From NCBI GenBank assembly GCA_017465225.1, contig JAFTWQ010000009.1, positions 29,342-93,341 on the forward strand: 64,000 nt of DNA, in the 5' to 3' direction. Below, piece after piece: positions 1 through 64,000 of this stretch. The notes beneath the pieces are model-generated. The model searched no databases. It had not been told where the DNA came from and saw only the letters and a program-made list of their open reading frames with translations. Position numbers and translations under genes: made by a program. Numbering within the stretch: the stretch's first letter is position 1; each line of letters opens with the position of its first letter. This DNA is from Bacteroidales bacterium (lineage in GTDB: Bacteria > Bacteroidota > Bacteroidia > Bacteroidales > UBA932).

Positions 1-1878
1 AGGGTAAAATATACCTTTTATATAATAATGGCCGTCCTTTTCCTTTCGTCCGGAAAACTTTCGGCACAGAACCGTCAGGTGGACAGTCTCGTCCGTCTTG
101 GCGACTCTCTGCGTATGGAATACCGTTTCGAGGAGGCATGCCGGGCATATGAAAAGGCAGTCGATATCCTCGAATATGACTTTGCTGACTCGCTCATGAT
201 CGAAGCTGTCTCGGGAAAGATCCTTCTTGCTGAAAACGGACTGAACATGACCGGATTCGCCTATACTCCCAAAGTCGTGGACAGAAGGAAATTCCCGCTT
301 GAAGACTTCTTTCTTTATTTTCCTCTGGAAGACAGGTCGTGGCGTCTGGCTCCCAATCAGCTTGACAGCACCTCGAATGTGCTTTCAAAGGCCTTGTATG
401 CCCCATCGGATGCCGGCAGGATATATTTTTCAGCTGAAGATCAGGAGGGGTTCCGCAATATCTTCATGACGGAACTGCAGGATACCGTATGGACATATCC
501 GGTGACCCAGAACGAGTCTGTCACAATGCTCTCCAACGAGATCTATCCGATGATTTCCGCTGACGGAAGGTCCCTCTATTTCTCATCAGACGGCCTTTAT
601 GGCGTTGGCGGTTATGACCTTTATGTCTCAAGATGGGATGACGATCTACAGGGATGGTCCGAGCCGGTGAACATGGGATTCCCGTATTCTTCCCCATATG
701 ATGATTTCCTTTATGTGTCCGACGAGTCCGAAGGACATGTCTTCTTCGCTTCCAACAGGGAATGCTCATCTGACAGTGTCTGGGTGTATGTCCTTGAATA
801 TGACAGCATGCCCGTGAGACATTCTGTCGAAGATCCGGATGAACTGCTGAAGCTTTCGCGTCTTTCTGTACAGGAGGAGACTTCTGTGCCGGAGAAGAGT
901 GACGATGCCATGCCGGAAAGCGCAGCGAAGGACAGGTATATGGACAAGATGGCCCAGGTGCGTGCGTTGAGGGATTCGGTGTCATATTATTCATCTCTTC
1001 TTGATGAGGAAAGAAGCCGTTTTGCCCTCAGCAATGATGATGCTGAACGAATGAGACTTGCAGAGGTCATACGTGAAAGGGAAGCGAAAGTTCCTGTGCT
1101 TCAGGAGGATCTGAACAGGACCATTTCCGAGCTTCACGAAATTGAGATGGAGTTTCTTTTCAGCGGAGTCGCCGTGGATCCGGACAAGATAATGGCTGCC
1201 GCTACGGAAGAGGCAGAGGCTCCGGAAGGATATGAATTCATCAGAAGAAGCCTTGGAGGTCCTCTGTGTCTTGATATCATGCGTCCTGAAAATGAGTTTG
1301 ACTATACATTCATGATCTTGAAGGAGGGCCGTTTCGCGGAGGATAACACCATTCCGGACGGAATAGTCTATCAGATCCAGATATTCAGCGCTGGCGGAAA
1401 GGCCGATGTGGCTAGCCTCAGGGGCTTGAGTCCGGTGTTCGAGATCCGAAGCGACAGCGGAAGATATACATATCGCGTAGGTCTGTTCAATACATTCGAT
1501 GATGTGCAGTCGAAGCTTGATGCTGTCAGGAGCCGTGGCTTCAGAAGCGCATTCATAGTGGCGTATGTGGATGGTGAGGAGACATCGGTAGCTACTGCAA
1601 GGAGTCTGGAGTCAGGAGGTGCCGCGGAGGAAGCCATGTATGAGGTAAGGATCGTTCCTTCGGAAGGCGTTCTCGATGAAGCGGTGACAGCCGGAATCCG
1701 TCAGCATGCAGCAGGAAAGGATATTGCCCGTACAGAGGCCGAGGACGGAACCATCACGTTTGTTGTAGGACCGTTTGATGTCAAGGCTGATGCCGATGCT
1801 CTGGCAGAATTCATAAATGCTTCCGGTTCGTCTGAAGTTTCGGCCGAGGTTGTTGCAATTGATGCTGTAAATCAGTAA
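1..1878 (+). CDS. Secreted PD40 / SPOR-like repeat protein (5' end off window)
   Basis: The first ATG is at 28, but the frame stays open to base 1 and the extra codons read RVKYTFYII. Joined to MAVLFLSSGKLSAQ they make a proper signal peptide, so the true start is probably just outside the window. Numbering from the ATG at 28: a TPR-like helical segment at about 17-70; beta-propeller PD40-type repeats at about 115-265 (ISADGRSLYFSSDG and a second copy near 231); a charged coiled coil at about 305-380; then two SPOR-like modules at about 447-515 and 538-612 (the first begins YQIQIFSAGG). SPOR domains bind denuded peptidoglycan, and PD40 propellers in Bacteroidota often occur in OmpA-like envelope proteins, so a periplasmic envelope role is likely. 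The gene is followed 10 nt later by nfeD and floA. The exact function is unknown. Confidence 0.7.
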   Translation, partial: RVKYTFYIIMAVLFLSSGKLSAQNRQVDSLVRLGDSLRMEYRFEEACRAYEKAVDILEYDFADSLMIEAVSGKILLAENGLNMTGFAYTPKVVDRRKFPLEDFFLYFPLEDRSWRLAPNQLDSTSNVLSKALYAPSDAGRIYFSAEDQEGFRNIFMTELQDTVWTYPVTQNESVTMLSNEIYPMISADGRSLYFSSDGLYGVGGYDLYVSRWDDDLQGWSEPVNMGFPYSSPYDDFLYVSDESEGHVFFASNRECSSDSVWVYVLEYDSMPVRHSVEDPDELLKLSRLSVQEETSVPEKSDDAMPESAAKDRYMDKMAQVRALRDSVSYYSSLLDEERSRFALSNDDAERMRLAEVIREREAKVPVLQEDLNRTISELHEIEMEFLFSGVAVDPDKIMAAATEEAEAPEGYEFIRRSLGGPLCLDIMRPENEFDYTFMILKEGRFAEDNTIPDGIVYQIQIFSAGGKADVASLRGLSPVFEIRSDSGRYTYRVGLFNTFDDVQSKLDAVRSRGFRSAFIVAYVDGEETSVATARSLESGGAAEEAMYEVRIVPSEGVLDEAVTAGIRQHAAGKDIARTEAEDGTITFVVGPFDVKADADALAEFINASGSSEVSAEVVAIDAVNQ

Positions 1879-1888
1879 ATTTGCCCTC

Positions 1889-2350
1889 ATGGGATTTATC
1901 ATTACATTAATATTGGTCGGCCTCGTGCTGATCTTCGCTGAAATCCTGCTGATTCCGGGAGTCGGAGTTGCAGGTGTCCTCGGACTTCTGTCCATGGGAG
2001 GATCATGTTTCTATGCATTCTATGAATTCGGCAACACTGTCGGAGCCATAGTTACAGCCATTGTGGCTGTGCTGATAGTCGCTCTTACCGTATGGGTGCT
2101 CAGGGCAAAGACCTGGAAGAGAATGTCTCTTGAAACCAATATCGACTCCAAGGCAGTACCTTCGGAATCTTCGACCATCGCTGTCGGTGACCGTGGTAAG
2201 ACCCTGACAAGGCTTGCTCCTATGGGTTCAGCGCGTTTCGGAGACTATGTGATCGAGGTTAAGTCTCTCGAGGGAATGCTTGATCCGGGAATCGATGTCG
2301 AGGTGGTGCTCATCGAGGACAACAGGATCACCGTCAAGCCTTTGATTTAG
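1889..2350 (+). CDS. NfeD-family membrane protein
   Basis: This is a short NfeD-like protein (153 aa). Three hydrophobic segments (about 4-22, 25-46, 50-71) are followed by a soluble C-terminal OB-fold domain (about 98-152) with the typical pattern of a strand, MGSARFGDYVIEV, a gap and VEVVLIEDNRITVKPL. The long NfeD form carries a ClpP-class protease domain, which is missing here. Short NfeD proteins are known to be encoded next to flotillins and to act with them in membrane microdomains, and the next gene is indeed floA, 24 nt downstream. The family call is firm; the cellular role is inferred from the neighbour. Confidence 0.9.
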   Translation: MGFIITLILVGLVLIFAEILLIPGVGVAGVLGLLSMGGSCFYAFYEFGNTVGAIVTAIVAVLIVALTVWVLRAKTWKRMSLETNIDSKAVPSESSTIAVGDRGKTLTRLAPMGSARFGDYVIEVKSLEGMLDPGIDVEVVLIEDNRITVKPLI

Positions 2351-2374
2351 AAATTCAGATAAAACTATACTATT

Positions 2375-3328
2375 ATGGACGCTATGATTATCGTATGGAT
2401 CGCGGTCGCAATCGTCGGCCTCGTGATCTTCCTCTGGTTCTTCCCTGTGACCCTGTGGTTCCAGGCGCTCATTTCCGGAGTACGTATTTCGCTCATCCAG
2501 CTAGTGCTCATGCGCTGGAGAGGCGTGTCGCCTAACACAATCGTGATGGCGATGGTGACAGGAACAAAGGCAGGTCTCAAGCTCTATGCAAACGAGCTCG
2601 AGGCTCACTACCTTGCAAAGGGAAATGTTCCAAAGGTTGTAAATGCTTTGATATCAGCTGATAAAGCGAATATCTCCCTTGATTTCAAGATGGCTGCAGC
2701 CATCGACCTTGCAGGCCGTGACGTGTTCGAGGCGGTGCAGATGTCCGTTAACCCTAAGGTCATCAACACACCTCCTGTGACAGCCGTTGCAAAGGACGGT
2801 ATCCAGCTCATCGCAAAGGCACGTGTGACCGTACGCGCAAACATCAAGCAGCTCGTCGGAGGAGCAGGCGAGGAGACAGTCCTTGCACGAGTAGGTGAGG
2901 GTATCGTGTCATCCATAGGTTCTGCAGAGAGCCACAAGCTCGTTCTCGAGAATCCTGACAGCATTTCAAAGGTCGTTCTTAACAAGGGACTCGACGCAGG
3001 TACTGCATTCGAGATCCTCTCCATCGACATCGCCGACATCGACATCGGAAAGAACATCGGTGCAGTCCTCCAGATGGACCAGGCAGAGGCTGACAAGAAC
3101 ATCGCCCAGGCACGCGCAGAGGAGCGTCGCGCCATGGCGGTAGCTCTCGAGCAGGAAATGAAGGCGAAGGCCCAGGAGGCACGCGCACGCGTGATCGAGG
3201 CTGAAGCGGAAGTTCCTCTCGCAATGGCGGAAGCATTCCGCACAGGAAACCTCGGCATCATGGACTACTACAAGATGAAGAACATCCAGGCCGATACAGA
3301 AATGAGAGAGAATATTGCAAAGCAGTAG
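2375..3328 (+). CDS. floA: Flotillin-like protein FloA
   Basis: 317 aa, the usual length for the FloA/YqfA family. An N-terminal membrane hairpin (about 4-30) is followed by an SPFH domain (about 35-200) and an Ala/Glu-rich coiled-coil region (about 230-290; [20 protein letters not shown]). FloA oligomerises at the inner side of the cytoplasmic membrane, forms microdomains and affects membrane fluidity and assembly of membrane complexes. It lies directly after nfeD with the same orientation, the standard bacterial pairing. A hairpin with a T-rich tail follows at 3366-3393, so floA probably ends the operon. Confidence 0.93.
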
Positions 3329-3365
3329 TTCTGCTGTCTTGCCGGATGGCAATATTGATATATTT

Positions 3366-3393
3366 GAGGGCTGGTTTTTACCTGCCCTCTTTT
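3366..3393 (+). terminator. Terminator after floA
   Basis: GAGGGCTGG (3366-3374) pairs with CCTGCCCTC (3381-3389) with one T-T mismatch, a 6-nt loop (tttttA type), and is followed by TTTTG. It lies 38 nt after the floA stop codon. Confidence 0.75.
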
Positions 3394-3508
3394 GTATTAT
3401 GAAAGAAAACATATCTGGTCTGCAACATTTGTGAGCATTCTTCCGTCTAATATTTGAAACCGCCTGGAAGTGCGGCAGGATGGAGTTTAATTTAAAGTTA
3501 TTGATATT

Positions 3509-3937
3509 ATGGAAGAAATAATTGCTTTGATGATACCTATTGGTGTCTGTGTCGTATTGCCCGTGATGATTGTATGGCTCGTCACACGTGCGAGAATCAA
3601 GAAAAATGAGCAGAAGATGGCTGTGCTGGTGAAGGCTATCGAGAATGGTGTGGAGATAGATCCCGAACTGCTGGTCAGCGAGACTGAAAGCAGCAGGAAT
3701 ACGAAGATGAAGCTCATAAAGAAACTGACAACCGGCATTGTCTGCTCAATGATCGGTATAGCTTTGCTTGTTTGCCCTTCGCTTGACGCTTTTGAAGGTG
3801 TTGCCGGGCTGGAGATGCTTTATATAATCGGAGGGGTGATGGTTGCGATAGGAGTTGCTTATATGGTGGCATTCTTTGTCGGCAGGAAATATCTGGCACC
3901 GGAGATAGAGGCGGAAGAAAGAAAGCTTAATGAATAG
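3509..3937 (+). CDS. Small membrane protein, DUF6249-like
   Basis: 142 aa. An N-terminal transmembrane helix (about 4-25, IALMIPIGVCVVLPVMIVWLV) is followed by a short basic, charged stretch, then two more hydrophobic segments (about 80-98 and 105-127) and a charged tail. The layout (MEEIIALMIP..., a K-rich segment, 'VKAIENGVEIDPELL') is that of small Bacteroidota membrane proteins annotated as DUF6249, often placed next to an ECF sigma factor as here (the sigma ORF starts 45 nt on). Function unknown; a role in the same stress circuit as the sigma factor is a guess from position. Confidence 0.65.
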   Translation: MEEIIALMIPIGVCVVLPVMIVWLVTRARIKKNEQKMAVLVKAIENGVEIDPELLVSETESSRNTKMKLIKKLTTGIVCSMIGIALLVCPSLDAFEGVAGLEMLYIIGGVMVAIGVAYMVAFFVGRKYLAPEIEAEERKLNE

Positions 3938-3982
3938 CTTCAACCGGAAATGCGCATAGTGTCATGAGATAAAGGTTGGTAG

Positions 3983-4491
3983 ATGACCAGAAAGCAGTTC
4001 ATAGAGTTGATAGCAGCCGAGCAGGAGTCTTTGAGGAGGTTCCTGCGAGGTCTGTGTGGAGGGGACGGCTTCAGGGCGGATGATATCGCTCAGGAAGCCC
4101 TGCTGAAGGCATACCTGTCTTATGAACGTTTTGAAGGGCGCTCGCGGTTTTCAACATGGCTGTTCAGGATTGCATACAACTGTTGGCATGTCATATGAAG
4201 AAGTCCGGAAAGGAAAGCGGGTGGATTTCGCTGGAGGAGCCGGATTCCTTTCAGGTCACGAAGATTGAGGATGACGGGACGGAGGCCGACAGGAAATATG
4301 AGCATCAGCAGCTTTATATGGCCATAAAGAGCCTGACGGCGCATGAACAGGCCGTAATCCTCCTTTTCTACATGGAGGAGAAATCGATCAAGGAGATAAT
4401 GGATATCATGGAAATGCCTTCTGGCACGGTAAGGTCATGCCTCACACGTGGCAGGCAGCATCTGAAGCAATATCTGGAAAATGGCAACTGA
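3983..4491 (+). pseudogene. ECF sigma-70 factor split by a frameshift
   Basis: Two overlapping frames together make one ECF sigma factor of about 170 aa. The first (3983-4198) has region 2: DDIAQEALLKAYLSYERF and FSTWLFRIAYNC. It stops at TGA 4196-4198. The second frame (readable from about 4156 to 4491) carries the linker and region 4: SLTAHEQAVILLFYMEE, a helix-turn-helix and SGTVRSCLTRGRQHLKQYL. The switch falls near 4160-4195, and restoring one missing base there would join YNCWH to HMKKSGKE. I see no slippery heptamer for programmed frameshifting. The alternatives are a true loss-of-function mutation or a one-base error in the assembly. The downstream membrane protein gene overlaps its end by 11 nt, which is typical of sigma/anti-sigma pairs. 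Confidence 0.75.
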
Positions 4492-4882
4492 AAAAGATAT
4501 AAAGAGATTCATGCAGGATCATAGGATTCCTGTACCGAAGGATGACAGGTTCATGGACGAGCTTGTCAGGCAGATCGATCTTCTGCCGGTTCCGGCTTCT
4601 CTCAGCGGACGAGATGAGGAGAAACTTAATGAAAGTCTGCGCATCGTCGGACTTATCCGCGCGACCTTCAGAAGACGTTATCGCCGTCAGGCGCTCCTGC
4701 TTGTCCTGGCGGACATAGCCATATGCACCGCCATATTCCTTATAGGTCATCTCCTTCTTCCGGCAACAGCATCATCGCCGGTCCTTGAGCTCATCATCAC
4801 ATGGCGCTATCTTCTCATGGGCCTGATGAGCCTGTCGGTGGTCATTGCCTCTTCCCGCAGTGTCTGGCGCTCAAATATTTGA
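4481..4882 (+). CDS. Membrane protein downstream of ECF sigma factor (possible anti-sigma)
   Basis: 133 aa. The cytosolic N-terminal half (about 1-70) is charged and helical (RFMDELVRQIDLLPVP). Two hydrophobic helices follow at about 72-92 and 104-124, each ended by basic residues. Its ATG lies 11 nt inside the end of the sigma factor ORF, so translation is coupled. The position and topology suit the short membrane proteins (DUF5056-like) that accompany ECF sigma factors in Bacteroidales and may act as anti-sigma factors. No zinc-binding anti-sigma motif is visible. The anti-sigma role is inferred from context only. Confidence 0.6.
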   Translation: MATEKDIKRFMQDHRIPVPKDDRFMDELVRQIDLLPVPASLSGRDEEKLNESLRIVGLIRATFRRRYRRQALLLVLADIAICTAIFLIGHLLLPATASSPVLELIITWRYLLMGLMSLSVVIASSRSVWRSNI

Positions 4883-4892
4883 TAATCAGCTA

Positions 4893-4940
4893 AATACAAA
4901 AACCTCGTGCTCCCTTTTGGCGGCACGAGGTTTTTGTATT
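4893..4940. terminator. Bidirectional terminator between convergent genes
   Basis: A perfect 18-bp stem: AATACAAAAACCTCGTGC (4893-4910) with its complement at 4923-4940, and a 12-nt loop tcccttttggcg (4911-4922). The A and T runs at the stem base let it work for both the sigma operon (+) and rsmA (-). The loop is identical to that of the terminator at 30755-30785. Confidence 0.9.
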
Positions 4941-4974
4941 CTATTGACTGACAGTCGGTTACCCGCCAGCGGTT

Positions 4975-5808
4975 TTACGCCAGTTTCAATGTCAAGGCTA
5001 TGAAGTCCTCGACGCTGAGGCGTTCCGGGCGGAGTTCGAAGACAGGGTCGGATATGAATCCGGCGAGCTGCTCTTCTGTCCAGCCGCAGCGGTCCGCCTT
5101 GGCGCGTATGAGCGGCTTCAAGGAATTGCGAAGAGTCTTGCGGCGCTGGTTGAAGCCGGTCTTCACGACCGTCTTGAAGAGCGCTTCGTCGCAGCCGAGT
5201 TCAGTGCGTGAATTGCGGACGAGCCTGATGACAGCCGACTTGACCTTTGGCGGAGGGTTGAATGCGCCCTCGCCCACTGTGAAGAGGTATTCGATGTCGT
5301 ACCATGCCTGGAGGAGCACCGAAAGTATTCCGTATGTCTTGGTGCCGGGCTTCTCGGCTATGCGCTCTGCAACCTCTTTCTGGATCATGCAGACCACCTG
5401 CGGCACCTGTTCCTTATAATCCAGGATCTTGAAGAATATCTGAGACGATATGTTGTACGGGAAGTTGCCTATGACGCAGAACCTGTCGGCGAAGAAGCTT
5501 TCAAGCTTGAGCTTCAGAAAGTCAGCCTCGATGAGCTTTCCGTTGACCTGCGGGAAATGCACAAGGAGGTAGTCAACTGATTCAGTATCAATCTCTACCA
5601 TACGCAGGTCCACCTCCGGTCTCTGCAGGACATATTGAGTAAGGACTCCCATGCCCGGGCCGACCTCGAGTGCCGGCATCGGATTCTCCGCATTGTAGAC
5701 GGTGTCGACGCCCGGACAAGGTACGGTCAATGCTTCAGCAATCCTCTGTGCGATGGACAGATCTGTCAAAAAATGCTGGCCCAGGGCCTTCTTTGCTCTA
5801 ACTTCCAT
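4975..5808 (-). CDS. rsmA: 16S rRNA dimethyladenosine transferase RsmA (KsgA)
   Basis: 277 aa. RsmA uses S-adenosylmethionine to dimethylate two adjacent adenines (A1518 and A1519, E. coli numbering) near the 3' end of 16S rRNA, a late step of small-subunit maturation. The N-terminal GQHFLTDLSIAQRI motif, the SAM-binding ALEVGPGMGVLT, the acidic VEIDTESVDYL and the catalytic IGNFPYNISSQI (NFPY form of the NLPY motif) are all present, followed by the usual helical C-terminal domain (GFNQRRKTLRNSLK). It stands alone and points away from aspS. A TATCTTTG element lies 19 nt upstream on its strand. Confidence 0.96.
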   Translation of the reverse strand: MEVRAKKALGQHFLTDLSIAQRIAEALTVPCPGVDTVYNAENPMPALEVGPGMGVLTQYVLQRPEVDLRMVEIDTESVDYLLVHFPQVNGKLIEADFLKLKLESFFADRFCVIGNFPYNISSQIFFKILDYKEQVPQVVCMIQKEVAERIAEKPGTKTYGILSVLLQAWYDIEYLFTVGEGAFNPPPKVKSAVIRLVRNSRTELGCDEALFKTVVKTGFNQRRKTLRNSLKPLIRAKADRCGWTEEQLAGFISDPVFELRPERLSVEDFIALTLKLA

Positions 5809-5826
5809 ATAAGCTCAAAATTTCCA

Positions 5827-5834
5827 CAAAGATA
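5827..5834 (-). promoter_or_regulatory. -7 promoter element of rsmA
   Basis: On the minus strand the bases read TATCTTTG, an exact match to the Bacteroidota -7 consensus TAnnTTTG, 19 nt before the rsmA start codon. A TTTG (CAAA on the plus strand, 5859-5862) lies 24 nt upstream, slightly far for a -33 box. Confidence 0.6.
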
Positions 5835-5900
5835 ATTTCTTTCCGTTGAATTCCATTTCAAAAGCACAAATATCCGGTCAAAAGCATAAAAGGGTATGTT

Positions 5901-5935
5901 TTTGTGCTTTAAACCGCTAAAAAATATTATTTTTG
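5901..5935 (+). promoter_or_regulatory. Promoter of aspS
   Basis: TTTG at 5901-5904 (-33 type) and TATTTTTG at 5928-5935 (-7 type, TAnnTTTG), 23 nt apart and 51 nt before aspS. The -33 box falls in the right arm of an inverted repeat, AAAGCACAAA (5861-5870) and TTTGTGCTTT (5901-5910). Confidence 0.55.
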
Positions 5936-5986
5936 TCAGTTTTTAATAGGAATCTTTTGGACAAGAATAATAAATACTGAATACAT

Positions 5987-7759
5987 ATGTACAGAACACA
6001 CACCTGCGGAGAACTCCGCATTGAGAATGTAGGCCAGACAGTTACATTGGCCGGATGGGTGCAGAAGTCAAGAAAGCTCGGCGGCATGACCTTCGTCGAC
6101 CTCAGAGACCGCTACGGCATCACCCAGCTCGTAGTTGACGCTCATGCTGCGGCAGAGCTCGTAGAGACAGCAGGCTCACTCGGTCGCGAGTGGGTGCTTC
6201 AGGTGACCGGTGAGGTCATCGAGCGTCAGAGCAAGAACCCGAAGATGCCTACAGGCGATATCGAGATCAGTCTCAGCGAGATAAAGGTCCTCAACAAGGC
6301 GAACACTCCTCCGTTCACAATCGAGGAGGAAAGCGACGGCGGTGAGGAACTCCGTGCAAAATACCGTTACCTCGACCTTCGTAGAGGCCCTCTCCAGAGA
6401 GCTCTCAAGATCCGTCACCAGATCGCTCACGAGGTGCGCAACTATCTTGATGCGCAGAACTTCCTCGAGATCGAGACTCCATATCTGATCAAATCGACTC
6501 CGGAGGGAGCGCGTGACTTCGTGGTTCCATCAAGAATGAACCCTGGTCAGTTCTACGCACTTCCGCAGTCTCCTCAGACATTCAAGCAGCTCCTGATGGT
6601 AGCCGGCTATGACCGCTACTTCCAGATCGTGCGCTGCTTCCGTGACGAGGACCTCCGTGCAGACCGTCAGCCTGAGTTCACCCAGATCGACTGCGAGATG
6701 TCGTTCGTGGAGCAGGAGGATGTGCTCAACACATTCGAGGGCATGATGAGGACCCTCTTCAAGAACGTTCTTAACGTCGAGATCGCAGAGCGCATCCCTC
6801 GCATGAGCTGGTATGATGCGATGGATTTCTACGGCAGCGACAAGCCGGACATCCGCTTCGACATGAAGATCCACGAGATCACAGACCTCGTGAAGGGCTA
6901 CGGCTTCTCTGTATTCGACGGCGTTGACTATATCGGTGCAATCAACGTGGAGGGTGCTGCAGCATACACAAGAAAGCAGATCGACGAGCTCACAGAGTGG
7001 GTGAAGAGACCTCAGGTGGGCGCAAAGGGCCTCGTATACATCAAGCTCAACGAGGACGGCACCATCAAGTCTTCAGTCGACAAGTTCTATACACCTGAGC
7101 AGCTCCAGGCAGTTGCTGACCGCCTCGGCGCGAAGAAGGGCGACATGATGCTCGTCCTCTGCGGTGCGAAGAGAAAGACTCAGAACATGCTTGGTGTGCT
7201 CCGTATCGAGATGGGTAACCGCCTTGGTCTTCGTGATCCGTTCAATTTCGCACCTCTCTGGGTTGTGGATTTCCCTCTCGTGGAGTGGGACGACGAGACC
7301 CAGCGCTTCTATGCAATGCACCATCCGTTCACGGCTCCTAAGCCAGAGCATCTCGAACTCTTCTACAGCGACAAGAAGGAAGACCTCGAGAAGGTATGCG
7401 CAAACGCATATGACTTCGTGCTCAACGGCACAGAGCTCGGCGGCGGATCGATCCGTATCCATGAGGCTGAGATGCAGCAGCGTATGTTCGAGGTCCTCGG
7501 CATCAGCAAGGAGGACGCGGAGTACAAGTTCGGCTTCATCATCAACGCCTTCAAGTTCGGTGCTCCGCCTCACGGAGGTCTCGCATTCGGCTTCGACCGC
7601 GTATGCTCGCTCTTTGGCGGACAGGAGACAATCCGTGACTACATCGCATTCCCTAAGAACAACCAGGGCCGTGATGTGATGATCGATTCTCCATCATACA
7701 TCGACCAGGAGCAGATGGACGAGCTTTTCCTTGAATCAAAGGCAGAAACCAAGGAATAA
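5987..7759 (+). CDS. aspS: Aspartyl-tRNA synthetase
   Basis: 590 aa, full length for the bacterial-type class II enzyme that charges tRNA-Asp. An N-terminal OB-fold anticodon-binding domain (about 1-105, with [20 protein letters not shown]) is followed by the catalytic core with motif 1 in the [13 protein letters not shown] to [10 protein letters not shown] region, motif 2 [20 protein letters not shown] (also the aspartate-site loop), the bacterial GAD insertion (about 295-415) and motif 3 ([16 protein letters not shown]). The stop codon overlaps the ATG of the next gene (TAATGA), so that secreted protein is translationally coupled to it. Confidence 0.97.
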
Positions 7760-8454
7760 TGAAAAAGCTTATTTTCTTGTTTATCGGCATGCTGATGGCT
7801 GTAGATGTGTTTTCACAGGATTACACACCTACAGTCAACTGGCCGTATCTTTATCCTGATTTCATGGAAGGTGAACTTGTCCGCGCCCGTAACAAGCGCA
7901 ACAAGGCACAGTTCAACATCCATCTTGATCTTGGTGCATTGCACTATGTGGAGGATGGACGCATCAAGGAATCTGCTACCTTGGATGTGGTGACGCTTTT
8001 CATCGGCGAGGATGTCTTCCGTAACGTCGGGGGCAAGATGCTTAAGGTTATGGCAGAAACCGAAGGTGGATTCGTTGTCATGGAAACCAAAGGCAATTTC
8101 ACCTCTGTGGTGAGGAATGACGGCGCATACGGTACCACATCGTTGAACAGTACCACCACCAAGACTTTCCTTCACAATCAGAATGTGGTCAACGCCTACA
8201 ACGGATATCTCATGACGGATGTCTATGCGGACCTGCTTGCCATGAAGGATGACTCCGAGTCACTCCGCGTCATCGAAAACATGTATCTGGTCATCGGACA
8301 TCAGCAGATTCCGGCAGACAAGAAGAGCGTTGCAGCTTTGGAAGGAATAGACAAGAAGGCCTTCAATGCTTTCCTGAAGGCTGAAAAGATCAGATGGACC
8401 AATCCTCAGGATCTTGTCAAGGTCATTGAGTATATCAACGCTTCGAACCAATAG
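7759..8454 (+). CDS. Secreted protein of unknown function
   Basis: 231 aa. A clear signal peptide ([20 protein letters not shown]) ends at about residue 20. The mature protein has no motif I recognise: a mixed alpha/beta region (about 25-150, with LDVVTLFIGEDVF and VVMETKGNFTSVV), a Thr/Ser-rich stretch (TTSLNSTTTKT), and a helical C-terminal third (ADKKSVAALEGIDKKAFNAF). It is probably periplasmic or attached to the outer membrane. Its ATG overlaps the aspS stop codon by one base and a strong terminator follows, so it is carried on the aspS transcript. The function cannot be inferred from the sequence. Confidence 0.75.
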   Translation: MKKLIFLFIGMLMAVDVFSQDYTPTVNWPYLYPDFMEGELVRARNKRNKAQFNIHLDLGALHYVEDGRIKESATLDVVTLFIGEDVFRNVGGKMLKVMAETEGGFVVMETKGNFTSVVRNDGAYGTTSLNSTTTKTFLHNQNVVNAYNGYLMTDVYADLLAMKDDSESLRVIENMYLVIGHQQIPADKKSVAALEGIDKKAFNAFLKAEKIRWTNPQDLVKVIEYINASNQ

Positions 8455-8480
8455 ACGGAAAAACATTGAATAAAGCTAGT

Positions 8481-8529
8481 CCAGCCGCTCAACGGTCATT
8501 GAAGTAAACCCGTTGAGCGGCTGGATTGT
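8481..8529. terminator. Terminator between convergent genes
   Basis: A perfect 15-bp stem CCAGCCGCTCAACGG (8481-8495) with its complement at 8510-8524, a 14-nt loop, then ATTGTTTT. It serves the plus-strand gene ending at 8454 and may also serve the GH43 gene on the minus strand. Confidence 0.85.
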
Positions 8530-8560
8530 TTTATAAAGCGGATTTTCCGCTCAATGTGAT

Positions 8561-10135
8561 TTATCTTCTGCGGGGCATCTGTGGGACGGTCTCCTTATAC
8601 TCGAAATATTCGAAGTCTGCATAGCCCTTTCCTGCAGGGGATTCAGCCCAGAGGCCAAGCATGATGCCTGTGAAGTTGCCGAATGTCTCGCTGCTGAGGA
8701 AACGTGCGTCACCTGTGCCGGCAGCCTTGAATTCCTTGCCGTCCTTTGAGTACCAGAGCTGGTATCTGAATGGATTGCCGGTCAGCCTGAGCCATACCTT
8801 GCTGCCGCTGTAAGGGATTTCCTCGGTATGTGTCACTGAACCGAGTCTGTACTTTGTCTCGATGACTGTCTTGCCGCCCTTCTTTGCGAGGCAGATGTCA
8901 TAATGTCCGTTAGAATCCATGTATATGCTCATTCCGGCCTTGTCTCCAGAACGTGCGTTGCCAAGTGTAAGGCATGTCTCTGCGATGAAGTTGTGGTCTT
9001 CCTGACGTACGCATACGAATGATGGTGAAACCACAGCCTCGTCTGTTCCTGCCGCTGTTCCGTAAATGCGGAGCTTGCCGTCTGCCACCTTGTATTTAGA
9101 AAGGTCAGGATTGCGGAGCCATGACCATTCGGCGCCGAGTTCCGAATCGAATTCATTGCGCTCAGGACGTGCCTCGAATGGCTGGAGCGGGAGGGTAGGC
9201 ACATTCATTTCAATAGCGATGTCTCCTGTTGCATTCACTACCGGCCATGCGCCTTCATCCCAGCGTACCGGCGCAAGGAAGGTCTCGCGTCCGAGAAGGT
9301 GATGCATGCCGCTCTGGGTGCGGAATCCGAGGCATACGAGCCACCATGAACCGTCATGGGCCTGTACGAGATCTGCATGACCGACGCCCTGGATAGGGTT
9401 GTCCTGAGTAGCGGCCTTGTAGTGGGCGAGGATCGGGTTGTGTGGAGCTTCCTTGTATGGTCCGTCGATGTAACGGCTTCTTGCGATTGTCTCCATATGT
9501 CCGAATTCGGTACCGCCTTCTGCTATCATGAGGTAGTACCAGCCGTCCTTCTTGTAGATATGCGGTGCTTCAGGCCAGCGTCCGCCGGTTCCGTCCCATA
9601 CGCGCTTTGGAGTCGAAAGGACCTCTCCTGTGTCAGGATTGATCTCGCAAAGGAGGATGCCTCCGTCGGCAGAGCCTGTGTACCAGCACTTTCCGTCCTC
9701 GTCCCAGAAGATTGAAGGGTCGATTCCGCCCACCTTCACAGGGATAGGGTCTGACCATTCTCCGCGGATGTCATCGGTGGTCACAATGAAATTGCCGACT
9801 GTAGATACATTGGTTGTGATCATGTAGAACCTGCCGTTGTGGTGGCGTATGGTAGGTGCATAGATACCTCCGTTTGAGTTTGCGCCTTTCAGGTAAAGCT
9901 GTGACTCTCGTGTGAGCACATGGCCAATCTGCTCCCAGTTCACAAGGTCCTTGCTGTGGTAGAGAGGAACTCCAGGGTAATACTGGAAGCTGCTGGTCAC
10001 AAGATAATAGTCATCGCCTACGCGGCAGACGCTCGGGTCCGGATTGAAACCCTTTACGACAGGATTGGTATAGCCCTGTCCGAAAGATGATGCTGCAATC
10101 AGGACTGCCGCGATCGATAGAAGGATACGTTTCAT
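8561..10135 (-). CDS. GH43 glycosidase with C-terminal beta-sandwich
   Basis: 524 aa with the start set at the ATG ending at 10135, because MKRILLSIAAVLIAASSFGQ is a clean signal peptide; the 23 residues upstream in frame do not look coded. The N-terminal five-blade propeller (about 22-310) has the GH43 triad: base Asp in FNPDPS, Asp in GGIDPSIFWDEDG and acid Glu in WPEAPHIYK. The C-terminal sandwich (about 325-515) is the accessory domain of GH43 xylosidases/arabinofuranosidases. It should act on xylose or arabinose side groups. It follows the epimerase gene after 11 nt, so the two are co-transcribed. The substrate within a mannan locus is not evident; decorated hemicellulose fragments are one option. 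Confidence 0.88.
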   Translation of the reverse strand: MKRILLSIAAVLIAASSFGQGYTNPVVKGFNPDPSVCRVGDDYYLVTSSFQYYPGVPLYHSKDLVNWEQIGHVLTRESQLYLKGANSNGGIYAPTIRHHNGRFYMITTNVSTVGNFIVTTDDIRGEWSDPIPVKVGGIDPSIFWDEDGKCWYTGSADGGILLCEINPDTGEVLSTPKRVWDGTGGRWPEAPHIYKKDGWYYLMIAEGGTEFGHMETIARSRYIDGPYKEAPHNPILAHYKAATQDNPIQGVGHADLVQAHDGSWWLVCLGFRTQSGMHHLLGRETFLAPVRWDEGAWPVVNATGDIAIEMNVPTLPLQPFEARPERNEFDSELGAEWSWLRNPDLSKYKVADGKLRIYGTAAGTDEAVVSPSFVCVRQEDHNFIAETCLTLGNARSGDKAGMSIYMDSNGHYDICLAKKGGKTVIETKYRLGSVTHTEEIPYSGSKVWLRLTGNPFRYQLWYSKDGKEFKAAGTGDARFLSSETFGNFTGIMLGLWAESPAGKGYADFEYFEYKETVPQMPRRR

Positions 10136-10146
10136 AGTGTATAGTT

Positions 10147-11370
10147 TTAATGATTGACTCTTTCGATGATTTCCATGCACATGCGGCCGTTGTGATAAGG
10201 GCATTTCCAGAATCCGGCCTTGTCGTCATCGCGGTTGACGGTCCCGTCTTCGCGAAGGCTCCAGAACCATTCGCCGTTTTCCCTGTCTATCAGATTGACC
10301 TTTATGAAATCCCAGCATGTCAAGGCATTTTCCAGGCCTTCCTGGGTGCCGAAATGATCCCAGAGGTTGAGGTAGCCGACCACGGTCTCGGCCTGTACCC
10401 ACCAATGGCGGTCCCTGTCGGTTTCCTCGGCGTTCTTCTCGTAGATCATGCCCCCTTCTGGAGAAAATCCCTCGCCGGCAGCTGCCGCTATGGCAGGAAC
10501 AAGCTTCTCGATACGCCCGATGACCGCCTCGTCACCAAGAACCAGTGCGGCTTCATGGATGAGCCATGAGGCCTCGATGTCATGTCCGTATGAAACAATG
10601 TCATAGCCGCTGTTCCAGTCGTCGTCGAAGAAGAGGCGGAGGTGGCCGTCAGGTCCGAGAATGTGCTTCTCGAAGATGCCGATAAGTCCGCGCAGACGCT
10701 CTTCCAGACGGGAATTCTTCCATACCCTGTAAAGACAGGTATAAGCTTCGAGCACATGGAGATGGGTGTTCATCGTCTTGCTTTCGTTCGCGTCCTTGTC
10801 GCTCAGGCGCATGTCTTCGATAGTGTCCCATGTCCTTGTGAAGGCCTCGAAATATCCGTCTTTTTCAGTGTCGAAGCTATGGTCTTCGATGGAATTGAAA
10901 AGCTTGATGGCATATTCCAGAGCCTTGGCGTCTCCGGTCGCACGGTTGAGCTCAGCAAGTCCGTATATCGTGAATGCTATCGCATAGATCTGCTTTTTTG
11001 TGTCAAGCGGGGTTCCGTCCGGATTGAGCGACCAGTATGTTCCGCCGTATTCGGGATCATAGAACCTGCTGATGATCAGGTCTTTCGCCCTTGTTGCCAT
11101 TGCCAGGTATCCTTCCGCTTCGGCGGAATCCTTGAACAGTCTGTATGCAGAGGAGAAAGTCCATAGCAGGCGCGCTGTCATGATGTTTCCGACAGGTGCG
11201 GAAAGGTCTGTCTCTTCATTTCCGGATATCCTTCCGTAGAAACCTCCTGCGGGATTGCACATTTTCGATGTCCAATATGGGAGAATGTTCTCTGTGAGTT
11301 CTTTCTTTGCTTGTGATGCAAGCGCCTGTACTGCAAACAGTTCGGCTGCTGTCTTCTGTGGTCTGGTCAT
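10147..11370 (-). CDS. Cellobiose 2-epimerase (AGE family)
   Basis: 407 aa, cytoplasmic (no signal peptide), with the (alpha/alpha)6-barrel pattern of the N-acylglucosamine 2-epimerase superfamily. The conserved His residues in MNTHLHVLEAYTCLYRVW, GHDIEASWLIHEA and RHWWVQAETVVGYLNLW fit cellobiose 2-epimerase. In Bacteroides fragilis the homologous enzyme converts beta-1,4-mannobiose to mannosyl-glucose, the substrate of the GH130 phosphorylase; both the GH130 and the GPH transporter occur in this locus. N-acetylglucosamine 2-epimerase is the alternative, but the context favours the disaccharide enzyme. It is transcribed divergently from the AraC regulator, with TATATTTG in its promoter. Confidence 0.88.
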   Translation of the reverse strand: MTRPQKTAAELFAVQALASQAKKELTENILPYWTSKMCNPAGGFYGRISGNEETDLSAPVGNIMTARLLWTFSSAYRLFKDSAEAEGYLAMATRAKDLIISRFYDPEYGGTYWSLNPDGTPLDTKKQIYAIAFTIYGLAELNRATGDAKALEYAIKLFNSIEDHSFDTEKDGYFEAFTRTWDTIEDMRLSDKDANESKTMNTHLHVLEAYTCLYRVWKNSRLEERLRGLIGIFEKHILGPDGHLRLFFDDDWNSGYDIVSYGHDIEASWLIHEAALVLGDEAVIGRIEKLVPAIAAAAGEGFSPEGGMIYEKNAEETDRDRHWWVQAETVVGYLNLWDHFGTQEGLENALTCWDFIKVNLIDRENGEWFWSLREDGTVNRDDDKAGFWKCPYHNGRMCMEIIERVNH

Positions 11371-11388
11371 TACTTTACGTGATTTTTA

Positions 11389-11396
11389 CAAATATA
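11389..11396 (-). promoter_or_regulatory. -7 element for the epimerase-GH43 operon
   Basis: The minus strand reads TATATTTG, matching TAnnTTTG, 19 nt upstream of the epimerase start codon. No clear TTTG is seen at the -33 distance. It lies in the 130-nt region shared with the divergent AraC gene. Confidence 0.6.
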
Positions 11397-11469
11397 GTGA
11401 AAAACATTGACATGACGGATGCCTCGAGATAAACATGTTTTATTATGTAGATAAATGTTAAAAAAGTAT

Positions 11470-11496
11470 CAATTTTCATAAAATTGCATATCTTTG
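11470..11496 (+). promoter_or_regulatory. AraC gene promoter with inverted repeat
   Basis: TATCTTTG (11489-11496) matches the -7 consensus and ends only 4 nt before the ATG at 11501, so the transcript would have almost no leader. Just upstream lies a perfect inverted repeat CAATTTT-cat-AAAATTG (11470-11486), placed between the -33 and -7 positions where a regulator could block or recruit polymerase. A 10-nt palindrome AAACATGTTT is at 11431-11440. Confidence 0.5.
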
Positions 11497-11500
11497 CGTC

Positions 11501-12379
11501 ATGGGAAAGGTGTTTACAGAGATCACAAGGCTGTCCGACAAGGACTGCTTCTATATTGTCGAGCGTCATAAGACGGAATTCACGTATCCGCTCCATCGCC
11601 ACAAGGAATTCGAGCTGAATTTCATTGAGAAGGGAAAGGGGGTCAGAAGGATCGTAGGTGACAGTGTTGAGGAGATCGGCGATTATGAGCTGGTGCTGAT
11701 CGGCGGTGCTGATCTCGAACATGTCTGGGAGCAGGGGAAATGCAGATCCAAGGACATACGTGAAATCACCATCCAGTTTTCAGGAGACATATTCGGAACC
11801 GAGCTTCTTTCCAAGAATCAGTTCGCATCCATCAGGAGGATGCTCCGGCGTGCCGAGCATGGCCTTGCCTTCCCTCTGTCGTCGATCATGAGGGTCTATT
11901 CGACCTTGGACGACATCGCAAACGAAAACGAGCGTTTCGTGCAGTTCCTGAAATTCCTTTATGTCCTGTACGAACTTTCCATATCCGATGATGCCAGAGT
12001 CCTGGCTTCCAGCTCTTTCGCACATACTGCAAGGAGTAACGAAAGCCGCCGTGTGGAGAAGGTCAAGCAGTATATAAATGACCATTATGCGGAGCCGCTG
12101 AAGCTTGCCGACCTGGCCGATCTTGTGGGTATGAGCCCGGTCTCCTTCAGCCGCTTCTTCCGTCAGAGGACAGGGCGTACCTTGTCGGATTATATCGTAG
12201 ATATACGTCTCGGATTTGCGGCGCGCATGCTGGTGGATTCCTCCAGGAACATATCTGAAATCTGTTATGAATGCGGGTTCAATAATCTTTCGAATTTCAA
12301 CCGTACCTTCAAGGCGAAAAGGAACTATACGCCACGTGATTTCAGGGCAATGTTCAAGAAAAACAAGGTAATTGTTTAA
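11501..12379 (+). CDS. AraC-family transcriptional regulator of the PUL
   Basis: 292 aa. The N-terminal cupin-like sensor domain (about 15-140; TYPLHRHKEFELNFIEKG) is followed by a linker and a C-terminal double helix-turn-helix (about 190-290; VKQYINDHYAEPLKLADLAD, then ISEICYECGFNNLSNFNRTF and the closing YTPRDFR), the AraC/XylS signature. No transmembrane segment, so it must sense a cytosolic sugar, unlike the membrane-spanning hybrid two-component or SusR regulators common in PULs. It sits between the epimerase operon (-) and the mannanase-SusCD operon (+), both of which it probably controls. A mannobiose-type inducer is a guess. Confidence 0.9.
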   Translation: MGKVFTEITRLSDKDCFYIVERHKTEFTYPLHRHKEFELNFIEKGKGVRRIVGDSVEEIGDYELVLIGGADLEHVWEQGKCRSKDIREITIQFSGDIFGTELLSKNQFASIRRMLRRAEHGLAFPLSSIMRVYSTLDDIANENERFVQFLKFLYVLYELSISDDARVLASSSFAHTARSNESRRVEKVKQYINDHYAEPLKLADLADLVGMSPVSFSRFFRQRTGRTLSDYIVDIRLGFAARMLVDSSRNISEICYECGFNNLSNFNRTFKAKRNYTPRDFRAMFKKNKVIV

Positions 12380-12406
12380 ATTTTATCATTATCGGATAAT
12401 ATTGTA

Positions 12407-12458
12407 TTTGTTTGACTTTGGCGCTATGATTAAATTTGCATTATCATAATTATAGCGC
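12407..12458 (+). promoter_or_regulatory. Main PUL promoter with overlapping palindrome
   Basis: TTTG at 12407-12410 and TAAATTTG at 12431-12438 are 20 nt apart and match the Bacteroidota -33/-7 consensus. An inverted repeat, GCGCTATGATTA (12421-12432) and TAATTATAGCGC (12447-12458), overlaps the -7 box with 11 of 12 positions paired. It could be an operator for the neighbouring AraC protein or a hairpin at the start of the mRNA. The coding start is at 12470. Confidence 0.6.
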
Positions 12459-12469
12459 TGAAATTTTTG

Positions 12470-14971
12470 ATGAAACTAATCCGGATCTTTTCGATCCTGA
12501 CTCTTGCCGCAGCTCTTCTGCTGTGCTCCTGTCAGGCTCAAAAACCGTCTTTCGTACATGTGGAAGACGGAAAATTCGTTTGTGAAGATTATCCTTCCCA
12601 TTATGTCGGAACCAATTTCTGGTATGGAGCCATCCTTGGCAGCGAGGGTGTCGGCGGAGACCGTGCGCGTCTTGAGGCTGAGCTCGATACTCTCAAGGCA
12701 TTGGGAATGACCAATCTTCGTGTTCTCGTCGGAGGCGATGGCCCTGACGGCATTCCTACCCGTGTCAGCCCTACGCTCCAGAAGGAGCCTGGCGTATATA
12801 ACGACACAATCTTCCGCGGCCTGGACTATCTGCTTGCGGAAATGGCCGAAAGAAACATGAAGGCCGTACTCTACATCAACAATTCCTGGGAATGGTCAGG
12901 GGGATACGGAATGTATCTCGAATGGGCTGGTGCCGGCAAGGCCCTGATCCCTGCCGAGTCCGGATATGGCCCGTTCATGGAGTCTGTGTCTAGATTCGTG
13001 ACGAACGAAAAGGCTAAAGAGCTGTTCTACAATCATGTGAAGCATGTGGTAAGCCGCACCAATACGGTTACAGGCAAGCCTTACAAGGATGATCCTGCTA
13101 TCTTCTCTTGGCAGATCGGCAATGAACCTCGCTGCTTCAGGACCGATTCTCTCGGACAGGCGGCATTCGTTGACTTCATGTGGACCACCGCTTCGCTCAT
13201 CAAGTCTATCGACCCGAACCATATGGTGTCTTCCGGCAGCGAAGGCAAGTGGGGATGTGAAGGCGACCTCGAACTTTTCGAGAAGATCCATTCGTGTCCG
13301 GATATAGATTATCTCAACATCCATATCTGGCCTTACAACTGGAGCTGGGTGCGTGAGAACACTCTCAAGACCAATCTTCCTATCGCGATTGAGAATACAG
13401 ACAGGTATATCGACGAGCATCTCGTGATTGCCGGTAAATACGGCAAGCCGGTGGTCATGGAGGAGTTCGGTTTCCCTCGTGATGACTTCCAGTTCGCCAA
13501 GGGCAGCCCGACTACGGCACGTGACGAGTATTACAGACATGTCTTCGGCCGCATCGTCGAGTCTGCGCAGGAAGGAGGCCTTTTCGCAGGTCTCAATTTC
13601 TGGGGATGGGGCGGTCTTGCAGGACAGTCCGAGACCAACATCTACTGGCAGCCCGGCGATGATTATTGCGGCGATCCTGCACAGGAGCAGCAGGGTCTCA
13701 ATTCCGTTTATGCAAGCGATGCTTCCACTATCGCTGTCATAAAAGAGGCCACACAGGCCATTGAGAAGGCACTTCTGCCTAAAGCTCGCTTTGTCCTTGA
13801 GGAGAACAGCGGCATCTTTACAGGTGAGGGTCCTCATGCCGTCGAAGTCGTCATGAATTCAGTAGACGCTGATAAGGCGGAAGTTGTTCTTGAGGTTTCG
13901 ACTGATTTCGGCGAGCCTGCCGTGACCGTGACAAGGAATGTGGAATTCAATGAAGGCGAGGCTTCCGTGACATTCCCTCTCGACCTTGCTCCAGGTTTCT
14001 ACAGTGCAGTTCTCTGCATCCTGAACGAGGACGGTTCAAAGACAGAGATCGACCGCACCAATCTCGGTTTCAATCCCGAGCAGATTGTTTCGGAGCAGGA
14101 CAAGCAGCCTGATTTTGACGCGTTCTGGGAGCAGACTCTTGCAGAACTTGCAGCTGTCGCACCTGAATATAAGCTCATCCCTCTCAAGGAGCATTCCAAT
14201 GATGTACGTGAGGCTTTCCGCGTGGAGATGAAATCTCTCGGAGGAGAGACTATCAGCGGACTTCTCTATATGCCTGTCGCGGAAGGAAAATATCCTGCGA
14301 TGATTTCATACATGGGCTACGGCAGCGATGTATGGTATGCTGATCCTTCTTCAAATCCGCAGATGATCGAATTCATGCTCTGTGTACGCAATCAGGCGTT
14401 CAACAGGAAGCCGGGTGAAAAGGATGACTGGTGTGCAAGAGGCATTGAGAGCAAGGAGACATATTACTACAGGGGAGCGTTTGCGGATGCTGTAAGAGCC
14501 ATCGATTTCGTATGTTCTCTCGAAAAGACCGATACTGACCGCGTATGTGCAAACGGTGAAAGTCAGGGAGGAGCGCTTACTTTTGCTGCAGCATCCCTTG
14601 ACAACAGGCTCAAGGCCATCGCACCTTCAGCACCATTCCTCTGCGACTATCCTGACTATTTCGTTCTTGCCGGCTGGCCTGGAGATCCGATCGAGGCTGC
14701 CGCAAAGGAAGCCGGAATGTCTGAAGGGGAGATGTTCAAGGTGCTCAGCTATTTCGATATCAAGAATCTTACGGACAGGATACAGTGCCCTGTGCTTATG
14801 GCCATAGGCCTTCAGGACACCGTATGTCCTCCGCATACAAACTTTGCCGGATATAATCATATCACATCTGAAAAGTCGTGGATCTGCTATCCGGAGGCCG
14901 GACATAATGTATGGCAGCAGGAGGAATGGGAGCCTGCAAAACGTCAGTTTTTTGAGAAAATCAATAACTAA
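12470..14971 (+). CDS. Bifunctional GH5_7 beta-mannanase - CE7 acetylesterase lipoprotein
   Basis: 833 aa from the ATG at 12470; a TTG just before it is less likely. The signal peptide ends in LLLCSCQ, a lipoprotein box, so it is probably on the outer membrane. Residues about 25-420 form a GH5_7 barrel (YVGTNFWYGAILGS; acid/base Glu in IGNEPRCF; nucleophile Glu in VVMEEFGFPR), followed by a beta-sandwich (about 425-525). Residues about 540-833 are a CE7/AXE1-type alpha/beta hydrolase: DFDAFWEQTLAEL, nucleophile Ser in GESQGG, Asp in GLQDTVCPPHT and His in EAGHNVW. The usual RGQ oxyanion motif appears to be RNQ. One chain should thus cut the mannan backbone and remove acetyl groups. It is the first gene of the main PUL operon. 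Confidence 0.88.
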   Translation: MKLIRIFSILTLAAALLLCSCQAQKPSFVHVEDGKFVCEDYPSHYVGTNFWYGAILGSEGVGGDRARLEAELDTLKALGMTNLRVLVGGDGPDGIPTRVSPTLQKEPGVYNDTIFRGLDYLLAEMAERNMKAVLYINNSWEWSGGYGMYLEWAGAGKALIPAESGYGPFMESVSRFVTNEKAKELFYNHVKHVVSRTNTVTGKPYKDDPAIFSWQIGNEPRCFRTDSLGQAAFVDFMWTTASLIKSIDPNHMVSSGSEGKWGCEGDLELFEKIHSCPDIDYLNIHIWPYNWSWVRENTLKTNLPIAIENTDRYIDEHLVIAGKYGKPVVMEEFGFPRDDFQFAKGSPTTARDEYYRHVFGRIVESAQEGGLFAGLNFWGWGGLAGQSETNIYWQPGDDYCGDPAQEQQGLNSVYASDASTIAVIKEATQAIEKALLPKARFVLEENSGIFTGEGPHAVEVVMNSVDADKAEVVLEVSTDFGEPAVTVTRNVEFNEGEASVTFPLDLAPGFYSAVLCILNEDGSKTEIDRTNLGFNPEQIVSEQDKQPDFDAFWEQTLAELAAVAPEYKLIPLKEHSNDVREAFRVEMKSLGGETISGLLYMPVAEGKYPAMISYMGYGSDVWYADPSSNPQMIEFMLCVRNQAFNRKPGEKDDWCARGIESKETYYYRGAFADAVRAIDFVCSLEKTDTDRVCANGESQGGALTFAAASLDNRLKAIAPSAPFLCDYPDYFVLAGWPGDPIEAAAKEAGMSEGEMFKVLSYFDIKNLTDRIQCPVLMAIGLQDTVCPPHTNFAGYNHITSEKSWICYPEAGHNVWQQEEWEPAKRQFFEKINN

Positions 14972-14999
14972 TACATAATAATAACCAAAATTCAGTAAC

Positions 15000-17900
15000 A
15001 TGAAAAGTAAACTATTTACTTGCTTGGCGATGCTCCTTCTGAGCTTCTCGCTGATGGCACAGACCAGACAGGTCAGCGGTACAGTCGTTGACAATGTAGG
15101 TCCTGTGGCAGGTGCGAGCGTCATTGAGAAAGGTACCCAGAACGGTGCCGTTACAGATCTGGATGGAAAATGGACATTGTCAGTTCCTCAGGGAGCTACA
15201 ATCGTCATCTCTTCCATCGGTTACAAGGATGTAGAGCTTCTCATAGGCAGCCAGAATGTCTACAATGCAACTCTGCAGGAAGACAGACAGCTTCTTGACG
15301 AAGTCGTAGTCGTAGGTTACGGTACGATGAAGAGAAGCGACCTTTCAGGTTCGTCTGTTTCGATGAACGAGGAGTCCCTCCGCGGATCAATCGTTTCATC
15401 ACTCGACCAGACCCTCCAGGGCCGTGCAGCCGGTGTTACCGCTGTGCAGACTTCAGGAGCTCCTGGTTCATCATCATCAATCCGTGTCCGCGGACAGGCA
15501 ACCATCAACGCCAACGCAGAACCTCTCTACGTCATTGACGGTGTGATCGTTCAGGGCGGCGGAAACTCAGGTGCTTCCTTCGGTCTGGGTGATGCACTCG
15601 GAAACGGTGCGGTTTCAACAATCTCACCTCTCTCAACCATCAACCCTGCCGACATCGTGAGCATGGAGATCCTCAAGGACGCTTCTGCAACAGCGATCTA
15701 TGGTGCACAGGGCGCGAACGGTGTCATCCTCATCACAACCAAGCGTGGTAAGGCAGGTGAAGCCAAGTTCACTTATGACGGTATGTTCGCTGTTTCTCAG
15801 CAGAACAGACGCGTGGATATGATGAATCTTCGCGAATATGCAGAGTTCTACAATGAGATGATCAGAATCGGTGAGGAATATGAAGCAAATCCATATTACG
15901 CGGATCCTTCGCTTCTTGGTGTGGGAACAAACTGGCAGGATGCGGTCTTCCAGACAGCGCTCCAGCATCAGCATCAGATTTCTGCATCAGGCGGTACTGA
16001 AAAGGTACAGTACTATGTGTCAGGATCTTATATGGATCAGGAAGGTACCATCATAGGTTCTAACTTCGAGCGTTTCAGCGTACGTACAAACCTCGACGCC
16101 CAGCTCAAGAAGTGGCTCAAATTAGGTGTGAACGTTACATTCTCTAACACTGTCGACGATCTTAAGCTTGCAGACGGAGAGGCAGGTATAATCTTCACAT
16201 CATTGACAGCGGTTCCTGATATTCCTATCTATGACGTTGACGGAAACTTCACAACAACAAGCCGTGAGGGTCTCGGTTCATTCACCAACCCTGTGGCTGT
16301 GGCAATGTCAAACGACATCATCCTCAAGCGTCAGAAACTCACAGGAAACATTTTCGCTGATGTTACCCCTATAAAGAATCTTGTATGGCATACAGAACTC
16401 GGTTTCGATATCGGCAGCAGCAAGTCTGAGGTATTCAAGCCGAAGGTTACTATAGGACAGTGGCAACAGCCGGATAACTCTTCAAGCGTTCAGAAGAACT
16501 CGAATCTTTTCTGGCAGCTCAAGAACTACCTTACTTATTCGAATACCTGGGGAAAGCATAATGTTTCCGCAATGGTCGGTCAGGAAATGTGGGAGTCAAG
16601 CTATGACTATATGTCATTGAACAATACAAGCCTTCCGCTCAATGACGTCCGCAACCCTATGCTCGGAACAGGAGAAAAGACTCCTACCTATGGTTTCGGA
16701 AGTTCAGCCATGGCTTCATTCTTCACCCGTGAGACTTATAATTACGACAACAGATACTATGCTACTTACACTTACCGTTACGATGGTTCGTCTAACTTCG
16801 GTCCGGACAACCGTTGGGCAGGTTTCCACTCGGCAGCAGTATCTTGGCGTTTCACCAATGAGAAATGGATGAAGAATCTTGACTGGTGGAGCAACGGTAA
16901 GCTCCGTCTCGGTTGGGGACAGACAGGTAACTCGAACATCGGAGGTTATGCCTGGGGATCATCCCTCAGCCAGATGAACTCATATCTCGGTATGGGATTC
17001 CGTCCTGCAAACTTCGCCAATACAGCAGTAAAGTGGGAGTCTCAGGAACAGTGGAATATCGGTCTCGACCTCGGATTCATCCAGGACAGGATCAATCTTA
17101 CAGTAGATATCTATCAGAAGGTGTCTAATGACATGCTCATGTCAATGCAGCTCCCTTCTTATATGGGAACCCAGGGTAATGGATCTTCAAAGCTTCAGGC
17201 TCCGAAGGGTAACTATGGTAGCATCGAGAACAAGGGTATGGAGATTACCCTCGATGTTCATCCTTTCGTAGGTGATTTCCAGTGGGACAGCAACCTTCAG
17301 GTTTCGTTCAACCGCAACACCCTCAAGGCGCTCAGCGGAACGACTTCAGCAAGCATCATCGGCTACGGACAGTGGAATGATGTGGTCTGCGTGTCTGAGG
17401 TAGGCAAGCCTCTGTATAACTTCTATGGTTATGAGGTTGAAGGTGTATACGAGTCTCTCGAAGATATCGAAAATTCACCAAGGCCGGCCAAATATCCGGT
17501 TGACGGAGTCTACAACCGTTCAAATACTGTATGGGTAGGTGACCTCAAGTATAAGGATATTAATGTGGATGGAGTCATTGACGACAGGGACCGTACAGAT
17601 ATCGGAAGTCCGCTTCCTCTCTTCACTTTCGGCTGGAACAACACATTCCGCTACAAGGGATTTGATCTCAATATCTTCCTCAATGGATCATATGGCAACA
17701 AGGTTCTCAACTACAGCCTTATGCATGGTCCGAGCGGCGGTCTTGCTTCAATGAATTCTCTTTGGGTGAACCAGAATGCAGGAGCCATTAAGGATAGGGC
17801 ACAGCTCGTTCCTATCGATCCTGACAAGGATTATTCACAGGGAGTAGAGGTTAATGGAGTAACTGTATGGAACTGGTTCGATGACATTACAAACGTAAAG

Positions 17901-18239
17901 GTAGCCAATGCAGACACAAAGACACCTCGTCCGACTCGTGCCGATCCTAACGACAATGACTATATGAGTTCACGTTATGTAGAGGATGGTTCATATCTCC
18001 GAATCAAGAACATAACTCTTGGTTATACCTTCCCTAAGAAGTGGATGAACAAGATCAAATTCGACAATATCCGAGTGTACTGCAACATTCAGAACCTCTA
18101 TACTTTCACAAAGTACTCAGGATACGATCCGGAGGTCGGAGCTTCTACGCAGGACGCACAGGGATATGCATTTGGTGTGGATAACGGACGTTACCCTTCT
18201 CCTACAACATATTCATTCGGTGTCAGCCTTACATTCTAA
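15000..18239 (+). CDS. SusC-type TonB-dependent glycan transporter
   Basis: 1079 aa. The signal peptide (about 1-20, ending LMAQ) is followed by a carboxypeptidase-regulatory-like domain (about 24-98; SGTVVDNVGPVAGASV, ITDLDG-type turn), the DEVVVVGYG segment, a plug domain (about 112-235; IRVRGQATINANAEPLYVID, MEILKDASATAIYGAQGANG) and a 22-strand beta-barrel ending in a Phe (VSLTF). It forms the outer-membrane channel that imports mannan oligosaccharides, driven by TonB. The gene lies 28 nt after the GH5-CE7 gene and 19 nt before susD. Confidence 0.97.
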   Translation: MKSKLFTCLAMLLLSFSLMAQTRQVSGTVVDNVGPVAGASVIEKGTQNGAVTDLDGKWTLSVPQGATIVISSIGYKDVELLIGSQNVYNATLQEDRQLLDEVVVVGYGTMKRSDLSGSSVSMNEESLRGSIVSSLDQTLQGRAAGVTAVQTSGAPGSSSSIRVRGQATINANAEPLYVIDGVIVQGGGNSGASFGLGDALGNGAVSTISPLSTINPADIVSMEILKDASATAIYGAQGANGVILITTKRGKAGEAKFTYDGMFAVSQQNRRVDMMNLREYAEFYNEMIRIGEEYEANPYYADPSLLGVGTNWQDAVFQTALQHQHQISASGGTEKVQYYVSGSYMDQEGTIIGSNFERFSVRTNLDAQLKKWLKLGVNVTFSNTVDDLKLADGEAGIIFTSLTAVPDIPIYDVDGNFTTTSREGLGSFTNPVAVAMSNDIILKRQKLTGNIFADVTPIKNLVWHTELGFDIGSSKSEVFKPKVTIGQWQQPDNSSSVQKNSNLFWQLKNYLTYSNTWGKHNVSAMVGQEMWESSYDYMSLNNTSLPLNDVRNPMLGTGEKTPTYGFGSSAMASFFTRETYNYDNRYYATYTYRYDGSSNFGPDNRWAGFHSAAVSWRFTNEKWMKNLDWWSNGKLRLGWGQTGNSNIGGYAWGSSLSQMNSYLGMGFRPANFANTAVKWESQEQWNIGLDLGFIQDRINLTVDIYQKVSNDMLMSMQLPSYMGTQGNGSSKLQAPKGNYGSIENKGMEITLDVHPFVGDFQWDSNLQVSFNRNTLKALSGTTSASIIGYGQWNDVVCVSEVGKPLYNFYGYEVEGVYESLEDIENSPRPAKYPVDGVYNRSNTVWVGDLKYKDINVDGVIDDRDRTDIGSPLPLFTFGWNNTFRYKGFDLNIFLNGSYGNKVLNYSLMHGPSGGLASMNSLWVNQNAGAIKDRAQLVPIDPDKDYSQGVEVNGVTVWNWFDDITNVKVANADTKTPRPTRADPNDNDYMSSRYVEDGSYLRIKNITLGYTFPKKWMNKIKFDNIRVYCNIQNLYTFTKYSGYDPEVGASTQDAQGYAFGVDNGRYPSPTTYSFGVSLTF

Positions 18240-18258
18240 TCCCTAAAGAAAGAAGAAT

Positions 18259-20052
18259 ATGAAACTAAGAAATATAATTAAAGGTGCGTTGTTAGGAGTT
18301 CTCGCTCTGGGTACCGTCTCATGTGCCGACTTCCTTCACCGCCCTGTTGAGGATGGATACAATACTTCCATTTTCTACAAGACTGATGAGCAGGTGGAGA
18401 TGGGTATAAACTCCCTTTACAATTCTCCTTGGTATGATTTCCAGCGTGCCTTCATCAAGATCGGTGAGGTGATGTCGGGAAATATGTATTGGGGAAGTTC
18501 TCCATATCTTACCTTCACAACAAATGGTTCAGATGAGGATCTGATGAACATGTCCTATTCTCTTTGGGCCGTGAATGCTCAGGCCAATACGATGATCAAT
18601 AACATCGTGGCGTCTGAAGGACCTTCACAGGCTGCCAAGAACAAGGCTATAGGCGAGGCTCTCACCTGGAAAGCAATGGCTTATTTCTACATGGTAAGAA
18701 CTTTCGGCGAAGTCCCAATCGTTCATGATAATAAGGAAACCCTCGATTCCGGCACTTATAATGATCTTTATAAGGTGACCAGAGCAGGAGTTTATGAGTA
18801 CATCATCATGACTCTTGAAAAGGCAATGGAACTTCTTCCTAAGCAGACATCAGGCTGGAACGGCCGAATCGACTATTATGCTGCAGAAGGTCTCCTTGCC
18901 AAAGTATACCTTACCAAGGCTGGTGTTACCGGAACTTTGAATAATGATGATCTCAAGAAGGCTGCCGAGCTTGCTGAAGATGTCATCCTGAATTCAGGCC
19001 GAACCCTTACGCCTAAATATTCTGACATTTTCCGTATGAACCCTGAGCTTTACAACCAGACTGGTGAGCATCTCCTTGCATGGATGTGGCAGGCAAAAGA
19101 CGGTGTGTGGACAGCCCAGAACACTCTTCAGTCAGACCTTGGTCTCAAGGGATTCAGCGGTTTCGACGATATGTGGGGAGACTGGGGCGGTCCTTCTTAT
19201 GACCTTGCCCTGGCTTTCGGCGCAGATCCTCTTGCCGATCCTAAGACACGCGAAGGAGAGAAAGACAGCCGCCGTAAGGCGACTCTTATGATGGCAGGTG
19301 ACCATTATGAGTATTTCTGGACTGCAAAGGGCGGATTCGACCCTCTGTATTTCTTCTATAGCGAAGATGCGGAATATGCAGAATGGGGAACAAACGCAGC
19401 ATTCAACGGTCCTTGCGGCAGTCAGAATGTAAAGCATCTCTATGGAAACAAATTTGACCACGCGGATGCAGTAGGATATGAGTCAAAGAGAATGGCTTAT
19501 ACTCTTCCTACTCCTCTTCTCCGTATTTCAGACGTATATCTCGTCTGTGCAGAGGCGAATGTGCTTGCAGGCGATGCCGGAAAGGCTCTCACTTATACTA
19601 ACGCAGTGCGTGAGCGCGCAGGTGCTGACGCTCTGACAGCAGTTACATTCGAAGACATTTGGAAAGAGCGTCGTCTCGAACTTGCTGGAGAAGGTGACCG
19701 TTGGTATGACTTCGTACGCAGATCATATTATGATATGCCTGCTGTGATTGCAGAACTCAAGGCTCAGCAGAGAAACGCTATCAGCGGTTATAATGATGTG
19801 GCCAAGAATTACTGGTACACAGGATGCGGTGGAACAATTGATACACCACCATCTGACCTTAAAGCATTCAATAAAGACAATGCAGTATGGGAACTTGGTG
19901 AATGCAAGTATGACACAACAGTGCCGCTTCCAAACATCAACGAGACAATCTTTACACTTCCTTTCCCAACAGAGGACGTAGTGTTCAACCCTCACCTGCT
20001 TGATCCTGCTCAGGAAGTGGATGTGCGTGCTACATATGTTTATAATTTTTAA
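18259..20052 (+). CDS. SusD-like surface glycan-binding lipoprotein
   Basis: 597 aa. Lipoprotein signal peptide with cleavage before the Cys in LGTVSCADF. The helical TPR scaffold of the RagB/SusD family is evident: KAIGEALTWKAMAYFYMVRTF near 130-150, LRISDVYLVCAEANVLAG near 415, and the closing family motif IWKERRLELAGEGDRWYDFVR near 465-485. SusD proteins form the lid of the SusC channel and bind the glycan before import. Trp/Tyr-rich segments (WGSSPY, WMWQAKDGVW) could form the sugar platform. Partner of the preceding SusC. Confidence 0.96.
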   Translation: MKLRNIIKGALLGVLALGTVSCADFLHRPVEDGYNTSIFYKTDEQVEMGINSLYNSPWYDFQRAFIKIGEVMSGNMYWGSSPYLTFTTNGSDEDLMNMSYSLWAVNAQANTMINNIVASEGPSQAAKNKAIGEALTWKAMAYFYMVRTFGEVPIVHDNKETLDSGTYNDLYKVTRAGVYEYIIMTLEKAMELLPKQTSGWNGRIDYYAAEGLLAKVYLTKAGVTGTLNNDDLKKAAELAEDVILNSGRTLTPKYSDIFRMNPELYNQTGEHLLAWMWQAKDGVWTAQNTLQSDLGLKGFSGFDDMWGDWGGPSYDLALAFGADPLADPKTREGEKDSRRKATLMMAGDHYEYFWTAKGGFDPLYFFYSEDAEYAEWGTNAAFNGPCGSQNVKHLYGNKFDHADAVGYESKRMAYTLPTPLLRISDVYLVCAEANVLAGDAGKALTYTNAVRERAGADALTAVTFEDIWKERRLELAGEGDRWYDFVRRSYYDMPAVIAELKAQQRNAISGYNDVAKNYWYTGCGGTIDTPPSDLKAFNKDNAVWELGECKYDTTVPLPNINETIFTLPFPTEDVVFNPHLLDPAQEVDVRATYVYNF

Positions 20053-20064
20053 TGACAAGAATAT

Positions 20065-21396
20065 ATGAAACGATATATTAAAAGCATAATGCTGTTTGCG
20101 GCAGCTGCACTGGGCTTCGCTTCATGCGAGGATTACCCTGATGCATTCGTGCTTGCGGATGGAGTGCCTTCTGTTGATTATGTAAGGTACGCAGACCGTG
20201 AGGTGCTTATAGAGCAGGCATATATGGGAGAGATCGTATGCTTTGTCGGTGAGAATCTCTGCAGCGTGCGTGAACTCTACTTCAATGAACATCCTGCAGT
20301 TCTCAATACAAGTTACATGACTGCCAATACCCTTATTGCAGCCGTTCCGGGCAAAATCCCACAGGTCAAGACAGACAAGGTATATATGATCACTAAGAAC
20401 AAGGATACAGTGACTGTAGACTTCAAGGTCATGATGCCTGCTCCTCAGATCAAATCTATGTCTTGCGAGTTCCAGAAGCCTGGTACAGACGTTACCGTAT
20501 ATGGTAACTACTTTGCCGAGCCTATGACCCTGACATTTGAGGATGGTGCCGGAGTTGAGGTGACTTCATTCAAGAGTGTTTCAATGACTGAGGCTACTTT
20601 CACCATTCCTGCTGAAGCAAAACCTGGTAGGATCAAGATCGAGACTGAGTCAGGTCTGGCACGTTCTCCGTTCTCATATATGGATGCAAGCGGCTTGCTG
20701 TTTGACTTCGATGATGACGGTGATGCTGCTTTGGCAACAAATGCGTCTAACTGCTGGCATGCACGTGAAATCAAGACAGATGACACTGCAATTGATGGCA
20801 ACTATCTCCAGTTGGGTGACGGAAGTACGATGCTTAACGCTACTGCTGACTGGAACGATGCTCTATATGCATTCGAGTATTGGTGCGGTACATGGGATAC
20901 TCCTCAGAACATCACGTCCGGTGCTGGTATCGCATTGTTCAATCTTGTAGATTTCTCTGACTATGCGAATATGGCTCTGAAGTTCGAGATGTGCATCCCT
21001 GCATCAAATCCTTGGATGGCGGGAGCAATGCAGATTGCCTTCCAGCCGGTAAGCCAGGTGACAGTTTCCGGAAATCCTATTGAAGGATTCGATGCTGTTG
21101 CAGGTGCAAATGCAAGTGCATTCAACGGAAATGATGGCCTTGGAGATTGGGGACGTGCAATGTATCGTCCATGGGCAGCTACAGGCTCTTATGACACAGG
21201 TGGAAAGTGGGTGACAGTAACTGTTCCTGTTTCGGAATTCACATTCAACAAAGATGGTAACGGAGCAACAAAGCAGCTGTCTTCAGAATACGACTTCGCC
21301 AGCTTGACAATGTTTGTCGTTGGTGGTGGCGTTGCAGGTAAGGAGTGTGCTCCTGTCATCAAGATCGACAACATCCGTGCGGTTCCTGTTAAATAA
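20065..21396 (+). CDS. Surface glycan-binding protein (IPT/TIG + C-terminal binding domain)
   Basis: 443 aa lipoprotein (signal peptide ending GFASCED). Two IPT/TIG immunoglobulin-like domains cover about 35-205 (GEIVCFVGENLCSVRELYFN; ITKNKDTVTVDFKV; VTVYGNYFAEPMTLTF). The C-terminal half (about 210-443) begins LLFDFDDDGD and is rich in Trp and Tyr (CWHAREIK, EYWCGTWDTPQN, RAMYRPWAATGSYDTGGKW); it resembles the glycan-binding C-terminal domain of SGBP-B proteins. It probably holds the polymer at the cell surface for the SusCD complex. It lies 12 nt after susD. Confidence 0.85.
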   Translation: MKRYIKSIMLFAAAALGFASCEDYPDAFVLADGVPSVDYVRYADREVLIEQAYMGEIVCFVGENLCSVRELYFNEHPAVLNTSYMTANTLIAAVPGKIPQVKTDKVYMITKNKDTVTVDFKVMMPAPQIKSMSCEFQKPGTDVTVYGNYFAEPMTLTFEDGAGVEVTSFKSVSMTEATFTIPAEAKPGRIKIETESGLARSPFSYMDASGLLFDFDDDGDAALATNASNCWHAREIKTDDTAIDGNYLQLGDGSTMLNATADWNDALYAFEYWCGTWDTPQNITSGAGIALFNLVDFSDYANMALKFEMCIPASNPWMAGAMQIAFQPVSQVTVSGNPIEGFDAVAGANASAFNGNDGLGDWGRAMYRPWAATGSYDTGGKWVTVTVPVSEFTFNKDGNGATKQLSSEYDFASLTMFVVGGGVAGKECAPVIKIDNIRAVPVK

Positions 21397-21401
21397 TTTA
21401 A

Positions 21402-23804
21402 ATGGAAACAATGATGAAAAAGATATTTAAACTTGCGGCACTGTTTGCCATTTCAAGTCTTGTCGGACTGACGGCATGTACAGAGGAGCTGTCTACTGAC
21501 CAGTTCTCTGACGATGCAGTGGTATTGAGTGCATTTGCTCCGAATCCTGTGGTTCGTGGAGCAGAGCTTCGCATTATGGGAAGTAATCTTGACAGGATTG
21601 TCGAGGTGCAGATTCCTGGCGCAGAGCCAATCACTGAAATCGAAGTGGTATCTGCCGGCAGAGTCAGTGAGATCAGGGTTGTCACACCTAAGGCCGGTGC
21701 TGAGGATGCTTCAGTAGCAGGACCACTTGTGATTATAGATGCTTCAGGTAACACATACAAGAGTAAGTCAGATCTTTCATTTACAGAAGGTATCGTCTTG
21801 GAATCATTCTCTCCGGCAACAGCAATGCCTGGTGACGAGATCACTGTAAAGGGAGACTATCTCTACAATGTGCAGCAGATTGTTCTCAACAATGGTGTAT
21901 ATGTGACAGGCGATCAGATCACAGCAAAGAGCCGTCGTGAACTCAAGTTCATCGTGCCTTCAAATGCTGTTACAGGTCCTGTGACTATCGGTGATGTTGA
22001 CGAGAACAACAATCCTGACGGTCTCATCCCTAACAACATTCCTTCAGAAGAAGTCCTTACTATCGGTGATCCTACAGTAAAGGCAGCTGACAGAGGTATG
22101 CTCAAGGCTGGTGCTGAGATTACAATTCAGGGTTCATATCTTGATATGATCCAGAAGGCTGCTTTCAGAGTTGGAGAATCTGACACTCAGGTTGATTTCG
22201 CTCTTGCTGAGGATAACAAGTCAGTGAAGGTCATTCTTCCTGCAACCGTGGCTGAGGGAGAGGTTGTCCTCACTTCATATGCAGGCAAGGAGTTCAAGGC
22301 CGGTGCCTACACTACTGTTATCCCTACTGAGGTTGCAATCGCTGCCGAGACCCGCTACAAGGCTGGTCTGAACGCTGTGGTTACAGGAAAGGACCTTGAC
22401 CTCGTTACAGGTGCCACTCTTGCCGGTACTGCTCTTGAGTTCGCTTACGCTGACGACAAGATCACATTCGCCATCCCTGCAGCTGCAGTGGACGGAACTG
22501 TTGTCCTCACCCTTGCAAACGGCAAGACCGTCGAGACTGCAGCAATCGAGCTTGTGAAGCCTGTGGTCAGCGCAATTTCTCCGCTGGAACTTTATGCAGG
22601 AGATGAGCCTGTGGTTGTTACCGGTGAGGATCTCGATCTCGTGGTTTCTGCTACTCTCGGTGGCAGGGCAGCGGAAATCGAGGTTGCTGCAGACGGAAAG
22701 AGCATCAATGTTGTTACGACAGTATCATCTGTTTCCGGTAAGGTAACTCTTGCTCTTGCAAACGGTATCGTTATAGAGCCGGCTGACGAAATCAAGGTTA
22801 ATTATCATTCTCTCGTGATTGTGAACGAGATGCCTGCAATGCAGCATATCGGACAGGAAGTTGTCCTCAAGGGTTCTAACTTCAGCCTCGTTGAGAACAT
22901 CTTTATCGGTGATGAGAAGGTAACTCAGTACAGCCTCCGCACAGATGAAGAGGTGCGTTTCCTTATGCCTTGGATGAAGGTGGGCATGTATAATGTTCAA
23001 TTCAATCTCTTCAGCGGTGATGTAGAGACATTGGCTACTCAGATCGAGGTAGGTCTCGAACTTGATATCAAGACTATCTGGGAAGGTGAAGTTGCTCTCA
23101 ACTGGAGTGGTATGCAGGATCTTGCATGGGGCGGTTATGACTGGTCGACTGTCAAGCCAGGTACAGTCCTTACAGCGTACTTCACACTTGCTGAAGCTGA
23201 CTACTGGCAGGTTCGTTTCGGAAACGGTAGTTGGGGATCACTCCCAACCGGTATTGAAATAGCAGGCGGCGAGGGAAACATCCCTATGACAGCAGGCGCT
23301 ACATATTATGCTATCAAGCTGACTGCTGCTGATATCGATATGCTCGTTAATCAGGGCGGTCTCGTGATGACAGGTGCAAACTACACCCTCACCAAGCTGA
23401 CCCTCACCTCTGAGATTTCTCAGGAGGTTACTCTTTGGGAAGGTGAGGTGATTTCTGATGGCTGGTCAGGTCAGGGCTTGCTATCCGATGCCGGCCTAGA
23501 GCTTCAGGAGGCAGGAGCCACTGCAGGTCAGATTGTTTACTTCTATATCGAACCTCTTGTAGCTGATTGGCAGCTCAAGATAGTTGAAGGCCATTGGGGC
23601 CCAACATATCTGGCAGTCTGCGCTTCAGCAGAAAATACGGGAGACGGTGAATTTACACCATATGATCTTGCAGCTAACGGTGGTAAGGTCGCTCTTACTC
23701 TAACTCAGGAAATGCTTGATACAGCCCTTACTCAGCAGTGGTGGGGTAACACTTTCCTCATCCAGGGAAACAATGTAAAATGTACAAAGATTACACTCCT
23801 GTAA
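21402..23804 (+). CDS. Long surface glycan-binding protein: six TIG-like repeats and two C-terminal binding modules
   Basis: 800 aa from the ATG at 21402; ATGs at 21411 and 21414 (MKKIFKLAALF) are equally possible starts. Lipoprotein signal ends LVGLTACTEE. I count six IPT/TIG-like units between about 35 and 545, each with a pattern like 'AGxEVVLxGxxLDLV...A..G' (ITVKGDYLYNVQQI, ITIQGSYLDMIQKA, AVVTGKDLDLVTGA, VVVTGEDLDLVVSA, VVLKGSNFSLVENI). Two related modules of about 120 aa follow, starting IWEGEVALNWSG (about 552) and LWEGEVISDGWSG (about 676), each with a DYWQVRFGNGSWG/DWQLKIVEGHWG strand pair. The tandem modules look like carbohydrate-binding units on a long stalk. No catalytic domain is seen. 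Confidence 0.82.
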   Translation: METMMKKIFKLAALFAISSLVGLTACTEELSTDQFSDDAVVLSAFAPNPVVRGAELRIMGSNLDRIVEVQIPGAEPITEIEVVSAGRVSEIRVVTPKAGAEDASVAGPLVIIDASGNTYKSKSDLSFTEGIVLESFSPATAMPGDEITVKGDYLYNVQQIVLNNGVYVTGDQITAKSRRELKFIVPSNAVTGPVTIGDVDENNNPDGLIPNNIPSEEVLTIGDPTVKAADRGMLKAGAEITIQGSYLDMIQKAAFRVGESDTQVDFALAEDNKSVKVILPATVAEGEVVLTSYAGKEFKAGAYTTVIPTEVAIAAETRYKAGLNAVVTGKDLDLVTGATLAGTALEFAYADDKITFAIPAAAVDGTVVLTLANGKTVETAAIELVKPVVSAISPLELYAGDEPVVVTGEDLDLVVSATLGGRAAEIEVAADGKSINVVTTVSSVSGKVTLALANGIVIEPADEIKVNYHSLVIVNEMPAMQHIGQEVVLKGSNFSLVENIFIGDEKVTQYSLRTDEEVRFLMPWMKVGMYNVQFNLFSGDVETLATQIEVGLELDIKTIWEGEVALNWSGMQDLAWGGYDWSTVKPGTVLTAYFTLAEADYWQVRFGNGSWGSLPTGIEIAGGEGNIPMTAGATYYAIKLTAADIDMLVNQGGLVMTGANYTLTKLTLTSEISQEVTLWEGEVISDGWSGQGLLSDAGLELQEAGATAGQIVYFYIEPLVADWQLKIVEGHWGPTYLAVCASAENTGDGEFTPYDLAANGGKVALTLTQEMLDTALTQQWWGNTFLIQGNNVKCTKITLL

Positions 23805-23815
23805 TCCCTATATTT

Positions 23816-23845
23816 TCCCAGGGAGGCCTGACCGCCTCCTTGGGA
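23816..23845 (+). other. Stable hairpin inside the PUL operon
   Basis: TCCCAGGGAGGC (23816-23827) pairs over 12 positions (one G-U) with GCCTCCTTGGGA (23834-23845); the loop is ctgacc. No T-run follows, so it is a poor terminator. It lies between the surface-binding genes and the first GH26 and could be an mRNA stabiliser that lets susCD-SGBP be expressed above the hydrolase genes. Confidence 0.6.
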
Positions 23846-23890
23846 TCCAAATAAATCAAAAACTTCGCGCTAACTATAAAGACTGAAGGT

Positions 23891-25375
23891 ATGATTAAAA
23901 GAGTTTTTTGGGTTTTATTAGCTATTGTCTTGCTTATGGCAGGATGTCAGGAAAAGGAGGATGAACCTGCACAGACGGTGGCAGGGCCGAAACTCGTTGC
24001 CTGCGAGCCGGCAGACGGAACGCAGGGCCTGACCGGAAGCAATCTTACGGTCAAGATGACATTCGACCAGAACATCAAATGCCCTTCTGACAAGAAGGCC
24101 TTGATTTCGATAGATGGAGCAGCGTCGATTGACAATGTCAATGCCTATATGGCGGACCTTACCATAAAGGTAACCGGTCTTGAAGATGGAGAGTCTTATA
24201 TCCTGACCGTTCCGGCTGGAGCCGTGCAGGGGTATCGTCCGAATCAGGAAGGTTCCGAAGAAGTTAAGTTCACATTCTCCATGAAGAAGGTTGAGCCATA
24301 TGTGCCTTCCGACCTGAATCCGGTCAAGACCCTCGTCAATCCTAAGGCTTCCAAGGAGGCTCAGAATGTATACAACTTCCTGCTGGAGCAGAGCGGAAAG
24401 AAGACCCTTTCTGGAGTGCAGTCAAGCCATTCGCACAAGAATGACTTCATAGATGCAGTCTATAAGCATACAGGCAAACATCCGGCACTTGCTGGCTATG
24501 ACTTTCTCTTCCTTCAGTTCTCACCTACCCCTGACAACTGGAGTTGGGTGCAGAACTACAATGACATTTCGGCACCGAAGGAACAGTGGGCGGCCAATGG
24601 TCTTGTGAACTATATGTGGCATTGGAATGTTCCGAACAGCAAGGCTGACTGGGACAATGGTGTCAACAATTACAATTTCGACGGGTATAATTTCTATTGC
24701 GACAAGACTTCATTCGACATCAGGGAGGCTGTAAAGGAAGGAACATGGCAGCATGACTTCATCATGAAGGATATTGAGGAGGTTGCAGGTTATCTGCAGC
24801 TTCTTGAGAATGAGAATATCCCTGTGATCTGGCGTCCTCTCCATGAGGCTGCAGGAAACTATGACCTTTACGGGCCGAACGGAGCGTGGTTCTGGTGGGG
24901 AAGGCATGGAGCCGAGCCTTGCAAGCAGCTCTGGAGGCTTCTCTATGACCAGCTGGTCAATGTATATGGCCTGGACAACCTCATCTGGGTGTGGACCGTG
25001 GATGTGACCAGAGGTGCCGAGGACCAGTATCTTGACTGGTATCCAGGTGACGAATATGTGGATATTCTCGGAGTGGACATATACGAGACAAATACAGATG
25101 CGAAGACCCGTCAGTATCAGGCTATGGTAGACCTTACAAAGGGAAAGAAGCTTGTGACAGTCAGCGAGTGCGGAAATATTCCTGATCCTGCCAAGTGTAT
25201 GGATGCCGGCAACAAGTGGTCTTGGTTCATGGTATGGTGCAATGCGGATTCTAACGGAAACATCGTCCTGACCCCATCTGACGGTAACTTTAACCTCAAT
25301 ACAGGCGAGTATTGGAAGCAGGTCATGTCCAGTCCATATGTAATCAACCGCGAATCAATGCCTTCACTCAAATAG
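23891..25375 (+). CDS. GH26 endo-beta-1,4-mannanase with N-terminal Ig-like (Big_5) domain
   Basis: 494 aa lipoprotein (LLMAGCQEKE). Residues about 35-140 form an SbsA-type Ig-like domain (LVACEPADGTQGLTGSNLTV; VTGLEDGESYILTVPAGAV). Residues about 150-485 are a GH26 barrel: acid/base Glu in WRPLHEAAGN, aromatic WFWWGRHG loop and nucleophile Glu in TVSECGNI. GH26 enzymes cleave internal beta-1,4-mannosidic bonds. The Ig domain probably spaces the enzyme from the surface. It opens the hydrolase section of the operon and ends 3 nt before the next GH5. Confidence 0.93.
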   Translation: MIKRVFWVLLAIVLLMAGCQEKEDEPAQTVAGPKLVACEPADGTQGLTGSNLTVKMTFDQNIKCPSDKKALISIDGAASIDNVNAYMADLTIKVTGLEDGESYILTVPAGAVQGYRPNQEGSEEVKFTFSMKKVEPYVPSDLNPVKTLVNPKASKEAQNVYNFLLEQSGKKTLSGVQSSHSHKNDFIDAVYKHTGKHPALAGYDFLFLQFSPTPDNWSWVQNYNDISAPKEQWAANGLVNYMWHWNVPNSKADWDNGVNNYNFDGYNFYCDKTSFDIREAVKEGTWQHDFIMKDIEEVAGYLQLLENENIPVIWRPLHEAAGNYDLYGPNGAWFWWGRHGAEPCKQLWRLLYDQLVNVYGLDNLIWVWTVDVTRGAEDQYLDWYPGDEYVDILGVDIYETNTDAKTRQYQAMVDLTKGKKLVTVSECGNIPDPAKCMDAGNKWSWFMVWCNADSNGNIVLTPSDGNFNLNTGEYWKQVMSSPYVINRESMPSLK

Positions 25376-25378
25376 ACT

Positions 25379-26920
25379 ATGAAAAGAATATTATTCATGC
25401 TTTCGGCCATTTTTATGGCCATGTCATGCGGTCCGGATGACCCTCAGGCTGAACAGGCCGTAAAACTTTCCGTTGACAAGACTTCCTTGGCATTTACGGC
25501 TGAAGGAGGCGAGCAGACATTTACCGTAACTGCATCTGAGCAACTGTACCTGGTTCCTGGTGACGGATGGGTGTCTACAAGAAAAGGCGTGAAAGGTGCA
25601 GACCATAAGACAGTGGTCACAGTGATTGTTCAGAGCAATACAGTGGCGCAGGAGCGTCAGACAAGACTATCTGTTGTCGCAGGAGAGGAGAAGATATATG
25701 TAGACATATCGCAGGAGGCCGGAAAAGGCAATAGTGGCAGTGGCGGTGGAAATCAGGGAAGTGGCGGTAATGTTCCTGAGAATGACGGCAATCTTGCGTG
25801 GCAGATGGCTGAACGCCTGGGAATAGGCTGGAATATGGGAAATCACTTCGATGCGCAGAACAACGGTGTGTCGGGAGAGACTCTTTGGGGCAATCCGAAG
25901 GCAACCCAGACTACTTTCACAAAGGTCAAGGCGGCGGGATTCAATACTGTGCGCATACCTGTGACCTGGATGGGACATATCGGAGAGGCTCCTGAATATA
26001 AGATAGAGGACGCCTGGCTTGACAGGGTCGCGGAAGTCGTAGGATATGCAGAGGCGGCAGGACTGAATGCCATCATCAATATGCATCATGACGGCGCGGA
26101 CAGCAAGTTCTGGCTGAATATAAAGGGTGCAGCGACAAATCCGTCAGTCCATCAGCAGATCCTCGAGCAGGTGAGCGCCATGTGGGGACAGATCGCAGAA
26201 AAGTTCAAGGACAAGGGCGATTTCCTCATCTTTGAGGCTTTCAACGAGATCCATGACGGAGGCTGGGGCTGGGGAGCCAACAGGAATGACGGCGGCAAGC
26301 AGTACAAGTGTCTGAATGAGTGGAACCAGGCTTTTGTTGATGCTGTACGTGCAGCCGGAGGAGAAAATGAAGACCGTATTCTCGGTATCCCTGCATACTG
26401 CACGAATGTGGATATCTCTCTGGAGTCTTTCGTCATGCCTGAAGATACCGCAAAGGACCGTCTTATGATGGCTGTTCATTGCTATGATCCGTATGATTAT
26501 ACTCTTGCTGCAAAGAAATCTGAATGGGGTCACACGGCTGAGTCTTCAAAGAAAGTGAGTGGAGATAATGAATCAGACCTTAGGAAAGTCTTTGAAAAAA
26601 TCTATAAAAATTATATATCCAAGGGCATTCCTGTATATATGGGCGAATTCGGCTGCGTGAACCGTGCGACTGCACGTGAGCAGGCCTTCCAGCAGTATTA
26701 CCTTAAATATTATGCTAAGCTGTCCAAGACCTACGGAGTTCCTTCCATCATCTGGGACAACGGTGCGAAGGGTGCCGGAGAAGAACGCCACGCCTTCATA
26801 AACCATGGTACCGGCGCATACTGCTCGACAGAGGCCAAGGCGGCAATAGAGGCCTTGATCTCGTCTTACACCAACTCATTTACCCTTGAAGATGTTTACA
26901 ACAATGCTCCAAAGAACTAA
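25379..26920 (+). CDS. BACON-domain GH5 endo-glycanase (GH5_4-like)
   Basis: 513 aa lipoprotein (signal ends FMAMSCGPDD). A BACON domain spans about 30-112 (LSVDKTSLAFTAEGGEQTF, ending VDISQEAG), followed by a Gly/Ser/Asn linker (about 114-130). The GH5 barrel (about 138-500) has GIGWNMGNHFDAQ, FNTVRIPVTWMGH, INMHHDGAD, acid/base Glu in FEAFNEIHDGG and nucleophile Glu in VYMGEFGCVN. The layout matches GH5 subfamily 4, whose members cut beta-1,4-glucan, xyloglucan or glucomannan. In this locus cutting at glucose in glucomannan is the likely role. Confidence 0.88.
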   Translation: MKRILFMLSAIFMAMSCGPDDPQAEQAVKLSVDKTSLAFTAEGGEQTFTVTASEQLYLVPGDGWVSTRKGVKGADHKTVVTVIVQSNTVAQERQTRLSVVAGEEKIYVDISQEAGKGNSGSGGGNQGSGGNVPENDGNLAWQMAERLGIGWNMGNHFDAQNNGVSGETLWGNPKATQTTFTKVKAAGFNTVRIPVTWMGHIGEAPEYKIEDAWLDRVAEVVGYAEAAGLNAIINMHHDGADSKFWLNIKGAATNPSVHQQILEQVSAMWGQIAEKFKDKGDFLIFEAFNEIHDGGWGWGANRNDGGKQYKCLNEWNQAFVDAVRAAGGENEDRILGIPAYCTNVDISLESFVMPEDTAKDRLMMAVHCYDPYDYTLAAKKSEWGHTAESSKKVSGDNESDLRKVFEKIYKNYISKGIPVYMGEFGCVNRATAREQAFQQYYLKYYAKLSKTYGVPSIIWDNGAKGAGEERHAFINHGTGAYCSTEAKAAIEALISSYTNSFTLEDVYNNAPKN

Positions 26921-26930
26921 CTACATTATT

Positions 26931-28025
26931 ATGAAAGCTATACTTAAACCTATTGCCATGATTGCGTCAGCAATCGCAATCATTTCATGCGGCTCAGCCG
27001 AGTCTGCACCTGTTACACCTGCCGATGCTCTTCTCGACCGTCTTGAGGCTCTGGTTGAGCAGGGCAAGATCATGTACGGCCATCAGGACACTTATATGTA
27101 CGGCCATACATGGAAGCTGGAGGATGACGCAACTGATTTCTCCCAGTCTGATGTATATGCCGTAAGCGGCAGATATCCGGCAGTCTTCGGAATGGACCTC
27201 GGTGGCATCGAGATGGGCTGGTCACACAATCTTGACAAGAATGATTTCGACAACATGCGCGCATCTGCTGTCGCTCATCACGAGCGTGGCGGTATCGTGA
27301 CATTCTCATGGCATCCACGCAATCCGCTTACAGGCGGAGACGCATGGGATGTGACTTCTGACCAGGTGGTCGCTTCGATCCTCCCTGGCGGAGAAAAGCA
27401 TGAATATTTCATGGGCTGGCTTTCCAATGCCGCTGATTTCCTCGGCTCGATCAAGACTGCCGACGGCGAGACCGTGCCTGTAATCTGGAGACCTTGGCAC
27501 GAGCATACAGGAAGCTGGTTCTGGTGGGGTCAGAAGCTCTGCACAACCGAGCAGTACAAGGCCCTCTGGCAGATGACATACGACTATATGGTGAACGAGC
27601 GTGGCCTCGACAATCTCGTGTGGTCATATTCTCCAGGTGCCGGTGAACTTTCTTCAGCGGAAGTCTATGGTGAGAGATATCCTGGCGATGAGATTGTCGA
27701 TATGGTAGGTTTCGACTGCTACCATTCAAGAAGCAAGGAGGGATATATGGCGTCAATGAAGAATGCCCTTGACATTTCTTCAACATTTGCAGCCGAGCAC
27801 GGAAAGATCCTCGCTGTGACTGAAACAGGACATGAGACTCTGAAAGATCCGAAGTGGTGGACAGAAGTGCTCTATCCGGCAGTGAAGGATTATCCTGTAT
27901 CATACGTGCTTACATGGAGAAATGCCTGCGATCAGCCTAACCACTATTACGCTCCTTTCCCAGGACAGGAGTCGGCTGAAGATTTCAAGGCTTTTGCAGA
28001 GCTTGAAGATATTATTGTGTTGTAA
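26931..28025 (+). CDS. GH26 mannobiose-releasing beta-mannanase
   Basis: 364 aa from the ATG at 26931, chosen because MKAILKPIAMIASAIAIISCG is a lipoprotein signal; the in-frame ATG at 26886 lies inside the preceding gene. GH26 core: YGHQDTYMYGHTW, FGMDLGGIEMGW, TFSWHPRNPLTGG, acid/base Glu in WRPWHEHTGSWFWWG and nucleophile Glu in AVTETGHET. It resembles the Bacteroides mannanases that release mannobiose from manno-oligosaccharides, encoded in B. fragilis in one cluster with a mannosylglucose phosphorylase, a transporter and cellobiose 2-epimerase. The same set follows here (GH130, then GPH), so its product should feed that route. Confidence 0.92.
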   Translation: MKAILKPIAMIASAIAIISCGSAESAPVTPADALLDRLEALVEQGKIMYGHQDTYMYGHTWKLEDDATDFSQSDVYAVSGRYPAVFGMDLGGIEMGWSHNLDKNDFDNMRASAVAHHERGGIVTFSWHPRNPLTGGDAWDVTSDQVVASILPGGEKHEYFMGWLSNAADFLGSIKTADGETVPVIWRPWHEHTGSWFWWGQKLCTTEQYKALWQMTYDYMVNERGLDNLVWSYSPGAGELSSAEVYGERYPGDEIVDMVGFDCYHSRSKEGYMASMKNALDISSTFAAEHGKILAVTETGHETLKDPKWWTEVLYPAVKDYPVSYVLTWRNACDQPNHYYAPFPGQESAEDFKAFAELEDIIVL

Positions 28026-28044
28026 AGATTCAAAACAGAAGGAT

Positions 28045-29202
28045 ATGACTTTCAATGAAAGATTGGAGTGGCTTAAGGCGCAGCACGAGGCACTCATCAC
28101 GAAAAAGAATGAACCTATAGAAGGAAACGGCGTTTATGAACGCTATACGAACCCTATCCTTACCGGAGCGCACGCTCCACTTTTCTGGCGTTATGACCTC
28201 AATGAGGAGACCAATCCTTATCTTATGGAGCGCTTTGAAGTCCATGCGGCTTTCAATTCCGGCGCCATCAAGTGGAACGGAAAGTATGTCCTCGTAGTAC
28301 GTGTCGAGGGAGCGGACCGCAAATCGTTCTTTGCAGTGGCGGAGAGTCCGAACGGAGTGGATAATTTCCGCTTCTGGGACCGTCCGATCACCATGCCGGA
28401 ATATGGTGAGCCTGCGACAAATGTATATGACATGCGTCTGACCGCCCATGAGGATGGCTGGATCTATGGTATCTTCTGCGTGGAGCGCAAGGACCCTGCG
28501 GCAGCTCCCGGCGATCTTTCATCAGCTGTGGCGGCGGCAGGTGTGGCACGTACAAAGGATCTCGTGAACTGGGAGCGTCTTCCTGATATGGAGTCGTCAT
28601 CACAGCAGCGTAATGTGGTGCTTCATCCTGAGTTTGTTGACGGCAAATATGCACTCTACACACGTCCGCAGGACGGTTTCATCGATGCGGGCAACGGCGG
28701 TGGCATCGGCTGGGCCCTTGTCGACAGCATGGAGAAGGTCGTGATCACCGAGGAGAAGATCATCAACCACCGTTTCTACCATACCATCAAGGAAGTGAAG
28801 AACGGAGAAGGTCCTCATCCGATCAGGACCGACCGCGGCTGGCTGCATCTTGCACATGGAGTGCGCGGATGTGCATCCGGCCTCCGCTATGTCCTTTACA
28901 TGTATATGACATCGCTCGAGGATCCGTCGAAGGTGATAGCCGAGCCTGCAGGATATTTCATGGTGCCAGAAGGCGGCGAATATATAGGTGATGTGATGAA
29001 TGTACTCTTCGCCAACGGCTGGATCGCCGATGAGGATGGAAAGGTGTTCATCTACTACGCTTCAAGCGACACCCGCATGCATGTGGCCACGTCGACGGTC
29101 GACCGTCTCGTGGATTACTGCATGAATACGGAGCCTGACGCATTCACCACCGGTGAAACTGTAAAACGACTCAACAGACTGATTGACAGGAATATAATGT
29201 AA
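28045..29202 (+). CDS. GH130 4-O-beta-D-mannosyl-D-glucose phosphorylase
   Basis: 385 aa from the ATG at 28045, preceded by AGAAGGA; longer starts at 27922 lie inside the GH26 gene. No signal peptide, so cytoplasmic. A five-blade propeller of GH130 with RYTNPILTGAHAPLFWRYDL near the N-terminus, GAIKWNGKYVLVVRVEGADRKS and the catalytic-region RPITMPEYGEPATNVYDMRLT (Asp in YDMRL), HPEFVDGKYALYTRPQDGFI and TDRGWLHLAHGVRG. Subfamily 1 members cleave mannosyl-1,4-glucose with phosphate, giving mannose 1-phosphate and glucose. The neighbouring epimerase would supply this substrate from mannobiose. Confidence 0.92.
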   Translation: MTFNERLEWLKAQHEALITKKNEPIEGNGVYERYTNPILTGAHAPLFWRYDLNEETNPYLMERFEVHAAFNSGAIKWNGKYVLVVRVEGADRKSFFAVAESPNGVDNFRFWDRPITMPEYGEPATNVYDMRLTAHEDGWIYGIFCVERKDPAAAPGDLSSAVAAAGVARTKDLVNWERLPDMESSSQQRNVVLHPEFVDGKYALYTRPQDGFIDAGNGGGIGWALVDSMEKVVITEEKIINHRFYHTIKEVKNGEGPHPIRTDRGWLHLAHGVRGCASGLRYVLYMYMTSLEDPSKVIAEPAGYFMVPEGGEYIGDVMNVLFANGWIADEDGKVFIYYASSDTRMHVATSTVDRLVDYCMNTEPDAFTTGETVKRLNRLIDRNIM

Positions 29203-29288
29203 AGATTCTTCACTTCGTTCAGAATGACAAGAAAAAGTTCAGAATGACAATAGTGAAATTGTCATCCTGAGCGTCAGCGAAGGATCTT
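29202..29288. repeat. REP-like hairpin repeat, inverted pair
   Basis: Two copies face each other: one on the minus strand at 29202-29230 (ends TCAGAATGACAA on the plus strand) and one on the plus strand at 29259-29288 (begins TTGTCATCCTGAGCG, ends GAAGGATCTT). A partial third copy is at 29238-29252. The block touches the GH130 stop codon and leaves 27 nt to the transporter gene. Confidence 0.8.
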
Positions 29289-29315
29289 AAAAATTAAGAA
29301 ATAACCAGATATTAT

Positions 29316-30725
29316 ATGACACTAAAAGAAAAAATAGGTTACGGCTTCGGTGACATGTCGTCATCGATGTTCTGGAAGCTCTTCTCTTACTTCCTTCCGT
29401 TCTTCTACTCGAATGTATTCGGACTCAGCCTTGCTGACGCCGGTATCCTTATGCTCGTTACGCGTATATGGGATGCGGTATCGGATCCGATGATGGGTAT
29501 CATAGCTGACCGTACCAAGACCCGCTGGGGCAAGTATCGTCCATATCTGCTTTTCTTTGCCCTTCCGTTCGCGGTCTGCGGTATCCTGCTGTTCACTACC
29601 CCTGAAAATGGAAAGACTCTCTGGGCTTATGTCACATACATCATGATGATGACCGTATATACAGGTATCAATGTGCCTTACGGCTCTCTCCTTAATGTGA
29701 TGACTGCCGATTCGGATGAGAAGTCGGTGCTTTCTTCATACAGAATGTTCTTTGCATACGGCGGCAGCTTCATCGCCCTCTTCGCGTGGGAGCCTCTCTG
29801 CAACATGTTCGACAAGGCAAGGGTAGCTGTTGAGGGTGCAAGCGGACTTGCGTCCATCTCTACCAGCCCTGAAGCATGGCAGAAAGCAATGATCGTAATC
29901 GCATCATGCTGCTTCGTTCTCTTCATCCTCAGCTTCCTTCTTACCAAGGAGCATGTGAAGAGCGAGTCTACGGTATCCGTAGGCAAGGACCTCAGCCTTC
30001 TTGTACGCAACAAGCCATGGTGGCTTCTTATCGGTGCTGCTCTCGCATCGAACCTCTTCAATACAGTGCGCGGTACTACAGTGGCATATTTCTTTGCAGA
30101 CTACATCCAGAAGAGCGTGGAGATGGCTCCGCAGTGGGCGTTCCTCGTTTCTGCCGGTATCTTCCTTTCAATCGGTGAGATAGCAAACATGGTCGGAGTG
30201 GTTCTGGCTGTGCCTATGTCGAAGAATCTCGGAAAGAAGACCACATACATCGTATCAATGGCAGTACTTATCGGCTTGAGCATCCTCTTCTTCTTCCTGC
30301 CTGCAACTACAGGCGGATACTGGGCAATGCTCGTGATGCAGGTGATTATCTCGATCTTCACAGGTATCATTTCTCCTCTCGTATGGAGCATGTATGCCGA
30401 TGTCGCCGACTACTCCGAGCTCAAGGATGGTACAGCCTCTACAGGCCTCATCTTCTCTTCAGCTTCAATGGCTCAGAAGTTCGGTGGTGCATTCGGCGGA
30501 TCTGCCGTGATGTGGATGCTTGCCGCATTCGGATACAATACAGTTGCCGGCGCCGTGCAGACTGAAACCGCAATCCTCGGCCTCCGTATCCTCATGAGCT
30601 GGGTGCCTGCAGCCGTTGCGGCCCTCTCTATCCTTGTAGTATGGTTCTATCCTCTGACAAAGAAGAAGATGGAAGGCGTCCAGGTGGAGCTTGCTGCAAA
30701 GCGTGCGGAAACGCGTGACGCTTAA
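29316..30725 (+). CDS. GPH-family sugar:cation symporter (disaccharide permease)
   Basis: 469 aa, about 12 transmembrane helices. The glycoside-pentoside-hexuronide family motif is clear: TRIWDAVSDPMMGIIADRTK followed by TRWGKYRPYLL. MelB-like transporters of this family import disaccharides with a cation across the inner membrane. Its place after GH26 and GH130 matches the mannobiose transporter of the B. fragilis mannan cluster, so mannobiose or mannosyl-glucose is the likely cargo. A terminator follows at 30755-30785, closing the first long stretch of the PUL. Confidence 0.92.
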   Translation: MTLKEKIGYGFGDMSSSMFWKLFSYFLPFFYSNVFGLSLADAGILMLVTRIWDAVSDPMMGIIADRTKTRWGKYRPYLLFFALPFAVCGILLFTTPENGKTLWAYVTYIMMMTVYTGINVPYGSLLNVMTADSDEKSVLSSYRMFFAYGGSFIALFAWEPLCNMFDKARVAVEGASGLASISTSPEAWQKAMIVIASCCFVLFILSFLLTKEHVKSESTVSVGKDLSLLVRNKPWWLLIGAALASNLFNTVRGTTVAYFFADYIQKSVEMAPQWAFLVSAGIFLSIGEIANMVGVVLAVPMSKNLGKKTTYIVSMAVLIGLSILFFFLPATTGGYWAMLVMQVIISIFTGIISPLVWSMYADVADYSELKDGTASTGLIFSSASMAQKFGGAFGGSAVMWMLAAFGYNTVAGAVQTETAILGLRILMSWVPAAVAALSILVVWFYPLTKKKMEGVQVELAAKRAETRDA

Positions 30726-30754
30726 GTGCTTGCCGGTCAAGACCTTACATAAGT

Positions 30755-30785
30755 CTCCTGCTCCCTTTTGGCGGCAGGAGGTTTC
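30755..30785 (+). terminator. Terminator after the GPH transporter gene
   Basis: CTCCTGC (30755-30761) pairs with GCAGGAG (30774-30780), then GTTTCT. The 12-nt loop tcccttttggcg is identical to the loop of the terminator at 4893-4940. The stem is short, so read-through to the next PUL genes is possible. Confidence 0.7.
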
Positions 30786-30823
30786 TATAAGTTGTTGATT
30801 TGTAATGTTTTATTGGACACGGA

Positions 30824-31798
30824 ATGAGAAATATATTATATCTGATGGCCGTATTGATGCTTTTCGCATCATGCGCCCGGCAGGCTCCGAAGGTGGAGCG
30901 TCTGCATGTTGAGGGAACCGTCCTTATGAATGAAAAAGGCGATACCGTAGAGTTGAAGGGCATGAGCTTTGGCTGGAACGTCCTCTGGCCACGTTTCTAT
31001 AATGCTTCGGCAGTGAAGCATGTAGTCGAGGATTGGGAGGCGGAGATCGTGCGTGCCGCGATCGGAGTAGAGATCGACGACGATGAATGCCAGGTGCAGA
31101 ATTACCTCAAGAATCCGGATTTCGGAAAGCAGTGTGCCTGCACCATTGTCGATGCGGCCATTGGGAACGGAGTCTATGTATTGGTGGACTGGCATGCGCA
31201 TGGCCTTCATACCGAGGCCGCCGTGGAGTTCTTCACATATATGGCCACAAAGTATCAGGGGGTTCCGAATGTGATCTATGAGATCTGGAACGAGCCTTCA
31301 TACAAGGACCATGTAAACCAGATCGACTATACATGGGCTGAAATCAAGGAGTATTCCGAGACCGTAATCGCCGCTATCCGTGCAATCGAGAAGGATGCGG
31401 TCATCATAGTAGGTACACCTAGATGGTCACAGAATGTGGATGATGCTGCGAATGATCCGATCGTGGGATATGACAATCTCATGTATACGCTTCATTTCTA
31501 TGCGGGAACACATAAGGAGTGGCTCCGCCAGAAGGGAGACTATGCCATATCGAAGGGACTTGCGCTCTTTGTTACAGAGTGCGGAGGCATGAATGCCGAC
31601 GGCCAGGGTCCGGTCGATGTGGAGTCGAGCAAGGCTTGGATAGAGTGGATGGATGACAATGACATAAGCTATCTGTTCTGGTCGATTTCAGACAAGAAGG
31701 AGACTTGTTCGATGCTTTATCCGTCGGCCGCGTCCGAAGGTCCATGGAACGACGAGGATATCAGTCCTTGGGGAAAGTTTGTAAAAGAAATGTTGTAA
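30824..31798 (+). CDS. GH5 endo-beta-1,4-glucanase (GH5_2-like) lipoprotein
   Basis: 324 aa, signal ends MLFASCARQ. A compact GH5 barrel with little else: VELKGMSFGWNVLWPRFYN, VLVDWHAHG, acid/base Glu in YEIWNEPSYKD, TLHFYAGTHKEW and nucleophile Glu in LFVTECGGMNADG. The WH-H and 'LHFYAGTH' features fit GH5 subfamily 2 cellulases. It would cut glucose-glucose bonds in glucomannan, giving cello-oligosaccharides for the GH94 enzyme encoded two genes downstream. It begins the part of the PUL that lies after the terminator at 30755 and is followed 4 nt later by GH36. Confidence 0.88.
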   Translation: MRNILYLMAVLMLFASCARQAPKVERLHVEGTVLMNEKGDTVELKGMSFGWNVLWPRFYNASAVKHVVEDWEAEIVRAAIGVEIDDDECQVQNYLKNPDFGKQCACTIVDAAIGNGVYVLVDWHAHGLHTEAAVEFFTYMATKYQGVPNVIYEIWNEPSYKDHVNQIDYTWAEIKEYSETVIAAIRAIEKDAVIIVGTPRWSQNVDDAANDPIVGYDNLMYTLHFYAGTHKEWLRQKGDYAISKGLALFVTECGGMNADGQGPVDVESSKAWIEWMDDNDISYLFWSISDKKETCSMLYPSAASEGPWNDEDISPWGKFVKEML

Positions 31799-31802
31799 AG
31801 AT

Positions 31803-33998
31803 ATGAAAAGAATAATCACTGTCATTCTATCGCTGGCGGCATCGCTTGTTGTGATGGCGCAGGTGCGTATTACCACACCGGAAACGGAGCTCATCATCAA
31901 GGCGGATAAGGGGGCCGATCTTCAGATCCTGTATTTCGGTGCACGTCTTTCAGATGCGGATGCTGCAAATATCGAGGCGGCCGGAGTCCCTGGCCACAGC
32001 GCATACCGCGCATATGGCCTTTGGTGTGCTTCAGAGGCATCTTTAGGTGTGACACACGCAGACGGGAACTTATCTACATCTCTCAAGGTTGAGAGTGTCA
32101 TGCAGTCTGATGTGATTGATAATTCGATAGTTACGAAGGTTGTGATGAAGGACGCTGTCTATCCGTTCTATGTGACTGTATGCTACCGTGCATATCAGGA
32201 CGTGGATATGATCGAGACATGGACAGAGATAGCGAACCTCGGAAAGAAGCCTGTTACATTGACCAGATTCGATTCAGGATATCTTCCTGTTCGTGTAGGA
32301 GATGTATGGCTCAGCCATCTCCATGGCACATGGGCGGCTGAAGGGCTTCTGGTACAGGAGCCGCTTCAGCGTGGGATGAAGGTGATCAAGAACAAGGATG
32401 GCTCTCGCAACTCCCACACCGACCATGCCGAGGTGATGTTTTCTCTTGACGGCAAGCCGCAGGAGAATACCGGACGCGTCATCGGAGCCGCACTCTGTTA
32501 CAGCGGCAATTACGAATTGCGCATCGACACGAGGGATACCGATTATCACGAATTCTATGCAGGAATCAATCCGGACAACTCATCCTATAAGCTTGAGTCA
32601 AAAGAGGTGTTCATGACTCCTGAACTTGCTTTCACATATTCAGATGAAGGCCTCAGCGGAGCCAGCCGTAATTTCCACAAATGGGGACGTACATATAAGC
32701 TTGCCCACGGTGACAAGCTCCGCAAGATACTTCTCAACAGCTGGGAAGGAGTATATTTCGACATCAACGAGCCGGGAATGGACCAGATGATGGCAGACAT
32801 CGCATCCATGGGCGGAGAACTCTTCGTGATGGATGACGGCTGGTTTGGCGTGAAGTATCCTCGTCTGACTGACAACTGCGCCCTCGGTGACTGGGAAGTT
32901 GACAGGAAAAAGCTCCCTAACGGCATAGGCTGGCTCGTGGAGCAGGCCCACAAGCACGGAATCAAGTTCGGTATATGGATCGAGCCGGAGATGACCAACA
33001 CTACCAGCGAATTGTATGAAAAGCATCCTGACTGGGTGATAAAGGCTCCAGAACGTGACCTCGTACTCGGACGTGGAGGTACACAGCTCGTTCTTGACCT
33101 TGCAAACCCTCAGGTGCAGGACTTCATCTTCGACATTGTGGATGACCTGATGACAGAGAATCCTGAGATAGATTACATCAAGTGGGATGCGAATATGCCT
33201 ATATCGAATCATGGCTCGCAATATCTGTCCAAGGACAAGCAGAGCCATCTCTATATCGAGTATCATCGAGGCTTTGCCGCAGTGTGTGACAGGATACGCG
33301 CGAAATATCCGGATCTTACCATCCAGGCCTGCGCTTCCGGCGGCGGACGTGCCAACTGGGGCGTGCTCCCTTGGTTCGACGAGTTCTGGGTGAGCGACAA
33401 CACCGATGCCCTTCAGCGTATATACATGCAGTGGGGAACATCATATTTCTTCCCTGCAATCGCGATGGCTTCTCATATCAGCGCCACTCCGAACCATACC
33501 GTGTTCCGCACGACATCGTTGAAATACCGTATCGACGTGGCAATGAGCGGACGTCTGGGAATGGAGATCCAGCCGAAGAACATGACGGAGGAGGAAAAGG
33601 CCCTCTGCCGCAAGGCGATTGCCGAGTATAAGGAAATCCGTCCGGTAGTGCAGCTTGGAGATATCTACAGGCTTGTTTCTCCATATGACGGACACAATAT
33701 GGCTTCGATGATGTATGTATCACCGGAAAAGTCAGAGGCAGTGTTCTACTGGTGGAAGACCGAGACATTATATGACGACCATCTCCCACGCGTGAAGATG
33801 GCCGGTCTGGACCCTTCGAAGACATACAAGGTGCGTGAACTCAACCGTATCGACAATGTGCCGCTTCCGTACGAAGGTCTGGCCTTCACCGGAAAGTTCC
33901 TGATGGAGAACGGTCTTGAGATCCCGCTCAAGCATAACGTGGACTATCATAAGCAGGACGACTGGAGCAGCCGTGTCCTTTATCTTACAGCAGAATAA
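31803..33998 (+). CDS. GH36 alpha-galactosidase
   Basis: 731 aa with a signal peptide ([20 protein letters not shown]), so periplasmic. An N-terminal beta-sandwich (about 25-300) precedes the barrel: [43 protein letters not shown]; nucleophile Asp in [11 protein letters not shown] and acid/base Asp in [13 protein letters not shown]. The CASGGGRAN motif binds galactose. It removes alpha-1,6-galactose from galactomannan fragments after import through SusCD. It lies 2 nt before the GH94 gene. Confidence 0.95.
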
Positions 33999-34000
33999 TC

Positions 34001-36490
34001 ATGAAGACATTCGGATATTTTGATGACGCGCATCGCGAATATGTGATCACCGACCCCAGGACCCCTTGGCCTTGGATCAATTATCTCGGCAACGAGGACT
34101 TCTTCTCTCTGATTTCCAACACAGCGGGCGGATATACATTCTGCAAGGACGCCAAGTTCCGCAGGATCACCCGTTACCGTTATAACAATGTCCCTATGGA
34201 CAATGGAGGAAGGTATTTCTATATCAATGATGCTGGCACTGTGTGGTCGCCGGGCTGGAAGCCTTGCAAGACCCCTCTCGACTTCTATGAGTGCCGTCAT
34301 GGTATGAGCTACACCCGCATCATCGGAGCAAAGGACGGTCTCGAGGCAAGTGTGCTCTTCTTCGTTCCGCTCGGAGTGTGGGGAGAGGTGCAGAAGATGA
34401 CTCTCCGCAACACATCCGGAGCAAAAAAGAGCTTCAAGCTGTATTCATTCACTGAGTGGTGTCTCTGGAATGCAGCTACAGACATGGAGAATTTCCAGCG
34501 TAACTTCTCGACAGGAGAGGTTGAGGTGGACGGTTCTGTAATATATCACAAGACCGAATACAAGGAGCGCCGCAACCACTATGCGTTCTATAGCGTGAAC
34601 GCTCCTGTGGACGGATTCGACACCGACAGGGAGACATTCATAGGTCTTTACAACGAGTTCCGTGACCCTCAGAATGTCATGGAAGGCGTGTCGACTTGCA
34701 GCATAGCCCACGGCTGGAGCCCGATAGCTTCGCATTATATCGAGGTGGAGCTCGAACCGGGCGAGAGCAGGGACTATATATTCCTCCTTGGATATGTAGA
34801 GAACGGGCAGGACGAGAAGTTCCTGCTTGACGAAGAGGGCAGGCTGGTGTATGACGTGCCGGGCCTGCTGCACAGCGGCAGTTCGCCTGTGATCAACAAG
34901 GCGAAGGCTCGCGCAATGATAGCTTCGCTTGATACCGTAGAAAAGGTAGATGCGGCATTCGCCCAGCTCAAGGCATATTGGGACGCTCTGCTTGACATTT
35001 TCTCAGTGAAGAGTCCGGAAGAGAAGCTTGACAGGATGGTGAACATATGGAACCAGTACCAGTGCATGGTGACATTCAATATGTCCCGTTCAGCCTCGTT
35101 CTTCGAGAGCGGCATCGGCCGCGGAATGGGCTTCCGCGATTCCAACCAGGACCTCGTGGGATTTGTACACCAGATACCTGAAAGGGCACGCGAGCGTATC
35201 ATAGACATAGCATCTACACAGTTCCCTGACGGAGGTTGTTACCACCAGTACCAGCCGCTTACAAAGCGTGGAAACAACGATATCGGAGGCGGTTTCAACG
35301 ACGATCCGATGTGGCTGATCTTCGGAACCGTTGCATATGTAAAGGAGACAGGCGACTTCAGCATACTCGACGAGATGGTGCCGTTCGACAACGAACCCGG
35401 CTCGGAAGTGTCGCTGATGGAGCACCTGCGCATTTCGTTCGACCATGTAGTGAACAACCTCGGTCCTCATATGCTTCCGCTCATTGGCCGTGCCGACTGG
35501 AACGACTGCCTCAACCTGAACTGCTTCTCATGGGATCCTAACGAGTCCTTCCAGACCACGGAGAACAAGACTGAAGGCTCGCAGGCCGAGTCTCTGATGA
35601 TCGCCGGCCTCTTCGTCGTATGCGGCCGCGATTATGTGGAGCTGTGCCGCGAGAGAGGCCTCCAGGCCGAGGCTGACAGGGCGCAGAGGCTTGTGGACAA
35701 TATGGTTGAGGCCGTGAAGAAGCATGGATGGGACGGCGAATGGTATCTCCGTGCATATGACTATTTCGGCCGCAAGATCGGCTCGCACGAGAACGAGGAA
35801 GGCCAGATATTCATCGAGTCGCAGGGCTGGTGCACTATGGCGGGCATCGGACTCGAGGAGGGAATGGTGCAGAAGGCGCTTGACTCTGTCAAGGAGCGCC
35901 TGGACTGCGAGCACGGCATAGTGCTGAACAACCCTGCCTTCACAAGATATTTCGTGGAGTATGGAGAGATTTCTTCATATCCGGCAGGCTATAAGGAGAA
36001 TGCCGGCATCTTCTGCCACAACAACCCTTGGGTCATCATAGGCGAGACCGTCCTCGGACGCGGCGACTATGCATGGGAATATTTCAGGAAGATATGTCCT
36101 TCATACACAGAGGAGAACAGCGCTCTGCACAAGGTCGAGCCTTATGTATATTCACAGATGATCGCTGGCAAGGATGCAGCAAAGCCAGGCGAAGCCAAGA
36201 ACAGCTGGCTCACTGGTACTGCAGCATGGAACTGGTATGCGATCACCCAGTATATTCTGGGAATAAAGCCTGCGTACAACGGCCTTGAAATAGATCCGTG
36301 CATCTGCTCACAGTGGAAGGAATACACCGTGAGACGCCGTTTCCGTGGTTCCGTTTATGAAATCACGGTCAAGAATCCTGACGGAGTCTGCAAGGGCGTC
36401 CGCGAGATGTATCTCGATGGTCAGAAGATAGAGGGATACATTGTCCCATGCGTTTCAGGCGAGCATAAAGTGACAGTCGTTTTAGGATAA
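34001..36490 (+). CDS. GH94 cellobiose phosphorylase
   Basis: 829 aa, the usual length for cellobiose phosphorylase, without a signal peptide (cytoplasmic). An N-terminal beta-sandwich (about 1-290; [25 protein letters not shown] region) is followed by an (alpha/alpha)6 barrel: [35 protein letters not shown] and the catalytic Asp in [15 protein letters not shown]. It splits cellobiose with phosphate to glucose 1-phosphate and glucose. With GH130 it lets both glucose- and mannose-ended disaccharides of glucomannan be cleaved without spending ATP on one of the two sugars. Its TAA overlaps the ATG of the next gene. Confidence 0.93.
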
Positions 36491-38118
36491 TGCTGAAAAG
36501 GATATTCATATGTATGCTGGCGATGACCGTCAGCTTAGCTTTTGTCTCTTGTGACGGACGGCTTTACAGGCCTGAAGATATGAAGGAGCCTGTAAAGCCG
36601 GAACCTGCACCAGATCCGAAGCCCGAGCCCGGACCTGGGCCTGCGCCGGTGTTTGAAACCTCATTCGAAGCCATCATCAACATGGGCGTAGGATGGAATC
36701 TGGGCAACACTCTGGAGCCTGTCTGGACCGGTGACACCGACGGAAGGGACTGGCGAAGGTGGGAGACCGGTTGGGGACAGTCAGTCACAACCCAGAGCCT
36801 GATGAACATGATGAAGAATGCGGGATTTGGCGCCATCCGCGTGCCGGTCTCATGGGGCGTGCATATGGATACGGACGGCAAAGTGTATGAAGAGTGGATG
36901 AACCGCGTCAACGAGGTTGTGGACTATGTCCTTAATGCCGGAATGTATTGCATCATCAACATCCACCACGACACAGGAGCCGACGAGGAGCTTGCATGGC
37001 TGGTGGCATCTCCTGAAGGATACTCCAGAGAAAGGCAGAAATATGAGAATCTTTGGAAACAGATAGCCCTGAGGTTCAGGGATTATGGCCCACGGCTTCT
37101 CTTCGAGTCATATAATGAAATGCTTGACGAAAGCCGCTCTTGGTGCTTTGCTTCTTATGCTCTGGGATATGATGCGGATGCCGCGGCAGGGGCATATCAG
37201 GCGATAAATGACTATGCCCAGAGTTTTGTTGATGTGGTTCGTGCGACCGGAGGCAACAATGCGGTCAGAAATCTCGTTGTGAATACATATGGAGCCTGCA
37301 ATGGTGCGGGAGACTGGAATCCCCATCTGCAGGACCCTCTCAAGAATATGAAGATGCCTTCAGACAAGGTTGAAGACCATATTTTGTTTCAGGTACATTC
37401 ATACCCAATGATCGATGACCTTGCGGCAATGGAAAGAGAAGTTACGCTGATGCTTGACGACCTGGAGGCATATCTGGTGTCACAAGGCGGTCCTGTCATA
37501 GTGGGAGAATGGGGAACATTCAGCGAGAATCCTACGCTGGAAAACTACTGCCATTATGCCAAATGGTTCGCAGGTGAATGCAAGCGTCGCGGTATAGGCA
37601 CATTCCATTGGATGAACCTGTCAGACGGCATGTTCAGGTCTATTCCATGCTTCAGCTCTCCAGAGATCGCAGAGGCTATAGTCAAAGGCTATCATGGAGA
37701 TGGATTTACACCGGTGATACCTGTCATCGAGGATTTTGATATTGATTACAAGGTGACTTACCGTGACCTCTGGTCTGAACTGAACCTGATATCATCGCCG
37801 GTGGAGCTTAATGATTATCAGGGGATTACATTTAAGCTGGACCAGGCTCCAGCTGAAGGCCAGCTTCATGTGAAGGTCTATGGTGATGAAGATGGAAAGG
37901 AACAGTATGGCAAGTTTTCAGGTGTTTCTGCAACTATTTCTTTTGATCCTTCCGTACTTGGTGACGAAGCAAAAAGAATCACCCTCCAGCTATTGCAGGA
38001 GGGTGGTCTTACAATCACGGTGAAAAATGTGCATCTGATCAGAAAGGACGGCACTCTCGAATCATGTACTCCATCCCCATTCTGGGGCTGCTCGGTTGAG
38101 ATTGTGACCAGACGCTAA
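36490..38118 (+). CDS. GH5 endo-glycanase lipoprotein with Pro-rich linker and C-terminal CBM-like domain
   Basis: 542 aa. Lipoprotein signal (SLAFVSCDG), then a Pro/Glu/Asp/Lys linker (about 32-55) that lifts the enzyme off the surface. The GH5 barrel (about 58-400) shows MGVGWNLGNTLEP, GFGAIRVPVSWGVH, IINIHHDTGAD, acid/base Glu in FESYNEMLDE and nucleophile Glu in VIVGEWGTFS. The last 130 residues (about 412-540) are a beta-sandwich (NDYQGITFKLDQAPAEG; LTITVKNVHLIR) that looks like a carbohydrate-binding module. It probably cuts glucan or glucomannan backbone. It ends the PUL, and its stop overlaps by 4 nt the end of the convergent CYTH gene. Confidence 0.87.
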   Translation: MLKRIFICMLAMTVSLAFVSCDGRLYRPEDMKEPVKPEPAPDPKPEPGPGPAPVFETSFEAIINMGVGWNLGNTLEPVWTGDTDGRDWRRWETGWGQSVTTQSLMNMMKNAGFGAIRVPVSWGVHMDTDGKVYEEWMNRVNEVVDYVLNAGMYCIINIHHDTGADEELAWLVASPEGYSRERQKYENLWKQIALRFRDYGPRLLFESYNEMLDESRSWCFASYALGYDADAAAGAYQAINDYAQSFVDVVRATGGNNAVRNLVVNTYGACNGAGDWNPHLQDPLKNMKMPSDKVEDHILFQVHSYPMIDDLAAMEREVTLMLDDLEAYLVSQGGPVIVGEWGTFSENPTLENYCHYAKWFAGECKRRGIGTFHWMNLSDGMFRSIPCFSSPEIAEAIVKGYHGDGFTPVIPVIEDFDIDYKVTYRDLWSELNLISSPVELNDYQGITFKLDQAPAEGQLHVKVYGDEDGKEQYGKFSGVSATISFDPSVLGDEAKRITLQLLQEGGLTITVKNVHLIRKDGTLESCTPSPFWGCSVEIVTRR

Positions 38119-38612
38119 ACCTGTTCCTTCCAGGTTCTGTACGGATGCTTCATGAGCATCGAATTGTAATATCTGCGGTCTCCGGTGACCTCCTTGCCGA
38201 GCCAGGAGGGTCTGATGAAGTTCTCATCTTCGGATGAGAGTTCTATTTCCGCCATGACAAGTCCCTCGTTTTCTCCATGGAAGACATCGACTTCATATGT
38301 ATGCTTTCCTGCGTCAATGAGATGACGGGTCTTGTCTATTATTCCCTCTTCGCAGAGCTTTATGAGTTCCTTCGCTTCTGAAACCGGGATTTCCTTTTCC
38401 CATTCGTAGCGGCTAGCTCCACTTTCGCTGCATGGCCCTTTGATTGTCAGAAACCCTTTATCCCCTTTTATGCGCACACGAACGGTACGCCCAGGGGTGG
38501 TATTGAGATACCCCTGGGCGATATGGACCGACTCCTTTACAAACGGCATGAAATCGCCGTCCACAAGGAATTTCCGTTCTATTTCCAATGTCTTTCTATA
38601 ATCCGAGCTCAT
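38115..38612 (-). CDS. CYTH-domain protein (triphosphate tunnel family)
   Basis: 165 aa. The N-terminal EIERKFLV is the ExExK signature of CYTH enzymes, and the further strands carry the basic and acidic residues of the tunnel (RTVRVRIKGDKGFLTIKG, KTRHLI, EVDVFHGENEGLVMAEIEL). Family members hydrolyse inorganic triphosphate or related phosphates with a divalent metal; adenylate cyclase activity is known for a few but cannot be assumed. Its start overlaps the end of the S46 peptidase gene by 17 nt, so the two are transcribed together. Confidence 0.9.
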   Translation of the reverse strand: MSSDYRKTLEIERKFLVDGDFMPFVKESVHIAQGYLNTTPGRTVRVRIKGDKGFLTIKGPCSESGASRYEWEKEIPVSEAKELIKLCEEGIIDKTRHLIDAGKHTYEVDVFHGENEGLVMAEIELSSEDENFIRPSWLGKEVTGDRRYYNSMLMKHPYRTWKEQV

Positions 38613-40869
38613 CGATGATTCTGGTCATTCCTGCGTATCTGTCGAGCGTCCAGAGGACGAAACGGATGTCGACGCAGACACATTTGTTATAGCCCGGCGT
38701 GCAGTATACATCGCTGGCGAGCGACTCCTTGTTTCCGTCGAATGCGAGACCGATCAGTTCGCCTTTTGAGTTGAGGACAGGGCTGCCAGAATTTCCGCCG
38801 GTGATGTCATTGTCGGTAAGGAAATTCACATACATCAGTGAATTTCCTGTTCCGAATCCCCATTTCCCCCAGTCTCCCTTCCGGTAAAGAAGATACTGAC
38901 GGTCGTTGAGGTGGAAGTCATAGTCAGCAGGATTGTACTTTTCAAGGATTCCTGCCGGAGTAGTCTTCCAGTCGCATACCATGCCGTCGCGAGGCTCATA
39001 TCCGCCTACGGTTCCGTATGTGATACGCATTGTCGAATTCGCGTCAGGATACTGCGGGATGCCTTTTTCAAGCCTCATCTGATAGAGGGCATGAGTGAAT
39101 TCCCTGTTCAGTTCAGTACGGGATACTTCTCCTTCTGCCTCCTTGACAGCATCGTTGAATACTGTCACTTTGAGCGTCTGGAGAAAACGGAAAAGCGGGT
39201 CTCCGAGATACTCATCAAGAGTATGCTCTTCCGAAATGAACTTCTCCATCCTCTCCTTGTCGGTCATGAAACTGTTATTCCAGACATAGTCGGCAAGCTT
39301 GTCATAGTTGACACGGAAACCTCCGTCAGCTCCCGAAAGGAAATAAGAATGCTCGTTATAGAGTTCATTATGATAATCTGCCCAGAATTCTCTATCCACA
39401 TTCGAGTAGAACTGCTCTACGGCATAACGGAACAGGTCTTTTTCCACTCTGAGGTCGAATGTCTCATATTCCTTGATGAAGGCATCGAGCTGCTTGAAGT
39501 CCTTGCCTATAAACTTGAATGTCCTGCTGAATTCTGTTTCAGCCGGATCTGGGCCGTCCTTAAGTTCAAATGGCTTCTTCGGGGTGATGCCCTGACTTGT
39601 GAACACGGCTGTGCGGAACGCATTGAGCTTCGAGCAAGGCCTTGCTATACGCGTGCCTCTGATCAGGGATTCGCGGAAGAAATTGATGTCCTTTTCTGGC
39701 TCGACAACAGCAAGATATTTTGTCTTGAGGTCTGACAGGAGGTTGCCCCAGCGCTCCTTGCGCTGATCGTCTGCCTCGATCCATGCCTGAACTTCCTTCT
39801 CGAGAGCCTCCTTCTTCTCCACTACATCAAATCTTCCGAGACACTCAACCTCGCCGCTGTAAAGCTCCTGTACGTTGCTGAGCGAGAAGAAGTAATCCGA
39901 ATATTTGAGGCGGATTTCAGGGTCCGCATCCATCCATCTCTTTATGATGTCCATCTGCGCCCCTCTGAGGGTATTGCATATCGGATGTCTGAGAGTCTCG
40001 TAGAAATTGACCTCGTAAGAGTTGCTGTATCGGTTTGTGCTTCCCGGGAAGCCGATGACCATTGTATAGTCGCCGGCCTTATAGCCCTCAAGCGATATGT
40101 TGAGCTTCGCCTTTGGCTTCATAGGGATATTATCCTTCGAATATGCGGCCGGTGATCCGTCAGGTGCGGTATACACGCGGTACATCGCGAAGTCGCATTT
40201 GTGCTGTGGCCATTCCCAATTGTCGATGTCGCCCCCGAATGCGGCGGATGACACAGGAGGGGCTGCAACAAGACGTACGTCGCTGTATACCTCATAAAGG
40301 GCCATATAATACTTGGAACCGTCCCACATCGATGCAAGCCATGCCTCGAGACCGGTATTCTCCTTGTACCTGGTCTCAAGAAGGTAGCTGAGCTTCCTCA
40401 TGCCCATCGGCCTGCTCTCATAGTCAGCCTTAGCCTTCATCTCGTTCACCTCGTCGGTGACATCGAGCACCCTCTTGAGGAAGTATACTCTCTTGCCTTT
40501 GATGTTCACCTCTTCATCGGAATGCATCGCCCAGAATCCCTCCTCGAGATAATTGTGTTCAGGGGTGCTGAGGCCATGTACATCGCTGTATGCACAATGA
40601 TGGTTGGTGATAAGGAGACCCTTGTCGGAAATGATGCTTCCGGTGCATCCGAACTCCAGGGAAACCACTGCGTCGGAAATGCTTGCCCCCGGAGCATCTG
40701 CATTGTAGATCTCTCCTGCAGACAGTTCCAGTCCACGATCCTGCATCTTCTTCTCAAGAGCAGCATCGATCGCATGGATCATCCACATTCCCTCGTCCGC
40801 CTTAGCGCTAAAGCCACCCATCAACGCGACTGCTGCTATAATGATGATCTGTTTGAAAATAACTTTCAT
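38596..40869 (-). CDS. S46-family dipeptidyl peptidase (DPP7-like)
   Basis: 757 aa from the ATG ending at 40869; the longer frame would need a TTG. Signal peptide ends GGFSAKADE, so periplasmic. The S46 chymotrypsin-like double barrel shows catalytic His in LLITNHHCAYSD, Asp in DNWEWPQHKCDFAMY and Ser in ITGGNSGSPVLN. The residue that separates DPP7 (Gly) from DPP11 (Arg) appears to be the Gly in GLAFDGN, so hydrophobic rather than acidic P1 residues are expected. S46 enzymes release dipeptides for uptake by asaccharolytic or mixed feeders. It lies 21 nt after the polyferredoxin gene. Confidence 0.93.
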   Translation of the reverse strand: MKVIFKQIIIIAAVALMGGFSAKADEGMWMIHAIDAALEKKMQDRGLELSAGEIYNADAPGASISDAVVSLEFGCTGSIISDKGLLITNHHCAYSDVHGLSTPEHNYLEEGFWAMHSDEEVNIKGKRVYFLKRVLDVTDEVNEMKAKADYESRPMGMRKLSYLLETRYKENTGLEAWLASMWDGSKYYMALYEVYSDVRLVAAPPVSSAAFGGDIDNWEWPQHKCDFAMYRVYTAPDGSPAAYSKDNIPMKPKAKLNISLEGYKAGDYTMVIGFPGSTNRYSNSYEVNFYETLRHPICNTLRGAQMDIIKRWMDADPEIRLKYSDYFFSLSNVQELYSGEVECLGRFDVVEKKEALEKEVQAWIEADDQRKERWGNLLSDLKTKYLAVVEPEKDINFFRESLIRGTRIARPCSKLNAFRTAVFTSQGITPKKPFELKDGPDPAETEFSRTFKFIGKDFKQLDAFIKEYETFDLRVEKDLFRYAVEQFYSNVDREFWADYHNELYNEHSYFLSGADGGFRVNYDKLADYVWNNSFMTDKERMEKFISEEHTLDEYLGDPLFRFLQTLKVTVFNDAVKEAEGEVSRTELNREFTHALYQMRLEKGIPQYPDANSTMRITYGTVGGYEPRDGMVCDWKTTPAGILEKYNPADYDFHLNDRQYLLYRKGDWGKWGFGTGNSLMYVNFLTDNDITGGNSGSPVLNSKGELIGLAFDGNKESLASDVYCTPGYNKCVCVDIRFVLWTLDRYAGMTRIIDELGL

Positions 40870-40890
40870 AGTATTCAAATGTAATTGCTA

Positions 40891-42906
40891 CTATTCATTA
40901 TATTCGTATGATGCACCAGGAGTCTTGAAACTGATCTTCGCTCCCTCCTCTCTGACATCATCAGCCTTGTAAGTGATGGTCCATGTCTCCATAGTCATGA
41001 GCTCCCAAAGCTTTGCCTCAGTCATAGGCTCGGCATACCTGATCTGGATAGCAGGCTGAAGATCCTTGTTGAGATCGAGATATACTCCGACCACACCCTC
41101 ATGCCTTGAAAGATGATTGCTCAGGAACGGCATGTTGCGCAGAATGATAGGCTTCTCGTAATTCTTGTCCACGATCTCATAGATGTACTGCTGCTTGCCC
41201 TCGGCAGCCTCGATGCGGCTCTTCCACTGCACTCTGAACGGTGAGAACATGTTCCTGATGAACTGCTCTGTGCTGATCCTTCCGGTCTCACCCTCGTAAT
41301 CCTCGAACTTGTAGTTGACTTCGATCTCCTTTGTTCCGCCACCATGAACAGGCATCTGGAGAACTTCCATCTCTACAACCTCCTCGAACCAGTCCTCGTC
41401 AAGATCCTCTTCCGGATGCATGAATACACGCACGATCAGAGGACAAGCGAACTCGGTCTCGAGTCCATAGATCTTCTTTCCTGTCAGACGCATCTGCATG
41501 CCGAGATAGTTGATGTCCATCTTGTCATACATGCCTTCTGTCCTGATAGTCACCACCTTGAGTGTGTCGACCTCTGCTGGGTCAGGAGTCTGTACCCTGA
41601 ATTTTGAAGGCACATAGATGGCCTCCTGGATCTTGTCAGGATTTGTCTTAGCCGGGTCATAAAGAATGTCAGCTGAATGTCTCTTGACATATGTCTTTAC
41701 TCCATATACTCCAGGAATCTTTTCAAGCTTCGCCTTGAATGACATCGAACTTCCGTAGCACTTCACCGAACGGAGACCCTCGATGGTGACAGTCTGGAGA
41801 GTGTTCTGGTCTACAAGTTTTGTAACGGTTCCGTCTTCTGCAACATTCTCGATACCCCATTTCATGTCGATGGTAGGGAGCTCGAACTTGCCGCCAGCCC
41901 ACATTCCGAATGCGATAAGCACTATTGTAAGCACAGCAGGAACATATTTCCATACCTTGCTCTTCGACTGTCTGCCGACTCCGATGTTGAGGGCTCCTGT
42001 CGAACATGCAGCAACGCACTCACCGCAGAGAGTACAGTCCACATGTGAAAGCTTGCCGTCATGGACAGACTTGATATCGATATGATACGGACACTTCTTT
42101 ACGCAGAGTCCGCAGTTGTTGCACATGTTGTCGTCCTTAGTGACATGCAGGATCTGGAGCTTCGGCTTTGAATGCAGAATCTCGAGGAGATAGCCTGTAA
42201 TGCAGAACCCGCCAAGGAGAACAGCCCATGGAATGTCGGCACCGAGCACGCCGGCAACATAATATACTCCGAAAAGCACGCCGATCCACAGCCAGAACTT
42301 GAGCGAATTGGAAATAGCTCCGAGCGGGCAGAGATAGCGGCACCAGAACATGTCGACAAGGAAGCTGCCAAGAATAACGACGCTGATGGATACGATTGAC
42401 ATCCAGAGTGTTATCTCGCCCTTGAAGCCTGTTGCTATTGCATAGTATGGGTCAAGGTTCTTGCAGAAAAGCTCGCTTGCATTGACCGTCATGTAGAAGA
42501 TCCAGAATACGAGAACATACTTCACGATACGGAGAACCTTGTCCGCTGCAGATCCGTTACGTACCTTGATGCTCTTGATCTTCATTGCATTCCGGGCCTT
42601 TGCAATAAGGTCCTGCACGGTGCCCAGAGGGCAGATGTATGCGCAGAAGAGCTTGCTGAAAAGCACTACCGCAGCCACGAGGGCGATACCCATCATCACC
42701 TGCAGCGACGACATGCTGCAAGGAAGACTGTTGTTTGCGAGATATGTCGCAAGCGCCTGCAGACCTCCCATCGGGCAATATGCCTCAGGATCCACAGCTT
42801 CTTCCGAAGGAATGATACCAGTTATGAAAACGATCAAAGCTATAAGCACTCCCCACTGAAGGAGGTACTTAGGCCAGTTTCTGATTATTGTTGATCTCTT
42901 TGCCAT
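40891..42906 (-). CDS. Membrane polyferredoxin fused to HMA-like domain
   Basis: 671 aa. Six or so transmembrane helices and four groups of iron-sulfur cysteines: CAYICPLG (C88, C92), CRYLCPLG (C189, C193), CNNCGLCVKKCP (from C262) and CTLCGECVAACS (from C291). The first part resembles NapH/NosR/CcoG-type membrane ferredoxins that carry electrons across or along the membrane. After one more membrane helix (about 320-337) comes an HMA-fold domain (about 371-432; VTIEGLRSVKCYGSSMSF) with only one Cys in the metal loop, then 230 residues with further beta-rich repeats rich in acidic residues. A link to metal or cofactor maturation is possible; the true role is unknown. Confidence 0.85.
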   Translation of the reverse strand: MAKRSTIIRNWPKYLLQWGVLIALIVFITGIIPSEEAVDPEAYCPMGGLQALATYLANNSLPCSMSSLQVMMGIALVAAVVLFSKLFCAYICPLGTVQDLIAKARNAMKIKSIKVRNGSAADKVLRIVKYVLVFWIFYMTVNASELFCKNLDPYYAIATGFKGEITLWMSIVSISVVILGSFLVDMFWCRYLCPLGAISNSLKFWLWIGVLFGVYYVAGVLGADIPWAVLLGGFCITGYLLEILHSKPKLQILHVTKDDNMCNNCGLCVKKCPYHIDIKSVHDGKLSHVDCTLCGECVAACSTGALNIGVGRQSKSKVWKYVPAVLTIVLIAFGMWAGGKFELPTIDMKWGIENVAEDGTVTKLVDQNTLQTVTIEGLRSVKCYGSSMSFKAKLEKIPGVYGVKTYVKRHSADILYDPAKTNPDKIQEAIYVPSKFRVQTPDPAEVDTLKVVTIRTEGMYDKMDINYLGMQMRLTGKKIYGLETEFACPLIVRVFMHPEEDLDEDWFEEVVEMEVLQMPVHGGGTKEIEVNYKFEDYEGETGRISTEQFIRNMFSPFRVQWKSRIEAAEGKQQYIYEIVDKNYEKPIILRNMPFLSNHLSRHEGVVGVYLDLNKDLQPAIQIRYAEPMTEAKLWELMTMETWTITYKADDVREEGAKISFKTPGASYEYNE

Positions 42907-43037
42907 GATATGATAGTTTTAATCCTCGAAGATACGTAATTCCCTCGGCATTAGCAATTTTCTTTACCGGGTCTGGCGGGAATCCTGACCACCCTCTGAT
43001 TGCGTGTCGCGCAAGTTGCTGATTTTCAATTGCATGA

Positions 43038-43075
43038 AAAAGCCTCCTGCCGCCGAAAGGGGGCAGGAGGCTTTT
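43038..43075 (-). terminator. Terminator of the fimbrillin-FISUMP gene
   Basis: AAAAGCCTCCTGC (43038-43050) pairs with GCAGGAGGCTTTT (43063-43075); on the minus strand a run of T follows. On that strand the loop reads cccctttcggcg, 10 of 12 bases as in the terminators at 4893 and 30755. Confidence 0.85.
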
Positions 43076-43117
43076 ATAAGTTATTGACCTGTAGAAATAT
43101 AATGGTCACGGTGTCTG

Positions 43118-44686
43118 TTACTTGTTCTTCACGCAGCGTACTGATGCACCGGAAAGGAAGTTTCCGTATGCAACAGAGATCTTCTCGTTCGATGAGTTGT
43201 AGAGAGGCATGAAGTAGTGGTACTGGATATTCTTGAGACTGCCGTCTTCATTGGTTGTGGCCTGATGCAATGTCGAGCCGATGACGTATGACATTATGCC
43301 ATAGATGCCGTTGTAGTTGGTCACAGTGTAACTGCCTTTGCCTGTCACTGAAGTCTTGTTCCTCATACTTGCGAACTGCCATGGCCAGCCTGCCTCGGCG
43401 AGAGCTGCGATGCTTGCGCCTTTGATTGTGGCGTCATAATATGGTGCGGCTGTGTTGACCAATGCACTGTTCGAGCTATGTCCGACGAGACCTGTCATCT
43501 CGGCAACGGTAGGGATGTGCCAGCCTGTAGGGCAGATACCCTGGCAACCTTCGAATGTGCCGGCATTTTCAGCTGTAATCGACTCTACGCCGAATGCTGT
43601 TGCTGCATCATAAAGAAGTCCGAGAGTCTCGACGAGTGCAGGATCTGCAACCTTCTCTGCATTCGCAGCCGGATACCAGATGCCGGCATCCTCTGCAGGA
43701 TCGCTCGACACTGTACGTCCGCGTGGGATGAAGCGGAGGTTCTCTGCCATCCATGTGTTGCCGTCAGCGAGAGTAACAGTCTTATACTCAATACCGTCAT
43801 ATACGAAATATCCGTCGTGCTCAGTGAATTCTACAGGAAGTTCTTCTGTGGTTCCTTCGCCTTCGAAACCGATCTCGCCCTCGTCAGTCCAGTTCTCGAT
43901 CTCGCCTGAAGCGCTTACGATCATATTATCCTGAAGGAGACGGGCATTGATAGTATATTGGCCGCCGGACTTGAGGGTCATCTCTGCGAGAGGCTGGGTG
44001 ATCTTCTTGCCGTTTGAAAGGCTAACCTCGACTGAAAGCTTTGCAGTCTGAGGAATGACGATAGCCTGCCATACCTTTCCGGCAGTAGCTTCATATGCTG
44101 TGATTTCAGTAAGCTCAGTTGACATACCGCCACTTGCCGGCAGGACTGCGAGATTAGGAAGGTCAATGTCACAAGCTGCATCTCCGCCAAGAATCTTCAC
44201 TGTATTTACTTCTGCACCTGACTGATTGTCAATATTGATCACAAGCTTGGTCATCATATGCTTGAAGACCATTGTGATGGCATTAGGAGTAGGGAGCACG
44301 CCTTTCTTTGCGGCAGCCATGAAGTCTGCCTGGGCTATGCCGGCTGTCTGGTCAAGGACAGCAGCATAATAAGCAGGGGTGCCTGTAGCTTCATATGGAT
44401 AATATGCATATACATCAGCCTCCGAATATGCATCTGCATACCACATGAGGTCGCCTGAGAATACAGATCCATCGAAGGTGAGGATGGCGTTGTCTGCATA
44501 TGCCTCTGCTCCGTTCACCTTGGTCATTGTGAATCCAATCTGGTCGCCATTCTCGAAGTTCACTTCTGTAGCACGGGTGATGACCGGCTCGACCTGAACC
44601 TTTCCGGGAGCCATGTCAGGCTGTACCGGCTGCTGGCAGGCTGCGATTGCAAGCGCTGCGAGCGTGATTGAAAAATAACGTTTCAT
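43118..44686 (-). CDS. Fimbrillin-like lipoprotein with C-terminal FISUMP domain
   Basis: 522 aa from the ATG ending at 44686 (MKRYFSITLAALAIAACQQ, a lipoprotein signal). Residues about 25-275 follow the Mfa-like/fimbrillin plan (VEPVITRATEVNFENGDQIGFTM, DLMWYADAYSEADVYAYYPY, KHMMTKLVINIDN, WQAIVIPQTAKL). Residues about 300-522 are a FISUMP domain (TVTLADGNTWMAENLRF, ICPTGWHIPTVAEMTGL, ending NFLSGASVRCVKNK). It is a surface protein, perhaps an adhesin tip or a stand-alone fimbrillin-type lipoprotein. It is the last gene of a minus-strand group with DUF6850-, DUF4876- and TonB-receptor genes; a hairpin repeat separates it from them. Confidence 0.85.
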   Translation of the reverse strand: MKRYFSITLAALAIAACQQPVQPDMAPGKVQVEPVITRATEVNFENGDQIGFTMTKVNGAEAYADNAILTFDGSVFSGDLMWYADAYSEADVYAYYPYEATGTPAYYAAVLDQTAGIAQADFMAAAKKGVLPTPNAITMVFKHMMTKLVINIDNQSGAEVNTVKILGGDAACDIDLPNLAVLPASGGMSTELTEITAYEATAGKVWQAIVIPQTAKLSVEVSLSNGKKITQPLAEMTLKSGGQYTINARLLQDNMIVSASGEIENWTDEGEIGFEGEGTTEELPVEFTEHDGYFVYDGIEYKTVTLADGNTWMAENLRFIPRGRTVSSDPAEDAGIWYPAANAEKVADPALVETLGLLYDAATAFGVESITAENAGTFEGCQGICPTGWHIPTVAEMTGLVGHSSNSALVNTAAPYYDATIKGASIAALAEAGWPWQFASMRNKTSVTGKGSYTVTNYNGIYGIMSYVIGSTLHQATTNEDGSLKNIQYHYFMPLYNSSNEKISVAYGNFLSGASVRCVKNK

Positions 44687-44719
44687 AGTTCTATAAATGT
44701 TAATAAATAATTTCATATA

Positions 44720-44748
44720 AAGATCCTTCGCTACGCTCAGGATGACAA
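44720..44748 (-). repeat. REP-like hairpin repeat
   Basis: On the minus strand it reads TTGTCATCCTGAGCG, then CGAAGGATCTT. Same family as the copies at 29202-29288, 47473-47501 and 54697-54724. It directly touches the stop codon of the DUF6850-like gene (44749-44751). Confidence 0.85.
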
Positions 44749-46242
44749 TCAGAAATTATATCCGATTCTGAATGCGGCTCCAAAGCGGTCTGCTCCGGCT
44801 ATATGCTTGAGTCCGAAGCCATGAGCCCATGAGCCTTCGGCCTGAAGATAAATGCCTTTTCTGAAATTGTATCTCAATGACAGTCCAGCATCAACGCGCG
44901 AAGCTGTCATATATTCCATCTGACGGTCGTACCATTCCTGAAGCCTGAAAGGTTCTGTCTGTACTCCGGAAACCTCATTGACCATCTCGAGTCCTTCACT
45001 GACATTTCCGCTTCCGGCTCCCGCATTCAGACCAAGATCGAATTGGCCAAGATGCATCAGCACATCAGCACCAGCCTTCCATGTCATCAGAGACTGATAA
45101 CAAGCATACGGATACATCTGCGAAGAAACGCTGTTCTTCCAGTCAAGAGACGCGCCGGCATGCACTTCAACCAGTCTTGAAACATATTCATACTCAGGAG
45201 CCAATGTCAAGGTCTCTTCTGCCAGGATCCTGTTGCTTCCGTGGTTGTAAACGGTTGTGACGCCGTTTTCCGACACTTTCTCAAGGATGCTCTCATCAAG
45301 TTTCAGGTCTTTTCGCTTCAATGCTATCCTTGCCTGATGTCCCTTATGGCTGTATCCCAGAGTCAGTCCTGCCTCATTGCCAGGGAAACGGAACCAGATG
45401 TATTCCTTTTCACCTATAGTGCCTTGTGTGTGCAGATATTCGAACTCTGCGAAAATGCCCTTATACTGCATCTGGAGGGCTCCTCCGTTGCTTAAATCCT
45501 TTACCGGGAATCCTTTCACTCCGGCCTCGCTGAGGTGGAGTCCGCTGCCGCTCCATACGGAATATGTTCCGTACATCAGTCCCTTGTCCAGAAAGGCATA
45601 GTATGATGATTCTGCCGTACCGATCTGCTCGGCCTCTACGGTTTCGCTGGTCTTTCTCAACAGGTAGTTCGCGCCGATAGCAAAATCTCCATTATGGTAC
45701 ATGAATCCCGGGGCTACTGTCATGTCAAGCCTCCAGTTCGTATGTCTCAGGTCTTTTCTCTTGGCCATGTTCGCCGACTCGAAATCCATCTTCGCACCGA
45801 TCCTCCAGAATGGTGAAAGGTCATATGAAACACCTCCGTCGAAAGAATAGGTCTGCATGGTCTTGCGTCCTGGGGTGAACTCCAAAAGGTCAACAGGATA
45901 GAATCCCGGATGAATGAACATCGAGCCGCACATGTCATAACCTTCGGTCTGGTCAAATGAGAATGAACCAGCCAGAGTCATATGTTCCATATGCTGTATG
46001 CTGGCGGTCACGGCTCCTGCACTCCATCCTTCGGAGGCCTGCCATGTGTCGCGAAAGTCTCCGCCGGAGTATTTTCCGTACGCCTCTGCATATGAGCGTG
46101 AAACGGTGTCCTGACGCACTCCGTTGATGTTTTCAGACCTGTTCCAGAGATTGTTTCTGAAAACCCTTTCATATGTCTGCGCCGAAACAGCCAGCCCGAG
46201 GAACATCAGGCTGACGGCCAATATGTATCCTCTCTTATTCAT
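44749..46242 (-). CDS. DUF6850-like outer-membrane beta-barrel protein
   Basis: 497 aa from the ATG ending at 46242 (MNKRGYILAVSLMFLGLAVSAQ, clean signal peptide); the longer frame starts inside the preceding gene. The rest is a series of amphipathic strands with alternating residues (SFDGGVSYDLSPFWRIGAKMDF, ALQMQYKGIFAEFEY) and ends ..FRIGYNF, the C-terminal aromatic typical of outer-membrane barrels. It overlaps the end of the DUF4876-like gene by 8 nt (ATGAATAA). The barrel is probably the partner of the upstream lipoprotein and TonB receptor. The substrate is unknown. Confidence 0.75.
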   Translation of the reverse strand: MNKRGYILAVSLMFLGLAVSAQTYERVFRNNLWNRSENINGVRQDTVSRSYAEAYGKYSGGDFRDTWQASEGWSAGAVTASIQHMEHMTLAGSFSFDQTEGYDMCGSMFIHPGFYPVDLLEFTPGRKTMQTYSFDGGVSYDLSPFWRIGAKMDFESANMAKRKDLRHTNWRLDMTVAPGFMYHNGDFAIGANYLLRKTSETVEAEQIGTAESSYYAFLDKGLMYGTYSVWSGSGLHLSEAGVKGFPVKDLSNGGALQMQYKGIFAEFEYLHTQGTIGEKEYIWFRFPGNEAGLTLGYSHKGHQARIALKRKDLKLDESILEKVSENGVTTVYNHGSNRILAEETLTLAPEYEYVSRLVEVHAGASLDWKNSVSSQMYPYACYQSLMTWKAGADVLMHLGQFDLGLNAGAGSGNVSEGLEMVNEVSGVQTEPFRLQEWYDRQMEYMTASRVDAGLSLRYNFRKGIYLQAEGSWAHGFGLKHIAGADRFGAAFRIGYNF

Positions 46243-47461
46243 GGAGCGACTGTTTTTCGGTTTCATAAAAATCATTCAGCGAATTGTTGGTATCCGCAAG
46301 TATCTCATAGCCGGAAGCAGTGCTGGCTGTCTCGTCAACATGTCTCATGAGGCTTCGGCCTAGATAGATGTCCGTCTGCATGATATATCCCGCATCAAGC
46401 TCCGGAGGAAGTCTCTTCGAGTTGTTCGCAGAACGTGCATCAAATACTTCCACCGCATCATATACCCATTCGAAAGGCACCTTCACCACATCGTCAACGC
46501 TGCTTCCCGGTACAGGAGTAATGTTGTTGATGTCATTCACGAACTCATGCATGCTCATGCCTTCCGGCTTCCATACCACGAGGGTAGGCGAACTGATGGA
46601 CATGGTATAGGCATTTGCCTGACCGGTCTTGATCACGACGTCGATGATCCTGTCATTGGAAATCTGGTCGCCCGGTGCAGGATGGTAGGCCGTGTTCCAG
46701 AAATATGTGATGTTGTAGCATACGAAATATCCGGGTCTGTTGAGATTGACCGACAACGGGTACTGTGCCGAATGGTCGATTGCTCCGCGAAGACATACGA
46801 CGGCGTCTTCTCCCGGCTGGAGAGGGAAATCGTCGCCATCTCCCGGGAACTGCCATACTGCCTGGATTATCGGAAGGAAGTCTGGGAAAATAGTCTCTCC
46901 GGTCGCGGCATCCTTCGATACCCATGGGTTGGCTCCGGTCGCATTGTTAGGAGACAATGTGCCGAAGCAGAGGCTGTCAAGGTACTGTACTTCATAATGG
47001 TTGTTATGCAGGATGAAATACTGGTCGCCCTGATAGTTTCCTTCCTCCGGAAGTTTCTTGCACCCTCCGCAGTAGATTTCCTTTATGATGATCGAGCCGG
47101 CCTTTGAATACAGCAGGTTGAGGTCCAGGGCCATGTCTGCGCCTGAAAGCACTACCTTGTCGGCTGCGCCGTTGAATATGCCTTCTTCAGACTTTCCGCT
47201 CATGTTGATGCGGTAAAGGCCGTTCGGCAGGCTGAATGCAACTTTACCTTCGGTGTCGGAAGTCTGTGAATATCTGCTTCCGGTGTTCATGTCCTCTATG
47301 ACAGCTTCTATTCCGTCTTTTGGCGTATTTTCGAATCCGTCAGGAAATACTGCGTTGATACTCAGGATGTTCAGACCCTCCTTGTAAGGGTCTTCATTCC
47401 TGATTTCAGCGCAGGACGCTGCGAAGATGATGACGGTCAATATGTAGAAAATCTTCTTCAT
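46235..47461 (-). CDS. DUF4876-like lipoprotein
   Basis: 408 aa. Lipoprotein signal (VIIFAASCAEIR). The N-terminal part (about 25-125) looks like a carboxypeptidase-regulatory/Ig-like sandwich (GLNILSINAVFPDGFENTPK, VAFSLPNGLYRINMSGK). The main part (about 128-400) opens with SIIIKEIYCGGCKK and contains GDQYFILHNNHYE, a lamin-tail-like strand set, and LQPGEDAVVCLRGAIDHS, as in the DUF4876 family of Bacteroidales. It lies 43 nt after the TonB receptor gene and is followed by the beta-barrel gene. Surface ligand-binding partner of the receptor is the likely role. Confidence 0.75.
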   Translation of the reverse strand: MKKIFYILTVIIFAASCAEIRNEDPYKEGLNILSINAVFPDGFENTPKDGIEAVIEDMNTGSRYSQTSDTEGKVAFSLPNGLYRINMSGKSEEGIFNGAADKVVLSGADMALDLNLLYSKAGSIIIKEIYCGGCKKLPEEGNYQGDQYFILHNNHYEVQYLDSLCFGTLSPNNATGANPWVSKDAATGETIFPDFLPIIQAVWQFPGDGDDFPLQPGEDAVVCLRGAIDHSAQYPLSVNLNRPGYFVCYNITYFWNTAYHPAPGDQISNDRIIDVVIKTGQANAYTMSISSPTLVVWKPEGMSMHEFVNDINNITPVPGSSVDDVVKVPFEWVYDAVEVFDARSANNSKRLPPELDAGYIMQTDIYLGRSLMRHVDETASTASGYEILADTNNSLNDFYETEKQSLHE

Positions 47462-47472
47462 TCTTTTGTTGT

Positions 47473-47501
47473 AAGGATCCTTTGCTTCGCTCAGGATGAC
47501 A
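47473..47501 (-). repeat. REP-like hairpin repeat
   Basis: On the minus strand it begins TGTCATCCTGAGCGAAGC and ends AAAGGATCCTT. It lies 3 nt after the stop codon of the TonB receptor gene, between it and the DUF4876-like gene. Confidence 0.85.
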
Positions 47502-47504
47502 GGG

Positions 47505-50369
47505 TTAGAATTTCAATCTGCAGGTCAGGCCGTAGTAGAAGGCTGGGGTGAAGATCGCCCCGATGCCTGTTGCCATCGACTTGACATATGGTCTTGAATT
47601 GGTAAAGTTGTTTGCAAAGAAAGACAGTGACACATGGTCGCCGATTTCCTTTGTGATGCTGAGGTTTGCAGACATGTACGGGCCGTATCCGTCCTGTGCG
47701 AATGTATATGCGTTCGCTGATTTGAGGATGAGGTTCGCGAATGCAGGATCGGCAGCTTCAGCCTCGGTGAAAGGATGTACATTTCCGTCAAGGTCCATAT
47801 ATGAAACAGGATATACGGCGGTATATGACTTGCCTGCATATATGTCTTCTCCGGTCGGAGTCTTGCCTGTGTCGGAGACTGTGAATGCGTACGGATTGCC
47901 GTTGTACATAGACAGGATGCGGCTTCTGCGGAGCACCGACATCTCGAGACGGCATGTGATGATAAGACGGGCCTGCGGGATATGTGTGATCGTAGTCAGG
48001 TTCGCATCGAGATTGTGCGTGATCTTTCCGTTGGCCACATGGTTGGTGGCACCACCACCGTTTGCGTAGATTCCCACATATTGATATGAGCGGTCCGGAA
48101 GGGATGTGTGTGACCATCCGTTCTGATAATAAGCCGACAACTGCTCGTTCAGATAACGGGTGTGGGTGTATGACGCGTCGAAGCGGACAGTCGTACGGAT
48201 CGGAGCTATTTCTGGGAATTCCACGACAAGCTCGGCACCTGCCCTCTTTATGTCCGCGCCATTATTCTGCTTGCTTGATTTGGCAAATGTGCGGTCAGTG
48301 ACCTTAACATCCATAGGAGTCCAGTATTCATCCTCGTTTCCTCTGACATAGAGCATTCCGGTCTGGCTGTCGACCTTTATGCTCGGATCCGAAGGCATGG
48401 TGAAGCCCTCCGGACGCTGGAGGATGTTGTATGAATATGGCTCATATACCGAAAGGAAGTTGTACGGACCTTTGGTGACGTTGTAGAATCCTACGAGAGA
48501 CAGCTTCATACCGCCGAACGATGCATCGATTCCGAACTCGGAATTGCTGTTGCGCTGCCACCTTAACTCAGGATTGTATGTTACCGTATATGGCTGGGTA
48601 TAATAGATATAGCTTGTCTGTTCTCCGTGCGAGAATCCGTATGTCTGAATGTCGCGGTATTCCTGCTTCGGATAGAGGATATGATACGAAGGAAGCTTTT
48701 CCGTGATGCCCCAGCCTCCTCTTATTGCGAGGCCTTCCGCAATCTCCCACTTTGCATTGAAACGAGGGGAGAGGGTGGTCTTGTTGTTATAGAGCGAGTT
48801 CTTTATGAACACATTTTCGAGTCGCAGGCCGGCTGTCACCTCAAGCTTTGTCTTTCCTACAGGAAGGGTGATATGTTCCTCTGCATAGACGGAAAGATTG
48901 TGCATGAAAGGATACTGTGAATAAGGTCTTGGCCTGTAACCGTTCGCCGCGAGTGAAGGATCCTGATAATATTCTCCTTCTCCGACATTTCCGTTCGCCT
49001 TCCACTGCACTCCGGCCTTGAGCGAGCTCTTCATGTCATCCCATCTCTTGTGCCAGTTGTATTTGAGCGATGCCGCGAAATCCAGCTCCTTCGAATCGAT
49101 GATCTGATCCGAGAAATATGTCATCGGAAGCCTGTCGGCAAGGAAATATCCTTCCTGCTCGGCATGTACCGACGGCTGGTTGGAGGCATATGACTCGTAT
49201 TTGTGGTAATGATGGAGGTTGTCGTTGAAATTGACCGAGGCGTCGAGCTTCAGATTGGTGACCCATGACTTGTTGAGCAGCCATGTAAGCGAGGTGTTGC
49301 CACGGAATACATTGTCTCTTTCCTTTTCAAATTCACCTGAAAATGCGTCCGGATCGTCCTTTGAGTTCATTCCTCCGATGTTTCCGGTGAATCCGGCCTC
49401 GAAACGGAGAACTTTTGCGAAGGTATTGCTGTATCCGAGGGTGATGCCAGATCTTGTGTATGATTCATATGGGGAAATGATCTTCTTTACGGCTCTTGCC
49501 CATTCTGCGCTGATGTTCAGGACTCCGTTATCTTCCTGAAGATCAATGCCTTTCGATACCGATGCCTGATATGTGCGAGGGTTTACGGAGAATGTGACGT
49601 TGACAGGTGTGCGTCCTTTGCGGGTGTTTATCTTCACGACTCCGCTGTTGAGGTCGCCGTACTCTGCAGACGGCACTCCGGTGATGACCTCTATGGATTC
49701 GATGTTCTCCACAGCTACGCTTCTGGTATCGACTCCGTTCATTTCACCGAATGAGGCGTTGTTGCCGATCCTGACTCCATCGACCTCCACAGCCGTTCCG
49801 AAAGCGGAGTTGCCGAGGTCCGATCCTCCTTCTCGCAGCGAGAACTGATTCTCTGCCGTCAGATCCGGGTTGACAGTCTTTCCTCCGGGAAGAAGGGCGG
49901 CTACATCGGTCATGTTTGAAAGCTGGAGGTGATTGAGGGCGTCTCTTCCAAGGCTGTGTGACGTGCCGAGTCCGTCCTTTGCCTTCTGCGCGGTCACCAC
50001 TACCTCGTCAAGGGCGAGGGAATTCTCATGAAGGGTGATCGTCAGACCCTCGATGTCCTTGGAGGCATCGATCTCCATGGCTACGCTTACATAGCCGAGG
50101 CACGTAACCTCGAGCACATAATCTCCTTTCTGCACCTTGTCGAACGCGAAAAGTCCGTCAAGGTCTGAAGTTGTCCATAGGTAGTCCTCTCCAAGCTTTA
50201 CGACAGCTCCTATGACAGGGGCACCTGTACCTGCTTCAACTATCTTTCCCGACACTTCGCGCCCTCGTTCTGATACAACATCTGCCGGGAGTCCTGCATG
50301 AACTTCCGGCAGATATATTGCCATTGCGGCCGCGAAGGCCAGTATATATGTAATAAACCTGTTAATCAT
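47505..50369 (-). CDS. TonB-dependent receptor (outer membrane)
   Basis: 954 aa. A signal peptide (about 1-25) is followed by a carboxypeptidase-regulatory-like domain (about 40-118; GKIVEAGTGAPVIGAVVKLG, TSDLDGLFAFDKVQKGDYVL), a DEVVVTAQK segment, plug domain (about 138-255; FGTAVEVDGVRIGN, VENIESIEVITGVPSAEYGD LNSG) and a barrel ending TCRLKF. It lacks the SusC-length plug motifs and has no SusD partner; the two genes after it encode a DUF4876-like lipoprotein and a beta-barrel. Import of a small ligand such as a metal complex, cofactor or peptide is more likely than a glycan, but the substrate cannot be told. Confidence 0.9.
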   Translation of the reverse strand: MINRFITYILAFAAAMAIYLPEVHAGLPADVVSERGREVSGKIVEAGTGAPVIGAVVKLGEDYLWTTSDLDGLFAFDKVQKGDYVLEVTCLGYVSVAMEIDASKDIEGLTITLHENSLALDEVVVTAQKAKDGLGTSHSLGRDALNHLQLSNMTDVAALLPGGKTVNPDLTAENQFSLREGGSDLGNSAFGTAVEVDGVRIGNNASFGEMNGVDTRSVAVENIESIEVITGVPSAEYGDLNSGVVKINTRKGRTPVNVTFSVNPRTYQASVSKGIDLQEDNGVLNISAEWARAVKKIISPYESYTRSGITLGYSNTFAKVLRFEAGFTGNIGGMNSKDDPDAFSGEFEKERDNVFRGNTSLTWLLNKSWVTNLKLDASVNFNDNLHHYHKYESYASNQPSVHAEQEGYFLADRLPMTYFSDQIIDSKELDFAASLKYNWHKRWDDMKSSLKAGVQWKANGNVGEGEYYQDPSLAANGYRPRPYSQYPFMHNLSVYAEEHITLPVGKTKLEVTAGLRLENVFIKNSLYNNKTTLSPRFNAKWEIAEGLAIRGGWGITEKLPSYHILYPKQEYRDIQTYGFSHGEQTSYIYYTQPYTVTYNPELRWQRNSNSEFGIDASFGGMKLSLVGFYNVTKGPYNFLSVYEPYSYNILQRPEGFTMPSDPSIKVDSQTGMLYVRGNEDEYWTPMDVKVTDRTFAKSSKQNNGADIKRAGAELVVEFPEIAPIRTTVRFDASYTHTRYLNEQLSAYYQNGWSHTSLPDRSYQYVGIYANGGGATNHVANGKITHNLDANLTTITHIPQARLIITCRLEMSVLRRSRILSMYNGNPYAFTVSDTGKTPTGEDIYAGKSYTAVYPVSYMDLDGNVHPFTEAEAADPAFANLILKSANAYTFAQDGYGPYMSANLSITKEIGDHVSLSFFANNFTNSRPYVKSMATGIGAIFTPAFYYGLTCRLKF

Positions 50370-50405
50370 AGTGCAGTTCCGTCAGCTTTTCAGCTTTATG
50401 TTCTG

Positions 50406-50413
50406 CAAATATA
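50406..50413 (-). promoter_or_regulatory. -7 element of the TonB receptor operon
   Basis: The minus strand reads TATATTTG (TAnnTTTG), 36 nt before the start codon of the receptor gene. No clear -33 TTTG was found. Confidence 0.6.
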
Positions 50414-50455
50414 GATATTTATCAGTTGTTTACATATCACTATTTATAGGTATTT

Positions 50456-52408
50456 TTACTTATAATGTTCTTCAAGTCTTCTGGCCTCTTCTTTCGATAT
50501 GCGGATCACGGCTCCATGTTTAGGCGATGTGAAGTTCACTGTCTTCATCACGCCCTCGTTGAACCTGCCGAGACTTGTGAATGACTTAAAGTCTTCTGTC
50601 TCAACGAATCCGAAATTATGAGGGTCGATTCCGTAGATGTCATACATGAGAACCCACTTGTCCCCTCTCTTCCATACGTTCGGAGCTTCGCATGCAGTAG
50701 CCTCATAGTCGATCCAGCGGTCGCTGTACTCGTATCCCTCGTTGATCTTGTCCGAGAAGGCCATCTTGATGCCGATGCCGTTGTCGTGTGCCACATACAT
50801 CATGCAGTAGCGTCCGTCAGGAAGCTGTGTGATGTCTGCGTCGAGGACTGTCACGGCTGGGTCCGGATGCTCGAAAAGGAGCTTCGGCTCCGTGACGATC
50901 TTTGTGAAATCCTTGTTTGTGTATGCATAGTAAAGCTTGTTCGGACCATTGCCGATACGCATCGTGAAGTAGATCATCATCCTGTCCTTCTTTGTGTCAT
51001 AAACGGTCTCCGGAGCCCATGCGCAGCCGATATTGCCGAATTTCTTCCTGAAAGCCTTATCGATGCGGACGTTGCTTCTTGTCCAGTTGACAAGGTCATA
51101 TGACTTCATCAGCACGAGGCCGCGGTTGTTGCCCCATCCGTACTGTGCGCCGTCACGCTCCCACTCTGTCTCGCGAAGGCCTTCTCTCTGTGCGAAGATA
51201 TGGAGGTCGGTCATGGCAAGGTAGAACGCTCCGTCAGGTCCGCGGGTGATGTGCGGGTCACGGATTCCCTGCTGCTCCGCCACGTCTCTTCCGTTGATGA
51301 CCGGCTTTCCTCCGTTCACGGCCTTGAATGTGTATCCGTCATAGCTTGTTGCCATGAAGAGGCTGTGGGTAGGGTCGGTGAAGTATACGAAGAGGTATGC
51401 ATCGTCGTTCGCCAGAGGACAGCTCTCGCCGCAGCTGCTGCAGGTGTCGAAGCCTCCGTTGATGCCATCGGTGGTCATGTCGCATTTCTGCATTGTGCCG
51501 TCAGGATTGTATTTCACTTCCTCCACGGTCACGGAGCGGCTGTAGCTTGTACCCTGAGGGAGTGTGCCGTTGTGTGTGAACATGTATGTCCTGCCCTTAT
51601 GCTCGACGATTGCAGGATGGGTGGTGTTGCAGTTGCTTGCGCACTCGGAAACAAGGCCCTTGAACTCCCACGGGCCGTTGATGTCGTCGGCCATGGCATA
51701 AGCCATCTTCTCCGGCCATCCTGTAGCATATGTGAGGTAATACTTTCCGTTTGCCTTATGCACCCATGCGGCCTCTGTGAACGGCCAGCGCTGGTCGAAT
51801 TCGAGCTTTGTGATCTCTCCGTCGATCTCGATCATGTTCTCCTTCAGCTTGGCATAGTAGCAGTATCTGTTGCCCCAGAAAATGTATGCCTGGCCGTCGT
51901 CGTCGATGAATACCGCCGGGTCGATGCATACCCATCCGTGGTCTGCTCCCTCGCAGTCATCCTTGGTGAGGAGCGGCTTGCCGAGGGCATCCTTGTACGG
52001 ACCTTCAGGGCGGTCGCTGACAGCTACGCCGATTCCGGCTCCGCTGGTGCTTATGTAATAGTAGTATTTTCCGTTGCGCTCGGCTACATGCGCGGCCCAT
52101 GCGTCATTGGTCACGTTCCATGAGAAATCCGTGCTCTTGAGCGGAGTCGGATGCTCTGTCCATGTCTGCATGTCGGTGGTCGAGAATGCGCACCAGTCGG
52201 TCAGGTGGTAGCCCATCTGATTGCCGGCTACATCCTGTCCGGTGAACAGCCAGAGAGTGTCACCCTTCACCATCGCTGCAGGGTCGCAGGTGTATTTGTG
52301 GGTGAAGATCGGGTTTCCGTGAGCCCTGTATCTAGGGAGCGGATCCTGTGCATTCATGCCTATGGCAAGGCAGAATGCAAGGACAGTAAGGCAGGTCTTC
52401 TTGATCAT
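50456..52408 (-). CDS. Double-module GH43 glycosidase
   Basis: 650 aa with a signal peptide (MIKKTCLTVLAFCLAIGMNAQ). Two propellers lie in tandem. Module 1 (about 25-335) has Asp in YTCDPAAMV, Asp in WVCIDPAVFIDDDG and Glu in RWPFTEAAWVHK. Module 2 (about 338-640) has Asp in GIRDPHITRG, Asp in VLDADITQLPDG and Glu in CEAPNVWKRGDKW. Both therefore carry a full set of possible GH43 catalytic residues. A Cys-rich link (CSSCGESCPLAND) joins them. GH43 enzymes usually remove arabinose, xylose or galactose. It follows the C69 peptidase gene after 24 nt and is not part of the mannan locus. Confidence 0.85.
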   Translation of the reverse strand: MIKKTCLTVLAFCLAIGMNAQDPLPRYRAHGNPIFTHKYTCDPAAMVKGDTLWLFTGQDVAGNQMGYHLTDWCAFSTTDMQTWTEHPTPLKSTDFSWNVTNDAWAAHVAERNGKYYYYISTSGAGIGVAVSDRPEGPYKDALGKPLLTKDDCEGADHGWVCIDPAVFIDDDGQAYIFWGNRYCYYAKLKENMIEIDGEITKLEFDQRWPFTEAAWVHKANGKYYLTYATGWPEKMAYAMADDINGPWEFKGLVSECASNCNTTHPAIVEHKGRTYMFTHNGTLPQGTSYSRSVTVEEVKYNPDGTMQKCDMTTDGINGGFDTCSSCGESCPLANDDAYLFVYFTDPTHSLFMATSYDGYTFKAVNGGKPVINGRDVAEQQGIRDPHITRGPDGAFYLAMTDLHIFAQREGLRETEWERDGAQYGWGNNRGLVLMKSYDLVNWTRSNVRIDKAFRKKFGNIGCAWAPETVYDTKKDRMMIYFTMRIGNGPNKLYYAYTNKDFTKIVTEPKLLFEHPDPAVTVLDADITQLPDGRYCMMYVAHDNGIGIKMAFSDKINEGYEYSDRWIDYEATACEAPNVWKRGDKWVLMYDIYGIDPHNFGFVETEDFKSFTSLGRFNEGVMKTVNFTSPKHGAVIRISKEEARRLEEHYK

Positions 52409-52432
52409 ATCAGTGTCCGGTTGTGGTTAAGC

Positions 52433-54193
52433 TTATTTCACTTCGATTGTCTTTCCATGGTCCTTTGCGACGGCTTCTTTCCACTTGTCGGTGTAACCCG
52501 GCTGTGTGATTCCGTCTGGAATGCAGTCTGTGTGCTCGTTTGTAACGAAGCTTCCGTCCTCGTTCTGCGCCTTTACGTTACCATCGATAAACTTCACGAG
52601 AAGAAGCTGCTCGAGCTCAACCCATCTGTCGAAGATCTTCTGTGCGTTTTCTGTCGAGAAAGCTGTGAGGTAGTTGCGTACATCCTGATATGGATCGGCT
52701 GTCTTGCGGCATTTGTCGTTCCTGCGGATCTTTTTGCGAGGCTTGTCCTGGGCCGCATTGTAGAGCTTGAGAGCCTCTTCATCAGCCTTGGCAACAGCCT
52801 CGGCCATCTCCGCCTCCCATGCGTCGATCGCTGCGTCAACGGTAGGGAACATGATGTTGTATGCCTTGTAGCATGCGTTTGCAACGCGGTTTGTCATCCA
52901 GAATGCAGATGTAGGGGAATATGTGATCATGTTGCCGTTTCCTACGCGGAAGCACTCAGGAACCTCGTATGTCGATGTGTAGATAGGGGTGAGGTATGAT
53001 GTCGCGGCATCGTCGCATCCGAACCAGTTCACACCTCCGATCTCATCAGGAAGCCATCCTCGGGACTGGCCCACGAACCAGAATCCTGTCTGCTGGGTTG
53101 CGATCGCTCTCTCGTTGACATATTCCTTGCCCTCGTACTCGAAGCCCATAGGTCTCCAGCGGTATGGAAGGGCGTTTCCGCCTGCTCCAACATCTACGGT
53201 CATGTCCATAGGAGTGCCCTCATAATGGTCACGCATTACATCAGCAACGTCCTTTACGCTGATCTTGCGTGAAGGCTTCACGAAGAGTGGGAACCTCTTG
53301 CTCTTGTCCCATCCCATCGCGTAGTCGATATAGTCATATGCATCCTTGGTCACGACGTTGCCGTTCTCATCCTCGAAGGTGAACTTGCCGTCGCAGAGGA
53401 TGTTGAACGCTGCCCATGCACGTGCCTCACAGCCGCGCATTCCGCTGAAATCGAGCGGTGCATATGCGTCGCAGAAGCTGAAATCCTTGTCAGCGCCGCT
53501 GAAGTATCCCTTTTCGCGTGCGAATGTGATCACGTCAGGGGCGTACATGCAGTTTTCAGGGTCATTGAGAGGGAAGGTGCTGATGCGGGCCTGGTTGGCG
53601 TGCGAGCAGATATATCCGTCAGGAACTCTTCTTGCAACCCATACGATGCCCTTGTTATCCGGTCCCTTTCCGATGAGGTCCATGACCCATACTTCTTCAG
53701 TATCAGCGATAGAGAAGGACTCTCCGCTTGAATAGTATCCGTATGTGTTTGCGAGGTCTACGATCACAGCGATGGCTTCGCGCGCTGTCTTCGCCCTCTC
53801 GAGAGCGACATAGATGAGCGAGCCATAGTCCATGATTCCTTTAGGGTCCTCGAGCTCAGGGCGTCCGCCGTATGTGGTCTCGGCGATGATGAGCTGGTGC
53901 TCGTTCATGTTGCCGACCCTCTGGTATGTCCTTGCCGGCTGCGGGATGTATCCGAGGAACTTTCCAGTGTCCCACTCGTTTATCTGACGCATGTCACCTG
54001 CATTCCAGATGCCTGCAGGGGCGAAATAAAGTTCTCCGTAAAGCTGGTGTGAATCGGCAGCATACGAAATCATGTTCGATCCGTCGGTGCTGGCACCTTT
54101 TGTCACGAGGACATTCGTGCATGCCTGGCTTTCAATGTTGAGCGAAAGCGTCGCCGCTGCTGAAAGCAGAAGGGTGGTTAAAAGTCTTCTCAT
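52433..54193 (-). CDS. C69-family dipeptidase
   Basis: 586 aa. The signal peptide ends just before CTNVLVTKGAS; in this Ntn-hydrolase family the Cys exposed by cleavage is the nucleophile. Other family features are SYAADSHQLYGELYF, ETTYGGRPEL, DYGSLIYVALERAKTAREAI and EVWVMDLIGKG. The C-terminal 150 residues are helical (AIDAWEAEMAEAVAKADEEA). It should act in the periplasm on dipeptides or similar amide bonds. It is the first gene of a two-gene unit with the double GH43; a functional link between them is not obvious. Confidence 0.92.
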   Translation of the reverse strand: MRRLLTTLLLSAAATLSLNIESQACTNVLVTKGASTDGSNMISYAADSHQLYGELYFAPAGIWNAGDMRQINEWDTGKFLGYIPQPARTYQRVGNMNEHQLIIAETTYGGRPELEDPKGIMDYGSLIYVALERAKTAREAIAVIVDLANTYGYYSSGESFSIADTEEVWVMDLIGKGPDNKGIVWVARRVPDGYICSHANQARISTFPLNDPENCMYAPDVITFAREKGYFSGADKDFSFCDAYAPLDFSGMRGCEARAWAAFNILCDGKFTFEDENGNVVTKDAYDYIDYAMGWDKSKRFPLFVKPSRKISVKDVADVMRDHYEGTPMDMTVDVGAGGNALPYRWRPMGFEYEGKEYVNERAIATQQTGFWFVGQSRGWLPDEIGGVNWFGCDDAATSYLTPIYTSTYEVPECFRVGNGNMITYSPTSAFWMTNRVANACYKAYNIMFPTVDAAIDAWEAEMAEAVAKADEEALKLYNAAQDKPRKKIRRNDKCRKTADPYQDVRNYLTAFSTENAQKIFDRWVELEQLLLVKFIDGNVKAQNEDGSFVTNEHTDCIPDGITQPGYTDKWKEAVAKDHGKTIEVK

Positions 54194-54260
54194 TTTGTAC
54201 TTTTGTTATTATTATTTACTTTTGTGCAGTTTTTTATGCTCTCTGTATGACAACGGAGCA

Positions 54261-54268
54261 TATCTTTG
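54261..54268 (+). promoter_or_regulatory. -7 element for the gene at 54295
   Basis: TATCTTTG matches TAnnTTTG and lies 26 nt before the start codon at 54295. Confidence 0.6.
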
Positions 54269-54294
54269 CAAAACTATAAAAAAAATCGATAGTT

Positions 54295-54696
54295 ATGAAA
54301 TTGAACGTGCGCCTTCTGGCGGCTTTCATCATGCTTTTTGTGGGAATGGAAGCATTTGCCCAGCAGCAGGAACAGCCGGACATATACGAGCAGGCCGAAA
54401 TGGAGGCTGACAGGCTTCAGAGGGTTCTTGACCTTGAGGACTGGCAGGCTTTCTATGTGGATTCGACCCTGAAGCATGATTTCGCAGGCATGATGGCGGA
54501 ATATGAAGAATTAAGGAAGGGAAAGGTGGCCAATGCATCCATGTACGTAGCCGTGCAGGACAAATGGATGGAGAAGATAGATGCCGCTTACCGCAGGTTC
54601 TTTACTGACGAACAGTGGGCTGCATATCTCAAGCAGGGTGCGGCAAAGGCGCAGAAGGCAAGGGCTAAGCGTAAAGCGAAGGCCGAGGGTAAGTAA
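54295..54696 (+). CDS. Small secreted helical protein
   Basis: 133 aa with a signal peptide (MKLNVRLLAAFIMLFVGMEAFAQ). The mature part is charged and helical: IYEQAEMEADRLQRVLDLEDWQ, then FAGMMAEYEELRKGKVAN, a WMEKIDAAYRRFFTDEQW segment and a Lys/Ala-rich tail (KAQKARAKRKAKAEGK). The 'LDLEDWQAFYVDSTLKHDF' and 'FTDEQWAAYLK' features recall Bacteroidota proteins with a Spy-like or LTXXQ-like helical fold, but no family motif is certain. It is probably periplasmic. A hairpin repeat begins directly at its stop codon. Confidence 0.75.
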   Translation: MKLNVRLLAAFIMLFVGMEAFAQQQEQPDIYEQAEMEADRLQRVLDLEDWQAFYVDSTLKHDFAGMMAEYEELRKGKVANASMYVAVQDKWMEKIDAAYRRFFTDEQWAAYLKQGAAKAQKARAKRKAKAEGK

Positions 54697-54724
54697 TTGT
54701 CATCCTGAGTGAAACGAAGGATCT
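54697..54724 (+). repeat. REP-like hairpin repeat
   Basis: Begins TTGTCATCCTGAG and ends CGAAGGATCT. It starts at the base after the TAA of the gene ending at 54696 and leaves 12 nt before the nitroreductase ATG. Confidence 0.85.
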
Positions 54725-54736
54725 AAATCAGATATA

Positions 54737-55216
54737 ATGGATTTTTTAGAAGTAATTGAGAAAAGGCACAGTGTCAGGAAATATTCCGACAGACCTGTGG
54801 AAAGGGAAGTGCTGGATGCGATAGTAAGGGTTGCGGAGACAGCTCCGTCTTCAAGGAACAGCCACAGTTCGGCTTTCATGATCATCGAGGACAGGGATAC
54901 CCTCGATGCATTGTCGCAGATGCGTGATTATGGTTCCGCTCTTCTCAGCGGTGCTCAGGCGGCGGTCGTCGTGCTAGGCGATGAGACAAAGACCGATCTC
55001 TGGGTGGATAACTGCGCCATTTCGGCTACATTCGTTCAGCTTGCGGTGACAGCGATGGATCTCTGCAGCTGCTGGGTGCATTGCAACGGCCGTCCGCGTC
55101 TCAAGAATGAGCCGGAGGGTGCCAAGGCGGAGGATTATGTGCGCGATCTTCTCGGTATCAAGGACGGTCTCCGTCCGTACTGCGTTGTCGCTATCGGATA
55201 TCCTGCTGAAGAATAA
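54737..55216 (+). CDS. Nitroreductase-family flavoprotein
   Basis: 159 aa, cytoplasmic. The N-terminal FLEVIEKRHSVRKYSDRPVE and APSSRNSHSSAFMIIED are the FMN-binding signatures of the nitroreductase superfamily; DNCAISATFVQLAVTAMDLCSCWVH and YCVVAIGYPAEE complete the fold. Members reduce nitro compounds, quinones or other acceptors with NAD(P)H. The short length is normal for the compact subgroup. Its substrate is unknown. A weak hairpin follows at 55221-55245. Confidence 0.92.
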   Translation: MDFLEVIEKRHSVRKYSDRPVEREVLDAIVRVAETAPSSRNSHSSAFMIIEDRDTLDALSQMRDYGSALLSGAQAAVVVLGDETKTDLWVDNCAISATFVQLAVTAMDLCSCWVHCNGRPRLKNEPEGAKAEDYVRDLLGIKDGLRPYCVVAIGYPAEE

Positions 55217-55220
55217 CCTG

Positions 55221-55245
55221 TCCGTAAAAAGGCCGAATTTACGGA
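55221..55245 (+). terminator. Weak hairpin after the nitroreductase gene
   Basis: TCCGTAA (55221-55227) pairs with TTACGGA (55239-55245), loop 11 nt. No T-run follows, so termination is uncertain. A related ATTACGGATGCGAAATT occurs again at about 55293-55309. Confidence 0.4.
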
Positions 55246-55263
55246 TGAGAGATGCTAAATTAC

Positions 55264-55271
55264 TACTTTTG
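55264..55271 (+). promoter_or_regulatory. -7 element of pheS
   Basis: TACTTTTG matches TAnnTTTG and lies 60 nt before the pheS start codon. Confidence 0.5.
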
Positions 55272-55331
55272 TCCGCAAATTGCCCCGAATTACGGATGCG
55301 AAATTGATATAGAAGTATAAAGTTAAAAAAT

Positions 55332-56357
55332 ATGAAAGAAAAAATTGAGGCCTTGATGGCCGAAATTGCAGCTTTGACATGCAAGAATGAGCAGGAAGTA
55401 GAGGAGGCACGTGTGCGTCTTCTCGGAAAGAAGGGTTCGATCACCGCTCTTTTCGATGAGTTCAGGACAGTTGCTCCGGAGCTCAAGAGAGAGTTCGGAC
55501 AGAAGCTCAATGTGCTCAAGAACACAGCGGCTGCAAAGATCGAGGAACTTAGGGAAGCTGCCGCAGAATCACCTGCAGCCGGTGCGGCTTCATTTGACTA
55601 TACAATGCCTGGAGATCCCGTACAGCTCGGATCACGTCATCCGGTATCGATTGCACGCGAGGAGATCGTAAGCATCTTCCGCAAGTTCGGGTATGACGTT
55701 GCAGAAGGCCCGGAGGTCGAGGATGACTGGCATGTGTTCGAGGCATTGAACTTCCCGCCTGAACATCCTGCACGTGAGATGCAGGACACATTCTTCATCA
55801 GCGACAGCGATAATCCTGTCCTTCTCCGCACCCACACATCTTCAGTGCAGGTGCGCGCGATGGAGAAGATGCCGCTTCCGATCCGTATCGTATGTCCTGG
55901 CCGTGTGTTCCGTAACGAGGCTATCTCTGCACGTGCACACTGCATCTTCCACCAGGTAGAGGGACTTTACATAGATGAAAACGTGACATTCGCAGACATG
56001 AAGCAGGCGATCCTCCTCTTCGCCCGCGAAATGTTCGGAGCACAGACTCAGATCCGCATGCGTCCGTCATACTTCCCGTTCACAGAACCGTCTGCCGAGA
56101 TCGACGTGAGCTGCAACATCTGCGGCGGCAAGGGATGTAATGTCTGCAAGGGTACAGGCTGGCTCGAGATCATGGGCTGCGGTATGGTGGACCCTAACGT
56201 CCTCGAAGCTTCAGGCATCGACAGCAAGAAATACAGCGGATTCGCATTCGGAATGGGAGTCGAGCGTATCGCTATGCTCAAGTGGCAGGTGCGCGACCTC
56301 CGCAACTATTTCGAGAACGACCTCCGCTTCCTCAAGGAGTTTGAGACATCACTTTAA
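55332..56357 (+). CDS. pheS: Phenylalanyl-tRNA synthetase alpha subunit
   Basis: 341 aa. An N-terminal coiled coil (about 1-85) that binds tRNA-Phe is followed by the class II core: GSRHPVSIAREEIVSIFRKFG, motif 2 CPGRVFRNEAISARAHCIFH, FTEPSAEIDVSC and motif 3 GFAFGMGVERIAMLK. A cluster of four Cys (CNICGGKGCNVCKGTGW, about 257-273) inside the catalytic domain may bind zinc, as in several other PheS proteins. The beta subunit gene pheT is not next to it or elsewhere in the window, which is usual for Bacteroidales. A terminator follows. Confidence 0.97.
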   Translation: MKEKIEALMAEIAALTCKNEQEVEEARVRLLGKKGSITALFDEFRTVAPELKREFGQKLNVLKNTAAAKIEELREAAAESPAAGAASFDYTMPGDPVQLGSRHPVSIAREEIVSIFRKFGYDVAEGPEVEDDWHVFEALNFPPEHPAREMQDTFFISDSDNPVLLRTHTSSVQVRAMEKMPLPIRIVCPGRVFRNEAISARAHCIFHQVEGLYIDENVTFADMKQAILLFAREMFGAQTQIRMRPSYFPFTEPSAEIDVSCNICGGKGCNVCKGTGWLEIMGCGMVDPNVLEASGIDSKKYSGFAFGMGVERIAMLKWQVRDLRNYFENDLRFLKEFETSL

Positions 56358-56369
56358 TTAATTCATATG

Positions 56370-56394
56370 GGCACAGGATATCCCTGTGCCTTTA
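56370..56394 (+). terminator. Terminator after pheS
   Basis: GGCACAGG (56370-56377) pairs with CCTGTGCC (56383-56390) around a 5-nt loop, followed by TTTATTG. It lies 12 nt after the pheS stop codon. Confidence 0.8.
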
Positions 56395-56412
56395 TTGTAT
56401 AAATACGGCAGT

Positions 56413-58479
56413 ATGAAAAAGTTATCTGTATTGTTTATGCTCTTCAGCTTGTTCTTTATGGCTGGATGCAAGGATGATGTACGTGTAATATGGACTGAAG
56501 GTGAAACCGATCCTGCAACAGGCAAGGCTGTCCACACCCTTACTGTCGTAAATGCCCCGGAAGGTACAGACTGGAAGATATGGCTCTCGTCGAATCATAT
56601 ATCTGCCGGTACGGTCGAAGGTACTGAAGGCGAGATCGCATTGCATCACGGCTGCTGGTACGCCATGACTCCTTATGAACATGATGGCAGGGACCTCGTC
56701 GTGCATTATGCGGACAGCCCTCTTCAGCGTCACAGCTGGGCTCCGGAAGGCTTTTCTCTCGAGCATGACGGCAAAGTCGTGGAGCTGGAGGCGGAATATG
56801 TCTTTCTCCCTGCTGAAAGGGTTCCGGATTTCCCTTACAATCAGGTAGAGACAGCCGTATGGGATATGATACCTTCTCTTAAGAAGGTGGACCCGGCAGA
56901 GGGAGTGACGGTGGTGGATGCAATGCCCCAGGTGGCTTTTGTCCAGTCTGAAAAGCCGGGATGGTACAGGATAACCCTTGACGGGGAATGCAAGGTAGAG
57001 GCGGCTGATGAGGATGGCGCATTCTATGCTGAAGTGACTCTTGACAACTTAAGGCGCAATGCCGGCGGAAACGAGCTGCCGAATATGCTCATAGAGGATT
57101 GGCCGGACCTTGCCTACCGTGGACTCATGCTCGATATATCCAGAAATTTCACCTCGAAGGACAATATCCTCAAGCTTATAGACATCCTTGCCCATTACAA
57201 GGTAAGCATCTTCCATCTTCATTTCGGTGATGACGAGGGATGGAGGCTTGAGATTGAAAAATTCCCGGATCTTACGACATACGGTGCACGCCATGCTTTC
57301 CCGGAGAAGAATGCGGAAGGCGAATATGTCGAGACAGAATGCCTTATGCCTTCATATAACGGCCGGATCGATCCTGATGACATGTCTTCGACTGCCAACG
57401 GCCATCTGACCAAGGAAGATTATATGGAGATACTGAAATATGCGTGGGAACGTCGTATAAAGGTCATTCCGGAGTTTGATACCCCGGGCCATTCAAGGGC
57501 TGCGATCAAGGCCATGGAGGCTTATGCGAAGCGTACGGGCGATGATTCATATCTTCTCAGCGAACAAGATGATGAATCCAGGTATCTTTCAATTCAGTAC
57601 TACAGGGACAATGCGCTCAATGTGGCTCTTCCTTCGACCTACAGATTCATAGAGACAGTCTTCGACGAGCTGATTGCGTATCATAAGGAGGCAGGTGTGC
57701 CGCTTGCGGCCATCCATGTCGGTGGCGATGAGGTGCCGCATGGAGCATGGGTCGGATCTCCGTCCTGCCAGAAGATAATGAAGGAGAGAGGATGGGATAA
57801 TATCGAGCTCATGAAATCATATTATATCGAAAATGTCCTTGATATAGCAGAAGCGAGGGGAGTGAAGCTTTCGGGATGGCAGGAGCTTGTGATGGATCTT
57901 GAAGACCATGTCTATGAGAGACTCAAGAAGAATCTTTATTCGATCAATTTCTGGCACACCGGTTCCGGTCAGGAGGAATATCCATATGCATATGCCAATG
58001 ACGGTGTCCCTGCGATCCTTTCCAACATGACCAATACCTATGTGGATTTCGCCTATACTCCGGACAAGACGGAGCGTGGACTTTCATGGGGTGGCTTTGT
58101 CGATGAACGACGCAGCTTCTCTCTTCTCCCATATGATGTATATCGTTCTGTGCGATGGGATGACAATGGGAAGATGCGTGATATCGCAGATCTGCCTGAT
58201 GGAAAGACTCCTCTGAAGGCGAAGGAGAATATCTTAGGAGTGCAGGCGCAGCTCTGGACCGAGACCATCAGAAACTTCGATCACGTGACCAGCTATATAT
58301 TCCCGAAGGTCTGCGGAATATTCGAGAGGGCATGGAATGCCAGCCCTGAATGGGAGGGTACGGTCAAGGCCGATGACCCTGCATTCATGTCGGCTCTTGA
58401 CAGATATTACAGTACCGTCGTATCGCATGAGATGCCGTATTACGAGGATATGCAGATAGCTTATCGCAAGAGAAAGTAG
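56413..58479 (+). CDS. GH20 beta-N-acetylhexosaminidase lipoprotein
   Basis: 688 aa from the ATG at 56413 (MKKLSVLFMLFSLFFMAGCKD, lipoprotein box); a GTG upstream lies in the pheS terminator. Residues about 25-150 are a beta-sandwich, followed by the GH20b domain (about 155-235) and the GH20 barrel (about 240-600): YRGLMLDISRNF, IFHLHFGDDEGWRLEI, EFDTPGHSRAAIKAM and catalytic Asp-Glu in HVGGDEVPHGAW, with SGWQEL further on. It removes terminal GlcNAc or GalNAc from glycans, probably host or bacterial glycoconjugates, at the cell surface or in the periplasm. Confidence 0.93.
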   Translation: MKKLSVLFMLFSLFFMAGCKDDVRVIWTEGETDPATGKAVHTLTVVNAPEGTDWKIWLSSNHISAGTVEGTEGEIALHHGCWYAMTPYEHDGRDLVVHYADSPLQRHSWAPEGFSLEHDGKVVELEAEYVFLPAERVPDFPYNQVETAVWDMIPSLKKVDPAEGVTVVDAMPQVAFVQSEKPGWYRITLDGECKVEAADEDGAFYAEVTLDNLRRNAGGNELPNMLIEDWPDLAYRGLMLDISRNFTSKDNILKLIDILAHYKVSIFHLHFGDDEGWRLEIEKFPDLTTYGARHAFPEKNAEGEYVETECLMPSYNGRIDPDDMSSTANGHLTKEDYMEILKYAWERRIKVIPEFDTPGHSRAAIKAMEAYAKRTGDDSYLLSEQDDESRYLSIQYYRDNALNVALPSTYRFIETVFDELIAYHKEAGVPLAAIHVGGDEVPHGAWVGSPSCQKIMKERGWDNIELMKSYYIENVLDIAEARGVKLSGWQELVMDLEDHVYERLKKNLYSINFWHTGSGQEEYPYAYANDGVPAILSNMTNTYVDFAYTPDKTERGLSWGGFVDERRSFSLLPYDVYRSVRWDDNGKMRDIADLPDGKTPLKAKENILGVQAQLWTETIRNFDHVTSYIFPKVCGIFERAWNASPEWEGTVKADDPAFMSALDRYYSTVVSHEMPYYEDMQIAYRKRK

Positions 58480-58563
58480 GGGGCGGTATATAAAGAAAAA
58501 AGCCGACCTTAGTAAAGGACGACCTGCATATAATTGTACCACGTCTGGTTATTTCATAATTTA

Positions 58564-58583
58564 AGTCAGCATTTCTGCTGACT
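58564..58583 (-). terminator. Hairpin after tRNA-Gly
   Basis: AGTCAGCA (58564-58571) pairs with TGCTGACT (58576-58583), loop 4 nt. It lies 4 nt after the tRNA 3' end on the minus strand; the T-run is weak. Confidence 0.6.
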
Positions 58584-58587
58584 CTTT

Positions 58588-58663
58588 TGGAGCGGAAAAC
58601 GAGACTCGAACTCGCGACCCCAACCTTGGCAAGGTTGTGCTCTACCAACTGAGCTATTTCCGC
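58588..58663 (-). tRNA. tRNA-Gly (GCC)
   Basis: On the minus strand the 76-nt gene begins GCGGAAATAGCTCAG and ends GTTCGAGTCTCG, TTTTCCGCT and an encoded CCA (58588-58590). The acceptor stem GCGGAAA/TTTCCGC, D arm, anticodon loop TTGCCAA (anticodon GCC, 58628-58630 on the plus strand) and T arm are all intact. A strong promoter lies just upstream. Confidence 0.96.
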
Positions 58664-58692
58664 ATAAGACCCGTACTTTTCGTTTGGGATTG

Positions 58693-58723
58693 CAAAGGTA
58701 CGCACTTTTTTGAAACTTCCAAA
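58693..58723 (-). promoter_or_regulatory. Promoter of tRNA-Gly
   Basis: On the minus strand: TTTG (58720-58723), 19 nt, then TACCTTTG (58693-58700), a full match to the Bacteroidota -33/-7 consensus. The tRNA begins 29 nt downstream. Confidence 0.75.
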
Positions 58724-58865
58724 CTTTTTTGAACTTTTTTTGAAAAAATTGTAGGTTTTTTGTTTTTTTGGGGTCTGGATTGAGAAAAACGGACTTGTTC
58801 CTGAGTGGTCTGCTGTCATTTAGTGCGTTTTTTGCTATATTTATGGCTGCAATAAACATTTTGAT

Positions 58866-59573
58866 ATGGATAAAGGTAAATTTTTCAGCGGACTGTTCAT
58901 TATGGCAGGTCTTGTCGTTCTTGGAATGATGATTCCGAGGGCTGTGGAAAAATATCGTTCGTATGACCGCGTTGTCAATGTGAAAGGATTGTGCGAACGC
59001 GAGGTCAAGGCGGACAAGGTCATCTGGCCGGTGGTCTATAAGGTCATGGCAAATGATGTCCAGTCCATATATGATCAGACGGATACTTATAACGGACAGA
59101 TCATCGCTTTCCTTGAGGCCGGCGGAATCAAGGCCGGGGAGATAACGGTTGCGGTGCCGCAGATATCCGACAAGCTTGCGAATGAGTATGGCGACAACAA
59201 CAGGGCGTTCCGCTATATAGCGAAGAATGTGATCACGGTGTGCACATCTGATGTGGATGCTGTGCTTGCCTTGATGTCGAAGCAGTCGGAGCTTCTCAAG
59301 AAGGGTATCGTTACCGGCGGCAGCAACGAGTGGGAGAATCCTGTGGAGTTCAAGTATGAGGGATTGAATGAGATCAAGCCTTCGATGATCGAGGAGGCTA
59401 CGGTCAATGCCCGTGAGGCTGCCGAGAAATTCGCGAAGGACTCGGACAGCAGGCTCGGAAAGATAAAGACTGCCAGCCAGGGCACTTTCACCATCGAAAA
59501 CAGAGACAGCAACACCCCTTATATAAAGAAAGTGAGGGTTGTAACTTCCGTTACATATTATCTGAAGAATTGA
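58866..59573 (+). CDS. SIMPL-domain (DUF541) membrane-anchored protein
   Basis: 235 aa. One N-terminal hydrophobic helix (about 7-24, GLFIMAGLVVLGMMIPRAV) followed by a SIMPL domain (about 38-232): VVNVKGLCEREVKADKVIWPV, ITVCTSDVDAVLALM, EEATVNAREAAEKFAKDSDS and TSVTYYLKN at the end. SIMPL proteins form oligomeric periplasmic or envelope assemblies; their role is poorly known. It heads a tight group with the plug-domain protein (7 nt on) and a GH29 gene. Confidence 0.9.
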   Translation: MDKGKFFSGLFIMAGLVVLGMMIPRAVEKYRSYDRVVNVKGLCEREVKADKVIWPVVYKVMANDVQSIYDQTDTYNGQIIAFLEAGGIKAGEITVAVPQISDKLANEYGDNNRAFRYIAKNVITVCTSDVDAVLALMSKQSELLKKGIVTGGSNEWENPVEFKYEGLNEIKPSMIEEATVNAREAAEKFAKDSDSRLGKIKTASQGTFTIENRDSNTPYIKKVRVVTSVTYYLKN

Positions 59574-59580
59574 CCGGACT

Positions 59581-60093
59581 ATGAAAAGATTTCTGATGGT
59601 CGTGGCTGTCATCATGATGGCCATGACAGGTTATGCGCAGGACCGCAAGGCGGAAAGGAAGGCGAGGCGGGAACAGAGGCGCATCGAGGCTATGGCCAGA
59701 GACTCCGTCAAGATGGCGATGGAGTCTTCTGATTCCGTTAATATAGGATATGGTTATGTAAAAAGAAGGACCCTCACTACTTCTGTGTCCAGAGTGAAGA
59801 TAGACGAAGAACAGCTTGGCGGATATTCGGATATAGGTGCATATCTGCAGGGCAGAGTGCCTGGCCTTCAGGTGCGGAAGATGGGTAATACTTATAAGTT
59901 TACCATAAGGGGTATCAATTCCATCAACAGCCCGACGGATCCTTTGCTTATTGTGGATGGGGTTGAGGTCAATGACATAAGCTTCCTCCATCCCCGCGAT
60001 GTGAAGTCGGTGGAAGTGCTGAAGGATGCGTCTGCTTCGATTTATGGCGCCAGAGGCGCCTGTGGCGTGATTCTGATCACGACGAAACAATGA
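59581..60093 (+). CDS. Stand-alone TonB plug-domain protein
   Basis: 170 aa with a signal peptide (MKRFLMVVAVIMMAMTGYAQ). A very basic helix follows (about 22-42; RKAERKARREQRRIEAMARD), then a complete SusC-type plug (about 72-170): IGYGYVKRRTLTTSVSRVKI, LQGRVPGLQVRKMG, TIRGINSINSPTDPLLIVDG and VEVLKDASASIYGARGACGV, ending ILITTKQ. The barrel that normally follows is absent and the ORF ends cleanly with a stop 19 nt before the fucosidase ATG at 60113. It is thus not a broken SusC with a downstream remnant. It may plug or interact with another receptor, or act in TonB signalling; the role is unknown. Confidence 0.8.
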   Translation: MKRFLMVVAVIMMAMTGYAQDRKAERKARREQRRIEAMARDSVKMAMESSDSVNIGYGYVKRRTLTTSVSRVKIDEEQLGGYSDIGAYLQGRVPGLQVRKMGNTYKFTIRGINSINSPTDPLLIVDGVEVNDISFLHPRDVKSVEVLKDASASIYGARGACGVILITTKQ

Positions 60094-60100
60094 TAATCAA

Positions 60101-61420
60101 ATGACTATGCCTATGAAAAGATGTATTGCGGCAATATTGGCTGCTGCAGCTATGTTCCCTGCCCTGGCGCAGGAATATGTTCCGACAAAGGAAAACATTG
60201 AAGCCCGTGAGGCCTTTGCCGACAAGAGGTTCGGTGTGTTCATTCATTGGGGGATATACAGCATGTTCGCCCAGGGTGAGTGGTATATGAACAGGGGCGT
60301 TGATGCTCAGGAATATGCGAAAGCTGCCGGCGGGTTTTATCCTGCGGCTTTCAATGCGCGTGAATGGGTGCAGGCGATAAAGGCTTCCGGAGCGAAGTAT
60401 ATATGTTTCACGACTCGCCATCACGACGGATTCTCCATGTTTGATACGAAAGTGTCGGATTATGACATCATGGATGCTTCTCCGTTCAAGAGGGACATCG
60501 TGGCAGAGCTGGCTGAGGCATGCCGGGACGAAGGAATTGCCCTGCACTTCTATTATTCTCTTCTCGACTGGACGCGGGAGGATTACCCTGTAGGACGAAC
60601 CGGACTCAATACGGGACGCAGAGGTGATTCGCAGGATTATGACAGTTATATGAGGTTCATGAAACATCAGCTGACCGAGCTGCTGACCAATTATGGAGAC
60701 ATAGGGGCCATCTGGTTTGACGGCCTTTGGGACCATGACAGCGATCCGCAGCCTTTCGACTGGCGTCTTGATGAAATCTATTCGCATATCCACTCCGTGG
60801 ATCCTTCATGCCTCATCGGCAATAACCATCATCTTACTCCATTTGAAGGCGAGGATTTCCAGATGTTCGAAAGAGATCTTCCGGGGGAGAATACGACCGG
60901 ATGGGCGGCGGATCAGACAGTGAGCACGCTTCCGCTTGAAATGTGCCAGACGATGAACGGGATGTGGGGCTATAAGGTTGAGGATCAGAATTATAAATCA
61001 GTTGATGAACTGATACGTCTTATCGTCAGGGCCGCATCGAAAGGGTCGAATCTTCTTTTGAATGTCGGACCTCAGCCTGACGGCAATCTGCCAGCTGCCG
61101 CCGTCGAGCGTCTTGCCGGCATAGGCAGATGGATGGAGCAGTTTGGTGAATCGGTCTATGGGACTGATGCTTCGGGTATTCCGGAGCAGAGCTGGGGAGT
61201 GACCACAAGGAAGGGGAATGTGATATACATGCATCTTATCGAGCCTCTGGAAGGAGTGGGCTCCGTAACTCTTCCTGTCGGGACAAAGGTCCGGTCGGTG
61301 AAGGCCATGAAGGACGGCGCTTCACTGAAATACAAAGTGTCTGACGGAAAATTGTTTGTGGAGCTCGACAAGACGCCTGCAGATGTGGATTATGTGATCG
61401 AGGTGCATCTTAAGGATTGA
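60101..61420 (+). CDS. GH29 alpha-L-fucosidase
   Basis: 439 aa from the ATG at 60101; ATGs at 60107 and 60113 (MKRCIAAILAAAAMFPALAQ) are also possible, and the last gives the neatest signal peptide. GH29 barrel: RFGVFIHWGIYSMFAQGEWY, YICFTTRHHDGFSMFDT, FYYSLLDWTREDYPV and the nucleophile Asp in IGAIWFDGLWDHD. A beta-sandwich closes the protein (about 345-439). It should remove alpha-linked fucose in the periplasm. Its end overlaps the convergent alkyltransferase gene by 11 nt. Confidence 0.93.
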   Translation: MTMPMKRCIAAILAAAAMFPALAQEYVPTKENIEAREAFADKRFGVFIHWGIYSMFAQGEWYMNRGVDAQEYAKAAGGFYPAAFNAREWVQAIKASGAKYICFTTRHHDGFSMFDTKVSDYDIMDASPFKRDIVAELAEACRDEGIALHFYYSLLDWTREDYPVGRTGLNTGRRGDSQDYDSYMRFMKHQLTELLTNYGDIGAIWFDGLWDHDSDPQPFDWRLDEIYSHIHSVDPSCLIGNNHHLTPFEGEDFQMFERDLPGENTTGWAADQTVSTLPLEMCQTMNGMWGYKVEDQNYKSVDELIRLIVRAASKGSNLLLNVGPQPDGNLPAAAVERLAGIGRWMEQFGESVYGTDASGIPEQSWGVTTRKGNVIYMHLIEPLEGVGSVTLPVGTKVRSVKAMKDGASLKYKVSDGKLFVELDKTPADVDYVIEVHLKD

Positions 61421-61991
61421 TGCCTTGCTCCAGTTCCATCTTTATAAGTTCGCGTTTGAGTCTCTTTCCTAAGGCATATTCGCCGAAATCGATGGAATTG
61501 TTGTCAAGGATGCTTTTCATGCAGAGGTCATCACCCTTGAATATGGTGGCCTCTGCTCTTTTTTGTATTGCAGCTATCTTGTCGATGGATTCCTTTGGTA
61601 TTACAAGGTGGCATGGGATGATGACGGATACCGGATTCAGTCCGATGGCATGGGCGACCGCGCGCACGCCGGCCTTGTTCTGACACAAGTCAGCGAAGTC
61701 GCTGTAGCTGATCAGATGCGGGGGGCGTGCCTCTTCCCTGAGTCCGAAAAGTTTTTTCCACACCTTCTTCTGAAAATCGGTGCCGAACAGCAGCAGGTCC
61801 TCCCATGCCGTGCTTCTGCGGAGTTCCCAGACATGATCGAAGTCCACGGTCTCAGCGCATATCCTGGCATATGCAGGGCTCTTCTGCGCTGCAATCCTGG
61901 CGGCAATGTCCGCCAGCGCCTTATAGTCAGTCGATACGGAGGCTATCTTCCCATCAATACGGACGACAACCCATTTCCGGTCAGTATCCAT
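61410..61991 (-). CDS. Methylated-DNA-protein cysteine methyltransferase (Ogt-like)
   Basis: 193 aa from the ATG ending at 61991 (MDTDRKWVVVRIDG); an upstream ATG at 62054 would add 21 residues that do not resemble a family N-terminus. The DNA-binding domain shows TDFQKKVWKKLFGL, ISYSDFADLCQNKAGVRAVA and the alkyl-acceptor Cys in NPVSVIIPCHLVIPK. The enzyme takes the methyl group from O6-methylguanine onto that Cys and is used once. A C-terminal extension of about 40 residues (DFGEYALGKRLKRELIK) is less usual. It overlaps the end of the GH29 gene. Confidence 0.9.
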   Translation of the reverse strand: MDTDRKWVVVRIDGKIASVSTDYKALADIAARIAAQKSPAYARICAETVDFDHVWELRRSTAWEDLLLFGTDFQKKVWKKLFGLREEARPPHLISYSDFADLCQNKAGVRAVAHAIGLNPVSVIIPCHLVIPKESIDKIAAIQKRAEATIFKGDDLCMKSILDNNSIDFGEYALGKRLKRELIKMELEQGINP

Positions 61992-62124
61992 AATCGTTAA
62001 GCAGTATGGTGATTTTACAAATTTGCTCTGTTTCCTGCCCGCCGCCTCTGCCATTCCTCACATTTCATTTCCCGCCGTCATTCCCATAATATCGTCTCTT
62101 ATCATTCCCGTCAAGTCGTTCCTC

Positions 62125-62150
62125 GTCGCTCCCGTCTTGACCGGGAATCT
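62125..62150 (+). repeat. Degenerate copy of the GTCAT...ATCT hairpin repeat
   Basis: Reads GTCGCTCCCGTCTTGACCGG then GAATCT, a diverged copy of the 27-nt repeats at 62234 and 63711. Further fragments (GTCATTCCC) lie at 62077-62085. Together with the repeats listed below it fills the gene-free stretch 62055-62463. Confidence 0.6.
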
Positions 62151-62233
62151 CCCAACTCCCAAATATACAAAAAGTTATGGAATATCCTGCAATTTATCAT
62201 AGAAACAGATATCTCCACCCGCTCCGCTCTCTT

Positions 62234-62260
62234 CGTCATTCCCGGCCTGACCGGGAATCT
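62234..62260 (+). repeat. 27-nt hairpin repeat, left copy
   Basis: Starts CGTCATTCCCGG, loop cctga, ends CCGGGAATCT; an 8-bp stem ATTCCCGG/CCGGGAAT. Identical to the right copy at 63711-63737. Confidence 0.85.
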
Positions 62261-62286
62261 TTAGAGATGGCAGAGTGGTCAGCTGG

Positions 62287-62398
62287 CCGTCCGACATCAA
62301 AATGGCGAAAAACATGATGGACGGTCCCGTTTTGGGGTGTTTTGCCGCCGTTTTCGGCACCGTCCGACATGAAATCGCCCAAAAAGTTGTCGGACGGT
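62287..62398 (+). repeat. 112-nt double-hairpin repeat, left copy
   Basis: Holds two hairpins: CCGTCC (62287-62292)...GGACGG and, further on, ACCGTCCGACA with its complement TGTCGGACGGT (ending 62398). CCGTCCGACAT occurs twice as a direct repeat inside the unit. It matches the copy at 63521-63632 except at 5 positions and ends 65 nt from the transposase-like gene. Confidence 0.85.
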
Positions 62399-62463
62399 GT
62401 CTGGAAGCCAGAGGTGGGCGGTCAGAATGGGATGTCAGAGACCGGTCATAAGGTGGCGGGAGT

Positions 62464-63384
62464 TTATTTCGGAAGCACAAGACAACGGCGTATCTGGGAT
62501 TCGCTGAGGTGGCGAACCCTGTAAAAATGTTCGGCTATGGCCTGTTTTTCTTTTAATGTCAGCTGATATACGGATTGCCTGCCGTACCTGTTGCGGGCCA
62601 GCGCGTCCAGTTCCGTGCAAAGATCTATATCTGACAGACTCCTGCAGTCAGCCTTCCCGCTCTCAAATATCAGCATCTTGGATTCATCATGCATGTTTAC
62701 CCCATGTTCAATGCTGAGTAGATTGATGGGAGGCAGGCCGTTGGCGTCTTTCTTTTGTTCCGCCTCCCACTCCTCCGATGATTTTCTGCTCATATGGAAG
62801 TTGAACGCTCGCGGTGTCCCGTAGAGGGCTTCCATCTGCGGGATGTCCAGCACGCTTTCCCTGGTGAACACTCCGCTTGCCGTCATCTTGTAACTGTCGG
62901 GATATTCTGCGTATCTTCCTAGAAATCTTGAATATGATCTGGCCGGCAGAAACGCTTCGTCATGTAACTTGCCCATCTCTCTCCGGAAGATGGCGTTTGC
63001 AGAGCAGTGTGGATAAGCAAAAGGCAGCGGGGCAACACCATGGTGCAGAGCATTCCTTAATATATAGCTCGCAGCTGCAATGGTGTGATGATGTCCGACC
63101 ACTTCTAATGTGAAATGAATGTCTTCCCCAAGCCTGCCCGACCGGCCGTACTTATTGTTGAAATATTTGGCGTACGGATTACGGAAGTTGAACATCAGGT
63201 CTTTTGGAGCATGAGCCTGCACGAGTTTGTGCGCATGCGTGGACATGAATGATTCGACAAGGCCGGTGCTGTCGGTCTTGTATAGCGCCAAAGCAAAACA
63301 GTTGAATCCTCTGTAGTAGTCTTCGAGGTCCCTGAACAAGGCCTCTTCTCCTGCCGAAAGGCAGAGATGGTAAGTTCTTTTCAT
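62464..63384 (-). CDS. REP-associated tyrosine transposase-like protein (RAYT, Y1 family)
   Basis: 306 aa. The order of motifs is that of RAYT/IS200-like Y1 proteins: N-terminal YHLCLSAGEEALFRDLEDYY, a HUH-type metal site in FMSTHAHKLV (His50, His52), the short YGRSGRLGEDIHF strand, and the presumed nucleophile Tyr107 in ASYILRNALHHGV. The C-terminal part (about 265-306) is a helix-turn-helix (LTLKEKQAIAEHFYRVRHLS ending ESQIRRCL). RAYTs nick and join single-stranded DNA at REP hairpins, usually keep single copy and are thought to spread REPs. This one lies between direct copies of two hairpin repeat families. No sign of a frameshift. The family call rests on motif order only. Confidence 0.8.
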   Translation of the reverse strand: MKRTYHLCLSAGEEALFRDLEDYYRGFNCFALALYKTDSTGLVESFMSTHAHKLVQAHAPKDLMFNFRNPYAKYFNNKYGRSGRLGEDIHFTLEVVGHHHTIAAASYILRNALHHGVAPLPFAYPHCSANAIFRREMGKLHDEAFLPARSYSRFLGRYAEYPDSYKMTASGVFTRESVLDIPQMEALYGTPRAFNFHMSRKSSEEWEAEQKKDANGLPPINLLSIEHGVNMHDESKMLIFESGKADCRSLSDIDLCTELDALARNRYGRQSVYQLTLKEKQAIAEHFYRVRHLSESQIRRCLVLPK

Positions 63385-63520
63385 ACATTTTATCTTTTGC
63401 TCGTTCCTTCTCTTCTGTCATTCTCCGCATCTCCCTTGAAATGTCATGAAGTCAGTACAAATCTATAAAAAGATTCTCTTATCCCGTGTAGATATCTTCC
63501 GGAAAATGTTGCTGTTCAGA

Positions 63521-63632
63521 CCGTCCGACATAAAAATGGCGAAAAACATGATGGACGGTCCCGTTTTGGGATGTTTCACCGCCGTTTTCGGCACCGTCCG
63601 ACATAAAATCGCCCAAAAAGTTGTCGGACGGT
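63521..63632 (+). repeat. 112-nt double-hairpin repeat, right copy
   Basis: Direct copy of 62287-62398 with 5 substitutions. It lies upstream of the start codon of the minus-strand transposase-like gene. Together with the repeat at 63711 it accounts for the gene-free stretch 63385-63877; the ORFs readable through it are by-products of the repeat. Confidence 0.85.
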
Positions 63633-63710
63633 CTGTCGTTGCGCTTCGGGAGGGATGGCATTGTGTTTTTCTGGGAGGAACGCTGGGTGTGGAGATATCT
63701 CCGCTCCCTC

Positions 63711-63737
63711 CGTCATTCCCGGCCTGACCGGGAATCT
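63711..63737 (+). repeat. 27-nt hairpin repeat, right copy
   Basis: Identical to 62234-62260 and in the same orientation. It lies 55 nt before the -33 box of rpsL. Confidence 0.85.
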
Positions 63738-63791
63738 CGCAGGGGTCGAGAGGAAAGTTATCAACACTCCAAAGTGCTGAAAAACAATATT

Positions 63792-63825
63792 TTTGTTGAT
63801 AAATAAAAAATTATTCGTATATTTG
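63792..63825 (+). promoter_or_regulatory. Promoter of rpsL
   Basis: TTTG (63792-63795) and TATATTTG (63818-63825), 22 nt apart, a good -33/-7 pair. The leader contains a short CCCC/GGGG hairpin (63829-63844) and the coding start is 63878. Confidence 0.7.
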
Positions 63826-63877
63826 CAGCCCCCAAAAATAGGGGAATGAAACATAAATAATTTATTTACAAACATTT

Positions 63878-64000
63878 ATGCCTACAATTCAACAATTAGT
63901 TCGCAAAGGACGCGAGGTTATCGTCGAGAAGAGCAAATCTCGCGCGTTGGATGCTTGTCCTCAGAGAAGAGGCGTATGCGTACGTGTGTACACAACTACA
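63878..64000 (+). CDS. rpsL: Ribosomal protein S12 (start only)
   Basis: The first 41 residues are in the window: [18 protein letters not shown] then [15 protein letters not shown], the conserved N-terminus of S12, a protein of the decoding centre of the 30S subunit. The gene continues past the right edge. In most bacteria it opens the str operon (rpsL, rpsG, fusA). Confidence 0.96.

Follow-up and report, generated by a model that had tools for sequence, protein, structure and literature searches.

How does a single transposase-like gene hold one genomic site in several species, flanked by hairpins that differ between those species and yet match each other at each locus? The question is raised by the window, a stretch of 64,000 nt from a Bacteroidales genome (G000: 2.35 Mb, 90 contigs, 78% complete), the closest named records of which are Bacteroidales MAGs, mostly ruminant by their titles. 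In two of the species one hairpin unit has apparently been overwritten by the other in opposite directions, and the loci thus offer natural before-and-after states, together with many enzyme-hairpin pairs for tests of specificity. The way in which RAYTs spread REPs is described as unresolved (PMC8266576), as is the reason why hosts keep the RAYT gene (PMC6006769).

The RAYT locus of the window

The original prediction described a 306-aa protein with HUH and Tyr motifs between repeats of the same orientation, and the open reading frame, its STHAH and YILRNALHHG motifs and both layers of repeats were confirmed (Table 1). The gene opposite rpsL, which had been taken for rsmA, is a methylguanine-DNA methyltransferase-like (MGMT-like) gene instead. 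Contigs break inside rpsL in several other genomes of the genus as well.

Table 1. Coordinates of the RAYT locus in the window
Feature	Position	Strand	Remarks
RAYT-like Y1/HUH gene, 306 aa	62464..63384	-	H50-A-H52 and Y107 invariant (14 orthologs); homology chain
Upstream double-hairpin unit	63521..63632	-	40-nt hairpin, ~32-nt spacer, 40-nt hairpin; end 137 nt before start codon
Downstream double-hairpin unit	62287..62398	-	Direct repeat of upstream unit, 107/112
Leader, 136 nt, upstream unit to start codon	63385..63520	-	TAGATTTG 81 nt before start
CGTC-tagged REP hairpin, right copy	63711..63737	+	Dispersed repeat, probably outside unit
CGTC-tagged REP hairpin, left copy	62234..62260	+	
Third, weaker copy (72%) of 39-nt repeat	62112..62150	+	
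Methylguanine-DNA methyltransferase-like gene, shared neighbour	61410..62054	-	PF01035
rpsL start, shared neighbour	63878..64000	+	Contig ends inside rpsL

A diverged Y1/HUH lineage

The window protein has no significant match in Pfam, NCBIfam or PHROGs and is missed by all three; Pfam Y1_Tnp is not reached by the protein itself, and a sequence search of solved structures returned one chance-level match only. Homologs from Clostridium and other organisms were found at 24-32% identity, and one of them (L059) scores Pfam Y1_Tnp at 4.3e-12. When a profile of 14 orthologs was aligned by hhalign with one of 10 canonical Y1 homologs, a match of 98.3% (E 2.4e-14, 132 columns) was obtained, in which STHAH pairs with SNHVH and YILRN with YIHLN, so that both the HUH and the Tyr motifs are aligned. 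The residues H50, H52 and Y107 are invariant in the 14 ortholog rows, and also in 12 rows that include two canonical homologs. Through the intermediate homologs and the profile comparison the protein is placed in the Y1 HUH (IS200/RAYT) superfamily, which bears out the earlier call of a RAYT-like protein; Pfam alone finds no Y1 domain, and no profile search placed the protein outside the Y1/HUH family. The suggestion of a distinct lineage was likewise supported. A C-terminal extension of ~165 aa is conserved within the lineage, and its end looks, by eye, like a helix-turn-helix.

Across the family, 89 of 199 genomes contain homologs (E <= 1e-5); a genome has at most nine matches, and each of the 12 ortholog genomes has between two and nine. 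In the six genomes compared, homologs of the same genome that could be aligned over most of their length share 20-69% identity, and are therefore not recent copies. Two other homologs have their own peculiarities. At L207 the homolog (64%) carries one in-frame TAA, and by eye the upstream double hairpin is present and only a fragment is left downstream. The RAYT of L003 (61%) lies on a short contig that may be an assembly join; we take its neighbours to be rplP, rpmC and rpsQ from their appearance, in which case rpsC would be expected at the position of the RAYT.

Double hairpins as direct brackets

The two 112-nt units of the window differ at 5 positions (95.5% identity by BLAST), and the two hairpins of a unit share one stem. 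For a 39-nt part of the unit, 0.00 matches were expected from 100 shuffles of the window. Folded as single-stranded DNA, the two units gave z scores of -3.90 and -4.15, with the hairpins folding on each other; the hairpins inside the unit are palindromic and align both ways, direct or inverted. Stem pairing is kept despite changes of the stem sequence, in 115 of 130 cells over 13 hairpins (arm-swap mean 68), and with one hairpin per type in 63 of 70 cells at seven loci (arm-swap mean 36), a value that none of 2000 swaps attained. A GT[AG]G tag was not enriched at the edges of the outer hairpins (7 of 58 units versus 12% in shuffled sequence), and none of the seven is one of the two window units.

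The brackets recur around homologous genes. Within 700 nt of the gene, 29 of 63 RAYT loci carry direct repeats of 60 nt or more versus 0 of 90 control ORFs, with a Fisher P of 5e-14 that serves as a guide only, since some of the loci are related to each other and the control flanks are unmatched for non-coding length. One further locus of the 63 has only an inverted repeat of at least 60 nt, and at L075, one of the 29, the longer repeat is inverted. An 8-nt hairpin stem shared by both sides was present at 29 of 63 RAYT loci, 0 of 90 controls and 0 of 1260 shuffled flanks. Either the direct repeat or the shared stem was found at 38 of the 63 loci and neither at 25; three duplicates (L128, L141, L145) and one locus with a short flank (L085) are not among the 63. 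By eye, the orthologs scored as negative include L047 and L055 with decayed units on both sides and L053 with one on a single side. Among 15 later loci outside the 63 (E limit 1e-4, usable flanks), direct repeats reach 60 nt or more in four, one has a repeat of 39 nt, one an inverted repeat, and nine nothing by the repeat test; L210, among the later direct-repeat loci, is the gene of L056, and three more later loci have short flanks.

Double-hairpin units of this layout but of other sequence surround most orthologs and many distant homologs, the two units being in direct orientation; the earlier proposal of a hairpin-bracketed unit is upheld. From the end of the upstream unit to the start codon the median distance is 137 nt (range 80-281). 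Cognate hairpins flank the gene in the window and in many of its homologs, as in a REPtron, and the pairs look private: within G000 there is no match among the units of the window, L003 and L005. One RAYT, at L048 (2450-4287), is preceded by three tandem double-hairpin units and followed by one and a half.

Turnover between species and matching within a locus

Within each of the 12 loci compared, the two units are 82-100% identical. Where two loci share ~70-76% coding identity, the identity between their units is only 47-63%, close to shuffled sequence, for which the mean was 48% and the largest value 56%. L048 and L049 do not fit this pattern simply: at 96% coding identity their units reach only 65-69%, in part because the alignments cover unequal lengths (134 and 99 nt).

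An alpha and a beta form of the unit can be told apart at ten diagnostic columns. L044 has alpha upstream (10 columns) and beta downstream (9), and L190 has beta downstream (9). The upstream unit of L046 is a mosaic of 6 alpha and 4 beta columns interspersed, with beta downstream (9), and that of L047 has 5 alpha, 2 beta and 3 neither. The window carries beta on both sides (upstream 9, downstream 10), and L045 alpha on both sides (10 and 10). The simplest reading of these columns is that alpha upstream and beta downstream would be ancestral, and that the window and L045 would each have been homogenised, in opposite directions. Near-identity of the copies had been ascribed to recent duplication or gene conversion; a conversion-like likeness is what the within-locus identity and the diagnostic columns support.

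Copies of the double hairpin elsewhere

Both repeats of the window have further copies in G000, as the original prediction required, although the 112-nt unit has only three, all decayed (two on C66, one on C47; E up to 2e-5, matches with E > 0.2 not being counted). The L003-type unit has two other places (C17, C59), and the L005-type unit no other copy in G000 at E <= 0.01. When the 12 ortholog genomes were searched, 19 window-type matches were found in G258, 22 in G265 and 18 in G266, which we grouped into ~10, ~15 and ~12 places outside RAYT flanks, some of one hairpin only; of the other ortholog genomes, five show between one and three matches and four show none. In these dispersed units both hairpins pair at at least 8 of 10 positions at 17 of 19 loci versus 48 of 380 shuffles. 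With one dispersed unit as query, only window-type flanks matched among the RAYT flanks searched. The L048-type unit was found mainly in G261 and G262 and weakly in three window-type genomes, and the L052-type unit matched only in G263 and G264. Judged by these matches, dispersal of the units is present but patchy.

Several further arrangements were seen. In G265 no RAYT more than 70% identical to the window RAYT was found. Some dispersed units of G258, G265 and G266 (L171-L189) share longer flanks by eye, which suggests larger repeated modules. The L048 genome has three more places of its unit (C51, C49, C35) and a fragment. At L042 (2808-3667; G000 C66:10807-11666) a bracket without a RAYT is made up of two decayed double hairpins in direct orientation, ~738 nt apart; it encloses a 154-aa lipoprotein-like ORF, and the duplicated stretch extends beyond the hairpins by eye.

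A model of copying in place, and homologous recombination

E. coli TnpAREP cleaves and rejoins REP strands (PMC6006769, PMC8266576). We favour, with some rather than great confidence, a model in which a resident domesticated RAYT of a diverged Y1/HUH lineage and its own double-hairpin substrate make up a REPtron-like unit, whose hairpin pair the enzyme, or else recombination, would keep matched. The substrate would be the REPIN-like double hairpin, with one copy immediately before the likely promoter and another, in direct orientation to it, shortly after the stop codon. Because known RAYTs act on REP strands in this way, single-strand action on the units is proposed: the enzyme would bind the hairpins while the strand is single, on the lagging strand or during repair, and would nick and rejoin it through Y107. 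One unit could thereby be copied over the other, and occasionally to new intergenic sites, while the gene itself does not move. The specificities of enzyme and hairpin would change in step and leave a private hairpin for each of the several RAYTs of a genome. Against the model count the three decayed copies of the window unit in G000 and the absence of L005-type copies there, which give no sign of active dissemination, as well as the 25 loci without either kind of bracket, the GT[AG]G tag at chance level, the low unit identity of L048 and L049 and the mosaic of L046. More tentatively, there may be a family of domesticated transposases that each rewrite a private hairpin pair in place and keep it matched, with codes that co-drift and with independent pairs inside one genome.

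The matching of two sides could also be the work of ordinary homologous recombination, with the enzyme acting on hairpins elsewhere or not at all, which we regard as rather unlikely and still as a serious competitor. Near-identical direct repeats ~1.2 kb apart are a normal substrate of conversion, and the alpha/beta mosaic upstream at L046 is what partial conversion tracts could give. Recombination between direct repeats should delete the gene too, but several species retain it at the one site; passive conversion leaves unexplained both the recurrence of pairs around homologs with unrelated hairpins and the scattered single units in relatives.

Relation to known systems

REPtrons, REPINs and the atypical subclass 2.6 of Bacteroidetes are described in the available text of PMC6006769, PMC3116915 and PMC8266576; direct double-hairpin brackets, a lineage outside the profile libraries and two-way overwriting were not found in the literature searched, that on Bacteroidales included. 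As those sources present REPtrons, the likeness lies in a Y1/HUH protein, a resident gene, imperfect flanking hairpins, one hairpin type per gene and the possibility of several genes per genome. Here the gene is longer (~306 aa), the HUH motif is of the form TH-x-H and the Tyr motif YxLRNxxHHG; the GT[AG]G tag that marks the hairpin foot in REPtrons is not enriched, dispersed copies in G000 are few or none, and the double-hairpin brackets are direct. The unit resembles a REPIN, given in PMC3116915 as a REP doublet forming a hairpin, in having two hairpins and a spacer in ~110 nt, which in the window units fold on each other, and differs in its low copy number in G000 and in the different sequences that accompany each RAYT. 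The two REPs of a REPIN are inverted to one another, whereas the palindromic hairpins of the unit can be aligned either way.

TnpAY1 subclass 2.6, or Bertels group 5, is summarised in PMC6006769 as mostly Bacteroidetes, with a median length of 179 aa and the motifs NH[LIV]H and YIH[QN]NP. Bacteroidetes, atypical secondary structures around the gene and genome copies elsewhere are points of likeness. Membership was rejected, for the length and motifs of the window protein do not fit that description. TIRtrons or TIRYTs (subclass 2.1), as outlined in PMC3733652 and PMC6006769, likewise have long repeats and a Y1 gene with a C-terminal extension. Their repeats are inverted, whereas those of the window are direct, as are some at 29 of the 30 loci with repeats of at least 60 nt.

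The leader and a role at the RNA level

The promoter-like motif TAnnTTTG is present in 17 of 29 leaders versus 6.7% in shuffles, and lies 80-91 nt before the start codon in 15 of these 17; the other 12 leaders are without it. In the leader of the window we take TAGATTTG to resemble the Bacteroidetes -7 promoter motif. Since TAnnTTTG lies downstream of the upstream unit, this unit would be outside the mRNA, which favours a role at the DNA level. That the hairpins are instead RNA-level elements, terminators or stabilisers of mRNA with a regulatory association to the gene, is unlikely: the position of the motif in 15 leaders would leave the upstream unit out of the transcript, there is no match in Rfam, and matching of the two sides is not predicted, even though the downstream unit can be transcribed and such REP roles have been proposed (PMC3733652, in the text available).

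Residence of the gene

Among 13 orthologous loci, rpsL stands beside the RAYT in four, the MGMT-like gene in seven, and one or the other in eight; because these eight share a neighbour, the RAYT gene appears resident. At 30 rpsL loci of genus members no RAYT was present in the fetched flanks and no clean empty site was found; four of them (L100, L111, L125, L126) end less than 300 nt upstream of rpsL, and six have an MGMT-like match. At four of these six (L102, L116, L119, L120), with divergent MGMT and rpsL, the region between appears by eye to hold other coding sequence.

An autonomous IS200/IS605-like insertion sequence with hairpin ends, still moving as a whole, is a very improbable account of the locus and was rejected. 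Hairpins near both ends are a trait of Y1 transposons, according to the text available of PMC6006769. The genomic site is common to several species, the within-genome divergence in six genomes leaves no close copies, and the several near-identical mobile copies that mark IS200/IS605 elements were not found in the genomes compared. No match at E <= 1e-5 was obtained in plasmids (72,556 records) or phages (50,697 records), nor any in viral contigs, searched with two short patterns only.

The CGTC-tagged outer hairpin

The second repeat of the window, 39 nt long, is found at 62222-62260 and 63699-63737 with 95% identity, and its inner 27 nt are identical. For a 24-nt part of this 27-nt hairpin 0.00 matches were expected (100 window shuffles), and its fold as single-stranded DNA gave a z of -3.83. 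CGTC REPs are defined by a CGTC tag, a stem of 8-9 bp beginning AT and a loop of 4-5 nt, as given in the available text of PMC3733652; the window hairpin has the tag, an 8-bp stem beginning AT and a 5-nt loop. In G000 there are 19 matches to it with up to three mismatches, and a reversed control gave none. Three of the 19 are at the RAYT locus and 16 away from it, and the family shows compensatory stem changes, such as ATTCCC/GGGAAT, ATTGCC/GGCAAT and ATCCCC/GGGGAT.

In a strict scan of 47 loci, only the window and L046 have the CGTC hairpin both upstream and downstream of the gene; L044 has it downstream only, and the other eleven orthologous loci have none. The earlier design of two hairpin families was therefore not supported, and the CGTC hairpin was rejected as a general second layer. 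The least probable of all the accounts, a single unit in which the CGTC hairpin is a second substrate of the same enzyme, could draw on the hairpins outside both units in the window and at L046, on weaker look-alikes on both sides in L044 and L045, on the only two perfect-stem CGTC hairpins of the 64-kb window being this pair, on a CGTC hairpin inside the upstream copy of a 202-nt direct repeat at L072, and on all CGTC matches in the 47 loci lying within 460 nt of the gene, a count biased by the concentration of intergenic DNA beside the gene; against it stand the 16 matches elsewhere in the genome and the absence of strict hits from 11 of the 13 orthologous loci and from the four other RAYTs of G000.

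In the available text of PMC3733652 no CGTC repeat was found flanking a transposase gene, unlike the window hairpin, which otherwise fits that family. The pair around the window RAYT is probably an exception by location, a dispersed REP rather than a layer of the unit. Distant homologs at L070, L071, L072 and L080 have a CGTC hairpin on one side.
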